NCBI GenBank assembly: GCA_029204225.1 | Contig: CM055094.1 | Coordinates: 30,809,427-30,873,426, forward strand | Direction: 5' to 3' | DNA from: Diphasiastrum complanatum | Taxonomy: Eukaryota > Streptophyta > Lycopodiopsida > Lycopodiales > Lycopodiaceae | Length of the DNA stretch: 64,000 nucleotides | In this document: piece after piece, positions 1 through 64,000 of the stretch | Numbering within the stretch: position 1 is the first letter of the stretch | How the letters are laid out: each line of letters begins with the position of its first letter | Made by a program: the position numbers and the translations under genes | The notes under the pieces: generated by a model | What the model was told of the DNA's origin: nothing | The model's input: only the letters and a program-made list of their open reading frames with translations | The model's database searches: none

Positions 1-1240
1 TGTCTCTTGCTTGAGCTTTTTCATCCTCTTGCACCTTCTGCACCCAGTGGCGTATCTTTTGATATTGTCTTTCTTCTTCCCTCACATTCGGATATGGTCC
101 TGCAGTTGAGGGTTGAACTTCTGATACTGAGGGGGGAGGGGGGTGAGGGTGCCACTTCCTTCCGCACGTGTCGCTAGCACTGGGGCTTGGTGGCATCCCT
201 CATGGAACTGCTGTAAGTTGTACTGTGATTAGGTTCAGTGGAGGTCTTAATGGACAACTCTTGTAGCAGTGTCCATAGCCACATTCTTGATAGAAGGATA
301 TGTATTGTCCCTTGTAAGGACACTCTGCAATTATATGGCCTTCGTCGCATCCGTAGCAGCCGTAATTTCTACCCCCTTGACGTTGAGGTTGAGCCACATA
401 GGTCGCGTAATATTCGTTAATGGCAGGATCCACAAAGGGTTCGTTCGGCTTGTACCATTGCTGCTGCTCAGGTTGAGGTGATGCTTGTGTCTCATGCTCC
501 GCCACTGCTAAATTCACATGAGCCACTTGGTTGTTAGTTAGCCCTGGTGGTGCAGGTAAAGCCATGCGCTGCTGGTTGCTCGGCATGCCATACCTTGGTG
601 CTGCATTTGGTGCCCCTTGATGATAAGGATAAGAAGTCTGATAAGGACTCCTCTTTTGTTGTATAATTCGGGGATTAAATGGGCAAAAAGCCATCTCGTG
701 CGATGATGCATTGCACAGATAGCAAAATCTTTGTGTCAGTCTCAGATTTTGTTTCAGGACTGGACATTCATTGGTTGCATGGAACTGAGTGCAAACTGAG
801 CACCATACATTTTCTCGGCGGGGATACTACGGTTGGTTCTGCTCTATTTGGATTTGGTGTTACAGCTCCCTCAAAGGCCTTCAGTTTCTGATCAAACTGA
901 GCTGTCAGTTGTTCCATCTGCTGCTTGTGTAGCTTTGTCATTTGTTCCATCAACAGTTCGATAGACAAGTTAGTTGCGCTGGATGATGACGATGTTATCG
1001 AAGGAGTTGGAGTGTGATTGGCTGGATAGGATTCGTCATCCGAACTCTCATCCTCTTCCTTGATGGCATCTTCCATTGCTTCTTGCAAGGTAGCGTACTG
1101 CTCCCGTCGTTTAAGTTCTCTTCTAATGCTACGTGGTAACTTGCGAGGAACCACATAATCAAGTGGAATGCAATCTAGATCTTAAGGGATTAAATCAATT
1201 TGATAGGCCGATAATGTGATTTTAGGCCTCTTATGGTGGC
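1..1240 (-). pseudogene. Gypsy gag C-terminal part with four zinc knuckles, open at window edge
   Basis: Minus-strand coding resumes near 1240 (DLDCIPLDYVVPRKLPRS). It continues as an acidic and Ser-rich segment with a coiled coil (ELLMEQMTKLHKQQMEQL). A one-base frameshift near 810 leads into zinc knuckles: CSVCTQFHATNEC, CYLCNASSHEMAFC, CYGCDEGHIIAEC, and a fourth whose first Cys is Tyr (YQECGYGHCYKSC). Three of the four have C-x2-C-x3-H-x4-C spacing; the second is C-x2-C-x4-H-x4-C. A TGA at 200-202 interrupts the frame, after which a proline-rich reading (MPPSPSASDTCGRK onward) stays open to base 1. The protease/RT part should lie beyond the left edge. The long stretch between core and knuckles is unusual; two gag-like modules from different elements is an alternative. 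Confidence 0.75.
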
Positions 1241-1926
1241 TTTTCCTTGATAGCTTTTTGATCATTGCTCCGATTGGCCTAAGATCTTCATAGTAGCTGG
1301 ATCTGGTGTAGATCTACCTACTAATATGATCTGAGAAGGTTACTCGGGCGAGGGTTGGCTATAAGTAGGATTCTTTACTAATTTTCAGTCAAAAAACTTG
1401 ATTTTTCAAAAATACTGGGAAGTAACTCTCGTAGGGATCATAGGAGCTGCATCTGGTATGGATCTAGCTTTGAAAATCTCCGCGAAGGTTAACTCTCACA
1501 GGAAGTAATAAACTCACTATCTATCAGGGTTTAAAATCACTTTTTTATCTGATCTTCACCAATAATTTGTACTAACTCTTGCAAACTTCATCACTGATGT
1601 AAAATGAAATTCTGAAGCCAATGGAATGGTCTGCGAGAGTTACTTTTGGAAGGATTTTCTGGATCTTTTGATTTTATTGATTTTTCAGCTCTCAAATCCA
1701 AATTTCTGCTCACTCTCGTAGACTCTTCTGTGTCTTGTCTCACTGAGATGGAACTTCAAAATTCTCTGCGAGAGTTCTTGGCCACTGGAACCGAAAATTT
1801 TAGTGTCTGCGAGGGTTCTGATGGATTTTCTCTTTTTTTTCTTACTGGGAACCTTTGCACTGGCAATTATACTAGGAACTAACTTTTGCAAGCTTATCTG
1901 TGTCCTGGTCTCACTGATATGGAACT
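1241..1926. repeat. Degenerate direct repeats splitting the gypsy gag
   Basis: Variants of a core reading TGCGAGAGTT (also GCGAAGGTT, GAGAAGGTT) recur near 1330, 1483, 1632, 1766, 1808 and 1938, mostly 130-170 bp apart. Two flanked copies, at about 1733-1790 and 1905-1962, share CTCACTGAKATGGAACTTC before the core. Another pair, near 1291 and 1444, shares GCTGSATCTGGTRTGGATCTA. This is an old, diverged tandem array of roughly 150-bp units with no coding potential, lying between the two coding parts of gag. Confidence 0.55.
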
Positions 1927-3045
1927 TCAGAGAGCTTTGCGAGAGTTTTTATGGAAATCTGGGAATTTGTTCACGCTACTCGAGGCTTGGTTTCCATTTA
2001 AAGCTGAGTCCCCCCTTGAAAAGAAGCTCAGACTCGGTTTGAATCCACTAAATACTCTCGTTGAGGTTGAGGGAGCAGTTGGCGCCAATGTGGTCTCATA
2101 ATCGTAGACCATTTCAGCCGCTCGAATAGTTGAATTGAAGTCATTGGGCATGTAGCTGTCTATTGCTCGCTGGGTCCAAGACTGCATTCTAGACAAGAGA
2201 TAGTGGGTCTTGTCAGCCTTGGACATATCTTCAATAACCCATACACTTTGTCTGAATTTATTTAGGTACTCTTGCAATGAACCTTTCTGTTTGAGTCCTG
2301 ATAATTCTGTCCTCAATCTCATGTGTGAATCCTTAGGTATGAACTCCTCTCGTAACGCAGTTTTGAACGTGTCCCATGTCTGAAATTGCATTCCTGCCAC
2401 CCGATACCAGTTTGTAGTGTAGCCTTCAAAATATGCTAATGCCAAGTCTGCTCTTTCTTCTTCAGGAGTGTTCATCAAACGGAAGTAATGGTCCATGTGA
2501 AACAATCAATCTTCCACAATTTGAATGTCACGCTCTCCTTTGAAAGTAGGCGGTGCTTTTACTTTGGCAATCTTCTTTGGGCCTTCTGTGTTTCGCGCTC
2601 GTGGATCCCTGGGTATAAGTGGAGGAGGCGCCCCTACATTCCCTCTTGTTGCCTCCAGCTCTTCAAACCTGGCTTTGAGCTATGTTAGCCCGTCTCTCAT
2701 TTCTCTAGCAAGGTCGAATTGATTGTGGTTCATGGCTCGCAGGGATGCTTTCCATTCTTTCATTTCTGTTTCTCTGTCCTTCTTCACCTCACTAAGCATA
2801 GCCGTCATTGCACTTGATAATTATTGACGCATCTTCACTTCCAAAGAGGTCTTGTTGTGCCTCTGGTATGGGTTCGTCTCTTGGTGTAGGTCAGAAGGGG
2901 CACCCATCTCTTCTGCTTGCTCCTCTCCGTCTGTCAATGCTCGTAACTCATCAAGGTGGTCATCCATTCTGATAAGAGGTGTACTTCCAATAGATTGTCT
3001 CCTCTGTCTTTTTGAAAACTCTCCCCTCTGTCGACCGGGCCCCAC
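1241..3045 (-). pseudogene. Ty3/gypsy gag relic, N-terminal and core part
   Basis: Gag forms the particle that packages the element's RNA. From an ATG at 3045 one minus-strand frame runs to 1927 (373 codons). It has a charged, coiled-coil-like N-terminus, then a proline-rich spacer, then a typical Retrotrans_gag core (KAPPTFKGERD, HMDHYFRLM, EEERADLALAYFEG, TWDTFKTALREEFIP, GSLQEYLNKFRQ). Three in-frame stops (TAA near 2820, TAG near 2680, TGA at 2506-2508) break it, so it is dead. After 1927 the frame is lost in a stretch of degenerate repeats (1241-1926). The leader and tRNA-Met primer site lie upstream at 3046-3775, which fixes the orientation. I infer a chromovirus-like gypsy element; the gag core alone cannot fix the lineage. 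Confidence 0.85.
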
Positions 3046-3763
3046 AGCTCTCTTTTCTTCTTTATTATATCAGCTTCAATATAAAAGTATCTCCTCCTCA
3101 AACTAGCACGCTCACATCACCTGAGAGCCAAGTAGGAACCAGGTCATTTGTGTCCAAGCAAGCACGCAACAGACAGAACATACCAACCAAAGCTAACACA
3201 AAGGATCTCTCTCAAGCCACATCCCCCTGAGACCGGACGTAGGACATTTGCCTAGCCGCGCCCACACAAATCTATCATAGAATTAGCCCACCGGGAAACA
3301 TCCATCCAACTATCCGTGCTTTCACCATTAAGCAGCACATTGCCTCAGTCACGCCCCACCAACTCTGGTCGATAGCCCTTATAGCTAAACGATCGGCAAC
3401 TATCCCGCACCGACAACTAACCACCCGTGCTTTACACCCGAATTCGAGCAGCATCTCTGTATCAATGGTTAACCCGTACAATTCGAATATGTCACCCTGC
3501 ACCTCACAAGGCATAGACCGTGCTTTCACCTACCTAGGTAGCACTTTGTCTCAGCCCTACGTGTAGACAGCGCCAGGCCCGAACCGCGAGAACTGACCGT
3601 GCTTACACCTCGAGGGCAGCACCTTGACTCATCGAGTCCCCCGTTCTGCCGCGACCACCCCGACCGTGCTTACACTGTGGGCATCACCTTGCACAACGAC
3701 TGTCCTGACAAATCCCAAAAAGTGGCCATCCCTATGAGACTTGCGTAGCTGACCGGCTAGTCG
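3046..3763 (-). other. Gypsy 5' leader between primer site and gag
   Basis: Non-coding segment between the tRNA-Met primer site (3764-3775) and the gag ATG (3045), read on the minus strand. In LTR retrotransposons this leader carries packaging and dimerisation signals. Here it contains the repeated inverted-repeat array listed at 3314-3690. Confidence 0.6.
3314..3690. repeat. Five spaced hairpin-forming repeats in the gypsy leader
   Basis: A motif CCGTGCTT(T)(A/C)ACC...GCAGCACCTTG starts at 3314, 3425, 3518, 3597 and 3664. GTGCT at the left pairs with AGCAC at the right in units 1, 3 and 4; units 2 and 5 are weaker. The bases in between often form their own different palindrome (CGAATTCG in unit 2, CTACCTAGGTAG in unit 3, CCTCGAGG in unit 4). 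Start-to-start spacing falls steadily: 111, 93, 79, 67 bp. Confidence 0.6.
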
Positions 3764-3775
3764 GCTCTGATACCA
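3764..3775 (-). promoter_or_regulatory. Primer binding site, initiator tRNA-Met type
   Basis: The minus strand reads TGGTATCAGAGC, the standard plant LTR-retrotransposon primer site complementary to the 3' end of initiator tRNA-Met. It sits two bases inside a putative LTR end in ...TTCA at 3778. Confidence 0.85.
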
Positions 3776-3777
3776 CA

Positions 3778-4900
3778 TGAAGCACCGACGCCTCAAAGGG
3801 CGCTGGGATTTGAGCAGTTTCCCCAACACGCGCTTAAGTCTAACATTCATCCATCATGCACTTATGTAAAAGCCAACTTAGAAACGTAACAAGCTTAACC
3901 ATTCAGACATAGGAAAACTGGAATCCCAACCAACCCGAAAGCCAACTCAGAATCCGTCCCCAAAAGGTAACCAAAGGCAAAGACAAGCCACACATGAAAC
4001 CCAAGGCATAGTGGTCGCCAAACTGACCAAATGGCATAGCGGCGAGCCACACGTCGGTGACGTGGACCCTTAGGCGCCGATGACGCAAAAAGGTTGTAGT
4101 AAAGGTCCTTTTACTTGGACCAGTCCCGTAGGCGAAATTAAAATGATAATCATTCCCAAGGATCAACTTTATTAAATTTGGAAGAGGTTACATTCATACA
4201 TAGATTGACTGGTCTCGGGGCCACCAACACTTGCTGGGCATAGTGCCTGGCTCGCACTGGTAGAGGGAGCTGAGACCTGGTGACTGGATTCCGCTGCCCA
4301 AGTTTTTGTCTGCCGGACTCCCCCTATAGTTCTGGTGTGATTCAGCGCCCCCTCTGTCCTGGAATATAGTGCTTTCTGGTAAAGCACGCTTTTATGGACT
4401 TAGTTTTTATTTTGCTGATTAAGCCTGGTAGAATCAGTCTGGCTCCCGGACATGGGTCTCGGGAGCCGTCCTGGCGACAGAATCAACTTGGTTCCTGACT
4501 AGGCCATGACTCGAGCTTCAGAGCTAGCTCATGACTTGACTACTTGATTGGCTCAGCACAGGTCGGAGGCTCAGTCCTTGACTATCTAACTTGCTTTGGG
4601 ACCTTAGGGAGCGTCACCGCTTAGAGTCTTACAGCGCACACTGGGTGCACCCGAGTCAGCTTTACAACATAATGCTTCGTGGGTGCCGTAGGCGTACTTG
4701 TGGCACCACGAATAATATGTATGCCATATTTAAATTTGAGGTAGCAAGCAAAATTTGATCGCAAGGCAAAACCCATAATTTGCACTTAGTTTGGGTGATC
4801 TATGAGTATTTCTTAGGGCCAAAACCAGCCCTAGTTGAGCGTCCACCCTGGTTTTGACATAGCTAATACCAAGGGTGGGTAAGTTTTTGAGAGAGCTAGT
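3778..4900 (-). mobile_element. 5' LTR of the gypsy element, outer boundary unknown
   Basis: The inner end (minus strand ...GGTGCTTCA, 3778) is set by the adjacent primer site. The outer end cannot be fixed because the second LTR is beyond the window; it must lie before the ATG18 promoter near 5040. No gene is visible here; short open frames show no family resemblance. Confidence 0.45.
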
Positions 4901-5040
4901 ATTGAGGGATTCAGGTCTAGACCTTCATATCAGAAATAACATAAGAATACTCCAATGAGTCCACTTGGGTTGGTTCCTTGATAGGTACCTAGCCTAGTCC
5001 ATTCCTTGATATTGGACCCCGAGTTAAGATCCACGACGTA

Positions 5041-5080
5041 GCTATATATATACCCCCCCCCCCCCCCCCCCCCTCCCCCC
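5041..5080 (+). promoter_or_regulatory. Candidate TATA box of ATG18 and adjacent poly-C tract
   Basis: CTATATATATA at 5042-5052 lies about 200 bp before the ATG18 start codon, a normal distance for a plant TATA box plus 5' UTR. It abuts a run of 21 C, one T and 6 C (5053-5080), then a short CT-rich tract near 5107. The TATA assignment rests on position and composition only. Confidence 0.4.
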
Positions 5081-5247
5081 ATAAAGCAAAATTGTCCTAT
5101 CGGTATCTCTCTCTCTCTTACAAAACTAGAAGGAGAGCATATTGAGCTAGTTTTTGTGAGTACAAGCAAGAATTAGGGCAGAGATTTCGCGATCCAATTG
5201 CGATTGTAAGCAATCCTGGCGAACCCTAATCAGCTCCAACCATACTA

Positions 5248-8200
5248 ATGGCGAGGCTGGTGGAATCTGGGCCAGCATTAGAAGCAGCAGCAGGAGGAGG
5301 AGGAGGAGGAGGGCATAGCCATAACAGCCCTGCCAATGTTGTTCTTAGTGTTCGGTTTAATCAAGATTATGGCTGCTTTGCCTGCGGGACAGATTCGGGG
5401 TTTCGGATCTACAACTGCGATCCATTTAAGGAGACATTTCGGAGGGACTTCAACAATGGCGGAATTGGACTTGTGGAAATGCTTTACCGTTGCAATATAT
5501 TGGCACTGGTAGGGGGTGGCAGTGCCCCCCGCTACCCCCCCAATAAGGTCATGATATGGGATGATCATCAGAGCCGCTGCATCGGGGAGCTTTCGTTTCG
5601 GTCGGAGGTGAGAGCGGTGCGGCTTCGGCGGGATCGCATTGTGGCGGTTCTTGAGCACAAGATTTATGTTTACAACTTTGCTGATCTGAAGCTACTCCAC
5701 CACATTGAGACAATTGCAAACCCTAAGGGTTTGTGTGCCTTGTCGCCGGCTTCGATTTCTTGTGTCCTGGCCTGCCCAGGGCTTCATAAAGGGCAAGTGC
5801 GTGTGGAGCACTATGGTCTGAAGAAAAACAAGGTTATTTCAGCCCATGATTCACATCTTGCATGCTTTGCCTTGACAATTGATGGCCATCTTCTTGCCAC
5901 CGCCAGCGTAAAAGGGACGCTTATCCGGATTTTCAACACCCTCGATGGTACTCGCCTGCAGGAGGTAAACCTCCCCTAGCATTCTCTCAATGCCATCATC
6001 TTGCTCCTATCAGTCGAATGGTTTGGAAAAGGAGGCTAGATGATTTTCAAAAAAAAGTTTTTTTTGTACGATATGTCATCACCCTAAAGCACTGCTCTGA
6101 GTATGGGAAGCTGAATATATCTGGGAAAGAAGTCGGACAGATATTTGCCCTTAGTATAGGGCATAATTGCAACCATATGCGTACAAACTTCAGATGCTAG
6201 ATTGTGCGCACTGTACATAAAATGTTGTGAAAATATATGGCTGAAAAATAACTGAAATACTGAGGTGCACAGCTGCTCTTGCAACTCAAATCTGAACTGT
6301 GTAGTGAAGAAATTTGGCACGTATGTGAGAAATGGGAGTCGTTAAGTGTAAAACTTTATGTCCCAAATTTTTAACAAAAATGAAAGAATTGCTAAGAATA
6401 AACTCAAAAGGACCATCAAGGCTTCAAATTTAACTTCCCTTGTAAGAGCGACCATGCTAGTGTCTCTTTATGTGCATTTGTAAGAACATGCCATGACTAG
6501 TGCAACTTGTCGCATTTCCATTCAACGATCCAACCGACCACCCGTTTTACTCTGGGAGAATCAGGTCAGCGAAATTCCACCAATGCTCAAGATTTTTGAT
6601 GTAAACCCAAGGGAGAATGGAAGTGTGGAGGATAGCTACTTCTGTAGCCTGTTCTTGGGCCCGATTGTGGCCTCCAATGTGACCAAAAGTAGATCTCTAA
6701 GTACATGCCATAACTCATGCAACTTGTTGCACTTTCATTCGACATTTTAATCAGCCAGTTGCCATAGAAAACCCACTTAGTGAAATTTCACAAATGCTCA
6801 AGATCTTTTTATGTAAACGCAAGGGAGAATGGAGATTTGGAGGATAGCTACCTCTTTAACCTGTTCTTGGTCTTGATGGGCCTCAAATGTGAACAAGAGT
6901 AGATCTTTTTTTCTTAATAGCAAGGAAAGCCGTGTGCATCTGGAATTTTGAAATCCGATTCTACCAAAAGTGATTCGACTTTCGTCATTCTCTCTTGCTA
7001 CTGTTGTGTGAGTTCTAATGAGTGTTAGTAACTCCAACCTAGGAATTTACATAGTTCCATGAGACGTCCCATTAGGGTTTCAGTGTGGTGATGTGGTAAG
7101 ATGCTATCAATATTGAATGATTTCTTTCAGGCATTTCGTCAAACTTCAGGCCAGGTAATTGAAAAAGTTAATGAAGTTACGGATTAACATCGGATCCATC
7201 TCGTATAGCATGCATGCAAGAAGCATTCAAGGCAACCTGTACAAATGATTCATAGCACCTGCATGATTATTATACACTAGTGAAGGCACTTAGGCTTCCA
7301 TGCAAAAATGGGTCCTGTATGAAGGCCATCAAAGTGATGAAAAAACTTTGTGGTTGGATTTTATGTCGCATTAGGTTGTGTATGACTTTACGTAGTTTGT
7401 AAAAAAAATCACTATATCTAGTGGCATAGATACACGTGTTTCTGTGAAGTGTTTCTTATGGAGTTGAGTGTACAAAATCATTTTATTCAGTATGTAGAAG
7501 TTCAGTGAATGCTAAAAACCATTTATTAGAACAGTTTACTAACTTTGTGTGCTGGGAGATACCAGCTACGTCGTGGTGCAGATAGAGCTGAAATTTATAG
7601 CATTGTATTCTCCTCCAGCACACAGTGGCTTGCCTTGTCAAGTGATAAAAGAACTGTTCATGTTTTTAGAGTCAATGCTCCAGCTGCTGCGGAAGATATT
7701 CCTGTGAATGATACTGCTCAAATAGCCCCGGAAACTGAGACCCATGGATCCAGTAATGGTGTTGCAAATGCTGTTGGAAACACGACTGCGGGTTCTAGTC
7801 CCTTATTATTTTCAAGTGGCAATCCAGGCTCTTCTTTATCATTTATGAAAGGTTGTTTGCACATTCTTTATGCTTGATTGAGTTCAGTATGTTCTGGCTG
7901 TTCTAAGCATGGGATAATTTCTGAAGTGGAAGTTGCCTGTGCTGATAATGTTAAGGTTTGCTTTAGACTGAAAATTTCTCTTTCGTCTCACTCATCACAT
8001 TCATCTTTTTTACATTAATCAAAGCTTCAGACATTGTTCGGCTAGAATATTGGTACACTTTGTCTTAATATACATTTTAGTATCCACACAGAAGTGAATT
8101 ATGAGAATTAGAATGCTGGAATGGGTATGCTTGCGTTATGCTATTTAACATTCTCTTCAGCTAACTCATAATATGAAAGAATCATAACAATATGCACTCC

Positions 8201-11200
8201 TGGGCCAAAGATTACCAGTTTACTTATTATGCAAGCAAGTGATATCCAAAAGAGCTTAATCTAATCAAACTCAATTGGTGTAGAGAAATAAAACAATCCC
8301 TTTAGACATCAAAGTTAGTGACCCTAGACTTCTGATGTTTAACAATATTAGTGAACATGGCAGGCTCTAATGTCTGCGATTCTTGTTCTTTGACAAGCTC
8401 TTGTTGCTGTCACTGGGATATGATTTATAGCGATGACAATAAGTTGTTTAAAGACATGCATCGTGGTCTGCCCATGCCTTTTCCTCTGCCGCAACCTGAT
8501 TCCTTACTACTAAAGATTTGACTCATCATACGAGCAATTTGGCCACCCATAGCTCTCTCTCTCTCTCTCTCATGCTGGAAGATGGGTCACGTTTCGAGAT
8601 GGATAGTTCCAGATCCTCACTCAGAGGGGGTTGATGCCCTCAGGGATACGACCCACTTGAGGTCCAACTATACCCTTTGTAGATCTCTCTGGAACTGGAA
8701 TGGTATTCATTCATCTTCAACAACAGGTGATTTGAGAGAATGTGGCAAGGTTGCATCCCAATTCGAACAGGTCGATTTGAACCGGCTGGTTCGAACCGAT
8801 CCTTTGAGGTTCGAACCGGCAGGCCAGGTTCGAATCGAAAAACGGTTCGAACCTTTTTTTTTCCAATTCTTCAAAAAAAAAGTCAAACATTCAGTGATAG
8901 TACAGATACCTAAATTTTAATAGCTAAACAATCTCAATCTTCCTCTAAATTTACAGATATCAGAATTCAGGATAATCAGATCTCTTGTGACGGTGTGGCA
9001 TGTCGTATCAAGATTTAATTTTCAAAACAGAATTTACAGAAATTAGAATGACATTATGAGTCATGAACTTCAGGAATCAGAAACTTGAAACTTGAAACTA
9101 GATTCTAGAATCCATAATATATCATGATTCATGAATCATAACAAAATAGTAAATACAAATGCCAGGTGCCTCATGAGTCCGGTCACGAATGTCAGATGAG
9201 GCAGGGCCTAATACCCGGCCTGACCCGCCTTCTGGTGCAGGATCTTTGACACCACCTCCAGCCATGACCATACCGGCGCCACATCATCCACCTGAGGAGG
9301 GAGAGGTAGACGGGGCCGCACTACACAGATGGGGGGTAGGGAGTACTATGCGTCCAGAGCCATGGCAGAGGCAGAGGTTGTCGTTCGACAGTTGTTCTAC
9401 ACCTGCGATCTGCCATTTCATTTGGCTAGGACCCCGGCATGGAGGAGGGCGATGAGTGCGGTGAGTGCGATTGGGCAGGTGTGGCAGGGGCCATCTTGCG
9501 AGCACCTAAGGACGAAGGGGCTTCTTGATGAGCGGGCTTCTGTTGACCAGAAGCTAGAGCCTCTCAAGAAGGCATGGGCCCAGTACGTACTACTTGCTTT
9601 TAACTTTATCTACTCTAAACTTTAAAGACTTTATGAGGATTGTTAAATTGCAGGCGTTAATTGTAAATCACTTGTTAATTGCAATTTGCAGGCTGCAACT
9701 AGCTATTTATGTTTAATCTTGAATATTCAAATGATCATTCATCATTGGAATTTGCCATGAAATGTGAATTACAATTTACAATTTAAGATCTATCCTGATT
9801 CCTCTCAGATCTATCATGAATCATGATTCATCTTGTTTTGTCACCTGTAAGTGAGTCGTGACCACGGTCCACTGACTTGTCACTTGTCACCTGTGAACTT
9901 TCAACTAGGTATGGTTGCACGATCATATCTGATAGTTGGAGCGATACGAGGAGGCGCCACATATTGAATATCCTGGTGTCTTCATGCATGGGGATGATGT
10001 TTCTCAGATCCATCGACACCTCTGGGGAGGCAGTCACGGGCGAGTACATGTTCTCACATATTCGAGCTGCCATTGAGGAGGTCGGACCATAGCACGTTGT
10101 ATAGGTATATATATTATACTTATTACAAATTACAATTTACGGTTTACCTATAATGTTAAAACTTAAATGGTATTAGGTTACAGGTAATTACTAATTTGTA
10201 AATGTCAATGTTGAAAGTTCATTGTTCAATGGCGATTTCGGATTGATTAACAATGGATTATGGTTCACTAAAGTCTAAGAAGTTGCCACTGAGCACTTGA
10301 GTCTTGAATTCGGAATTCCAAACTCATGCACATTGCACATTGCATTGTATGGTTGTGCAGGTGGTCACAGATAATGCGTCAAACTGCGTCTCCATGGGTA
10401 GGCTCGTTAATGAGACCTACCCCCACATCTTTTGGACACCTGTGCTGTACACTGCCTGGACTTGTTGGTCGAGGATGTGGCCAAGATTCCATGGATTGCA
10501 GAGGTGGTGCGTACTGCACGGTTCTTGGTGAGATTTGTCACCAAGAAGCCTAGGGTCCTAGCCATGTTCAGGAGATAGTCCACCTTGGATGTCTTGAGAC
10601 CTGCCCCCACCAAGTATGCAAGTTGCAACTCAAATCTGATTCTTGAATGCGCTTCTGTAGACTGTTGGAACTTGGTAAGTATTTACTATTTACTGTTTAG
10701 CTAAGTTCTAACTTTTAACTTCTAACTAAGTAGCTACCCAGGTCCCACACCCATCTCACAATGCCCACTGCCCAGGCCCTACATTGAACCCCATCAAGAT
10801 TCAGCACACGTAGTGCACACAATGTCACACACAGTGTCACACACAAAATATCACACACAGTGCTGAGTGCACACACACTGACACACACAAACACACAGTG
10901 CACACACACAATCTCAGTGCTCAAGCCTCACACAAACTCACAGTGCAGTGTGCACACATCTCAAAACTCACACACACACACAATGCACACATGTCACACA
11001 CACACACACACACACACACACAATATCATAATATCACACACACACACACTCTCTCTCGCACGCACTCACTGATTCACTCACACACACTGTACACATCAAA
11101 AGACAGTGGACACACACACACAGTGCACAGACACACACTATCACACAATCACTCACACACACACACACAAAATCACACCATTTTCTCTCTCTCACACACA

Positions 11201-11268
11201 ACACTGAGCACACACACACACAATCTGAATGGCAAATGCACACAGAGTGCTGACTCCTGAGTGCACCC

Positions 11269-11301
<33 letters not shown>

Positions 11302-14300
11302 GGGCGCGAACAGAATCCTGACTCCCGAGGGCCGATGGAATCGTTTTAGGGCCAGACGGTTCGAACGATTCGAACGGTTCGAACGATTCGAACGGTTCGA
11401 ACGGTTCGAACGATTCGAACGGTTCGAACGATTCGAACAGTTCGAACCGGGTCCGAACGATTCGATGGTTCGAACCGTAAAAGGCGGTTCGAACCGCAAT
11501 TCGATGCAACCTTGGAATGTGGATGGTGGGGATATTATTTATTTGCATGGCTTCATTGGGAGTTGGTTTATTGGGCAGAGACGGGATCAGTGGGACACCA
11601 TATTGATCTTGTTAGAGATGCATGTATTGTAACATGCTACTTCCCACTTGAGACATTGTCCTATGTTGAGAGTGTTGGATCCCCATTTGAGATCGATTAT
11701 TTGACATCATCACCTATGTTGAGAGAGAACATATACTACTTCTGGGAGATTTTAATGCCAGGGCTGTTGGATGCCAGATTAATATTCATGATGTGGAATG
11801 TTATGTCCCAGTTGTGGCCCTGACGTACCCTGGAAGGGCCAAGGACCAGGTGGATTAGGTGACTGTTAGTGGCGACCCACAACCCATGACAGGTGGGTCA
11901 GGTGATTGGCTATGGCGGGCCACAACCCACACCCCAGTTCTAGGCACCCCTGTCCTTGGGAGTGTCATACTAGGTGACTCGATGATTAGGCTCATCATGC
12001 ATTGACCAAGTTAACCCGCAGCCAGGTGGGCCGTTACTAGGGTTAGGTCCAAGGGACCATCTAGACATGGTTGGGGTAGGGGGTAGCTAAACATGAAGTG
12101 GGCTACATATCCATGGGTCAGGATTGACATGGCATGCCAGGTGGACTGATCACCCACATAGTGGTGGCATGTGTCACATGATGTTTAAAGGTTACATAGG
12201 ATGGGAGGAGATCATTTTTTCACTGGCTCGTTGGTTTCTTGAGGAGCTTGGACAACTAAGCACCTCACATTTGGTATCGAGAAAATTGAGTGTGTATGAC
12301 TCATGGGGGTTTACCTCGGTCACATAGTGACAGCAGAGGGTATTGCTGTAGATCCAGATAAGGTGGCTGTAATAGTGAGTTGGCCTTCATCTACTAATAT
12401 TTGTCAGCTATGGTCATTCTTGGGTTTTTGCATATTTTATCATATATTCGTCTTGACCTACAAGTTGGTAGTTGCTCCATTGACAGACCAGTAATGTGGG
12501 AATAACATTTTGGTTATTAGGGTGAAGGAAACTGAGGACAATTTTGAGGAACTGAATTTTTTTTATGCTAAAAACTTTCGTTAGCTAAAAACCTCAGTGC
12601 AGCACTTTGTATGGTCTGGCACCAGTGCCTTGGACATGCTCCAGTGCTGGGGCTGGAGCTGGCACCCTGGCATTCAGCTAGTTCACCTCGTCCCCCCACC
12701 CACCTTCCCCTGGCCTGGTGGATGCCCATGTGCACTCTCTGATCTAAAAGAGGCTATGGACTGTGAACATGGTATCCATTTTGTAGCAATGTAGGTGCTT
12801 CCGCATTCCATGCATTAAGTTCACATCCCGTTACACATAGTTGGAGCCTACTCATGCATAGTATAGTTCCAGACGTTTAGAATGAATAGAGCTAAGTTCT
12901 AATACCAAATGATTCAGAAAAGACCCAAAGAAAACAAAATTCTTTTTAAAAAGTAAACACTTGAAATCTCGAAAAATTATACCTACTTGAAACCAAAAAT
13001 CAGTGTCAAACCGATCATGAACAATCAATCATGAGCGCACAAAATGTGGTGAACTTCAAGTAGCAGACGTCAAACTTACATATTTTTTTTGACAGCCTTA
13101 AAATGCTTGTGTATACTTCTAATTATAAGTTCCAAAATTTTCTGATTGCTGGCTTAACGTCTTTGCCCCCAAGATGGGAGGCCAGACTCCAACCCTTCTT
13201 AACATCAAACACAAAACACTGAACCACTCAAACCAGCTCCCCTGAAACTGATTGCTCATTATAATACAGTAACGCGGCCCATAGGTGCTGTCCACAGTAC
13301 AATCTGTCCTATGACAGCGGCCAACAGGCTTCAAAACTTTTACATGAAAAAAAAAATTATCACTGCAAATCTCAAAAAGGATCAAATGATAGCAAATGGA
13401 CGTCTGGATGAAGCCTAACGTCATTTTTCTCAATCACAAAGCCTGATCAACCATCTCATCCACCCAATGCCCATTCTTGAAGTTAATTAATCTTGTAGAA
13501 TGACTTTGGTCTCATTGTTAATATTTGTGCTCTGCTCCTAGAAGGAAGAAAATGTAGAACTTTTCCAATCAAACAAGACGTGTCCTACAATGAGCCAGTA
13601 AAGTGAAGCATTAGGTAATACCTTTAATTGCAAACAAGCATATCCTTTGTGGATGGATTACATGAGGCCATAAGGCCACCTTCATGTTAAAAAAAGAGTA
13701 TATATAATGTGACGCACCCACAAAATTTGCTAGAAGCAAATGTACTTCTATGTTGCATGCAAAGAACAAAAAGTATCAGAGTGAAAGATCTTGTTTCTTA
13801 GAAAAACTCTAAGCTATGACAAGGGTAGAAACATATTTTACTTGTGCTATGGATCATTTACTGTACTAATCTGCGGATGACTAATGTTGTCCTTGAAGCC
13901 ACTGAAATATGTACATATGCAAAACTACTCCAAAAAAGAAATTGTGGTTGCTTTAAAAAATGTATGTTAGGTCAATGGTTCATACCAAAACATATATCCA
14001 AAGGTCCCAGGCAGAATTTGCATGCAGATTCTAATTCTTTTTTAATTGATCCAGATTGCAGTTTGCAATAATCTTGGATGTTTGCTTCTAACTGTTGTAG
14101 ATAAGCATGTCTTTTGAAATTAAACCTTCGATTTCTCTCAATAGTTTTTGAAGAGTTGTGGATTATTACCACTACTGCTATTCTTTTAATATACCTTGAC
14201 AGGGTATCTCTACAGTGTCATGATGCAGCTATGATGATCATGGAATCCTATTTGCTTTAAAAGCTCATTTTTTATGTCACCCTTCAGGCTAGAGTTCATT

Positions 14301-15119
14301 GAAATTTGTTTTGCACCACAGTCCCTTATTTTGATTATTTGTTACAGCTTGACCAATACACCTCCTAGTCACTGTTTGATATTTCGAGCAGTTAAAGCAC
14401 CTGATTTGGGGCCTATGCCTTTGCTGATATGTATAAAAGCTATTTTTAGTACAGATTCTTCTATTTGGTCTTTGTTTATTCTTGGGCGTGATGATTTGAG
14501 CAGGGATGTCCTACCATCCAACTCATCATACCCTTTATTATGAAAGTTTACCTCTTCAATGTCTCCATAGAGTTGGAATCTACTTGTCTTCTTTTACTGT
14601 CTGCACACATGATTTTACACTAACTTTGTTGGTATTTGCTGATTATGGTTTCATCACATTTGTAATTCTTTCTGACAAGATGAGCCTTTGTCAGGAGTCT
14701 TACCGAGTTATTTTAGCTCACAGTGGTCCTTCGCTCATTATCGTTTACCAGAGGAGACTCATGCCATTGTGGCATTTGGACCCCAGAAAAATACCGTAAT
14801 TGTTGTGGGCACAGATGGAAGGTAGTTATCCAATTTAATTCTAGCAGTTTATACTACTTTATTTGGGGATCATATCTGAATTGATGTTGTTAATTGATAG
14901 GTTTCATGGTACTTGATACATTGTGATGGTGAAGCTTATGTTGAAGTAGAGTTTTGAGACTGCTAGACTCTCCTGCATTGTTGCTTTGCTGTGAATAACT
15001 GGCCTGGGTTCTTGTGTTGCAGTTTTTATAAATGTGTGTTTGATCCTGCTCATGGTGGAGAGATGGTACAACAAGAGTATACAAAGTTCTTGAGAATGGA
15101 GGAAAATAATGTGACGTAA
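5248..15119 (+). CDS. ATG18a: Autophagy-related protein 18 (ATG18/WIPI PROPPIN), four exons
   Basis: Exons 5248-5964, 7566-7851, 14695-14821 and 15023-15119, all with GT..AG introns, join in phase to 408 aa, close to the length of plant ATG18a proteins. ATG18 is a seven-bladed beta-propeller that binds PI3P and PI(3,5)P2 on the phagophore and endosomes and works with ATG2 in membrane expansion. Visible signatures: [23 protein letters not shown] at the N-terminus, [34 protein letters not shown], and the lipid-binding LRRG at residues 240-243, whose Leu is the first codon of exon 2. Then follow [18 protein letters not shown], a low-complexity loop, and the last blade ([20 protein letters not shown], then a C-terminal exon with GGEM). 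The start is the first ATG after a TATA/UTR and gives MARLVESG. The gene looks intact. Assignment to the 18a/c/d subgroup is inferred from length and lack of a C-terminal BCAS3 domain. Confidence 0.95.
5965..7565 (+). other. ATG18 intron 1
   Basis: 1601-bp GT..AG intron (GTAAAC donor, ACCAG acceptor). It is non-coding; its only structure is the tandem duplication at 6481-6907. Confidence 0.9.
6481..6907. repeat. Tandem duplication, about 217 bp unit, in ATG18 intron 1
   Basis: Unit 1 (6481-6697) and unit 2 (6698-~6907) share an opening TAAGNACATGCCATRACT, a middle AATGCTCAAGAT, then GGGAGAATGG, GAGGATAGCTAC, CCTGTTCTTGG and a closing AGTAGATCT. Scattered substitutions and small indels show the duplication is old. 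Confidence 0.8.
8738..8745. repeat. hAT target-site duplication, left copy
   Basis: GAATGTGG directly before the CAAGGTTGCATC end. The identical copy is at 11515-11522, directly after the opposite end. Confidence 0.93.
8758..8851. repeat. hAT left subterminal GGTTCGAACC motifs
   Basis: Several copies of the palindrome GGTTCGAACC and close variants (ATTCGAACAGG, ATTTGAACCGG, GGTTCGAATCG) lie within 100 bp of the left end. Clustered subterminal motifs are typical transposase-binding sites in hAT elements; that role is inferred here. Confidence 0.7.
9329..10674 (+). pseudogene. hAT transposase relic, at least three exons
   Basis: Transposase cuts and inserts the element via an RNase H-like DDE fold. 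Exon ending at 9582: [21 protein letters not shown], then [13 protein letters not shown]. Intron 9583-9908 (GTACGT..CTAG). Exon 9909-10104: [36 protein letters not shown]. Intron 10105-10360. Exon 10361-10674: [24 protein letters not shown], a frameshift, then [12 protein letters not shown]. These blocks match the DUF659 and catalytic part of plant hAT transposases. Exon 2 has two TAG stops, each one C-to-T change from CAG, and exon 3 has a further TAG. The C-terminal dimerisation domain is not seen; CA-repeats occupy its place. The 5' end (a proline-rich frame from 9189) is uncertain. Confidence 0.88.
10800..11301. repeat. (CA)n-rich, poly-C and (CT)n microsatellites inside hAT
   Basis: About 430 bp of interrupted CACACA repeats (10800-11230), then a run of C (11266-11279) and a (CT)n tract to 11301. 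Open frames here are translations of the repeat. Confidence 0.9.
11356..11500. repeat. hAT right subterminal 9-bp tandem repeats
   Basis: Ten head-to-tail copies of ACG(G/A)TTCGA span 11356-11445, followed by further GGTTCGAACC motifs up to the right end. This is an expansion of the same palindromic motif found at the left end, which supports a shared function at both termini. Confidence 0.85.
11736..11853 (+). pseudogene. LINE endonuclease scrap
   Basis: Reading from 11736 gives [25 protein letters not shown] is a conserved motif of the APE-type (EEP) endonuclease of non-LTR retrotransposons, which nicks target DNA. Only about 40 codons are recognisable. The hAT element ends about 220 bp upstream and may have inserted into the same LINE-derived DNA. 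Confidence 0.55.
12250..12494 (+). pseudogene. Gypsy reverse transcriptase C-terminal scrap
   Basis: The frame from about 12303 reads [35 protein letters not shown] and APLTD. This is the end of the Ty3/gypsy RT thumb leading to RNase H. It lacks the catalytic core and is an isolated fragment in ATG18 intron 2. Confidence 0.8.
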
Positions 15120-17500
15120 ATATTTCTTCATGTGCATGGCTCTTTATTAGGTTGTACAGAGCAAAATTTATCTGAAAATGCATTTATATGGAAGACCATA
15201 TTTCCTACCGGAAAAGTTTTCAGCTGTAAATAAGATCACTTGTACAATTGTTTTAGAAGATTCTTTGTGCTTATCTATGGTTACTGTCAAGCTACAAATC
15301 TGCTGTGTATCACTATGTTTGTAGTAGTGACAAAATACTGCTGCGCAGCTACATTCTCATGGCATTTTCAATGTTGCTATTATTTCATAAGGTGATCTTT
15401 CTTGAATTAGATTAAGCTGATCGATGCACTGATTGACTACTAAATGCAAGTAATTATTGCAATTTTCAAATGTCTACAAGTTTCATCATTGCATTAGTTA
15501 CTTTGCAGTTTCAACGTTAGGTTTAAGTAAAGTTCATTTAAGCACCCATCATCACATAAATCTTTCTATGTAAGTATATTTTGTAATCCAGGTGGCTAGC
15601 ATACAGCCTGCTTCTAGTTGTGAATGTTTATCACACTACACTTCAATTGAGCATACTGTTGGTGTCTTATAGAGAATGATTTCTTGGAACGTGATCACTT
15701 GAATACAGAATCTAAAGAGGCACTTCTTCATTGCACTTCTCTATAAACCTTTTTACAAAGTTCGGTCAATTTGGGTGCTGCTATATCATTTTGATTGCTT
15801 TCTTGAACTGAATGCAATGAAAGGCTTGATGCACTTTTATTTTGGGATACGATTATGAAAAAATGTTGTGATTCGTTGTTGAAGATATTATTTCAGTCTG
15901 AACGAAACAAATAACTGAACTACAAGAATCAAAGAGTTAAAATTTTTAGGTTGCGGCGGTGGATAACATGAGGTGTTATCACTACAAGGTTTCCTTCCGT
16001 TCACTTTTAACACATTGGACATTGGAGCAATTTTAAATGTGCAATGCTTGAATTTTGCACAGTTGAGATCAGGTAATTTTCTCCATCAAGACACTATATA
16101 AACACGGGAATAAAAAGTTAACCCTTTTAACAGGTAGTGACTGGCAGAGGACAAGCTTTCTTGTGAATGTATCTCAAATGGGATGACAAAATGCTTCTGT
16201 GTTATAGAAAGGGCAGCTTTTCATGTAGGTAGCAGGTAATAAAAAAGGACAAAAAAGTACCAACACAGTTTGGGCATATGTGAGAAAGGCAGTCGAAATT
16301 ACCTTCACATATTTGTCAGCAAAAAGTAACTGCTTAAGCTGGTTCAAGGCATGTGAGGCAGGTGCATTTCACAATAGTTTATGGAACCAGCTGGGTCGAG
16401 CAGGTTTCACATGGACCCAGCTGAGCTTGTTCAGACACATGAGCTAGATGCAATCTACAACGTCACCACCTCTTGTACTGTGGAACTGGTGAAATCTGGC
16501 AGGTTCCACAGTGCAGCAGCATTTGGATTTGTTTTTTCATTTTATTCCTTTTTACATGCTAGTGGATGGTTAGGGCTTGTGCTAACATCACTAGGAGGTT
16601 CTGGATGTAACTTCCTGATCATGATGTCAGCATCACTATGAAGTGGGTTACACTTGGTAACCCACCTTGGACCTCTGTTTACCTGGTGAGAAAAATCAAT
16701 CTTGCTATGTAACTCAAAAGAACCTTAAAATGCAGCAGGAAACACCAGAGCTGAAATGTCAAAGAAGCTCAACTTTTTATTGGTTATTGATAACATTGTC
16801 AACTGGACTAGTTAGTGCCAATAGTAGCCTCTTTATCCATTGAAAAAGTGGAAATGAATGGTAGCTAGGTTTTGGCTTGCGTGCTGTAGATGTAATTCAA
16901 GAGTCTGAACAACTTGATTTATTTCTCTTCACAAGAGTAATGGACAATTGTTTTCAAGGCTAATCTGGATATTCTTTAACCTTTCCACTTAAAATGTAGA
17001 CCAAATTCCATATCCACTTCAGCCATTGTTGGAGAAATAATATTTTTTGAAATGAGCAAATTAGGCCATGTTGTAAAGGTGACCTCCTCGGTTTATCTTG
17101 TTGTGCTATTTGTACACTATAACAAAGCAATTTCAAAATTGTAACTTTTATATCTTTCCTGATGCTTTGTTGAAGATATCTGAAAATGAGATGCTCTCGG
17201 TCTTTTTTGTCACATGCGAATTTTTATTCTTGGCCTTCAATCTTTTTCGAGAAAGCAGAGTAAAGTGAAAGGCTTTGCTTGCCCTTGTTTTTTGAATGTG
17301 ACAATCCAACTAGGGCAATATTGACCCCTAGAAGATACGTCTTACCCGAAACCAATAGATTATGGACAACATTTATAATTAGGATTCAATCTAAATCTAT
17401 TCCTATGATCTAGATCGGCCTACCTAGGGGCTAATCATTCGACAAAATCCAACTATCCTTTGGACCCTAAACCCTAAACCTTTATCTTTTATTTTTAATT
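15120..17500. other. Non-coding interval after ATG18
   Basis: AT-rich DNA following the ATG18 stop. It should hold the 3' UTR and polyadenylation region, but I cannot place the cleavage site. No repeat family or conserved coding block is recognisable. Confidence 0.6.
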
Positions 17501-17502
17501 CA

Positions 17503-18084
17503 TTGGCTAACTTAGGTCTTTTCTATTTTCAATCCTCAAGTTGGTTTCAGGATGCCGTCGACTTAGGTTATGGGGAGCCCCTTTCTCCAGCTAACCATTT
17601 TATTCAGACATTGATATGTTGCATGAAAAAGGTCGCTACAATGCATGATTTTACTATTGAAACTGATCGGGCTACATGTCTTGCTGCTGGACCTGAAGAT
17701 AGAGTCCTTTGTCTTATTGATCTACATGGTACTTTGGATTGGGTTAGGATATACGTAGAATTTATTAAGAAAAATGATCCTTTGGATACCGTGGAGACCC
17801 TATTTGGTGATATTGCTATTTTTGCTGATAAATTTGAGGAAGAAGAGAGGTTTTTTAACTCACACATCAAAAAAGTCTTTGCTTGTCTAGAGAAAGAAAA
17901 CGGTACTTCTTCTACTGAGTCTGCCACTTCCCCTATCCTCGATGCACCTCTATCTCCACATCCACTTGTCTTTATTGATGATCTTGAAGAAGATAGCGCC
18001 TCACAATTTGAGCTCTTCTCTCAGGATATTTGTGAGATCGGTGATCAGTCCACTTATGAATTTTGTCAGTCCAAAAGTTGCTAA
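17503..18084 (+). CDS. Unidentified coding-like open frame
   Basis: 193 open codons without an ATG at the start (position 17503 is TTG); the first in-frame Met is at about 17620. The frame stays open upstream of 17503 for some codons, suggesting a 5'-truncated or spliced unit. The product is acidic, not low-complexity (CLIDLHGTLDWVRIYVEF, LFGDIAIFADKFEEEERF), with an Asp/Glu-rich tail. I recognise no family. A further coding-like stretch follows at 18300-18580, so both may be remains of one transposon-borne or captured gene. Chance openness cannot be excluded. Confidence 0.3.
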   Translation: MANLGLFYFQSSSWFQDAVDLGYGEPLSPANHFIQTLICCMKKVATMHDFTIETDRATCLAAGPEDRVLCLIDLHGTLDWVRIYVEFIKKNDPLDTVETLFGDIAIFADKFEEEERFFNSHIKKVFACLEKENGTSSTESATSPILDAPLSPHPLVFIDDLEEDSASQFELFSQDICEIGDQSTYEFCQSKSC

Positions 18085-18299
18085 ATTCCTCTGGTTCCCA
18101 GTCAAACTATTGAATTCGAAGCTGCACTCACTTCCTTTAAACTTTGGAGCCTTCCTAGGGTGAATTTTCTTGCTCCCCTTCCAATTGAACTTTGGATCAT
18201 GCTTACTCATCTTACTAATAAAGATGTACAGACTTGTAGAGACTTGCCGCTCTGCATAAAAGAATTTTTCTAGAGACTCTTATTGCATTTGACACCATC

Positions 18300-18580
18300 A
18301 TCTGTATGAACAAGCTCGATCCATTCCGCTGTTCTTCTGAGCACACCTGGGCCAGAGTCAGAGGACACTTTGAGACTGGCTTCAACCGTATATGCATCTT
18401 CATTAAGCCCGCATATGGAATAAAAAACTTTTCTTTAAATGCCGTTGTGGTGATAAATGCAAGAGTAACTCCTTTGTTATTTGGTTTGACCATGCAGTAT
18501 GGTTCATGATGAATAATCTTAATAAGTTCTTTCCTGGTGCTTCCCTTCAAAATCAAGTCAACGCTTTCTTCCTCTAGCTA
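18300..18580 (+). pseudogene. Unidentified coding-like stretch with Cys cluster
   Basis: Two frames give protein-like text: LDPFRCSSEHTWARVRGHF followed by FNRICIFIKPAYG. After a frameshift comes KKLFFKCRCGDKCKSNSFVI, then WFDHAVWFMMNNLNKFFPG. The C-x-C-x3-C pattern and aromatic content look like a decayed protein. Family unknown; it lies 220 bp after the open frame at 17503-18084. Confidence 0.3.
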
Positions 18581-19729
18581 CATAAGCCCGCATCACTATA
18601 TACATGGTTCATCACGTTTTGGTTTGATACTCATTTCAGTTGGGTAGCACGGACTACCATCACATTAATCTACTTTGTGAGTAGGAATCATTGGTCTTGT
18701 TGTTGGCCCGCTATAGCGGCTACAACACTTAAATTTTTTTTTTTTGCTACCTGGCTGCGTTTTACAACAAACTATCATGATTGATAGTTACTATGCACTC
18801 ATAGTTAGCATAAGTATTTTGTTGACAACCCAACGATGCCAACAATCGCAAGAATAATGCATTGTATGCAACGATTGTGCATGTCAGTGATACGTTGAAA
18901 GTCAACGCTGATGACAACCACTTGGTTCATGGCTATACACACACATTTTTTGGTTGATTGATAAGCACATAGTATTAACCTTGTGCGGCTGACAACGACA
19001 AGGATCACTTGTTTTTTCATGGATCTGCTACTTCAGTGACCTACATAGAGATCTGTTTCCGCTAATCCACTGCTACAACGATCCGCTTCCAATACATATA
19101 CTGATATGCATTTATCCTACGTAGAATGGGTCGGCATATATGGCGATTCAATCGCTGTCTTCTTAACACTTTTTTACCATGTAATGCTCTCACAAATTGT
19201 CATTGAATTGAGCGAAGGCAAAATACTTACAAGGTATAATGTATGTAAGGTCACCAGTAGTCTACACTACTAGAACATAACACTACATATATTTAGCGTT
19301 GTTTAGGATTGAAGCATACCTCGATCATAGGTACTACACCTTTACCATATACATCTATAGAGTCGGGTTTTTCTATCGTACTGGCAATGGTTCATGACGA
19401 ATAATGGTCTGCAGAAGTCTCATATCTCTGGTTATAGCTAAATTAATGATGTGAACTCATCTAAAAAGTATTGTTTTGAAAATGCATGAAGAATTGATAG
19501 TAGCGAATACATTATGGCATCTTCACAGGATAACACATCCACCTCTATTCAGGTATGAGCTTTATCTATGTTATTGAGTTTGACGAAGCAAAAACGTTAT
19601 CAAGTAGGAGTTTTTTTCAAATCCGCATTAACACCTTGTTAATTACTATAACTTTTCATTGCTTACACGGTAGGTTTTAAACTGTAATCGATTTAACTCA
19701 AGACGTATAAGTATGTGGTTTCTCTTGGT

Positions 19730-20210
19730 TAAAGTACTCTTGGAATGCGTGGATTTGCGCGAGAGTCGAAATAGTCTCTATGGTTAGTATGGCTTGGAGT
19801 TGCCCTAACACAACGGTCGAGACTATACAAGCCAATGTTATTCTTCTTTATTGCAGCCTAAATAACTACGTAGATTTCACACGTGCCCTTTCAAGTTTAT
19901 ACTAGTAACAAAACTAGGACTCGAGCTTGAGCACCCTTGGAAAGCATGGATATTCTCAAGGGTCTTGACACCATTACACGACCTATTATACGGGTCCACG
20001 GGTTAGTATGGCATGGATTTTCCCTAATACCGTTGTACACGTGTCCTTGCTCACTTTAGGTATTAAACTTTTCGTGAAAACGATTTACACCTGTTTATAG
20101 CAAGTGTCCTTCTGTTGATTTTTGTATAAAAAGATAATTTCAAATGATATGGACTAATGCCAAATACACTGATTAGTACGGTTTCCATCCTGATACGGTA
20201 AAAGATGGCT
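19730..20210. repeat. Degenerate direct repeats, about 200-bp period
   Basis: Segments near 19737 and 19937 share CTTGGAAWGCRTGGAT and, further on, GGTTAGTATGGCWTGGA followed by CCCTAAYAC. A weaker third trace lies near 20167. Old and diverged. Confidence 0.4.
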
Positions 20211-20535
20211 TAGCCTATCGCTAAATTTCACACTTGAATGAGAAAATTGGACTATGAATTTCTATTTCAACTAAGCTGTTAAGTAGCAAAGCTTATTTTG
20301 TACATGGATAACATCTGACATTCAGCATTGACACCTATCTTCCTCACATACTAACTTGCGCGGTTTTGTGTTGTGGGATGGTGGCAGGTACTAGCTGGAT
20401 GTCTTGAAATAATTCTTGTTTTATGGTGCTTTATTGTACTGTATTTTACTTCTCAACTACATTTTACCTTGTTGGCTTATGAATGAAGGTTTCAAAGGGT
20501 TTGGTCTTGCTTAAGCAAGAGGAACTATGTGTATG

Positions 20536-20537
<2 letters not shown>

Positions 20538-20608
<71 letters not shown>
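20538..20608. repeat. (CT)n microsatellite
   Basis: 71 bp of uninterrupted CT dinucleotides. Confidence 0.97.
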
Positions 20609-20610
<2 letters not shown>

Positions 20611-21658
20611 CATGTTTAGTTTTGTAGCTGAGAGTGATGGTTTATGTGTAACTATGTGCATATAGGAGTGCAAGCAATCTCCCTCTATGACCAAGTCTGA
20701 GTATTTCCATGGAAGGTGTGCAAACCATTACATCAATATTGCAACCTTGAGAGCACATCAAATTCATAGCCAAAGATACTTGCAAAATGCACGATGCTCA
20801 AAGCTCAATGATAAGAACTTACAAAAACATATTCCTGTGTATTGTCTGAGATTGGTAATTCATTCTCCCTTAGTAGCACTGCTCGCTTTTGATATATGAA
20901 ATCCGTTGCAAAGCATTTAGCACAACAAATTTAAAGTCAAATATATTGACTCACAAAGTAACATGAACTAGTGAAAGTCATTGGTTTTCAACTATGGTCT
21001 CTAGATGAAAGATTTGATTAATACATGACATAAGGCTAGATTGGAAGTCCGAATGCAACTTTAAGTTTATGAGAAATTCAAGTGCTTTGCACCCTGGATT
21101 CCTTCAGGCACTCCACATTAAAATTCAAGATTATTATTGTCACTGTTATTCATTGGAAATAAACCGAAAGATCCATGAAGGTACACTATAAGCTCTGCAC
21201 TCTTTAGCCACACCCCGAAAGATTTGTAGCCTTTTCAGTCAAACTTAAATCAAGGGGTTAACAAAAGGTGACATATCTAGAGGAGGATTTGCCTAGCTTG
21301 CAAAAGTTTTGGACCAAACAAACTATTTAGACATCGTTACTATAAACTCTGATGGTTTGGGAATAGAAGACACTAATAGTTGGACATGGTTTTCATGTAG
21401 ATGTTTACTATGAATCCAATCATTGTAGAAAAAGCAATATACCTATTGCATAAGAATAATCCAACAATGGATATCAGAAAGCTTAAATACAGGAGGTTGA
21501 GATTGTGTAACCTATAACTATTTTGTAGATGTTTGAGGGAAAAAACCTGATTTATGTTGCAATTTCAATGCCATGCACTGACAAATTTGTGAACTTAGGA
21601 GGACAACCCTCACAAATGGTGGTTCTTCTGGAAAATGTTGCCTAGTCCTCTAAAGTGG

Positions 21659-21850
21659 TACCTCAAAATGAGATTTAAAGTTCATATGTTGAAATTCAAA
21701 GTAAGGCTATTAGCAATCATCATTCTTGTATCATTCACACAAGATGAAAGGTGCTACCTCAAAATGAGATTTAAAGTTCATATGTTGAAATTCAAAGTAA
21801 GGCTATTAGCAATCATCATTTTTGTATCATTCACACAAGATGAAAGGTGC
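21659..21850. repeat. 96-bp tandem duplication, nearly perfect
   Basis: Units 21659-21754 and 21755-21850 differ at one internal base (CATTCTTG versus CATTTTTG), plus a C/T at the far edge. The near identity indicates a recent duplication. Confidence 0.92.
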
Positions 21851-22861
21851 TATTGAAGGAGTTGGCCATCTCTTTCATGTACTTAAAAAAACCAAAATGT
21901 AAAAAAAAAATACTCATACCAACTTGACATCAATTTCCTTCAAAAATAAAGCAAACCAAAGCTACTAAATGAAACCAGCAAAAGCTGCATTGACAAATTG
22001 ACATTCAAAGCCCACTTTAAAGCACTGATAACTCTTGTAAAGCATGTAAAGCAAGGCGAAATTGATGACTTTTCTGCAGTGACATGACAGAATTTGAATA
22101 ACTATGCTGGATCATTCAGCTCTTCCTTGCCAAGCTCTACGATATTCTCATGTTGCACCCAAATCGGAAGGAGATAGATTTAACCACCCTGATCCCCATC
22201 CATTGTGAAGTTGAACAATGACACTGACATCCTTTGATTTGCCTTTGAAGCTTTTTTGGAAGGAAACTTTCCTCCATAATCATTTGCTCACGCACTTGCG
22301 GCCCAAACCATGCACTTAACAAAACAGGTTTTGATTGTCTCCCTACACACCTAAAGCCCCAGCGCTCCTCCTTGCTCTCCCCCAAACACAGGATTTTGCA
22401 AGCACTTCAATTTTGTGGATAGCCATAATCACATATTCCATTCAATACTGGAGAATTTCTGGTAGCATACTGGCACACCACATTCAAGAAATACATATCA
22501 AAACGAAGATGCCGGATATTGAGTCCAGGTAAGTCTTCCACAGAAAGTTAAATTTAAAATTTTCAAAATAGTTCTCAACAGTGGAACGGAAAGGCATGAT
22601 GATGGAAGACATTTAGCCAGACGTACCTTGTATATGATGGTGCTTGTTGGAACCATCCAAGGCGGATGAACAAGTTGTGGCGGTTTCATCCAGTGCTAAG
22701 GTTAAATAATAAACAATATGATATGTATGAATGATTACACAACTCTATGCTTTTCAGCATAGGAGTGAAAGAATTTGTGCGGGAGCAGGAACTTTTTTGA
22801 AATATCTGATGGCAATTTTTGCAGGCAGGCTCAACACAGATTATGCATCCTGATTATTCCT

Positions 22862-25800
22862 TCATTGTCGATCTATTTCAAGACTTGCTATAAAGTTCTT
22901 GTTCTCCGAAATCTGGGGTGCAGTTTCTTCATCTTCAATTTCTCGAAGGATCCTCTGAATCCACTTTTTCTTGTCGTTCAATCCAGCAAGGTGCACCATA
23001 AAGTCACCTTTAGAGTAAACTCCTACAACAAGTTTGAGCAGGATTGTGTTAGACAACAACAAACACATTAAAGTCAAACCTTCATCACACACTGCCAGTT
23101 AAAACCTCTATAGCGTAAAATCATGATGAGTATCAAGTGCCAAAAGATAACAAGCAGAATGCCACTTCAATGAGGAGAAGCACCAAGAAGCAAAGTCTAA
23201 AGGCATGATGTTGAAGTGATGCGAAAACACAAGTCAAGCATTTCATGCAAATATTTACGTTGAGTGTCACAGGTCAAAACTTAGGCTTCAAGAAAAACAA
23301 ATAAAGGGCATTACACCACCTTGCCATACAGTTCTTGTCAAGGTCACCAGACGATGGCTATTTCTGAATGAAGGCCGCCACAGATGTGAATTGAAAACAC
23401 ATTGCATGTGAGGAATCCTCATATGTCTTTCTTTCTCCTTTTCGGGTATATTTTCTATCAGAAACTTCAACGCATCATTGTCACCACTCTTGACATGGCC
23501 AAAAGGCCTGATGAAAGAAGTTTGATTCCACCAGATATCCAGAAAATCTTCACTCCACTTGGAATTCTTGACAAAAAACATCCCTAGCAGCATATATTAC
23601 CAACTTGAATAGTTAGAGCCTGATTGGTTAGTTCTAGAAATTGATTGGTAATATATATTAGGCTTTGTTGACCTTTTTGTATTTTGAGCTCATTTACAGG
23701 CTTCAAGGGAAATGAGAAAGGTTCAAACACTTTATCAACTTCCCAGTTACAAAGAAAAAATAACCGAGGGCCCTTGCCACAGAACTGCCAAAATAGAGAT
23801 CGCTAATGACAGGAAAAATCCAGTGAGTTATATTTCAGCATAATCAAATTACTCTGTCCAAACATATAACAATGATTGTAAATGATATCTAAAGATGAAA
23901 CACTGTTGTTCCCCCAGACATTGCAAACTAAACTTTTCATAGCTGTTCCTTGAACAAGAGAAAACAAAGCTCAAAACCATGGTGTCTCAAGGAGGCAAAA
24001 AAACGGTTCTACAACAAAGGTCCAATACCTGCATTGACTCCAGTGACATCTTCTGTGACAATGAAATCTGGCATATCCTCAAAGTTTGCATTTCCTGCAA
24101 TTGATCCTATTATGTCCTCCTGTTGACATCGGGGACAATAAAATTCACTATACAGCTTATGAAACAAGCAAAATTCAGAACACCAAGAAAGAGGATAAAA
24201 AAGCTGAAGAAAAGAATCTCATTACAAGCCTGATGCAAGAGAACCAAATAGTTTTTCATTCAATCACAACAAAAGAAAAAAAAAGGTTAAGAAATTATCA
24301 GCTTTTACGGATGGTGTTGGAAAACTGAAACAGGAGGATCAAACTAAACATATAGTTCTAATTCAATGTTGAGAGTTCATGAATTCCTAAGATGGAGTGG
24401 ACTAATCATATTAGCACTCACACACAAAACAAGAGCACCAACACAATGAGTTGGAGAGAGCCACCCCAAAGATGGCGTTTAACTAGTAAGCATCCACTAT
24501 ATGCAATTATTCTTGAATTGAATCCACTTCAATTCTCTTGGTACTCTCATAAGGTACCAGCTGTGATAATGTTAGTTGAGCCCTGGATGTTCATTGAATA
24601 GTACCGATAACACTTCAACTTTGCATTCTTGTTAGGACTAACATAGCAACCATTCTCCAACGTGCTGGAGGCTGAAAACATTAATTTCAGGTAAAAAATT
24701 CCTCCAAAATTCCAAACATAGCTGGTTGCTAAGTGGGCAAGGGATTTTTTTTTGACGGCCGAAAAGTGTGTACAGTACGCTGTACTAGCAGAGACAGACC
24801 GGTTTGATTCGTTGGAGGAGGTTTTGAGGGTCAGAAACCCTTGTTTGTTGATAATTTTGACCTCTAAGCAAGTGGACAGATTTGTAACACTGTAAATATG
24901 GATACACAAGCGGGTACAAGTGCAAGACTGATGAGGGTTGAGGAAGTGGCAGCCAAGGTCGATGCCATGGAAGTTATTTTACATCAAATCCTTCAAGAAC
25001 ATGAAAGGGCAAGCGGCACGACAAATATTGCGGTTGAAGAGAGAGAGAGACGGAAATCCCTTTCAAGTCAAGAAAATTGACCACGATCAAAGTTTGAAAA
25101 CCGCCAAAATCACTGGAGCAGTTGCTATGCGTGGAAAATTGGATACAAAAGTGGGAAAGGAGTTTCAGATGTGTGGCATTGAGGACAATGATCAGAAGAT
25201 TGTCGAGGCCACATGTACCTGCAACTTGGGAAGAGTTCAAGCATATGTTTATAGAGAATTGGGTACCTTTGGATGAGAAAAACCAGGCGATGCAACGTGG
25301 ACCAGTCTCTAGCAAGGCAATGCGTCCGTACAAGAATATGCGGACAAATATAGGGAGGCACTGATGCGGATACCAGAGGTGCCGTTGTTTTTACAGGTGT
25401 TTCATTTTATGGAGGGCTTGCATGAAGGCCTTCGACCTTTCATAAGGAACGAGTAGGCTCCAAGCCTCCAGAGGGCTTTGCAGATGGCCCTAAAAAATCG
25501 AAGGGTCAATCCTCGCAAGAGCAGATTCAGAGTGCTAAAAAAAGTAAAGGTGCAGGTGCCTCAAAAGGCAAAGGGCGGTATGGGACGTTCAATGCCCAAG
25601 GGGACCAGCGCTTTTCTATGCTATCGTCGTAGGACTTGGAGCGGGCAAAGAAGGAGAATCTTTGTTTTGGCTGTCTAGGGCGACATAGGTGGAAGGAATA
25701 TCCTCGCAATCCCTCACGGACCACCTACGGTTTGTAGGTTGAGGAGGCAGATCCTTTTTTCAAACTCGATTTGGACACTATGAATTTTTAGTTATGCCCT

Positions 25801-28800
25801 TTGGATTGACTAACGCCCCTACAACATTTATGATGTTGATGAACAATTTGCTTAGACCATTTATGGGCAAGTTTGTGGTTAATTTTGTTGATGAAATACT
25901 TGTTTACAATTGTGGCGATGCTATGCATGTTAATCACCTTAGGACTGTGTTATCAACCTTGAGGGAAAACACATTATTTGCTAATGATATAAAGAGTGAA
26001 TTGTTTAAAAAAGAAATAACATATTTGAGTTTTATAGTGTCAGCAGATGGGATACAACAAAATCCTCAAAAAGTTGTTGTTCTTCTTGCCTGGCCTGTTC
26101 CTACAGACGTGACGACACTAAGAAGCTTTCTAGGGTTGGCTGTGTTAAATGGAAAATTTCTCATTCTAGCTTGTGAGAAACCGTCCATGTCATGATAGCC
26201 CTAGTGCAGGTCATCCTAGTGTGGATAGGACCTATAAGTTGATCTTAATTAACTTCTGGTGGCCTAAATTGAAAAAAGATGTTTACCATTATGTGACGCA
26301 TTGTTTGAAGTGCCAGGTCAATAAAGCTGAAATGATAAAGACTCCTGGAGTTTTACACCCATTACTTGTGCCAGGTGGAAGATGGGAGAGTATCTCCAGG
26401 GATTTTATCACCAACTTGCCTCGTACGCACGTAATTCTATTTTGGTTATAGTTGATAGACTCACTAAGATGGCTCATTTTATTCCAACGCATAAAAAAAT
26501 TGATGAGACTGACGGTAGCTAGTTTGTTTATCGAGCATGTGTTCAGACTTCACGGATTACCATCATCCATAGTGTCTGATAGAGATACTCGATTCACTAG
26601 AAACTTTTAGACTGTAGTTATTGTTACCACCTCAATCCGCCGTAAACCGCCAGGTGCCGATTACCCAATAGGAACCGAACGTCACACGATCCACCCCACC
26701 GTACGATCCAATCTAGATCCACCCTCCATGCCTTGGCCCATGACCTATAACAAGCGAAATCCAACCTCCAACCCTGACAACGTCCCATACCACTGCCTGA
26801 GCCATTAGCCATCCCTCACCCCAAGCTAGCACTCATCCTGGCTGTGCACCAACGCTCTCCATCCACCATCCCCTAGGTAGATAGAATCAATGGCAAAGTG
26901 AGACCTCGTCTCCTGGTATACCTCCAAGGAAGGAGTCTCCAAGCCTAGCACACATCCTAGGACACGACACGTGGCGACCATGCAGGTTCACGAGTCACTG
27001 GTCAAGTCGACGTTCAGCATACAAGTTGGCTTTAAGACCCAAGGGAATTGGGTCCCTAGCAGTTATGACCAAACTTAAGGTCCAATTGAGAATGAGCAGT
27101 ACGAAGGAGCATCCCAAAACGGATTGCCAGACAGAGAGATTCAACCAAACCTTAGAGGATATGCTTAGGGCATTTGTTGGGGATAAGCAAACTTAGTGGG
27201 AGAAGTACTTGCCACTATTGGAGTTTGCGTACAATGATAAGAAAAATGAAAGTACTAAAGAAGCCTTTTCGAGCTTAGCTATGGTTTTAGGCTAGCTACC
27301 TTGTTACGGTTGGAATTCCTCAAAAAGCACCTAGTGTGACTAATTTCCTAACTCAAATGAATGAAATGCTTGAGTTAGCGAAGGCTAATGTAAGGCAAGA
27401 GATGGATCGAGCTAAGTCTTATGCTGATCAACATCGCACGCCTAGAGATTTTGCGGTAGGAGATATGATTTTTCTCCAAGTACCCAACCAAGGACTCTAA
27501 GACCCTTAAGACGAGCGAATGTTACAAGTTATCCCCTTGTTATTGTGGACCCTGGAAAGTTGTTAGAAAATCAGTGATGTTTCTTATAAGTTAGGTTTTC
27601 CTGAAACTTGTAAAGTGTATCCTATATGTTTCTAGATTGAAACAGGTTTTACATAATGGTGATAACTTGTTGTTTGATGGTTTGTTTGCATTCCAGGAAG
27701 GGACAAGTACCCATGGGCCAGCGAGGGTATTGGATAGGCAAGAGAGGCGTTTAAGCAACCGTTTGATCTGTTAGTACTTGGTCGCTTGGCACGGTAGGCC
27801 TCTTTTTGACGCTACCTGGGAGACCACGCACAGCCTGCGTGCACAGTAACCCCTAGTTTTGCCATCGCGAACAATGTTACCTGAGGGGGGGAAGGGATGT
27901 TATAGCTTTTACTCCTTGTCCCAGTTGCTTGCTGTTTTTACTTACAAATGTACTCTTGTAAGAAAATGAAATGGCTAAGTCACCGGCCTATGGTGACACT
28001 TGTAAAAGATTTACAGCTAGTGATTGTCCTTGCACATTTCAATGTTCCAATCAGTGATCCTTCTGCCCTATAGCGATCTACTCCTAGTAGCAAACTCCAA
28101 CGATCTATCTTGTTGATCTTTTGCTGGCTCCTATAGTTGCCTTCCATGATTTGTGTCTTCTCCAATAAACTTGTCAAACACTTTTGCAGATCGGCTTCCT
28201 TAACAAAGTATGCCTTCAAAAACCTTGAGACAACCACGATGTACTACTACTAGAGTTCCTTGACCCGTTACAATGTATACATTGGATAAAAAGGGGGGTT
28301 CTCCACTTTCTCTCTCCACAATTAATCTTCCAACGTGAGTAGGTCAAGCAACTAAGCAAACAAATAGATTGTTGATGAGCTATTCGCTCAAGATTACTAG
28401 CCATTTCTACAAGTTGTGGTGAAAGATGGAGTGCTAATCAACTTTAAAAATATCAAGACATGCTTCTCTCAAAGATGATCACTTTTCTATCCGCAATATC
28501 ACATATAGAAGCAAACATAGTCCATCCTCCCTATTCATCCCACCATGCCCAACAACATAGTGCCATATGTTTGTGTATAACCCAATACACTTATCAGCGT
28601 TAATATGCTTAAAACTTCTTTCTTCTCAAAGAAAATTCATATTTGATGGTAGCCCTCTACCTAATAATAGAGACAAACACGTGAATAGGTAGACTCTAGA
28701 GACACACGCATTCTTGAATCCATTCTACTCGACCTTTTTGAGTACTGATCAGCATCCAAAACCCCGATGTCAGAGACAGTGTATCACTCATAGTCACACA

Positions 28801-29128
28801 ACAGCTCGCACTTCCCGCCCTGTTACGAGAGCACACAGTTTTCACCCCCCTAGACGACGTCAGCGGTGGCCCACATTACCTCCTGCTACAGCTCATATCA
28901 CATCCTTTTTATACAACAACACTATATGATATTACTCTACTCCTGGCAGCTACCTTGCTCCCACTCATGGACAGTTGGTAGTTTGTAGTTTACAGTTATT
29001 TTACTCATTGTCTTTTATGCATAGTTTGTTTTTGGAGACGTTTATATACGCTCCCATGGTTTCGCAAATTTGACATGTAATCCTTTTGGTCTTATATGCC
29101 TTTTGGCATGGAAAAGACATTAATAAAG

Positions 29129-29159
<31 letters not shown>

Positions 29160-30253
29160 TGGCCTTCTTGCCGATCTGTGGCTTTGCCGCCATGGATTCC
29201 GAGTGGGTAACCACCCGTCGGAAAGGCAAGAAAACTTCTAATGAAGTTCCTGCCTCGCCAACTCCCACCATTGCTCCAGCTACTGCCGCACTAACCCCAC
29301 CTACTGCCACGCCCATGGATTTTGATGTGTATTTAATCATAAGCAAAATGGAAAGCCAACTTCAAAAGCAATCGTACAATATTATCGCTCTACAAGAAAA
29401 GGTGAAGATGCTTGAAGATGAAAATACAAGCCTCAAAGAATAGTTGACAGCCAAGAACTCTCAGATCGATCCTAGTCATGTCAAAGCCCTGGAAGACAAG
29501 ATCCAAGCTTTGACCAAAACTTGGGCAGACCTGCTCAAGAAATCGAAAGAAAAGAATACGATGGTGATTTCACAAGCAATGCAGGAACAAAACAAGAGGG
29601 AATATAAATCCCAAAACGTTCGTGTCCGAGGCTTTTCTCTTGAATTGCAGCCAGGGAACTGTTAGCTTCACACTCTTACGGGGAACAAGAAGACGTCGTG
29701 GAAGCAGCATGGCGACACTTCAGTAAGTTTCATTCGTTTCAAATACACTGATTATCGAGATGAAGTTCTTAAGCGCCGTGGACGTCTTAAAGGCAACAAC
29801 ATTTTCGTTCATGAAGACCTGACCGCCCTACAGTGGATGGAACGTAAGCAACTCATCGGGGAAGCAATTTCAAAGAGAAAAAGGATATATTCTGTGATGG
29901 ACGACATTTTTTTGTCACTCCATCCCAAACTGATCACTCAGCGTCGCCTCCTGCGTGAGAGTCAAATTGAGAGAACTTTTAGTTTCTTGGAATTTTAGAA
30001 ACCTGTTACTATCAATGAGATTGTTCAGAGTTAGTTTGAGAGTTAGAGCACTGAAGAGATGCCTAGTTGCATTTGTAAATGGTCTTCATACCATATAATC
30101 TTGGACATTATTCTCTTCTTAGTTAGTTTGGTTTTAGTTATGTTGTTTTGAGGGCATTGCTCCGTCTTGGTGCCGTCCTATTTGATGTACTTGTTCGTCT
30201 TATACGCCTTTTGGCATGGAAAAGATGTTAATACAGCTTCTTCTTCTTCTTCT

Positions 30254-30305
<52 letters not shown>

Positions 30306-33045
30306 TTACATCCCAAGATTCTTCAAAGGAACTCCATCAAGTAGTAGTAATAACAAATCTAAAGTACCAATGCAATTAACTATGTTACTCAAGGTTGTCC
30401 AGAACTTAGCATCATGATATCAAATTGCCTCACATTTTACCTAGAGAAGCTCCAGATGTTCACTCTATTTATCTGGATCTTCTTTGATGTACAGAAATCT
30501 TCCATTTTGAAAAACTATTCTAAACATATGTTGTTACATGGATGATGGGAGCTGATGTGAATCTATAGTGTAATTTGATGGTGCAGTCATTAACTTACGT
30601 GCTAGGAGCCCTACCTGCTGTTAGCAATGTTGGGTTAAGACAATGTTTAAGGAAAGCTGGTTAGAGCTGACAGTAATTTACTGCCCCATTCGCTCTTAAC
30701 CTTTTTAAGATAATGACATGGTGCCCCATCAGCACTTGTTATCATCTTCCCATATTTTTTGGTTGTACACCATGATGATACTTGTACTTATGTTGACTTT
30801 GATGTCATGAAAAAGCAAAGGCCTGTGATTATATGGCTGGAAAGGGTCCTATGGAAATTAACTATAGTGTTTCGATCCTGATAAAAAGCACCAAAAAAAT
30901 ACTCTATTCAGGTAGTGCTTATTCAACCCCATTCACTAACTAAAAGTGGGGCAGCCACTTCCGTTAGTGAGGTGCCAACTGAGCCCTACTAATGGCAGTT
31001 GAGGAAGAGTTATAAAATCACCTCGTTTTACCTGCCTTGCCATGCTTTTCATAGTCATACATTGCTTTTTCAATTCAAATTTATACTTAGAACTAGCTAA
31101 GGGCCCAACTCTTTTATTAGAGACACTGGAGTACGAAACTTCTGGAAGGTGCAAACAGGTGCACTGCTTTCCCTGCTAAACTCTAGTTTAAAAAAAAGAT
31201 TGGCTAAATCTGTACAAGCTTTCATTTTAGTGGCATCTATTGGCTATAAATAGGTACTGCAGTCAGATTATTGATTTCGTATTATTTGAGCTCTTCATCA
31301 AGAGAACTCATTGCTATTGCTTGTAGAGCTTTAGCCATAGATCATATGTGTTGTGGTTCAGCCTTTTCTGGAGAGGAACGTTATTGTCTCTTCGTTCTAT
31401 GGTCTTGTATGCTTCATTCATAACAAAATCTATGGACTGTGTTCATAACTTGGTATCAGAGCACTTTTCTAAGCAATTGGAAAATTGTCAAATTCTTCTA
31501 ATTTTTCTCTCTCTAGATGCTTTCCCTTTGGTCGTTTCCTCTCTCCAGACCTACATTGACATTTTTTTGATTTAACTTTTTGGTTTGTGATCAAGGTTGT
31601 GAAGACAATAGTAGCCATGCGACACAAAAAGGGACATTGCAATAATATCGATAGAAAAGCCGCAAAATGGTAGTGCAAACGCAAAATCCCTCCAGATCAG
31701 ATTTTCATCGAAATCCAATTGTTGAGCATAATATCAAATAGAAAATAGCGTAAAAGCAAAGGAAAAGCACAATAATGTGATGCTCCATCATCACACTACC
31801 ACCTCTTCAAAATATATTATCATAACAACATCAAGATAATGAGAGGCATGTTGTTTGACTCTAATGAGACATGGAAATAATGCCAATGGGCTAATAATCT
31901 CCACTCTCTGATTTGCTCTACCACAGTATCTTTAACTAGAAGACATTAAACTTTTTCATCTTCAAAATCCTTCATCTTATTGCATGGTTTAAGGTACGAG
32001 ATTTTTCAGGTCAAAGCCTTCCATTCCTTTAAACAAATACGATTACAATTATATACCACAGAAATAAGATGCTTTTACATACCAGAGCAATTGATGGGTT
32101 GGTTACAAGTGAATCCTGCAACGCAAAAAGTTACAGAAACAACTGATCAACCAACAGTACAGGCTGCCCAGAATATATGGTTCCAATCACAATCAAAAGC
32201 CATCAACAGTTTGTAGGAAAACACAAAGTAAGCAAATGTTTCTTTGACTTCAGCAAAATTGTTATTCATTATCCAGACTATTCTCTTTATGCAGTCTGCC
32301 TTGTCTTAAGTAGTACTCATAAAATGAAGGAATTCCTTACTATACCACCCCAGTCTAGTAAAGTGATCAACTCCCCTGATTGGATGCACTTACAGAAGAA
32401 AGTCAGTCCCAAAGCAAAGCAGAGATTAAATTGAGAACGATTATCTGAAACAGAAAGAAAAAAATGTGTAGGGGTTCAACGTACCACATCATTCCAAAAT
32501 ATCCAATCGTAATTTGGCAGATATTTGCGAACAGCTATGATCTTGCTCCAGCTAGGAGGTCTTGCTCTATCCAAAAGATCACTGGCATCGATAAAATCAT
32601 ATCCATGTCTTTGTACATACCTTTTTTTATTTGGAGTTACAAGTTCAATGATCCCCTCAAATGATCTTTGAGGGATGGTACTTGCTCCATCTGAGCATGT
32701 AACCATCGCAAATTTAAACTGCTTTGCTGTTTGTTTGCTAGCTTGCATCAAGTCAGTACACTGTCTACCAAAGTCATTTGCGTGTATCAGAAGAATTTCT
32801 GATCCATATACTAAGAAGGAGCACAATAGTAGCAGGATAAGCACTGGTCTTACTGCAGGTTTAACAGAACCAAATGGTGAAGGACAACGATTTTGCTTTA
32901 TCTCAAAACTGCTCAGCCGGGTGCCTGCACAATCTTTCAAAACCTTTTTCTGGTCGGTCAATGGCCCTCCTACTCTTATAAAAACTTCTGATTCACTGAC
33001 TGCCACAAGCCTTCTTTGAGGGCAGACCCCTGACAACACTCCCAT
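22862..33045 (-). CDS. GT34-like (GMA12/MNN10) Golgi glycosyltransferase, five exons
   Basis: Minus-strand exons 32485-33045, 32083-32115 (33 nt), 24029-24119, 23320-23583 and 22862-23022, all with GT..AG introns, join in phase to 369 aa. GT34 enzymes add galactose, xylose or mannose from nucleotide sugars to glycans in the Golgi lumen. A cytosolic tail and one membrane span (VLILLLLCSFLVYG, about residues 68-81) indicate a type II protein. Then come FAMVTCSDG, ELVTPNKKRYVQRHGYDF, RPPSWSKIIAVRKYLPNYDW, and the metal/sugar-binding DxD (D186-V187-D188), split between exons 1 and 2. Later blocks are DFIVTEDVTGVNAG, SEDFLDIWWNQTSF, GDNDALKFLI and DFMVHLAG near the end. It appears intact. The chosen ATG (33045) is the first in a frame that is open further upstream without a Met, so the N-terminus is somewhat uncertain. 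It differs from the xyloglucan xylosyltransferase branch in its DxD surroundings; the acceptor is unknown. Confidence 0.88.
24898..25725 (+). pseudogene. Chromovirus gag relic
   Basis: Starts MDTQAGTSARLMRVEEVAAK with an N-terminal coiled coil. It continues through frameshifts with a gag core (TWEEFKHMFIENWVPLDEKN, FMEGLHEGLRPFIRNE) and a zinc knuckle near 25660-25690 (CFGCLGRHRWKEY, last Cys lost to Tyr). The reading jumps almost directly from the knuckle to RT at about 25760, so protease and the RT fingers have been deleted. Confidence 0.8.
25760..26165 (+). pseudogene. Chromovirus reverse transcriptase relic, catalytic site lost
   Basis: Gypsy RT palm and thumb: TRFGHYEFLVMPFGLTNAPT, LLRPFMGKFVVNFVDEILVY, then ITYLSFIVSADGIQQNPQKV and RSFLGL. 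The catalytic YxDD box reads FVDE, so one of its two aspartates is missing. Transcription direction is opposite to the host gene. RNase H is absent; integrase follows at once. Confidence 0.88.
26175..27330 (+). pseudogene. Chromovirus integrase relic split by a solo LTR
   Basis: HHCC-type zinc region (SAGHPSVDRTYKLI, then FWWPKLKKDVYHYVTHCLKC). The catalytic core follows in shifted frames (ILVIVDRLTKMAHFIPTHKK, HGLPSSIVSDRDTRFTRNF). The reading is interrupted at 26622-27061 by a solo LTR, then resumes (EHPKTDCQTERFNQTLEDML, YLPLLEFAYND). Several stops and frameshifts add to the damage. Confidence 0.85.
26622..27061. mobile_element. Solo LTR with 5-bp target duplication
   Basis: A 440-bp segment starting TGTTACCACC and ending CCCTAGCA, flanked by direct GTTAT copies (26617-26621 and 27062-27066). 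It splits the integrase relic at a point where its removal restores continuity. TG..CA ends with a 5-bp duplication and no internal region indicate recombination between two LTRs. The parent family is not otherwise present in the window. Confidence 0.88.
27710..27897 (+). pseudogene. Chromodomain-like C-terminus and polypurine tract of the chromovirus
   Basis: Frame-wise text RVLDRQERRLSNRLICQYLV followed by AWHGRPLFDATWE resembles the chromodomain at the end of chromovirus integrases, which targets insertion to chromatin. A purine run GAGGGGGGGAAGGGA (27883-27897) follows, then TGTTATAGC, the likely start of the 3' LTR at 27898. The LTR's far end is not identifiable. Confidence 0.7.
29080..29155 (+). 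mobile_element. LINE 3' tail, truncated upstream copy
   Basis: CTTATATGCCTTTTGGCATGG, then AAAAGACATTAATAAAGCT and (CT)n to 29155. The same tail recurs at 30195-30302, so this is the end of another, 5'-truncated member of the same family immediately upstream of the ORF1 unit. Confidence 0.65.
29192..29998 (+). pseudogene. LINE ORF1 (RNA-binding protein) relic
   Basis: A good start context (GCCGCCATGG) opens a 268-codon frame with in-frame TAG stops at 29441-29443 and 29663-29665 and a final TAG at 29996-29998. Domains: Pro/Thr-rich N-terminus, coiled coil (MESQLQKQSYNIIALQEKV), then an RRM-like and C-terminal block (VSFIRFKYTDYRDEVLKRRG, NNIFVHEDLTALQWMERKQL). This layout matches L1-type ORF1 proteins, which coat LINE RNA. 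No ORF2 follows: only about 190 bp separate the stop from the 3' tail. Confidence 0.75.
30187..30302 (+). mobile_element. LINE 3' tail with (TCT)n/(CT)n
   Basis: TCTTATACGCCTTTTGGCATG, then GAAAAGATGTTAATACAGC, followed by TCT and CT repeats to 30302. It closes the ORF1-bearing unit and matches the tail at 29080-29155. Confidence 0.7.
31236..31462 (+). mobile_element. LTR relic with TATA box and primer site
   Basis: CTATAAATAGG at about 31241 is followed 200 bp later by TGGTATCAGAGC at 31451-31462, a tRNA-Met primer site. This is the arrangement of the end of an LTR and the start of the internal region. No coding part is recognisable downstream; the LTR start is not defined. Confidence 0.55.
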
Positions 33046-34080
33046 TCTGCCAGGCTTCCTACGTGCAATCAAAAGGTCGATACCTGTGGTGTGAGCACTG
33101 TTAATGCAATGAATTCTTGTCGATAATTCAGTAAAAGAAAACCGTTTTCTCCTATAAAGCTGTTTTCCTGAAGACTGCTTCAGTAAATAGGAAAATTTTG
33201 ACAAGCTGGATCCCTTCGTTGTCTGAACTGCTTTAACGTAGACACGAGCTATTTTCTGCTGAAGATAGCTGCTTCTTGATTTTGTTTGCCGTTCAATAAG
33301 TTGCTCAAAGTATGGCCTCCTTTCATCACAATTGTCTGCCTTGCTTGACGTGTAGCTACAAATGGTGGCATGAAAAGAGCCACTTCCTTTTGTCTAAGAC
33401 GTCCAATGAATTATGTTCCACCAAAATAAAGAGAAATCAAGTCCAATGTATGGATGTCACAAACGAACTACCAGAAAGGTTCCATCCCTTTCACTCAATC
33501 TGTAGATCCTTAGACTGCCAGTGAAAACTTCAAGTCGACGATATTATTATACAAGCGTATTGAAGCCTGTAAAAGGACCAACGATTTGTCAAAGAAACAT
33601 TAACGGCCTGACAAGCATATATCTAAGAGCGTGCCTTTCTTTACTTCCGCTCAAAAGATTCTAGTTTGTGATGCCGAAGCTTACAATACCAAATAAAAAG
33701 AGTATCCAATATTTAGAACATATTCTGCATCATGTTAAAAGCAGGAATTTCAAACGAAAGCTAAGTACAACAATTAACGACCAAACCATTTTGTAAAAAA
33801 ATTAGGCGTGATTCACCTTTTCAAAAACTTAAGTTCTAATTTCTAAGAATCTCATTGCCATTCGAAATAAGATTCGCGTGCCATATGTGAATAAACTGAT
33901 CGTAGAAGTACTCTGTTACACAAATCACCAAATAACCTGCTATAAAATGGAAAACGATAATACGAGTTGGGAAAATCTGCTTATTACAATGCGATGGTTT
34001 CAGCAACCGAATTTCGCCTTGCATTAAGAGGTAATAAAATTATAAGGATGCAAGGATCGTTGTTAAAATACCTTCCATGT
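33046..34080 (-). other. Upstream region of the GT34-like gene
   Basis: The minus-strand frame of exon 1 stays open above the chosen ATG up to a stop near 33393 but contains no further Met, so most is probably 5' UTR. An acceptor-like CTTAG at that stop and the donors at 34082-35429 suggest a 5'-UTR intron. The exact splice is not decidable by eye. Confidence 0.4.
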
Positions 34081-34081
34081 C

Positions 34082-35460
34082 GGAAACATCTTCTGCATGC
34101 TGATTTTTCAGATGGTTTTAACTGAACGAACTAGAAGACTTACAAATCTTCCAGTAGTTCTTACAACCTACGCAGTTAGTAACATCCGCGTTAACAACGA
34201 CCAGGTCTACATGTTTATTGTCTCGCTAAAAAGAACATTAAGTCCTTGGATGGCGACTAAAAAAAGGGCATCCTTACTTCGTATGTTTATCTGATCAATC
34301 CTTCACACATGATAAAAGTACAGAAATCTTCCAAATCAATGAATGCCAGGGGAATTTTTACATCTTGCAGAAAAGCCACACTCTTTAAAACTAGAGAATA
34401 CCAGAGATCCATCAGAATTGCTTTGCTCAACGCGAACTGATGAAAATAAAACCAAACACTATATCTGAAACTGAACACTGCAAATCAAGCAAGGCTTAAA
34501 ATCGTTGCTTTTCTGTCAAACCTACGGTAAAATTCCTGCAAAGCACACCTTACACGAGAAAGTTTTCGAAATCAATCCAGAGGGAAAACATGACTATTCT
34601 AATTAACAAAAAATGACATCTTCCAGATAATTCAAACACTTATTACTAGATCTTGCAAAAAATCCATCACAATTGCTGCGTTCAAACGAGCTGATGAGAA
34701 TAGCACCGGATATATAACCAGAAACTGAATACTGCCAACAAGCAACGATAACAAAGCTTAGATATTGCGCCTTCTGTCAAAATGTCATAAAATCCTTGCA
34801 AAGTGTACCTTCCACGACATAGAAGATCAACCCAATCGCTTCTTTCAACACAAGCAGATGAAAATTATAGCAAACTATGGGAAGAAAACGACTTGATACC
34901 AGACACTCAACCAGAAACTCTGAACAGGCTTAGAATCGTCGCCTAATCTCCGTCAGAAACATAATGAAATTCTTACAAAGCATACCTTACACGACCAAAA
35001 ATCGACTCCATCTGATGACATCTTCCAGTGAAGACAATCAAGCCTTAACCAGGCAATCCAGATAAAAACTTATGACTAGATCTCACAGAAGATCCATCGA
35101 AATTGCTTCGTCACGAACTGATCAAAACAATACACCAAAAACTAAACTGGAAACCGAAAAGCTGCCAAACAAGCGAAACCAACTATAACAAGGCCAAACA
35201 CTAAACCAGAAACTGAAAAGCTGCCAAACAAGCAAAACCAACTATAACAAGGCCAAAACACGAAACCAGAAACTGAAAAGGCTGCCAAACAAGCAAAAGC
35301 AACTACAATAAGGCCAAACACTAAACCAGAAACTGGAAAGGCTGCCAAATAAGCAAAAGCAACTATAATAAGGCGTAGAATGATCAAATTTCTGTCAAAA
35401 ATACAATCAAATCCTTGATATAGCATACCTTACACGATGAAAAATCGATTCCAGCCGCAC
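34082..35460 (-). repeat. Serially duplicated first-exon/5' splice-site segments
   Basis: On the minus strand, the pattern CGTG(T/G)AAG|GTATGC, or a close variant, occurs with its exon/intron junction at 35429, 34986, 34809, 34549 and 34082. Several copies share an upstream AAAATCGATTCC-like stretch, and copies are followed by similar intronic text (TTTGACAGAAA, GATGGATC). I infer repeated duplication of the non-coding first exon end and donor of the GT34-like gene. Confidence 0.55.
35141..35378. repeat. Four 59-60 bp tandem repeats
   Basis: Units start at 35141, 35200, 35260 and 35320. Each reads ACTAAACCAGAAACTGAAAA, then GGCTGCCAAACAAGCAAAA, then CAACTATAATAAGGCC, with a few substitutions. 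They lie within the first of the duplicated donor segments. Confidence 0.93.
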
Positions 35461-36628
35461 TTATAAGACGTTCCTTTTCTCTTTTCCTTGTTTGCTTGTT
35501 GGGTGATGAGCATGGAGGATCGATGGATAATTTTTATTGAGAGCAGGTTACAGCTGATATGCAAACGGTAGGCCTATGTATTAAAATTATTAATAAATTG
35601 GCCAGCCCCTTCAACTTTCAAGGGGTCAAAGGAGACTAAATATCCATCTTAATTAACCTAGATAAGGCTGATTTAGACTGGCTTTCCTCCTTATGTGGAG
35701 CCGAGCCGACATACCCCAACACTTTTTGCACTCAAGGAAGAGATGCCGGGTCGATGTGCAAGACAAAAGCTAAAGCAAATCATGGATAGTGAATAGTTGT
35801 AATGGATTTGCACGAGTCTCCAACAACAGTACTTGTGTTACTTGCGTAGGAAAGTTGCGAGCCCCAAGACATTCCTCCACTTGCCCTTACATGCATCTTG
35901 GTTTCCAAGGGGGTTTGAAACTGGGACCAAGGAAACTTTAGATTCCAAGCTAACCAACTCAGCACTTGCCCTTATATAGCGTGCCTAAGGTCCCAACTCT
36001 TATCCAATTGAAGTAACAACACTTAGTCTTAGGTTAGTTTCAAACTCATTGCTCAAGCAAGTCCATGACATAAGTTAACATAACTTAATTAGGGGCATGG
36101 CATACTTCCTTCCCAAAGACATTTAAGTCACCGAGAGGTACAACAATAGGAAAATTCCATCTAAGGCTTTCAATTTGTTCTCATCATCTTTTAATCAAAT
36201 ATTTCCAAGGAACCAAGAACCAAAACAATAGATATTTTCTTGATTATTTTCCTCTCTTATTAACTCAACAACAAAAAAGTGGTGTTTATTTTCATGCGAT
36301 GTATCCATGTTAGGCTATAAAATCAATTGGAATGTTGGCAATTTATTTTGTGTGCAACTAGTTTCACTAAAAAAAACTACAACTAGTGGCCTGAAACTTC
36401 CTTTTTCAACTTTCATTTTGAATTCAAGATCATAAAAAAACAAACGTGTGTGTGCGTGTGTTCCACAAAAAGTCACTAATAGTTGCTAGCTCATTTAATT
36501 TGTGACCATTGTTGGTTGTGGATACGAGGCTTTCTATATAGATCGCCAAGTGTAAATCCTCAACATTTTGTTACATATGCCAGAAGGAGTGTTGTGAGCC
36601 AACCACCCAACCAAGTAGAAATTGAAAG

Positions 36629-37111
36629 TCAAACCCCAATCAGCTTCACCCTCGAGCCATGGTGACTGAATATGAATCTAAAAACCATACATAAATATAT
36701 ATGGACTATAACTTGTAGTAGAATGTTTTCTACTATTGTAAGCAAACTCAACCAAGGAATGTAATCCTCCCACTGAGACTGTCTGTGAGACACACATGTT
36801 GAGTCCTCCATAGTCTGATTAAGTTCTTTTAGTTTGTCCATCTGATTCAAGATGATTAGTAGAACTAAAACTAAGCAAGGTTTCAACCTTATGAAATACA
36901 GTTGACCAAAAGTGGCCTGTAAACTTAGGATCTCTATCACTGAAAATATCACTTGGCAGTCCATATCACTGAAAAAATACAACTCGAATAATCTTTTCAC
37001 AAAGATCTGGGCTAAATCCAAAGTCTTTGTAGTTGACTTAACTGGTATGAATGCATCTAACTTAGTTAAGATCTTAGAAAGTCCAACTACAAAATTGAAT
37101 TGAAGAATCAA
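36629..37111 (-). pseudogene. Gypsy integrase relic
   Basis: One long but eroded minus-strand frame reads VVGLSKILTKLDAFIPVKS, TLDLAQIFVKRLFELY, DCQVIFS, then LNQTMED and WEDYIPWLS. These align in order with the gypsy integrase core (DRLSKMAHFIPVK, FVKHIFRLHG, DRDPKF, RVNQTLED, WEDYLP). Catalytic residues are largely lost. No other part of this element is recognisable nearby. Confidence 0.75.
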
Positions 37112-38130
37112 TTTTTAACAGTTTTTTTATCAAACTATATTCATGCATGAAATTGTATTGATCAAATTACTGTAACACTTAATACCATGTTCTCAAACAT
37201 GTGCAATGACTTAGAAGATTTTTTCACAAAGGACATGCACACTAATGCTCAACATTACGACATCGATTTAGAACATTTCAAATTTTTTGCAAATTTTGAA
37301 CTAAAAATTGCCAAACTTTCAATGATCGTAACTTTGGCTATAGAGAACCAAATTAGACGTTGTAAAGCACAACAGAGGGAGCATAGGTTAGCAAGATGCT
37401 TTCCACATCACACTAGACCCTATAATCCACACATGCAAGTTGTTAGTGCCTAGATTTACTATAGGAAGTCACAATTTTTCAAGGAGCTTCTTGTGAAAAT
37501 ATGGCAAAAATCTAGCTTTGTCATTTTGCAATTCTTGTTTGTGAGAAAAACTCACACGTGTGGAGCATGTTTCCACGTGTGGAAAATAGAAAAAAATATC
37601 TTAGTTATGTTGAGTTAGGGGTACTCAAGTTTTTAGTAGAGATCTAGCCAAGTGTTTGATGTTGATTAGGCCATTTTTGGCATTAGAGGCAAAATAGGCA
37701 AGTACACATGGCAAGTTGTGATTAGGCCAGAAGTAGGTTGTGATATAGCTTGAGCCAAGTTAGGTTTGTGACATTTGTCAAGTTTAGGTTTGGTGTGTGA
37801 CATGTCTGCATGTGTTAGCATGAGAGTTAGTGACCAATCCAAAAGCTAGAATTATGAAAATGTTCCAATCACGATTAAGAGCTCATATGCCACTCAGCCA
37901 ATAGGATTTTGTGGAGGAAAAGAAGGGGTCCAATGATGCTTCACTCCCCTCTACCTCAATTAGATACATATAGGAGCATCAATCCATTTGTATTGGAAGT
38001 TTTTTGAGTTATGAGATTTCTACACTTTTTGAGTCTAACTGGTTTTCTCTCTCTACTTGAGTTTTCTTGATTGGAGTCTCTCTCTACCCGAGAGGAGGGC
38101 ATTTTCATACTTAGTTTGTGTTGTACAAGT

Positions 38131-38477
38131 TGTGAAAGATTCAACTAGTTTCATCACATTTTGCAATATTTCCATATTTGGCATATTAAGGCCAAAACTT
38201 GTTTTAGACTTAGAGGCTTGCAATTCTATGTGTAGAATGATCTATATTTGCTATTTCTGGATCCACACGTGTGAAATACAATAGCTTGCTGGTTTTGTAC
38301 GGACGACAACAGTACATAATCATTTCATTCAAGTTTGATCAAGTTCTATTAGTGTTTGCATCTCAAATTGTGTGTAGATGCTGAGTTTTCTACATTGGTG
38401 AAATTTGTAGTGTATTTCTCTTTCTAACCAAAGATCATTCAAGTAGATTGGATCTTAAGGATCTGAAATCTTTCACA
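38131..38477 (+). repeat. E1 5' LTR with 303-bp internal deletion
   Basis: 347 bp against 650 bp in the 3' LTR. The missing block corresponds to 43266-43568 and includes the TATA box (CTATAAAAGG at 43453-43462). The junction lies at 38216/38217. The primer site TGGTATCAGAAC follows at 38478-38489. Confidence 0.93.
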
Positions 38478-38489
38478 TGGTATCAGAAC
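38478..38489 (+). promoter_or_regulatory. E1 primer binding site (tRNA-Met)
   Basis: TGGTATCAGAAC immediately after the 5' LTR end. Confidence 0.9.
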
Positions 38490-39078
38490 TTGTGTTTCAG
38501 GTTATGAAGGAGAAAATCAGATCTATCAATGATTTGGTGAAGATATCAAGTCTAGAGCATGCTAGAGAGGATTCTACACCAAAATCGGATTTTTTTGCTT
38601 TTGTAGATTGGATATTTTGTAGATCAAAACACTAAATAGGTCAATATACTTGTTCAATTCCGTTTTTTGAATTCACATGCTGGATTTGGCCAATTTTTGG
38701 ATCATTGGTTCAGCCTAAGTGGTGGCTTATAGATTGCATATCAAATTTTCAGCATTTGCATGTAGATTTGGAATAGTCAATTTTTTGTGATTTTGTCAAA
38801 ACCCTAATTTTGATTGGATCTCTAGATAGTGAGGTTGCTGGACTTCATTTGAGTGTGTTTCAATCTTAGGAAGTGGCAAAAGTCATTAGATTGAGGATAG
38901 ATCATAGGTTGATCAAGATTCCATGATTCTATGTGTTGATTTGCTTGGATAAGTGCTAGAAGAGAATTTGTGAGATAGTTTCAAATCTTGGTGATTTCTT
39001 TTGAAAGCATTTGTTGTTGTTCAAAGGAGTGCTTTGTGCATTGAAACAGGTTGAAAGAGAAGATCAGGTCATTGCTAC

Positions 39079-41501
39079 ATGGCAACCTCAATTGGAGTCA
39101 TGTTGGAAGCCAATGATAGGCTTACCTCAAGTAACTATTCATTATGGAAAGTGAGGATGGAGTCACTTATTGAGATGAATGATGTTTTGGATATTGTTGT
39201 AGTTTGGAGGAGAGACCAGCAACACAACAAGATCAATTGAGGTATGACAAGAGGGCAAAGAAGGCTCTACACATGATAGAGATGAATGTTACCAATGAAC
39301 TTCTCAAGGAAGTTGGTAAGTGCACATCATCTTTGGAAGCTTGGAATTCATTGAAGAAGCTTTATGAATCCAAGTCTACTTCTAGAGTGTTGACTCTAAG
39401 AAGGCAAATCTTTTCTTGTTTGCAAAAGAATGAAGAGAGTCCAAGTACTTTTATTTTGAGAATGAAAGCATTGAATGATGAGTTAGCTTGCATAGATGAA
39501 AGCATTAAGGAAGGAGAGCTTATTCAAGTGATTCTTAATGGCTTGTTGGATGCTCATGCTAACATTGTTCAAAGTATTGCTATTCAAAAGACTTTGCCAA
39601 GTTTGATGGATCTTCAAGAGATCTTGATCAATGAGGAATATAGGCTTCAAGCAAGAGGTGGATCTACATCGACACTTCAAGACGATGCTATGTTCACAAA
39701 GGGCAAATTCAAGGGCAAAACCAAAAGCAAGTGGTCTAAAGGGCAAGATCAAGTGGATGCTTCTTCAAGTGGCAAAAAGAAGGATAGATCAAAGCTCAAG
39801 TGCTTCTATTGTGGCATCAAAGGACACTTTGCAAGTGAGTGCTACAAGAAGAAGAGAGATCAAGGAGACGAGCAAGGTAATCTTAGTCTTGATGAGGATG
39901 GTTTGGATGTGCAAGATGCAAATGATGATGCTTTTGTGATGTCTTCATGTATGCTTGCTAATGATGGAGATCTAGATCCTTGGTGGATTGATAGTGGAGC
40001 AAGTTCACACATGACCTTTCACAAAGAGTACTTCACTTCTTTGTTGGCATATGGAGATGACAACAGGGTGATCTACACGGCCAATGATGGTGAGTGTGCA
40101 ATCAAAGGGATTGGCACAATTCCTATTTCTCTCTCTACAAATAGGAATGTTCATTTGGAGGATGTCTTGTCTATTCCATCTATTACCAAGAATTTGCTTA
40201 GTGTGAGTCAAATGCTAAGTAAGGGCCTCAAGGTGGAGTTTGATGGAGATGCTTGTTTGATCAAAAGGAAGGATGTCTTGATTGGAAAAGGTAAAAGGCA
40301 AGGGAAGTTGTTCAAACTTGATGCTTGTGTTATTGCTAACCAAGTTGGATGTGTTGCAAGGGAGCAAATTTCTATTCAAGAGGTTTGGCACAAAAGGATG
40401 GGACACCTCAACTTCAAGTCATTGGAGGTAATGGCAAGGAAGAAGGTTGTGATTGGTCTTCCAAGTTCCTTAAGTAATGACAAGCATATTTGTGAGTCTT
40501 GTGATTTGCCTAAGTCACATAGACTACCTTATACTAGATCTACAAAGCCTTTTCAACTTGTACATTCGGATATTCATGGATTTACTACAATTAGCAATAG
40601 TGGAGCTAAGATGTATGTAACATTCATTGATGATTTTAGTAGATTTTGTTGGATCTATCTACTAAAGAGCAAGGATGAAGTGTATGATGTCTCTGTCAAG
40701 TTCAAGAATGCAAGGGAGAACCAATTCTCCACAAAGATCAAGTGCTTGAGAGGTGACAATGGTGGTGAGTACATATCTAACAAGTTCAAGGCCTTTTGTG
40801 ATGAGCATGGGATCAAGAGGGAGTATACAACATCAAGGACCCCACAACAAAATGGAGTGGCTGAAAGGAAGAATAGGACTTTATGTGAAAGTGCTAAAGC
40901 TATGAGGTTAAGTGCTAATCTTGACAAACCATTTTGGGATCAAGCTTTGTTGTGTGCCAATTTCTTATGCAATAGGTGGTCGAGTGCTATTTTGGATGGA
41001 AGGACACCTTTTGAGATGCTATTCAAGAGGAGGCCAAGTGTCAAATTTCTAAGAACCTTTGGATGCACATGCTATGTCAACATTACTCTTGATGATAGGA
41101 CCAAGGAGGATCCATCTTCAAGAAGAGGTATTTTTGTTGGATATAGTGAGGTGAGTAAAGCCTACAAGGTTTACATTCCTTCTACTAACAAAGTGATTGT
41201 TGGTAGAGATGTCATTTTTGATGAGGGAAACATTCCAAAGGTGTCTTCAAGCTTGATTGATGGTAAAGTAGATGGTTCTAACATTCTTGATGTTGATGAG
41301 AAGGATCCTACTTTGGATGGTGGTGATGATGGACCTTCATCAAGTCAAAAGCCAAGGAGAACATCAAGAGAAAGACAAGTACCTTCAAGGCTCACATATG
41401 ATCAAAAGGGTAAGCAAGTAGTTTCTGGAAATTATGTTGCTTTCCTAACCTCTTTGGATGATCCTACAAGTGTAGATCAAGCAAGGAAAGAAGAGGAGTG
41501 A
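39079..41501 (+). pseudogene. E1 Copia gag-protease-integrase
   Basis: Gag begins at the ATG 39079 (NDRLTSSNYSLWKVRMESL). One base is missing near 39200, shown by comparison with the E2 copy; the rest of gag continues in the frame entered at 39204. Numbering that frame from 39204: CCHC knuckle C200-C203-H208-C213, protease WWIDSGASSH with catalytic D263, integrase zinc region from H396 to the CESC motif, and catalytic D456, D518, E554 (DD35E), followed by NGVAERKNRT and the GKG-poor Copia tail. Domain order is Copia-like (integrase before RT). A 20-bp deletion at about 41500, relative to E2, ends the frame at 41501 just before region X. The catalytic residues themselves are intact. Confidence 0.93.
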
Positions 41502-41520
41502 GTATCAATCTCTTATGAAG

Positions 41521-42600
41521 AGTGGAACATCTTTTGGAGGATCTTCTTGTGTACATGGAGCTATGCAAGTGGATGGACGTTATCTTGCTGTAAAATCAAG
41601 TAATGGATCTGGAAAACAAAGTTTGTTCAATGACTTTGATGGTCAAGTTGAAGATCAAGAGGTTGATCTCAAAGCGCTTCAACTAGTCAAAAGGGAAGTT
41701 GGCAATTTGGAGCTACTCAAGAGCATCAAAGGAGAGGTAATTGGCAAAGGTGTTATGGATCTGTTTTTGTAGCATATTGAAGACTCAAGTAAGGTCAAAG
41801 GAGCAGCAAGGAAGTGTTGTTCAAGTTTACTTTACTTGTTCTATCTCATGTTTGAGCAATTTCATGTGGATGTGTGCAAATTGTCAAGATATGGTAAAAC
41901 TAGCTACATTGGTGAGCATTGTTTTGATGTTGGATTTGTACTAGCATTCTTGGATGATTTTGCTGATGGAAATGAAGCTATTGGAGGTCCATTATGTCAC
42001 TCATCCATGCCTAAGTTCTCAAGTGTTGAGCTACTTGGTGCCAATACTTGGAGATTGTCAATTTTTGGTGAATTCATGGTCATTTTCTTGTGTCAAGTAG
42101 ATCTTGAAGATGGACTAGTGCAAACTACTTGGTTTATGGAGTCATGTGGTGCTGGATTTGCATCATTTATGTCCTCACCTACTCATGGATTTCCAAGGTT
42201 TGATGGTTTCTTGTGGCAAGATGAAGATGGAGGCTCATTCATGGAGTATCATGGTGGATACAAGGCAACAAAGGACAAAGAAGGAGGAGACATGCAAGCA
42301 AAAGTTGATCACTCACATTTATTGTTTGTTTGCTGTATTTTTCTAGAGAGTTCAGAGTTGAAAGCATGGTGGAATCATTTCATTTACATTCTATTTGATT
42401 CTTCATGTTCTAGTCACATTTTTACATGTAAAATTGATGTAAGAAATAGTGAAGCATCCCAAGTGGACACTATTCTCTATATCAATTATGGTTGTTTCTA
42501 TTTTGAGCATTACACGATCATTGAAAGGAGATCTATTCTTAGGAGGAAGATCATTCTTATGATGGATCAAAGTTCTATTGGCAAAAACTATGCTAGGAAC
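41521..42600 (+). pseudogene. Region X: unrelated insert replacing Copia reverse transcriptase
   Basis: In Copia elements the text after EYQALMKNGT should continue into RT. Here it turns into a sequence without any RT motif (GTSFGGSSCVHGAMQVDG, VKREVGNLELLKSIKGEV, FEQFHVDVCKLSRYGKTSYI, KIDVRNSEASQVDTILYINY), and RNase H resumes near 42600. The reading is open except for one TAG at 41770 (CAG in E2) and ends at a TAG at 42610. The same sequence occupies the same place in E2 (61009-61866), but E1 has 222 bp more (41989-42213). I recognise no family; a captured host gene piece is the simplest idea. Confidence 0.8.
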
Positions 42601-43184
42601 ATTGGAAGCTAGGAAAGCGAGTTTTGAGGTACATCATTGGAACTCGAGATTTTGGCATATTGTATGAGGGATCATCACCTAATCTTTTTGGATTTTCAGA
42701 TTCGGACTATGCTGGAGATGTAATGGATAGAAAATCCATTAGTTCTTATTGTATTTTCATAGGTGATGGAGCTATATCATGGATGTCAAAGAAACAAGCC
42801 ACTATCTCATTGTCATCTAGTGAGGCCGAGTACAAAGCTCTTACACATTGCACAAAGGAGATGGTATGGATCAAGAGGATGATCAAGGATCTTCACTTGC
42901 TGGATTTTTCAGAGAGCCCAATCATCTTTTGTGACAATCAATCAGCCCAAAGAATGGCATCCAATCCTATCTTTCATGCTAGGAGCAAGCATATTGAGAT
43001 ACAATATCATTTTGTGAGGGAGCGAGTCATTGCAAAGGAGGTGGAGCTTCAACATGTGTCTTCAAGGGAATGTGTAGCTGATATCTTCACCAAAGCATTG
43101 GGAAAAGACTTGTTCATGATGCATAGGACTTCACTTGGAGTATTATCAAAGTCTATGCTAAAACTAGTTGAAGAGGGAGTGTGA
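42600..43184 (+). pseudogene. E1 Copia RNase H
   Basis: RNase H removes template RNA during cDNA synthesis. The frame runs RYIIGTRDFGILYEGSS, FSDSDYAGDVMDRKSISSYC, SLSSSEAEYKALTHCTKEMV, FCDNQSAQRMASNPIFHARS, SSRECVADIFTKALGKDLF, and ends at the stop at 43182-43184. The catalytic D (SDSDYAG), E (SSEAEY) and D (CDNQSA) are present. It is out of frame with region X, so in E1 it cannot be made as part of the upstream polyprotein. Confidence 0.9.
43167..43179 (+). promoter_or_regulatory. E1 polypurine tract
   Basis: GTTGAAGAGGGAG directly before the 3' LTR start TGTGAAAG; the primer site for plus-strand DNA. Confidence 0.8.
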
Positions 43185-43829
43185 AAGATTCAACTAGTTT
43201 CATCACATTTTGCAATATTTCCATATTTGGCATATTAAGGCCAAAACTTGTTTTAGACTTAGAGGTTGACTTTTCAAAGTTCATTAGTCTAAATTTCATC
43301 TGAATAAACACTTTTTGAAAGTGTGGGAAAGATAGAATGCGAGTTTGAGTAGATTCAATTTGAATAAGTTGGGTACATTGAATCTAGACCCAAAATTGGT
43401 AGGGTTAGCATTTTGGTGGGAAAGCCAAGTGGCCAAATAGGGTTTGGGCCTGCTATAAAAGGATGTAACTCGTGGAGAGAGTCATCTTCTCTCTTCTCTA
43501 TCTCATTTCATGCTTATACATGGTTCTCTTGGGTTCTACTATCCATTGGTGCACTATCTTGGTGATTGCTTGCAATTCTATGTGTAGAATGATCTATATT
43601 TGCTATTTTTGGATCCACACGTGTGAAATACAGTATCTTGCTGGTTTTGTACGGACAAAAACAGTACATAATCATTTCATTCAAGTTTGATCAAGTTCTA
43701 TTAGTGTTTGCATCTCAAATTGTGTGTAGATGCTGATTTTTCTACATTGGTGAAATTGGTAGTGTATTTCTCTTTCTAACCAAAGATCATTCAAGTAGAT
43801 TGGATCTTAAGGATCTGAAATCTTTCACA
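43180..43829 (+). repeat. E1 3' LTR, full length
   Basis: 650 bp, TGTGAAAGAT...ATCTTTCACA. Contains the TATA box CTATAAAAGG at 43453-43462. Same family and length as the LTRs at 57493-58142 and 62062-62711. Confidence 0.95.
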
Positions 43830-43834
43830 CAAGT

Positions 43835-44016
43835 CCCCACATGTGTGAATGTACTTGTATGGATGATTTATGCATGGTAGAAAGCGCTCTGGCCTTAGAT
43901 TGAAGATCTTGGTTTACAATCTATGTGTGATCTATGTGCAATCACCACATCTTAGGAGATCAAAATCACACTTTGTGGCATTTCCACACATGTGAAATTC
44001 AACATGGAATCAGAAT
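43835..44016 (+). mobile_element. Remainder of an older LTR with degenerate primer site
   Basis: Downstream of E1 the sequence reaches ATGTGAAATTCAACA (ending 44004), followed by TGGAATCAGAAT (44005-44016), a one- or two-base variant of the tRNA-Met primer site. E1 therefore appears to have inserted into the LTR of an older element whose gag relic follows. The older LTR would begin somewhere in 37.5-38.1 kb. Confidence 0.45.
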
Positions 44017-44699
44017 TAGCCTAAGATTTCCATGCATATGTCAAGTTTGATGTTGACATGTGCCTTGAATTCAAGATTTTGCGAGTGTAGATGCATCTCC
44101 TTGTCTATCTTTGTGATTTTAAGATCAAGAAGGGCCATAATCATTATGAATGGACCTGGCCTGGTACTGTACAGAGTTCAGTGCTTAGACATGTGTGAGT
44201 TACAACCAACTTTGATTGTTTGGTTCTCCTCCAAGTTAGATCCAAAATCTATGCTAGATAGCTTGTTAGAAAGCTAAAAAAGTCTTATTTCTGATGCAAT
44301 TTGTTTCAAACCAATTTGATGATACAATCAAAAGTTATAGACTTTTGAATGAGGGTAAGTAGGGCACCTAGAACTGTATGGACACTTTTGGTTTGATCCA
44401 TATCTTGCTTGTTTGATCCAAAAACTTAGAAAAAAGCTTGCCAATCTTGTCTATTTGAGATCTAGACAATTTTTTGAGGTCATAGCCACATAATTTCATG
44501 CAATCCAATTGTATTTGATTTGTTTGTGGATTTTTTTGAGTGCTTTTGTGTGCTTGAGTCAAGTTGACACAAACTTTGTCCTTGCTCCATCTTGGGATGA
44601 GAGTTTGATCTAGTTTGAGAGAATTTGGTAGAACTAGTGAGATAGGTCTCACACCAAGTTGGAAGATCTCATATTAGAGTTGGTAGTACACCTTTTAAG

Positions 44700-46021
44700 G
44701 ATCCATTATTGAGGGAGAAGCAACACCTTTGGATCCATTACAAGTGAATTTCTCAAGGGAAGATGACTTCCTTAGGTTTGCATCAAGAGATCCAAGAGGT
44801 CCAAAAGTACAAAAAGAGGGCTAGGATGGCCTTACATAAAGATCAATGTTTCCAATGAAGTGTTGAGGGAAATTGGCTCATGTACCACATCCAAGGAGGC
44901 TTGGGACACATCGAAATCCATCCATGAGGTGAATGATGGAGAGGCGAAATCATACTTCACAAAGGACAAGCCAAGGGAAGGGGCAAAGAGCATCATCAAC
45001 ATTTCAAGAAGGACAATTCAAAGGAGGAGAGTGATGAGGAGTCAGCACAAACATTAACAAGTTGCAAATCCAGCAAGAAGTGCTTCTTTTGTGGTAAGAA
45101 GGGGCATTCTCCTTCTAATTATTTCAAAAATAAAGCGTTCAAGAGAGATGGTGATGTGGTAGCAAGTGGGGCTAGATGTGGTAATCTTTTCAAAATTGAT
45201 GCTAATCTTGGAAGTGTGGCCAATAGGAGTTTGGATCATCTCAAGGAGGAGAAGGCAAGTGATCTACCTCAACCTATGTTCCAAGATGGTAAGACTCATG
45301 AAGGTGGTGCTTTGGCAAAAGCACATGGAGAGTTATTTCCAAGGAGGTCTACTTCTCATCAATTCCCTTATCTTGTTCATTTGGATGATTTAATTTCATC
45401 ATATAGAAGCAAAGATGGTGCTATTTTATGTGACTTGTTACTTGAAGACTTCAAATTGGAGGTATCTCTTATCAAAGGTGCTTGATATGAAGATTGCAAT
45501 AGTTGATACTTTGGGGATCTTTAGATCAATAATATGCCTTGTTGAAATGCCTTTGCATATAAGGAGTAAGAAGGATCTCATTTTAATCAAGAGGATGATG
45601 GTGGAATCCACAAATCTACCAAAAATCCAAGTGCATGATGGAGATATGCCAAGGCTTGAGGAGGAGGCTTCTCAACCCCGGTTGCAAGGAGATCTTCAAG
45701 AGGCAAGGCCGAGTCTTTGTGATCACAATACATGGCAAAGAGGGGCAGTTTTCAGGTGGTATCTACTCCAACATTCTCACTTATGCTTCTCTTCCATTAT
45801 TTGATGTACCATCTTGCCTTTATGAGATTTCTACATCTCAAAGTTGGAGTAAGGCAATACTAGTCTTGTATGATGCCTTTTGTATGGACATATTTCTTGT
45901 CTCTAATGGCTTAGATATGTTTCCAAAACATTTTGAAACCAATGATTATGTGTCTAGTCTTTGTCCTGAAAGTCTAGTTTTAAGATTTTCAAATTTGGAT
46001 CAATGGAATATTGTCATTTGA
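44700..46021 (+). pseudogene. Older Copia-like gag relic with non-pol continuation
   Basis: Gag-like text (VSNEVLREIGSCTTSKEAWD near 44850) and a zinc knuckle at about 45081-45125 (CFFCGKKGHSPSNY, last Cys lost to Tyr), followed by FKNKAFKRDG. The downstream open stretches to 46021 (NLFKIDANLGSVANRSLDHL, then IHGKEGQFSGGIYSN) show no protease, integrase or RT. As in E1/E2, gag is followed by unrecognised sequence, though here integrase is missing too. Confidence 0.5.
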
Positions 46022-47405
46022 TTTCACTATGATTTTGTTCACTTTTTAAGAAATACCAAATCTCAAGAAGTGTTTGAGAACACTACATTCATGTATATGT
46101 AATGGGCTTTTGGCAATTGGTCTTGCAGAAGTAGAGATTTTCCCTTTTGGATGGGTCCCCATTTTGACCCCTCATCACGTCTCAAATGGATGCTTGATGT
46201 GATTGAGTTGCTTTTAGTATTTCCACTTTTCTTTCATGTACTTGATAGAAGTATCTTGGAAATGCATTAATTTTTGTTTTTGATTGAATTAATTTTCAAG
46301 ATCACTTTGCATGCTTGGCAAGTTTATGCATTGCATTTCTTTGAGTTAGCAAGAATCATTTTCTTATTGTTCACAATAAGCAATTCCTCCAACCTTTCAT
46401 TTTTACAATCCATGAACTAGAAAAGCAATTGACATTACTCACTACATAGAAAGTTGAAGCCGTCAAGAATTTGAGAAAAAAATTTGATAACTAGTTTTGT
46501 CTCCAATAACTTGAAAAGGCTCCAAAAGCTACCAATTAAATTGGAGTAATGATCATTTACAATAACCCATGGCAATCCATCTAGACAAAGAGAGTGCTAA
46601 AAAATTCATGCACCAATTTAAGAGTCTTGATTTTACAAGTAGAAGTGAGGAAGTCCTCCAAATCCAAGGTAGAGCTCCAAATGTCCTCCAAGCAACCTGC
46701 AAGCTTCAAGATGCTCCCCAACGAATCTGCAAGCCTCCAAGGATCTCTCCTCCACCTGTGTCCCTACTCTTTAAACACAAAGATAGATAACAAGCTAGCC
46801 TCAACTATTCACCACCCAACCATAGCTAGATCCAAGCTCCAAGCAAAACCTATCTAGCACCCCCTTGCTAACCATAAATAAATCACAAGCATACCACAAC
46901 ACTCCATAGCATACTCAAGATCCAAACCCTACTTATGTCCCATACCATAAGCAAGATCCAAACCTCAAGCATACTACCACAAGAAAGCACTCTACACACT
47001 AGTAGCAACACTAGAGCATAAGCAAAGCAAACAAGAGAGATCTTCCCCCCCCCCTCAATGGGCACCCTACTACCCTCATATAGATGGTCCAATGCACTAT
47101 GGAGTTCCATGCTCATCCAATGAGAGAGAGAGAAGCCTAGAGGAGTTAAAAAATCTCCAAGAGCCTCCATAGGCTTATGGAATGTCAAGAGACTCCTTCC
47201 ATAACCTATGACTCTTTGAATGCCTTTCTTGTGGGAGTTGGGAACTCCATGGACACTTTATAAGGGAGCCCTCCTACTAGGTCCCATTGCCCAAGTTGTG
47301 CAAGTATACTTTGGTCCTAGACCAATAAAGTGATATGGTTCAAGGTTGAGGCCCAAGGTATAGAAAAATAGTCATCCAATGACTTTCTAACACCTCTCTA
47401 GGTTC

Positions 47406-47640
47406 CATACCTCCATCCAAGGCATAGACACCTACCTGCCCTCAACCAAGGATACTAGTACCTTAATCTAAGACACCTACCCTTAATACTAAGGGTACCC
47501 CTTATCCAAGGGTCACGTGACTCCATACCTCCAACTAAGGTATAGTCACTTGCCTGCCCTTATCCAAGGGCACATACCCTTAATCCTAAGGGTACCTTGC
47601 CATTTAGCCCCCAACACTAAATGGACTATTAGGGGTCTGA
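47406..47640. repeat. Two diverged copies, 118-bp period
   Basis: CATACCTCCAtCcAAGGcATAG followed by TGCCCT..CCAAGG occurs at 47406 and 47524. Small palindromic pieces (CCCTTAATNCTAAGGGTACC) are interspersed. Confidence 0.6.
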
Positions 47641-48986
47641 AGTACTGCTAGTTACATAGGTATGTAACACTTGACCTTAGTGTTTGTAGAAAATCAAATG
47701 TGCCTTCTTAATGAGTTGTTCAACCACTACTCACAATGCATCACATCCATCATTTCTCCTTGGGAGATGACTAGTAGAATCCATTAAAATAATATCCCAC
47801 TTGCCAATTGGTATCTTGGTGGGTCCAACAACCTTATTGACTTATCTCTATTAGCCTTTGCAACTTGAAAATCAAGACATTTCATGGGATGATATTACAC
47901 TTTCTATTTCACTCCCAACAAAAAATATGGAGTTGAAACTAGCACAGGGGTCCTTTTTCTTGAATCCCTTCCACTTAGCACATCATGACGTTTATACAAG
48001 ATGTCTAGTAGTTTATTTTTTAAGTTACCTTTAAAAAAAAAACCATAACTAGGACCCCTTGGAGCATTGTGCAACTTGTCTTATCCCTCTAGAAGTGCTT
48101 TTTTTAAAAATCTTGAACAAAAATCATGTGGCACCTCATTTTATTAGATTGATCATCTTGAAAGACCTTCGAATAACCTTATTGTGGAATCATATTGCCC
48201 CTCTAGACATCAATTTTTTTTTTGGCAAGTCTATTTGCTCGGTTGAGGTCTTTAGGTCTTTCCCTACTAACTGCACACCCATCCTATAGTAAAGTGAAGC
48301 ACTTCAGTAAAATATCAAAACTAGCAATCCAATGTCCATATAAGTAATGAATCTTAGCAAACCACAATGCTCATTTATAATAACTACTTGCCTTGCCTTA
48401 GCTTGAGCCACTTTTTTCTAGCCCTTTTGACCTCATTTGAGGGTGAAGACTTAGCTTCAATGCTAGTTCTAAACTTGCTCCAAGTGTGGAACAACTCGGG
48501 TCCTTATAACACTTACTTCACAACTTGGAAACATCATGCTTTTGATCAAAATGGTGCATAGTCCACCTACTGAATACATGTGGTGCTTGTCTTGTCCAAA
48601 TCAACCAAACCCCCCCCCCTTCCCTTGAAATTCAAGATGCTTTTTTTGTGTTTGTATTTGCTAGCCTTTAATGGATATTCTCTCTCTTGTATGCCCTTAT
48701 TTCGTGTAGCAAGTTGAACATCTAAGGAAGTTCTAAGCAACTCTCTACTTAGTGGAAGACCTTTGATAATTTGATGAGCAATAGTTATATGGAAATGAAA
48801 TCACCTAGAAAAGTTTAAATGATGCCCTAGCATTATCGTCTAGCTTTTTAGAAAATCTCTTCTCACTAGCAAAGATGTAAAACTTTTGAGGTCATCTCTC
48901 TAAAATATTTCTCAAATTTATGATGTTAATGATTTAGGATGAGATTCTATGTGTCCATCTTTGGAACTTTTCAAAACCAACAAAGC

Positions 48987-48989
<3 letters not shown>

Positions 48990-49029
<40 letters not shown>
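48990..49029. repeat. (AT)n microsatellite
   Basis: 40 bp of alternating A and T. Confidence 0.97.
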
Positions 49030-49031
<2 letters not shown>

Positions 49032-49878
49032 ATAAAACATTTGGAATAAGTTGAGTCAATCCATATTGTGGACATGGTCTACAAAGGTATGTTTCATTAT
49101 TTAAATTAAAAGATGATTTTTATTGAATGTTTGAGATCTTTATAGTACTTCTTTGTACACACATTTTTAGAAGCGCTACATTCTTTAACGCTGAAAACAT
49201 AAAAAATTCAACTAACTTGCAGCAATAAGAAATCCTATGTTCAAAATTGTGGATGACCCTTAATGTAGATGACTCATATCCTTGATTGATAATTTGAACT
49301 TATCTAGTTTAAAAGTTGGTGCTATACAAACGTTCAAAATCAACTGTGAGGCATAAACCTTCCAAGACATCTCCTTGAAGCATTGTTTTGAATTTTGTAT
49401 TAAACCCAAAAATATAAGTTTGTCTTAGAGCATTTTAAAAGAATTCTTCTTTTTGACAACAACTACAATCACAACACGACATATGTTGTTGTGCATATGT
49501 ATCCCTACAATGATACTTGCTTAGAGCACTAGGTTTTACAAAAGAGAGTATTTTAATAGTGATGTTCTATTAGATTGTAATTGTGATATATAAGAAAAAC
49601 AAATACTACCTATATTCTATAGAAAATTCAAGGATGCAATGAATTTAAATACTTTTCTTGTAGCATCACGCACGATCTCATTGTAGTACACTTATTAGTA
49701 CACATTTTGATTGAATTTCTATTAGAAAATTTATCATGGAATTATAATTAGATTTGTGGAAAGGTCTATATGTTAAGGCCAAACATGCACACATTTACTT
49801 ATATTTTGGGTCCCATCTTGGCGTCATGGTGTGATACATCACATGCAGAAATATAACATATGATATGCCAACTAAGAT

Positions 49879-49920
49879 CCATAGTGGTCCATAGTGATCC
49901 ATAGTGGTCCATAGTGGTCC
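49879..49920. repeat. Four tandem TCCATAGTGG units
   Basis: Four 10-bp copies; the second reads TCCATAGTGA. Confidence 0.9.
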
Positions 49921-52900
49921 ACTTGTCCTTGTAAAAATGAATATTTTATGCATGTGCATGATTTTGCAAAGGAGATTATGCTAGTTAGTACATACATAAT
50001 ATAGTAACAAAAAAAGAAGCTTGCACACAAATACATATATCAGATACTTATAAAGGATGGTAGAAAATATGATGAATTAATGCCAAGAGATTTTTTGCAT
50101 AGTTAAAATGTCAATGATGAAAAGTTATTCCACATTTGAGTTCAAACTATTTATACCTGGATGGTGATAGAGTAATCAAGTTTAGAACAATCCATGCTTC
50201 CATCTATTGTAGTAAGGTCAATTCCAAAAAAGATAAATAATGTAAAATTTTGATCTTACTTTGTTTATGTGATATTTTAACTCTCTTTTTCATGTATATT
50301 TTTTGATGATGATGTTCTTGCTTCTTTCAAATTGGAAAAGAGGCTGGTTGTGTAACTTGTGCTAGAATCCCATCATACATATCCTGAAGTTAATTATATT
50401 GAGAAAGACATGCCACTAACTTCTAAGAGCACAAGCTTTTTGACACTAACATTGTTTTGTTTTCTAGTTGAATGGCACATGCTTTCTTGATATCTTTTTA
50501 CCAACTACATAGCTATTGGATTGGGTCAACAATTCAAACCTTTCAAAGTCAATCATAGTTTGACTTGATACTTGATGTTTTATAGTATTCAACTTTAGCA
50601 CCATAGATACTAACTTAGATATTTCAAATATTCAATTCAATATATGATATATTCAAGATATAAGAAAAGAATGGTAAGGTGAGTTACATCAACTTCAAAT
50701 GATAGGTCTCAAAAGCAATAATTATATCAAGTCTACAATTATGATAGGTATGTCAACTACAATGTTTTAAGTTATAAGACATAGGACAAGCGTGTTAAGG
50801 TCCTTTATTTGAGCATGATGTACATGTAGCCACTATTTCATAAAATTATCCCATCAAAAGAAATAAATGTTACCGTCTTATAAAGGTTGACCATCCATGT
50901 GATAAGTATCATTTAATTATATGACATGCAAGGGCAAAAACACATTTTTTTGTTTATTTATGACATCATATTTGTGCAATATATTAGCTATCATCTTCTA
51001 GAATTTTAAGAGGTGTCCTCTCATCATTAGCATGGTGTTTGAGCACTTGGGATGACTTTCCATCCTTCCATCTCAAGAGCATGGAGGAAGCCTTGGCCTT
51101 GATTAAAATTGGCATGTTGTTGATGGATGGTCATCTTATGGGCTTGTGAAGATATGAATTGAGGTTTGTTCTACGGGCTTTAGAAGGATTGGATATTGAA
51201 CGCCTCTAGGATGGAACCCAAATGCACAATGTTATGGATTCAAAGTTTATGCAAAAGCAAAAGGCAATGATATTCCAATTCTAGAGTGATACTAGTGCTA
51301 GAGGCCATGCTCATCGCTTTGAATTCCTCAAAAGCCGTATCCTTGGTCACTACCATTTACTCTAGATTTAGTAACATTTTACTTGCTTTTGTAAATTTGG
51401 TGGGAGATTTCTATTTATTTTGCTTAGAAGCAGATTCATAATATTGTTGCAAGGTCAAAGCTTGTTTTTCAATGATGAGTGTTTGGCCTTGTAGTGCTCT
51501 ACACATTTGAATCGTCTAGCGGCATTGGTGGGAGCAGTCGTGTCTAACTGCTGTTCTTGGGTAGAATAAATGTTGAATTTATTCCTCTACTCTCCTAAAT
51601 CCCATGTTAATCTATTCCCATTCATATTGTTGTAGTTTTACATGCATTGTCGCACAGTCTGTAGAAATACTCTATTATCGGAGAAGGCATGAGAGTTGCA
51701 CCTGACTTGGCCGACTTGTCCGAAGCTCAACTTAACCAGACAATAGCAAGCGAAACCGCGTGCTCAAAAGCTAACTCCGCCTTGTAAAAGCTATGAGCTT
51801 ATTTTTGACAATCAGTCTGAAAAAAAGAATCGATGCATGAAAGCATCTACAGTGTTTGTCTCTAATAAGTTGATGTCTCAACGACTATGCTTGAATGTTT
51901 GTAGATCAGCGTATCTTGTTCTCCTCGAGCTATTGATTACAATGATAATCTATATACAAATTTGCATTGTTGTAGATGTATGTACAAGAAGAAGCATGGA
52001 GCTGGTGCACCATCTAAAGTACATTGTGGGTGCTGTTGTCATTGTCAAGGTGGTTGCACAGTATAGGAGGTGGGCGTGAGAAGCCTTTGACTATTCGAAG
52101 TCAAGCAACCGATAGTCGTTGAAGTCGACAAGTTGGAATAGTCAATAAAGTCGATGAAGTTGACTCAACACTCAATAAATGTCTTGGTTTTGCATTCAGA
52201 GTTTTTGGTCAATACTATATGTTTTGCTATTTTGTTTACTGTCTGACTCTCTTATTGCTTTGTCTGACTGTCTACTCTTTTGCTTCCGCAAACAACGGCA
52301 CAATTTACATTTTGTGTTCGCCTACTGTTGTTGTAGTGCACGCACCAAGGATCTGATCCCTTCTTCATCTCCCAAGGAGAAGGAGAGGTAGAAATTCTCG
52401 ACAATAAAGAGTATGGACAACCTCTAGAAGTTTTGTGAGGTTGCCGATTTGTTGTTCTAATTGCTCAATTGTTGTCTCACTAGCTTCCAATTGTTTTAGT
52501 AGACACTCTATGATTTATTGTCCACCCCTCTCGTGTTTTTCAACAAGCTCCTTCCACTTGTTTTAAAGTTCCATAGACATTCTTCTTGCAAAGAATACAA
52601 TTGTTCATTGACCATCCTACAACTGGTAGCCAGGGTTGCGTGCGGTGTTGGGTTGCTCCTCAATGATAGTGTCGCTCATCTCCTTCACTTTCGAAAAAAG
52701 CCATGCATTTATTATTTTTTTGTCTTTTTGTATATTTTCAATTTTTAGTTTTTCATTTCCTGATCTTGCCTTGTTGTTTATTCCTCAGCTCCATTTATTG
52801 GTTGAGTCTATTGATCAACATTGTCATCCTTATCTTGAAAATCATATTATTGTGTCATTTATTCATCAATCCACTCATTATGCTCTCTAAGGTCTTGGTT

Positions 52901-53018
52901 GGTGGGCTAGTTTATTAATCATTTGGCAAACCAAGTTGGTGTGTTGCTAGGCCACCAAGTAGTTTGCACTACTTAGGTGACACAATTACAGGTGAGGCAA
53001 TTACATTTGTCATTGGCG

Positions 53019-53080
53019 GAAGTAAGCAAAAGAAGGGTAACCAACAGATCCTCTGGAGCAGGTGATCTGTCAACATTTGG
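53019..53080. repeat. 62-bp direct repeat, copy A
   Basis: GAAGTAAGCAAAAGAAGGGTAACC..., ending GATCTGTCAACATTTGG. Copy B at 55833-55894 differs at about three positions. The 2.75 kb between them includes the (GA)n tract. Confidence 0.88.
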
Positions 53081-53515
53081 GTATGGGTGTTGTTTTTTAA
53101 ATTTTTTTTGGTGTTCATGCCTTTTTTTTTTTTTTTTGGTAATTTCTTCTAATTGCATCTCTTTTTCTAGATTTGTTTTTAGTTCATCAAGGATATCCAT
53201 TGAACAAGAGATGTCATGTAGCGTATCTCAAGAATAACTTGTCATTCATCTATTAATCTTCAGATCGCCTTATACAGAGTTTAGGATTTTTGAGCATATT
53301 GCAAATTTGCGAAATCCATGTCACTTCAGAGTTGATTCCTGTATCTCATTGTCATATTCATCTTTGAGTCAACTACGACAAGATCGAAACAAATTTAGTT
53401 AAAATTTGTTCAATCTTTAGTCCAGTCACATGTTTCAACTGCGTGTTCCAACCGCCAATCCAACCATGAGCATGCCGGATACCAGCAACAACGCCCCGAC
53501 CACAAGATTTTGGGG

Positions 53516-55832
<2,317 letters not shown>

Positions 55833-55894
55833 GAAGTAAGCAAAATAAGAGTAACCAACAGATCCTCTGGAGCAGGGGATCTGTCAACATTTGG
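55833..55894. repeat. 62-bp direct repeat, copy B
   Basis: Partner of 53019-53080, same orientation. Confidence 0.88.
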
Positions 55895-56010
55895 CAACCG
55901 AAGCGTTTTTTTGGAATCTCAACCGAAGCATTTTTCTGGAATCTCGACCGGAGCCCATCGCTTCAAATCTCGACCGAAGCCGAAGTGCTCGCTGAAATCT
56001 CGACCGGAGA
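55895..56010. repeat. Short degenerate tandem repeats
   Basis: Four to five copies of (G)AAATCTCGACCG(A/G)AGC spaced 25-35 bp apart. Confidence 0.7.
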
Positions 56011-56619
56011 ATTTTGCCCTCAAACAACAACACAATTTCCTATTGAGTGGGTAATTGAAAAGGTTTCTCCTAAGAAGATTCCCTTCAAAACTTTAAAAAT
56101 CAAGGTACAAAAAATAAAATCACATTTTTGGGTAGAATTATTTTTTTGAGTGCAGGCTTTTTGACTTTTTTAAAATCTTCAAAATGCACATACCATATTC
56201 TCAAAAATACATTAGTAATAAAGTACACAATTATGTGCATTGCAAAATTGATATTGTTTTAAAAAATATTACAAATAAAAATGAACTTAAAATTCATATA
56301 GCTAATTAACTCTTCACTGAGATTTTGTTATAGGTACTTTCATAAATCATTAACAAATTATTCATATTTTAAATGTCATCTAAATACTGGCATCTAGATA
56401 TTTTCAAAACATTATAATAATGTATTAGATTGCATAAAAATTTCATAAAAAATAAATTTATCAAAATGGAGAATAATAGTGCATAAGTAAATATATCATT
56501 GTGAATCTCACAGAAATAAAATTTTGATTTTCAAATTGGATTTTCCAATAACATAAGGTTTTGGCCAATTACATTTATGTCTGCAAATCAATATCCAGCA
56601 ACATATATTTCCTGATGTA

Positions 56620-56750
56620 TCAAGGAATATCTAGTAGCATCTCATGTAAGGCCTTCTTGGCTGATTGAGAGGCTTGCCCATCATCAACGACATCAGTAGC
56701 CCTATTAGTGAAATATTGAGGGGGCTCATTGATATCATCTCTCAACCCAA
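56620..56750 (-). pseudogene. C-terminal end of the methyltransferase-like gene
   Basis: The minus-strand frame reads GLRDDINEPPQYFTNRATD, then VDDGQASQSAKKALHEMLLD and a TGA at 56620-56622. At 56750/56751 the similarity switches to Copia gag. Adding it after the end of the inverted segment (58681) continues the methyltransferase reading in frame, so this is the displaced last part of that gene. Confidence 0.75.
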
Positions 56751-57480
56751 CTGATCTCTCCTCCAAGCCTACAACAATATCCAAAACATCATTCATCTCA
56801 AGAAGTGACTCCATCCTCACTTTCCACGATGAATAGTTACTTGAGGTAAGCCTATCATTGCTTCCAACATGACTCCAATTGAGGTTGCCATGTAGCAATG
56901 ACCTGATCTTCTCTTTCAACCTGCTTCAATTCACAAAGCACTCCTTTGAACAACAACAAATACTTTCAAAAGAAATCACCAAGATTTGAAACTATCTCAC
57001 AAATTCTCTTCTAGCACTTATCCAAGCAAATCAACACATAGAATTATGGAATCTTGATCAACCTATGATCTATCCTCAATCCAATGACTTTTGCCACTTC
57101 CTAAGATTGAAACACACTCAAATGAAGACCAGCAACCTCACTATCTAGAGATCCAATCAAAATTAGGGTTTTGACAAAATCACAAAAAAATTGACTATTC
57201 CAAATCTACATGCAAATACTGAAAATTTGATATGCAATCTATAAGCCACCACTTAGGCTGAACCAATGATCCAAAAATCGGCCAAATCCAGTATGTGAAT
57301 TCAAAAATCGGAATTGAACAAGTATATTGACCTATTTAGTGTTTTGATCTACAAAATATCCAATCTACAAAAGCAAAAAATCCGATTTTGGTGTAGAATC
57401 CTCTCTAGCATGCTCTAGACTTGATATCTTCACCAAATCATTGATAGATCTGATTTCCTCCTTCATAACCTGAAACACAA
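56751..57480 (-). pseudogene. E2 leader and gag N-terminus, inverted
   Basis: On the minus strand, leader sequence matching E1 38490-39078 is followed by the gag start. One base is missing just after the first codons (within the NDRL region). Similarity to E1 stops at 56751, at gag codon position matching E1 about 39216. The remainder of gag is found in plus orientation from 58683. Confidence 0.88.
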
Positions 57481-57492
57481 GCTCTGATACCA
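57481..57492 (-). promoter_or_regulatory. E2 primer binding site, inverted
   Basis: The minus strand reads TGGTATCAGAGC next to the LTR end. Confidence 0.9.
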
Positions 57493-58142
57493 TGTGAAAG
57501 ATTTCAGATCCTTAAGATCCAATCTACTTGAATGATCTTTGGTTAGAAAGAGAAATACACTACCAATCCCACCAATGTAGAAAAATCAGCATCTACACAC
57601 AATTTGAGATGCAAACACTAATAGAACTTGATCAAACTTGAATGAAATAATTATGTACTGTTGCTGTCTATACAAAACCAGCAAGCTACTGTATTTCACA
57701 CGTGTGGATCCAAAAATAGCAAATATAGATCATTCTACACATAGAATTGCAAGCAATCACCAAGATAGTGCACCAATGGATAGTAGAACCCAAGAGAACC
57801 ATGTATAAGCATGAAATGAGATAGAGAAGAGAGAAGATGACTCTCTCCACGAGTTACATCCTTTTATAGCAGGTCCAAGCCCTATTTGGCCACTTGGCTT
57901 TCCCACCAAAATGCGAACCCTACCAATTTTGGGTCTAGATTCAATGTACCCAACTTATTCAAATTGAATCTACTCAAACTCGCATTCTATCTTTCCCACA
58001 CTTTCAAAAAGTGTTTATTCAAATGAAATTTAGACTAATGAACTTTGAAAAGTCAACCTCTAAGTCTAAAACAAGTTTTGGCCTGAATATGCCAAATATG
58101 GAAATATTGCAAAATGTGATGAAACTAGTTGAATCTTTCACA
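57493..58142 (-). repeat. E2 5' LTR, inverted
   Basis: 650 bp with the same ends as the other family LTRs; TATA box CTATAAAAGG read on the minus strand near 57866. It is flanked outside by ATGCC (58143-58147), the inverse of the GGCAT that follows the 3' LTR. Confidence 0.95.
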
Positions 58143-58681
58143 ATGCCCATGAGAAAAAGAGATTGCGGATTCATTTCAATGAGCAATGTAGTAATGTGAT
58201 GTCTTGTCCAACTGTCACTCAAAAATTGAGACACTTAGAGGGTGATAGGTCTTTGGTTAACCCTTACCGAAAGCCTCAGAGATTAATCAATAAGTTGATT
58301 GATATGTTTTCAAATGAGGATGATTGGATTTTGGGCATGTTTGCAGGAACATGTATGAAGATGTGTTTCTTTGCCTAAAATTAGTTCTTATAATTGATTA
58401 TTAACTTTCGCATTTAATTTTGTTCTTAAAAATTACTTATTCTTTTATATACTTCTACATGTAGGTACTACCACTTGTTGTGCCCTTCAGAAAAACAGGA
58501 ATTGCGTAGCTGTTGAAGTGGATGAAGTCTAGGCAACCTATATTGAGATGAGAGTGGCTTCTATTCGAGAACTTCCAGATGAAGATCAGGAAGCTGGGGC
58601 TCGAGCAGTCGACAATAGTGAGAGGTTCCAAAGTGCCTCATCCGAACCGGTTCTCCCATTACTAAACAAAGAAGGGGAGCT
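58143..58681 (+). pseudogene. Methyltransferase-like gene, catalytic motifs X and I (inverted segment)
   Basis: Beta-class DNA amino-methyltransferases transfer a methyl group from S-adenosylmethionine to N4-cytosine or N6-adenine. Exon 58143-58352 reads RLRIHFNEQCSNVMSC, then EGDRSLVNPYRKPQRLINKL (motif X, KP) and IDMFSNEDDWILGMFAGT (motif I). Intron 58353-58464 (GTATGA..TGTAG, 112 bp). Exon from 58465 continues TTTCCALQKNRNCVAVEVDE, then YIEMRVASIRELPDEDQEAG. Motif I reads FAGTC instead of the usual FxGxG, and a TAG lies in exon 2 after VDEV, so it is inactive. The order X then I is that of the beta class; motif IV (S/D-PP-W/Y) is not in the window. The segment was inverted together with the E2 5' half. 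Confidence 0.75.
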
Positions 58682-58682
58682 A

Positions 58683-60725
58683 CACAACAAGATCAATTGA
58701 GGTATGACAAGGGGGCCAAGAAGGCTCTACACATGATAAAGATGAATGTTACCAATGAACATCTCAAGGAAGTTGGTAAGTGCACATCATCTTTGAAAGC
58801 TTGGAATTCATTGAAGAAGCTTTATGAATCCAAGTCTACTTCTAGAGTGTTGACTCTAAGAAGGCAAATCTTTTCTTGTTTGCAAAAGAATGAAGAAAGT
58901 CCAAGTACTTTTGTTTTGAGAATGAAAGCATTGAATGATGAGTTAGCTTGCATAGATGAAAGCATTAAGGAAGGAGAGCTTATTCAAGTGATTCTTAATG
59001 GCTTGTTGGATGCTCATGCTAACATTGTTCAAAGTATTGCTATTCAAAAGACTTTGCCAAGTTTGATGGATCTTCAAGAGATCTTGATCAATGAGGAATA
59101 TAGGCTTCAAGCAAGAGGTGGATCTACATCGACACTTCAAGAGGATGCTATGTTCACAAAGGGCAAATTCAAGGGCAAAACCAAAAGCAAGTGGTATAAA
59201 GGGCAAGATCAAGTGGATGCTTCTTCAAGTGGCAAAAAGAAGGATAGATCAAAACTCAAGTGCTTCTATTGTGGCATCAAAGGACACTTTGCAAGTGAGT
59301 GCTACAAGAAGAAGAGAGATCAAGGAGACAAGCAAGGTAATGTTACTCTTGATGAGGATGGTTTGGATGTTCAAGATGCAAATGATGATGATTTTGTGAT
59401 GTCTTCATGTATGCTTGCTAATGATGGAGATCTAGATCCTTGGTGGATTGATAGTGGAGCAAGTTCACACATGACCTTTCACAAAGAGTACTTCACTTCT
59501 TTGTTGGCAAATGGAGATGACAACAGGGTGATCTACATGGCCAATGATGGTGAGTGTGCAATCAAAGGGATTGCCACAATTCCTATTTCTCTCTCTACAA
59601 ATAGGAATGTTCATTTGGAGGATGTCTTGTTTATTCCATCTATTACCAAGAATTTGCTTAGTGTGAGTCAAATGCTAAGTAAGGGCCTCAAGGTGGAGTC
59701 TGATGGAGATGCTTGTTTGATCAAAAGGAAGGATGTCTTGACTGGAAAAGGTAAAAGACAAGGGAAGTTGTTCAAACTTGATGCTTGTGTTATTGCTAAC
59801 CAAGTTGGATGTGTTGCAAGGAAGCAAATTTCTATTCAAGAGGTTTGGCACAAAAGGATGGGACACGTCAACTTCAAGTCATTGGAGGTAATGGCAAGGA
59901 AGAAGGTTGTGATTGGTCTTCCAAGTTCCTTAAGTAATGACAAGCATGTTTGTGAGTCTTGTGCTTTGTCTAACTCACATAGACTACCTTATACTAGATC
60001 TATTTCTAGATCTACAAAGCCTTTTCAACTTGTACATTCGGATATTCATGGATTTATTACAATTAGCAATAGTGGAGCTAAAATGTATGTAACATTCATT
60101 GATGATTTTAGTAGATTTTGTTGGATCTATCTACTAAAGAGCAAAGATGAAGTGTATGATCTCTTTGTCAAGCTCAAGAATGCAAGGGAGAACCAATTTT
60201 CCACAAAGATCACGTGCTTGAGAGGTGACAATGGTGGTGAGTACATATCTGACAAGTTCAAGCCTTTTTGTGATGAGCATGGGATCAAGAGGAAGTATAC
60301 AACATCAAGGACCCACAACAAAATGGAGTGGCTGAAAGGAAGAATAGGACTTTATGTGAAAGTGCTAAAGCTATGAGGTTAAGTGCTAATCTTGACAAAC
60401 CATTTTGGGATCAAGCTTTGTTGTGTGCCAATTTCTTGTGCAATAGGTGGCCGAGTGCTATTTTGGATGGAAGGACACCTTTTGAGATACTATTCAAGAG
60501 GAGGCTGAGTGTCAACTTTCTAAGAACCTTTGGATGCACATGCTATGTCAACATTACTCTTGATGATAGGACCAAGGAGGATCCATCTTCAAGAAGAGGT
60601 ATTTTTGTTGGATATATTGACATGAGTAAAGCCTACAAGGTTTACATTCCTTCTACTAACAAAGTGATTGTTGGTAGAGATGTCATTTTTGATGAGGGGA
60701 ACATTCCAAAGTGTCTTCAAGCATG
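58683..60725 (+). pseudogene. E2 Copia gag-protease-integrase
   Basis: Same domains as E1: CCHC knuckle CFYCGIKGHFASEC, protease WWIDSGASSH, integrase zinc region and core with DD-E residues. Two single-base deletions relative to E1 break the frame: near 60312, just before NGVAERKNRT, and near 60709. It also carries the extra residues SISR before STKPFQLVHSD that E1 lacks. Gag codons before 58683 are in the inverted segment. Confidence 0.92.
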
Positions 60726-62066
60726 ATTGATGGTAAAGTAGATGGATCTAACATTCTTGATATTGATGAGAAGGATCCTACTTTGGATGGTGGTGATGAT
60801 GGACCTTCATCAAGTCAAAAGCCGAGGAGAACATCAAGAGAAAGACAAGTACCTTCAAGGCTCACATATGATCAAAAGGGTAAGCAAGTAGTTTCTGGAG
60901 ATTATGTTGCTTTCCTAACCTCTTTGGATGAGCCTACAAGTGTAGATCAAGCAAGGAAAGAAGAGGAGTGGATCCAAGCAATGGATCTCGAGTATCAAGC
61001 TCTTATGAAGAATGGAACATCTTTTGGAGGATCTTCTCGTGTACATGAAGCTATGCAAGTGGATGGATGTTATCTTGCTGTAAAATCAAGTATTGGATCT
61101 GGAAAACAGAGTTTGTTCAGTGACTTTGATGATCAAGTTGATGATCAAGAGGTTGATCTCAAAACGCTTCAACTAGTTAAAAGGGAAGTTGGCAATTTGG
61201 AGCTAGTCAAGAGCATCAAAGGAGAGGTAATTGGCAAAGATGTTATGGATCTATTTTTGCAGCATATTGAAGACTCAAGTAAGGTCAAAGGAGCAGCAAG
61301 GAAGTGTTTTTCAAGTTTACTTTACTTGTTCTATCTCATGTTTGAGCAATTTCATGTGGATGTGTGCAAATTGTCAAGATATGGTAAAACTAGCTACATT
61401 GGTGAACATTGTTTTGATGTTGGATTTGTACTAGCATTCTTGGCTGGTTTTGCTGATGGAAATGAAGCTATTGGAGGTTCATGGCAAGATGGAGATGGAA
61501 GCTCATTCATGGAGTATCATGGTGGATACAAGGCAACAAAGGACAAAGGAGGAGGAGACATGCAAGCAAAAGTTGATCACTCACATTTATTGTTTGTTTG
61601 CTGTATTTTTCCAGGGAGTTCAGAGTTGGAAGCATGGTGGAATCATTTCATTTACATTCTAATTGATTCTTCATGTTCTAGTCACATTTTTACATGTAAA
61701 ATTGATGTAAGAAATAGTGAAGCATCCCAAGTGGACACTATTCTCTATATCAATTATGGTTGTTTCTATTTTAAGCATTATATGATCATTGAAAGAAGGT
61801 CTATTCTCAGGAAGAAGATCATTCTTATGATCAATCAAAGTTCTATTGTCAAAAACTATGCTAGGAGCAAGCATATTGAGATACAATATCATTTTGTGAG
61901 GGAGCGAGTCATTGCAAAGGAGGTGGAGCTTCAACATGTGTCTTCAAGGGAATGTGTAACTGATATCTTCACCAAAGCATTGGGAAAAGACTTGTTCATG
62001 AAGCATAGGACTTCACTTGGAGTATTATCAAAGTCTATGCTAAAACTAGTTGAAGAGGGAGTGTGA
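60726..62066 (+). pseudogene. E2 integrase tail, region X and RNase H C-terminus in one frame
   Basis: Uninterrupted frame: the integrase/RT linker (EEEWIQAMDLEYQALMKNGT), then region X (about 61009-61866: QVDDQEVDLKTLQLVKREVG, FEQFHVDVCKLSRYGKTSYI, YHGGYKATKDKGGG, KIDVRNSEASQVDTILYINY), then the end of RNase H (KHIEIQYHFVRERVIAKEVE, DIFTKALGKDLF). A 386-bp deletion between two ATGCTAGGA copies (E1 42590 and 42976) removed most of RNase H and put X and the RNase H tail into one frame. No RT motif is present. Confidence 0.85.
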
Positions 62067-62711
62067 AAGATTCAACTAGTTTCATCACATTTTGCAATAT
62101 TTTCATATTTGGCATATTGAGGCCAAAACTTGCTTTAGACTTAGAGGTTGACTTTTCAAAGTTCATTAGTCTAAATCTCATTTGAGTAGACACTTTTTGA
62201 AAGTGTGGGAAAGATAGAATGCGAGTTTGAGTAGATTCAATTTGAATAAGTTGGGTACATTGAATCTAGACCCAAAATTGGTAGGGTTAGCATTTTGGTG
62301 GGAAAGCCAAGTGGCCAAATAGGGTTTGGACCTGTTATAAAAGGATGTAACTCATGGAGAGAGTCATCTTCTCTCTTCTCTATCTCATTTCATGCTTATA
62401 CATGGTTCTCTTGGATTCTACTATCCATTGGTGCACTATCTTGGTGATTGCTTGCAATTGTATGTGTAGAATGATCTATATTTGCTATTTTTGAATCCAC
62501 ACGTGTGAAATACAGTAGCTTGCTGGTTTTGTACGGACAACAACAGTACATAATCATTTCATTCAAGTTTGATCAAGTTCTGTTAGTGTTTGCATCTCAA
62601 ATTGTGTGTAGATGCTGATTTTTCTACATTGGTGAGATTGGTAGTGTATTTCTCTTTCTAACCAAAGATCATTCAAGTAGATTGGATCTTAAGGATCTGA
62701 AATCTTTCACA
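62062..62711 (+). repeat. E2 3' LTR
   Basis: 650 bp; preceded by the polypurine tract ending AAGAGGGAG at 62061; TATA box TTATAAAAGG near 62335; followed by GGCAT. Confidence 0.95.
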
Positions 62712-62962
62712 GGCATCATAGTACCCCATGGTCATCATTTCGAAAGAACTGATTAGCTGACAACCCAGTGCACGCTCAAGATTTGTTTTGTTCTTGCATA
62801 TATAATCGGATCCAAAAGACAAGTGAAGGTTTTATAATATTCGGACATCGGTGCGAGGGAATCTTTTAACTGAATCCTCATTCGTTCTTCCTTAGCCCTC
62901 TGTATATGCGACAAAAAGTTTGAAAGGCAATCCAAGTCCTCTCATGCCTTTGCCTTCTTATG
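62712..62962 (-). pseudogene. Methyltransferase-like gene, exon interrupted by E2
   Basis: Minus-strand exon starting after an acceptor (TTTTATAG) at 62962: KKAKA, a TGA, EDLDCLSNFLSHIQRAKEER, then MSEYYKTFTCLLDP. A probable one-base loss leads to NLERALGCQLISSFEMMTMG and on to the target duplication at 62712-62716. From there the reading continues in frame at 58148 in the inverted segment. The first part is helical and charged, a possible coiled coil. This continuity across E2 shows that E2 landed inside an exon. Confidence 0.7.
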
Positions 62963-63052
62963 CTATAAAACCACACCAGCAAATATATTTGCCTAATCAT
63001 ACATTATAAAGAGCTCTCACAAATGATAAATATATTATTTCTAGATTCTTAC

Positions 63053-63194
63053 CTTATAATTTTGGAATGCCAAGAAGAATTCTGACAAAGCTTTTGTTAA
63101 CCTGGTAGTCGGATAGTTCTGTTTGACCTCATCCCAGCTGGCACAGTTCAGGTGCTTCATCATCACCTCTTGAATTCGGATGAACACTTTGTGA
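63053..63194 (-). pseudogene. Methyltransferase-like gene, upstream exon
   Basis: 142-bp minus-strand exon between the acceptor TATGCAG (63195) and the donor AAG|GTAAGA (63052): KVFIRIQEVMMKHLNCASWD, then KQNYPTTRLTKALSEFFLAF. It ends in phase 0 and the next exon (62962) also begins in phase 0, supporting both. No catalytic motif here; function of this part unknown. Confidence 0.6.
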
Positions 63195-63283
63195 CTGCAT
63201 AAATACCGTGATTAGAGAAAAAAATAATTAATGTGAGAGGTAAGCAATAGAAACTCGATGACATGCATCGACATGGTGTAACT

Positions 63284-63357
63284 AACTCGATGCAGTGCAT
63301 CGAGTTGGTGTGTTGGTAGACCAATTGGTACACCAACTCGATGCACTGCATCGAGTT
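63284..63357. repeat. Perfect 28-bp inverted repeat with palindromic arms
   Basis: Arm 1 (63284-63311) and arm 2 (63330-63357) are exact inverses around an 18-bp spacer. Each arm also contains ACTCGATGCA/TGCATCGAGT, nearly self-complementary. Two weaker variants flank it (near 63254 and 63366). Confidence 0.93.
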
Positions 63358-63408
63358 GGTCCACCACTCGATGCTCTGGAAATCATGTATGTTCATTAAT
63401 TGGCACAG

Positions 63409-64000
63409 ATGCTGAATGGCGAGGATTGCTTCCGGCTATTTTATATGTTCAGTTGGACACCACAACAAGAGAGAATAAGAATCAAATGGTCTTCGGTTAT
63501 TTGAATATGCTTGTGGAGAAGGGCATTTTCAGAAAAGTAAAGGTTAATTTTCTATTGGTTGGACACACACACGATCATATAGATCAAATGTTCAGCACTT
63601 TCTCTAAAAAGTTGTCGCGGCGAGATGTATTTACGCTTGTCCATCATAGAGGAAGCCTACACTCCTAAGCCAAGCATATTTCATCTCAAAGAGACCATTG
63701 ACTTCAAGGAGTTTGTGAAGTCCTCAAGAGAACTATGTTTGAAAAAGTTAAATGACATTAGCTATCAGCACTGCTTTCTTATAAAAAAAATATGGAAAAT
63801 AAGGTTGTGTTAATGTATGGGAAACAATTGTCAACATGTAAACAATGGCCTCCAACAGATGGTTTGAAATTCTTGATACATGTACCAGTTGCTCTGATGA
63901 AGTCCGCAAAGCAGATGCCTATGTTATTAGCCAAAGAAGTTAAAGATGCTGAAAAACAAACAAGACCTATTGATTATCGAAAGTGCATAGAAGAGCATAA
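63409..64000 (+). pseudogene. DUF7869-like protein relic, open at window edge
   Basis: After an acceptor-like CACAG at 63408 the text reads LLPAILYVQLDTTTRENKNQ, VFGYLNMLVEKGIF, VNFLLVGHTHDHIDQMFSTF. The pattern LYVQLD..x..ENKN..VFGYL and VGHTH..ID.MFS is that of the DUF7869 domain, often found in large multidomain transposon-like plant and protist proteins. A frameshift near 63635 leads to IIEEAYTPKPSIFHLKETID, and another near 63790 to a frame open to 64000 (VPVALMKSAKQM). It diverges from the methyltransferase-like gene, with the inverted repeat between them. Confidence 0.65.

Follow-up and report, generated by a model that had tools for sequence, protein, structure and literature searches.

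A high-copy Copia family of Diphasiastrum complanatum without reverse transcriptase and the probable element origin of its replacement sequence

Introduction

How a Copia element without a reverse transcriptase (RT) of its own becomes a family, and where the sequence in place of the RT came from, are the questions raised by a window of 64,000 nucleotides from the genome of the clubmoss Diphasiastrum complanatum (G000:C3:30809427-30873426; "the window" denotes this whole stretch). An earlier note on this DNA had described two elements, E1 and E2, with Copia gag, protease (PR), and integrase (INT), in which a region X takes the place of RT, and had implied that X was captured from a single host locus. 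Based on comparisons with further genomic copies, with RT-bearing relatives, and with a second RT-deficient Copia family (YX), we consider it very probable that E1 and E2 represent a high-copy RT-deficient Copia recombinant family with a sibling-like backbone, in which RT was replaced by YX-homologous X through template switching, with mobilisation in trans and X as a passenger.

Results

Structure of E1 and E2

E1 spans positions 38131-43829 and revealed LTR ends of the TG..CA type (Table 1). Both elements displayed the hallmarks of Ty1/Copia, i.e., matching LTRs, 5-bp target site duplications (TSDs), a primer binding site (PBS), and a polypurine tract (PPT), as described before. Pfam analysis of the E1 frame 39183-41501 revealed domains for gag, a zinc knuckle, a PR-like barrel, pre-integrase, rve, and SH3, while gag-PR-INT of E2 was identified via its match of 96% to E1 at the nucleotide level and its ORFs; the integrase DDE residues were seen by eye only. 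In both elements the Copia coding text is abandoned after LMK(N/S)GT, so that the common departure point claimed by the earlier note was found again.

Judged by eye, the frame of E1 gag-PR-INT is interrupted near its 5' end; it is also broken by a 20-bp loss just before X, which occurs in the duplicate L009 as well (see below). Neither E2 nor any of the 18 other copies whose junction could be read directly has lost these bases. X of E1 contains a single internal stop (41770-41772), its frame ends at 42610-42612 at the RNase H junction, and in copies other than E1 X is in phase with INT. The E1 RNase H ORF gave no Pfam match and was identified through 81 blastx matches to retrieved Copia polyproteins; at the nucleotide level it was 90-98% identical to RNase H of the RT-bearing relatives L040, L041, and L042. 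The resumption of RNase H in E1 was thus upheld, though not in the frame of X. Likewise, the region first given as 41521-42600 is real with slightly different best limits, and the replacement is common to both elements, E2 being without about 220 bp of X.

E2 harbors one open frame (60696-62066, 456 aa) running from the INT end through X into the RNase H tail. One of its TSD copies is reverse-complemented because the 5' LTR, the leader, the gag start, and about 535 bp of flank were later inverted, the position of the inverted GGCAT indicating that this flank moved along. E1 and E2 differed at 36 of 840 sites in X (4.3%) and at 93 of 3851 sites elsewhere (2.4%); the higher divergence in X fits an E2 region from another sub-lineage, which is about 3.5% or more away from every fetched copy.

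Outside of these elements, the window showed a long GA/CT simple repeat (53518-53802), an ORF at 63282-63668 (+), which we take to resemble a DUF7869-like element protein, and an ORF at 32476-33393 (-), presumably resembling a GT34-type glycosyltransferase.

Table 1. Position of E1 and E2 features in the window
Feature	Position	Strand	Remark
E1 target duplication CAAGT, left	38126..38130	.	read directly
E1 5' LTR	38131..38477	+	about 302 bp of the 3' LTR missing from it
E1 PBS and leader	38478..39078	+	PBS TGGTATCAGA at 38478
E1 gag-PR-INT	39079..41496	+	Pfam; open frame 39183-41501
E1 region X	41527..42599	+	X found in 20/20 fetched copies
Scrap of pol (RNase H) tail, 3' end of E1 X	42576..42595	+	16/20 bases like 43141-43160
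E1 RNase H	42600..43179	+	open; frame differs from X
E1 3' LTR	43180..43829	+	PPT immediately upstream
E1 target duplication CAAGT, right	43830..43834	.	
E2 start of gag and leader, inverted	56751..57492	-	
E2 5' LTR, inverted	57493..58142	-	
E2 target duplication GGCAT	58143..58147	-	inverted along with the 5' end
E2 gag-PR-INT	58678..60980	+	frame interrupted near 60310 and 60713, as judged by eye
E2 region X	61017..61865	+	about 220 bp shorter than in E1
E2 RNase H tail	61866..62061	+	sole RNase H part kept by E2
E2 3' LTR	62062..62711	+	followed by GGCAT at 62712-62716

Coding character of region X

No Pfam family matched X. A profile built from 68 retrieved Copia RTs, which detected the control set of retrieved polyproteins (including those 68) with E-values down to 2e-117, resulted in noise only for the six frames of X (E 0.40-0.84) and reached a best E of 0.51 over the whole window, in line with the statement that X is without RT. 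Nevertheless, X has an open frame beyond chance: in E2 it comprises 283 codons, compared to 144 for the longest frame in 2000 dinucleotide shuffles, with no stop in its own frame versus 9 and 27 in the other two. In copy L019, a single frame of 1190 aa extends from gag through the end of X; this coding capacity sets it apart from TRIM and LARD elements, which by definition have none.

Protein searches with X resulted in one match only, the D. complanatum protein P0001, which is an element copy from the same genome and ends in the pol tail LVEEGV. The E2 frame gave 14 matches, all of them to residues 363-454, essentially the RNase H tail. The best hits of a PDB sequence search had E-values of 0.77 for X and 4.3 for YX, no relative of X was detected in the viral and prokaryote contigs searched, and AlphaFold2 returned no usable model of X (mean pLDDT 31.7). 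During these searches, a gene model of Adiantum nelumboides (P0016) was also seen in which three Copia integrase modules lie in tandem and no RT was matched.

E1-type copies in the genome

A search of the genome with X gave 3430 first-look candidates, and the 40 that were scored all reached at least 98%. From these 40 places, 20 copies were fetched; since they had been chosen for their resemblance to X of E1, counts of intactness among them are biased. X was located directly before RNase H at the same point in 20/20, and INT directly before X in direct order in 19/20, L012 being locally inverted. Perfect 5-bp TSDs were read for 11 of 13 further copies (L009 left out), those of L011 and L019 being imperfect; as L016 and L022 are one duplicated insertion, this corresponds to 10 of 12 insertions. 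LTR distances in ten of those copies ranged between 0.016 and 0.033. The copies with identical junctions that the earlier note had proposed to count were therefore present, and its view of a chimera mobilised as a family was borne out by these junctions and TSDs. E1-type elements thus harbor gag-PR-INT and RNase H, with X in place of RT in the gag-PR-INT-RT-RH order, and are non-autonomous, being without RT yet known from several independent insertions.

Some individual copies showed peculiarities. L009 on an unplaced contig (G000:C732) is a near-identical duplicate of E1 including deletion and TSD, and probably represents an alternative haplotype that was retained in the assembly. L016 and L022 have the TSD TCCGT in common, are fused internally at the same point (LTR position 369 joined to gag position 307), and lie 0.36 Mb apart on C7. 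In L017 and L026, each with a frame of 592 aa, E1-like INT is limited to the last 525 bp, possibly indicating a further chimera.

RT-bearing siblings

A genome search with the RNase H from a related element next to L020 gave 4028 candidates; the 40 that were scored reached 88-90%, the query itself excepted. Upstream pieces of four of those 40 were fetched; all four contained RT or an RT end, and two of them revealed an INT end 83-85% like that of E1 and the motif MKN(G/E)TW at the place expected for the start of X. When at most two mismatches were allowed, the INT/RT junction pattern occurred 2739 times (1337 + 1402) in the genome, compared to 4 times (2 + 2) for the reversed control; this count may take in E2-type X junctions, which differ at two positions, while the 100 places listed have zero mismatch.

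Of four loci cut out, L043-L045 were older (INT 86-92%), while the identity of L042 to E1 reached 97.3% for PR-INT, 98.4% for RNase H, and 97.2% for the 3' LTR. In this element, an RT segment of 295 aa including YVDD occupies exactly the place of X, directly between MKNGT and the HWK of RNase H, giving the order INT-RT-RH, and no stop was found over the 995 aa read, which excluded gag and the 5' end. A relative with RT at the site of X, whose existence the earlier note had suggested to check, was hence identified. In L042/L047, read on the 3' side in this respect, RNase H is contiguous to the LTR start, and LTR and PPT are common to E1. The backbone of E1 (LTR, PR-INT, RNase H) was thus shown to be about 97% identical to that of an RT-bearing sibling, whose RT segment X replaces.

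The YX family

In L029, an older element adjoining L013, X (86% at the nucleotide level) is preceded not by INT but by a block Y, with a pol tail directly after it. A search of the genome with Y gave 4567 candidates (40 scored), and L037, L038, and L039 displayed the layout LTR-leader-gag-PR-Y-X-pol tail-LTR. These elements are without the INT core and most of RNase H; in L037, blast detection of the RNase H tail starts only at CTATGC. Y still contains remnants of pol, namely pieces of integrase and a degenerate RT palm that is about 90 aa long and has no YVDD (hhalign probability 47%, E 1.9e-4; mean z of 4.4 and 3.5 against RTs in shuffled alignments), though a general pol profile missed it (E 9, below shuffles). 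L037 revealed 811 open codons in one frame through the PR end, Y, and X, with a maximum of 179 in 1000 shuffles, and L039 an open stretch of 859 codons leading from gag to the first part of X. Partial LTR distances of L037-L039 (0.018-0.025) lie within the E1-type range, and L036 was near-identical to one of the four YX copies read. X is thus homologous, as judged from these comparisons, to the 3' part of the YX coding region, so that a source in a second RT-deficient Copia family is more probable than the implied capture from a single host locus.

Four YX copies, 93% identical to L029, were also seen inside 0.75 Mb on C10 (G000:C10:9401266-10149189). A third Copia-like remnant in the window, E3 (44760-46021, +), contains gag pieces, a zinc knuckle, and GNLFKIDA, with coding-like sequence of unknown kind behind them; its layout resembles that of the YX family, while no similarity to X or Y was found.

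Origin of the chimera

Between E1-type and YX elements, gag-PR revealed a dS of 0.51-0.54 (dN/dS 0.33-0.39) and the LTRs were only 78-83% identical, whereas dS in X was 0.07-0.11; a single history does not account for both. The direction is indicated by the common frame of X and Y and by the end of E1's X, where the 20 bases 42576-42595 resemble the pol tail of the element; the next best match in X has 12 identical bases and upstream similarity drops at once (1/10), while four plus-strand places in the window reach the level of 16/20. In L029, L037, L038, and L039, the same stretch runs directly into the PPT. Since this scrap at the end of E1's X is continuous with the PPT in YX, X most likely came from a YX-like element. 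The 5' joint lies in ACAT(G), which is common to RT-bearing and YX sequences, with microhomology of 4-5 bases; at the 3' joint none was established. As E1's X is 12-14% distant from the four YX copies read, the actual donor is not among them.

The swap was probably made by template switching while co-packaged RNAs were reverse-transcribed, a mechanism proposed for wheat elements (PMC1950507). Minus-strand synthesis would have started on an RT-bearing RNA, passed into X of a YX RNA, and returned at the INT end. An identical mosaic could also have resulted from DNA recombination or gene conversion. The resulting chimera is predicted to make a Gag-PR-INT-X polyprotein, while RT, and probably also RNase H since it is out of frame, would be provided by RT-bearing siblings with common LTR and PPT; supply of RT in trans naturally suggests itself from the sequences.

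A different course of events, in which an RT-bearing element took X straight from a host gene by Bs1-like transduction and YX obtained it from an E1-type element, would agree with the open gene-like frame and its single database match, and also with the documented capture of host genes by LTR elements (PMC13317346, PMC7264820). We regard it as improbable, because X and Y are read in one frame in L037, because a pol-tail scrap forms the end of E1's X, and because P0001 is itself a copy of an element with a pol tail. Moreover, no host gene for X and no intron-bearing or single-locus match was found in length-limited protein searches and among the 40 scored of the 3430 genome candidates, a depth at which a host locus could be hidden. 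While X was probably not captured directly, the YX family's own sequence could be of host origin. Somewhat less credible still is an RT that decayed in place past recognition. It would explain the weak alignment between a piece near the 3' end of X and the RT connection in RT-bearing relatives (nhmmer E 0.06, compared to E 4 for the best of 200 shuffles), the INT C-terminal scrap that YX keeps immediately upstream of X and across its beginning (E 6e-11), and the extension of a few RNase H tail matches in blastp into the last part of X (P0097, starting at residue 286, 29%), in addition to the degenerate palm in Y. However, the body of X gave no RT signal by profile, by hhalign (E 0.3), or in shuffled alignments with 20 RTs (mean z -0.4 local, 0.3 global), while Y did so by hhalign and in such alignments. 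A degenerate RT in X is therefore unsupported by profile, profile-profile, and shuffled-alignment comparisons, the weak 3' match remaining.

That E1 and E2 are merely duplicates of one locus might be suspected from their distance of about 19 kb and their identity of 96-98%. With different TSDs (CAAGT and GGCAT), no flank similarity in the self-comparison of the window, an X more diverged than the rest, and many copies on other contigs, this probability is practically negligible; the segmental duplication that would have overturned the earlier note's separate insertions is contradicted by TSDs and flanks, and these insertions stand.

Selection on X

Variants were collected from 19 copies and E2 with E1 as reference and were called shared if present in two or more copies. 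Shared variants resulted in a pN/pS of 0.47 for gag-PR-INT (27 silent, 49 replacement, 0 stop), 1.36 for X (6 silent, 32 replacement, 1 stop), and 0.80 for RNase H (5 silent, 15 replacement, 1 stop); X differed from gag (p 0.03), RNase H did not (p 0.44). For private variants, the values were 0.75, 1.28, and 1.42, respectively, with no significant difference between shared and private ones in gag-PR-INT, X, or RNase H (p 0.11, 1.0, and 0.50). Between E1-type and YX elements, dN/dS of X was 1.25-1.75; within YX, three comparisons with L037 gave 0.50-0.60 for Y and 0.70-1.08 for X, and gag of L039 compared to three YX copies 0.35-0.58. Hence, neither purifying selection nor amino-acid constraint on X is visible in these comparisons, though its frame stays open.

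As the simplest reading, X is most likely a passenger and not an enzyme, and diversifying selection may act on it. It is conceivable, though rather unlikely, that YX encodes a new accessory protein composed of INT and RT relics and an orphan domain, with X as a transferable, fast-changing module grafted in RT's place for an advantage of its carrier, be it packaging, helper interference, or evasion of host silencing.

Discussion

E1-type elements can be compared with several described retrotransposons. The closest cases, which they resemble in their way of working, are RLG_Quinta/RLG_Cereba and the RLG_Sabrina variants. RLG_Quinta of wheat is non-autonomous, encodes GAG and a domain of unknown function (DUF1) without RT and INT, and has LTR ends and PBS in common with its autonomous partner RLG_Cereba, sequence exchange by template switching having been proposed for the two (PMC11302176). 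While these are Gypsy elements, E1-type elements belong to Copia, keep INT and RNase H sequence with RT alone missing, and reveal in their mosaic the joining point of the unknown module. In wheat, RLG_Sabrina/WHAM/Wilma and non-autonomous RLC_Angela are high-copy elements with a coding block replaced by unrelated coding sequence (PMC9744471). In RLG_Sabrina, the replaced block is GAG-Pro, whereas E1-type elements exchanged RT alone for an open frame; the reading frame of non-autonomous RLC_Angela is degenerate, unlike that of X. BARE-2 also lost one function presumably complemented by a sibling, but there GAG is disrupted, while in E1-type elements RT is replaced and not broken (PMC9744471). 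Maize Bs1 is likewise an LTR element with foreign coding sequence, but it carries identified host gene fragments, while X, for which no host source was found, also sits in another element family (PMC13317346, PMC7264820).

No description of the E1-type family was found in the literature searched, which mostly did not cover subscription papers. E1-type elements are a variant of known semi-autonomous retrotransposons, new in that RT alone is missing and that the donor family is traceable. Altogether, an RT-bearing relative, a donor-like family, and a probably trans-mobilised chimera coexist at high copy in one clubmoss genome, so that the order of events becomes testable. This opens the questions of how a parasite of a parasite comes about and whether elements carry an orphan reading frame for its function or just because it is present.
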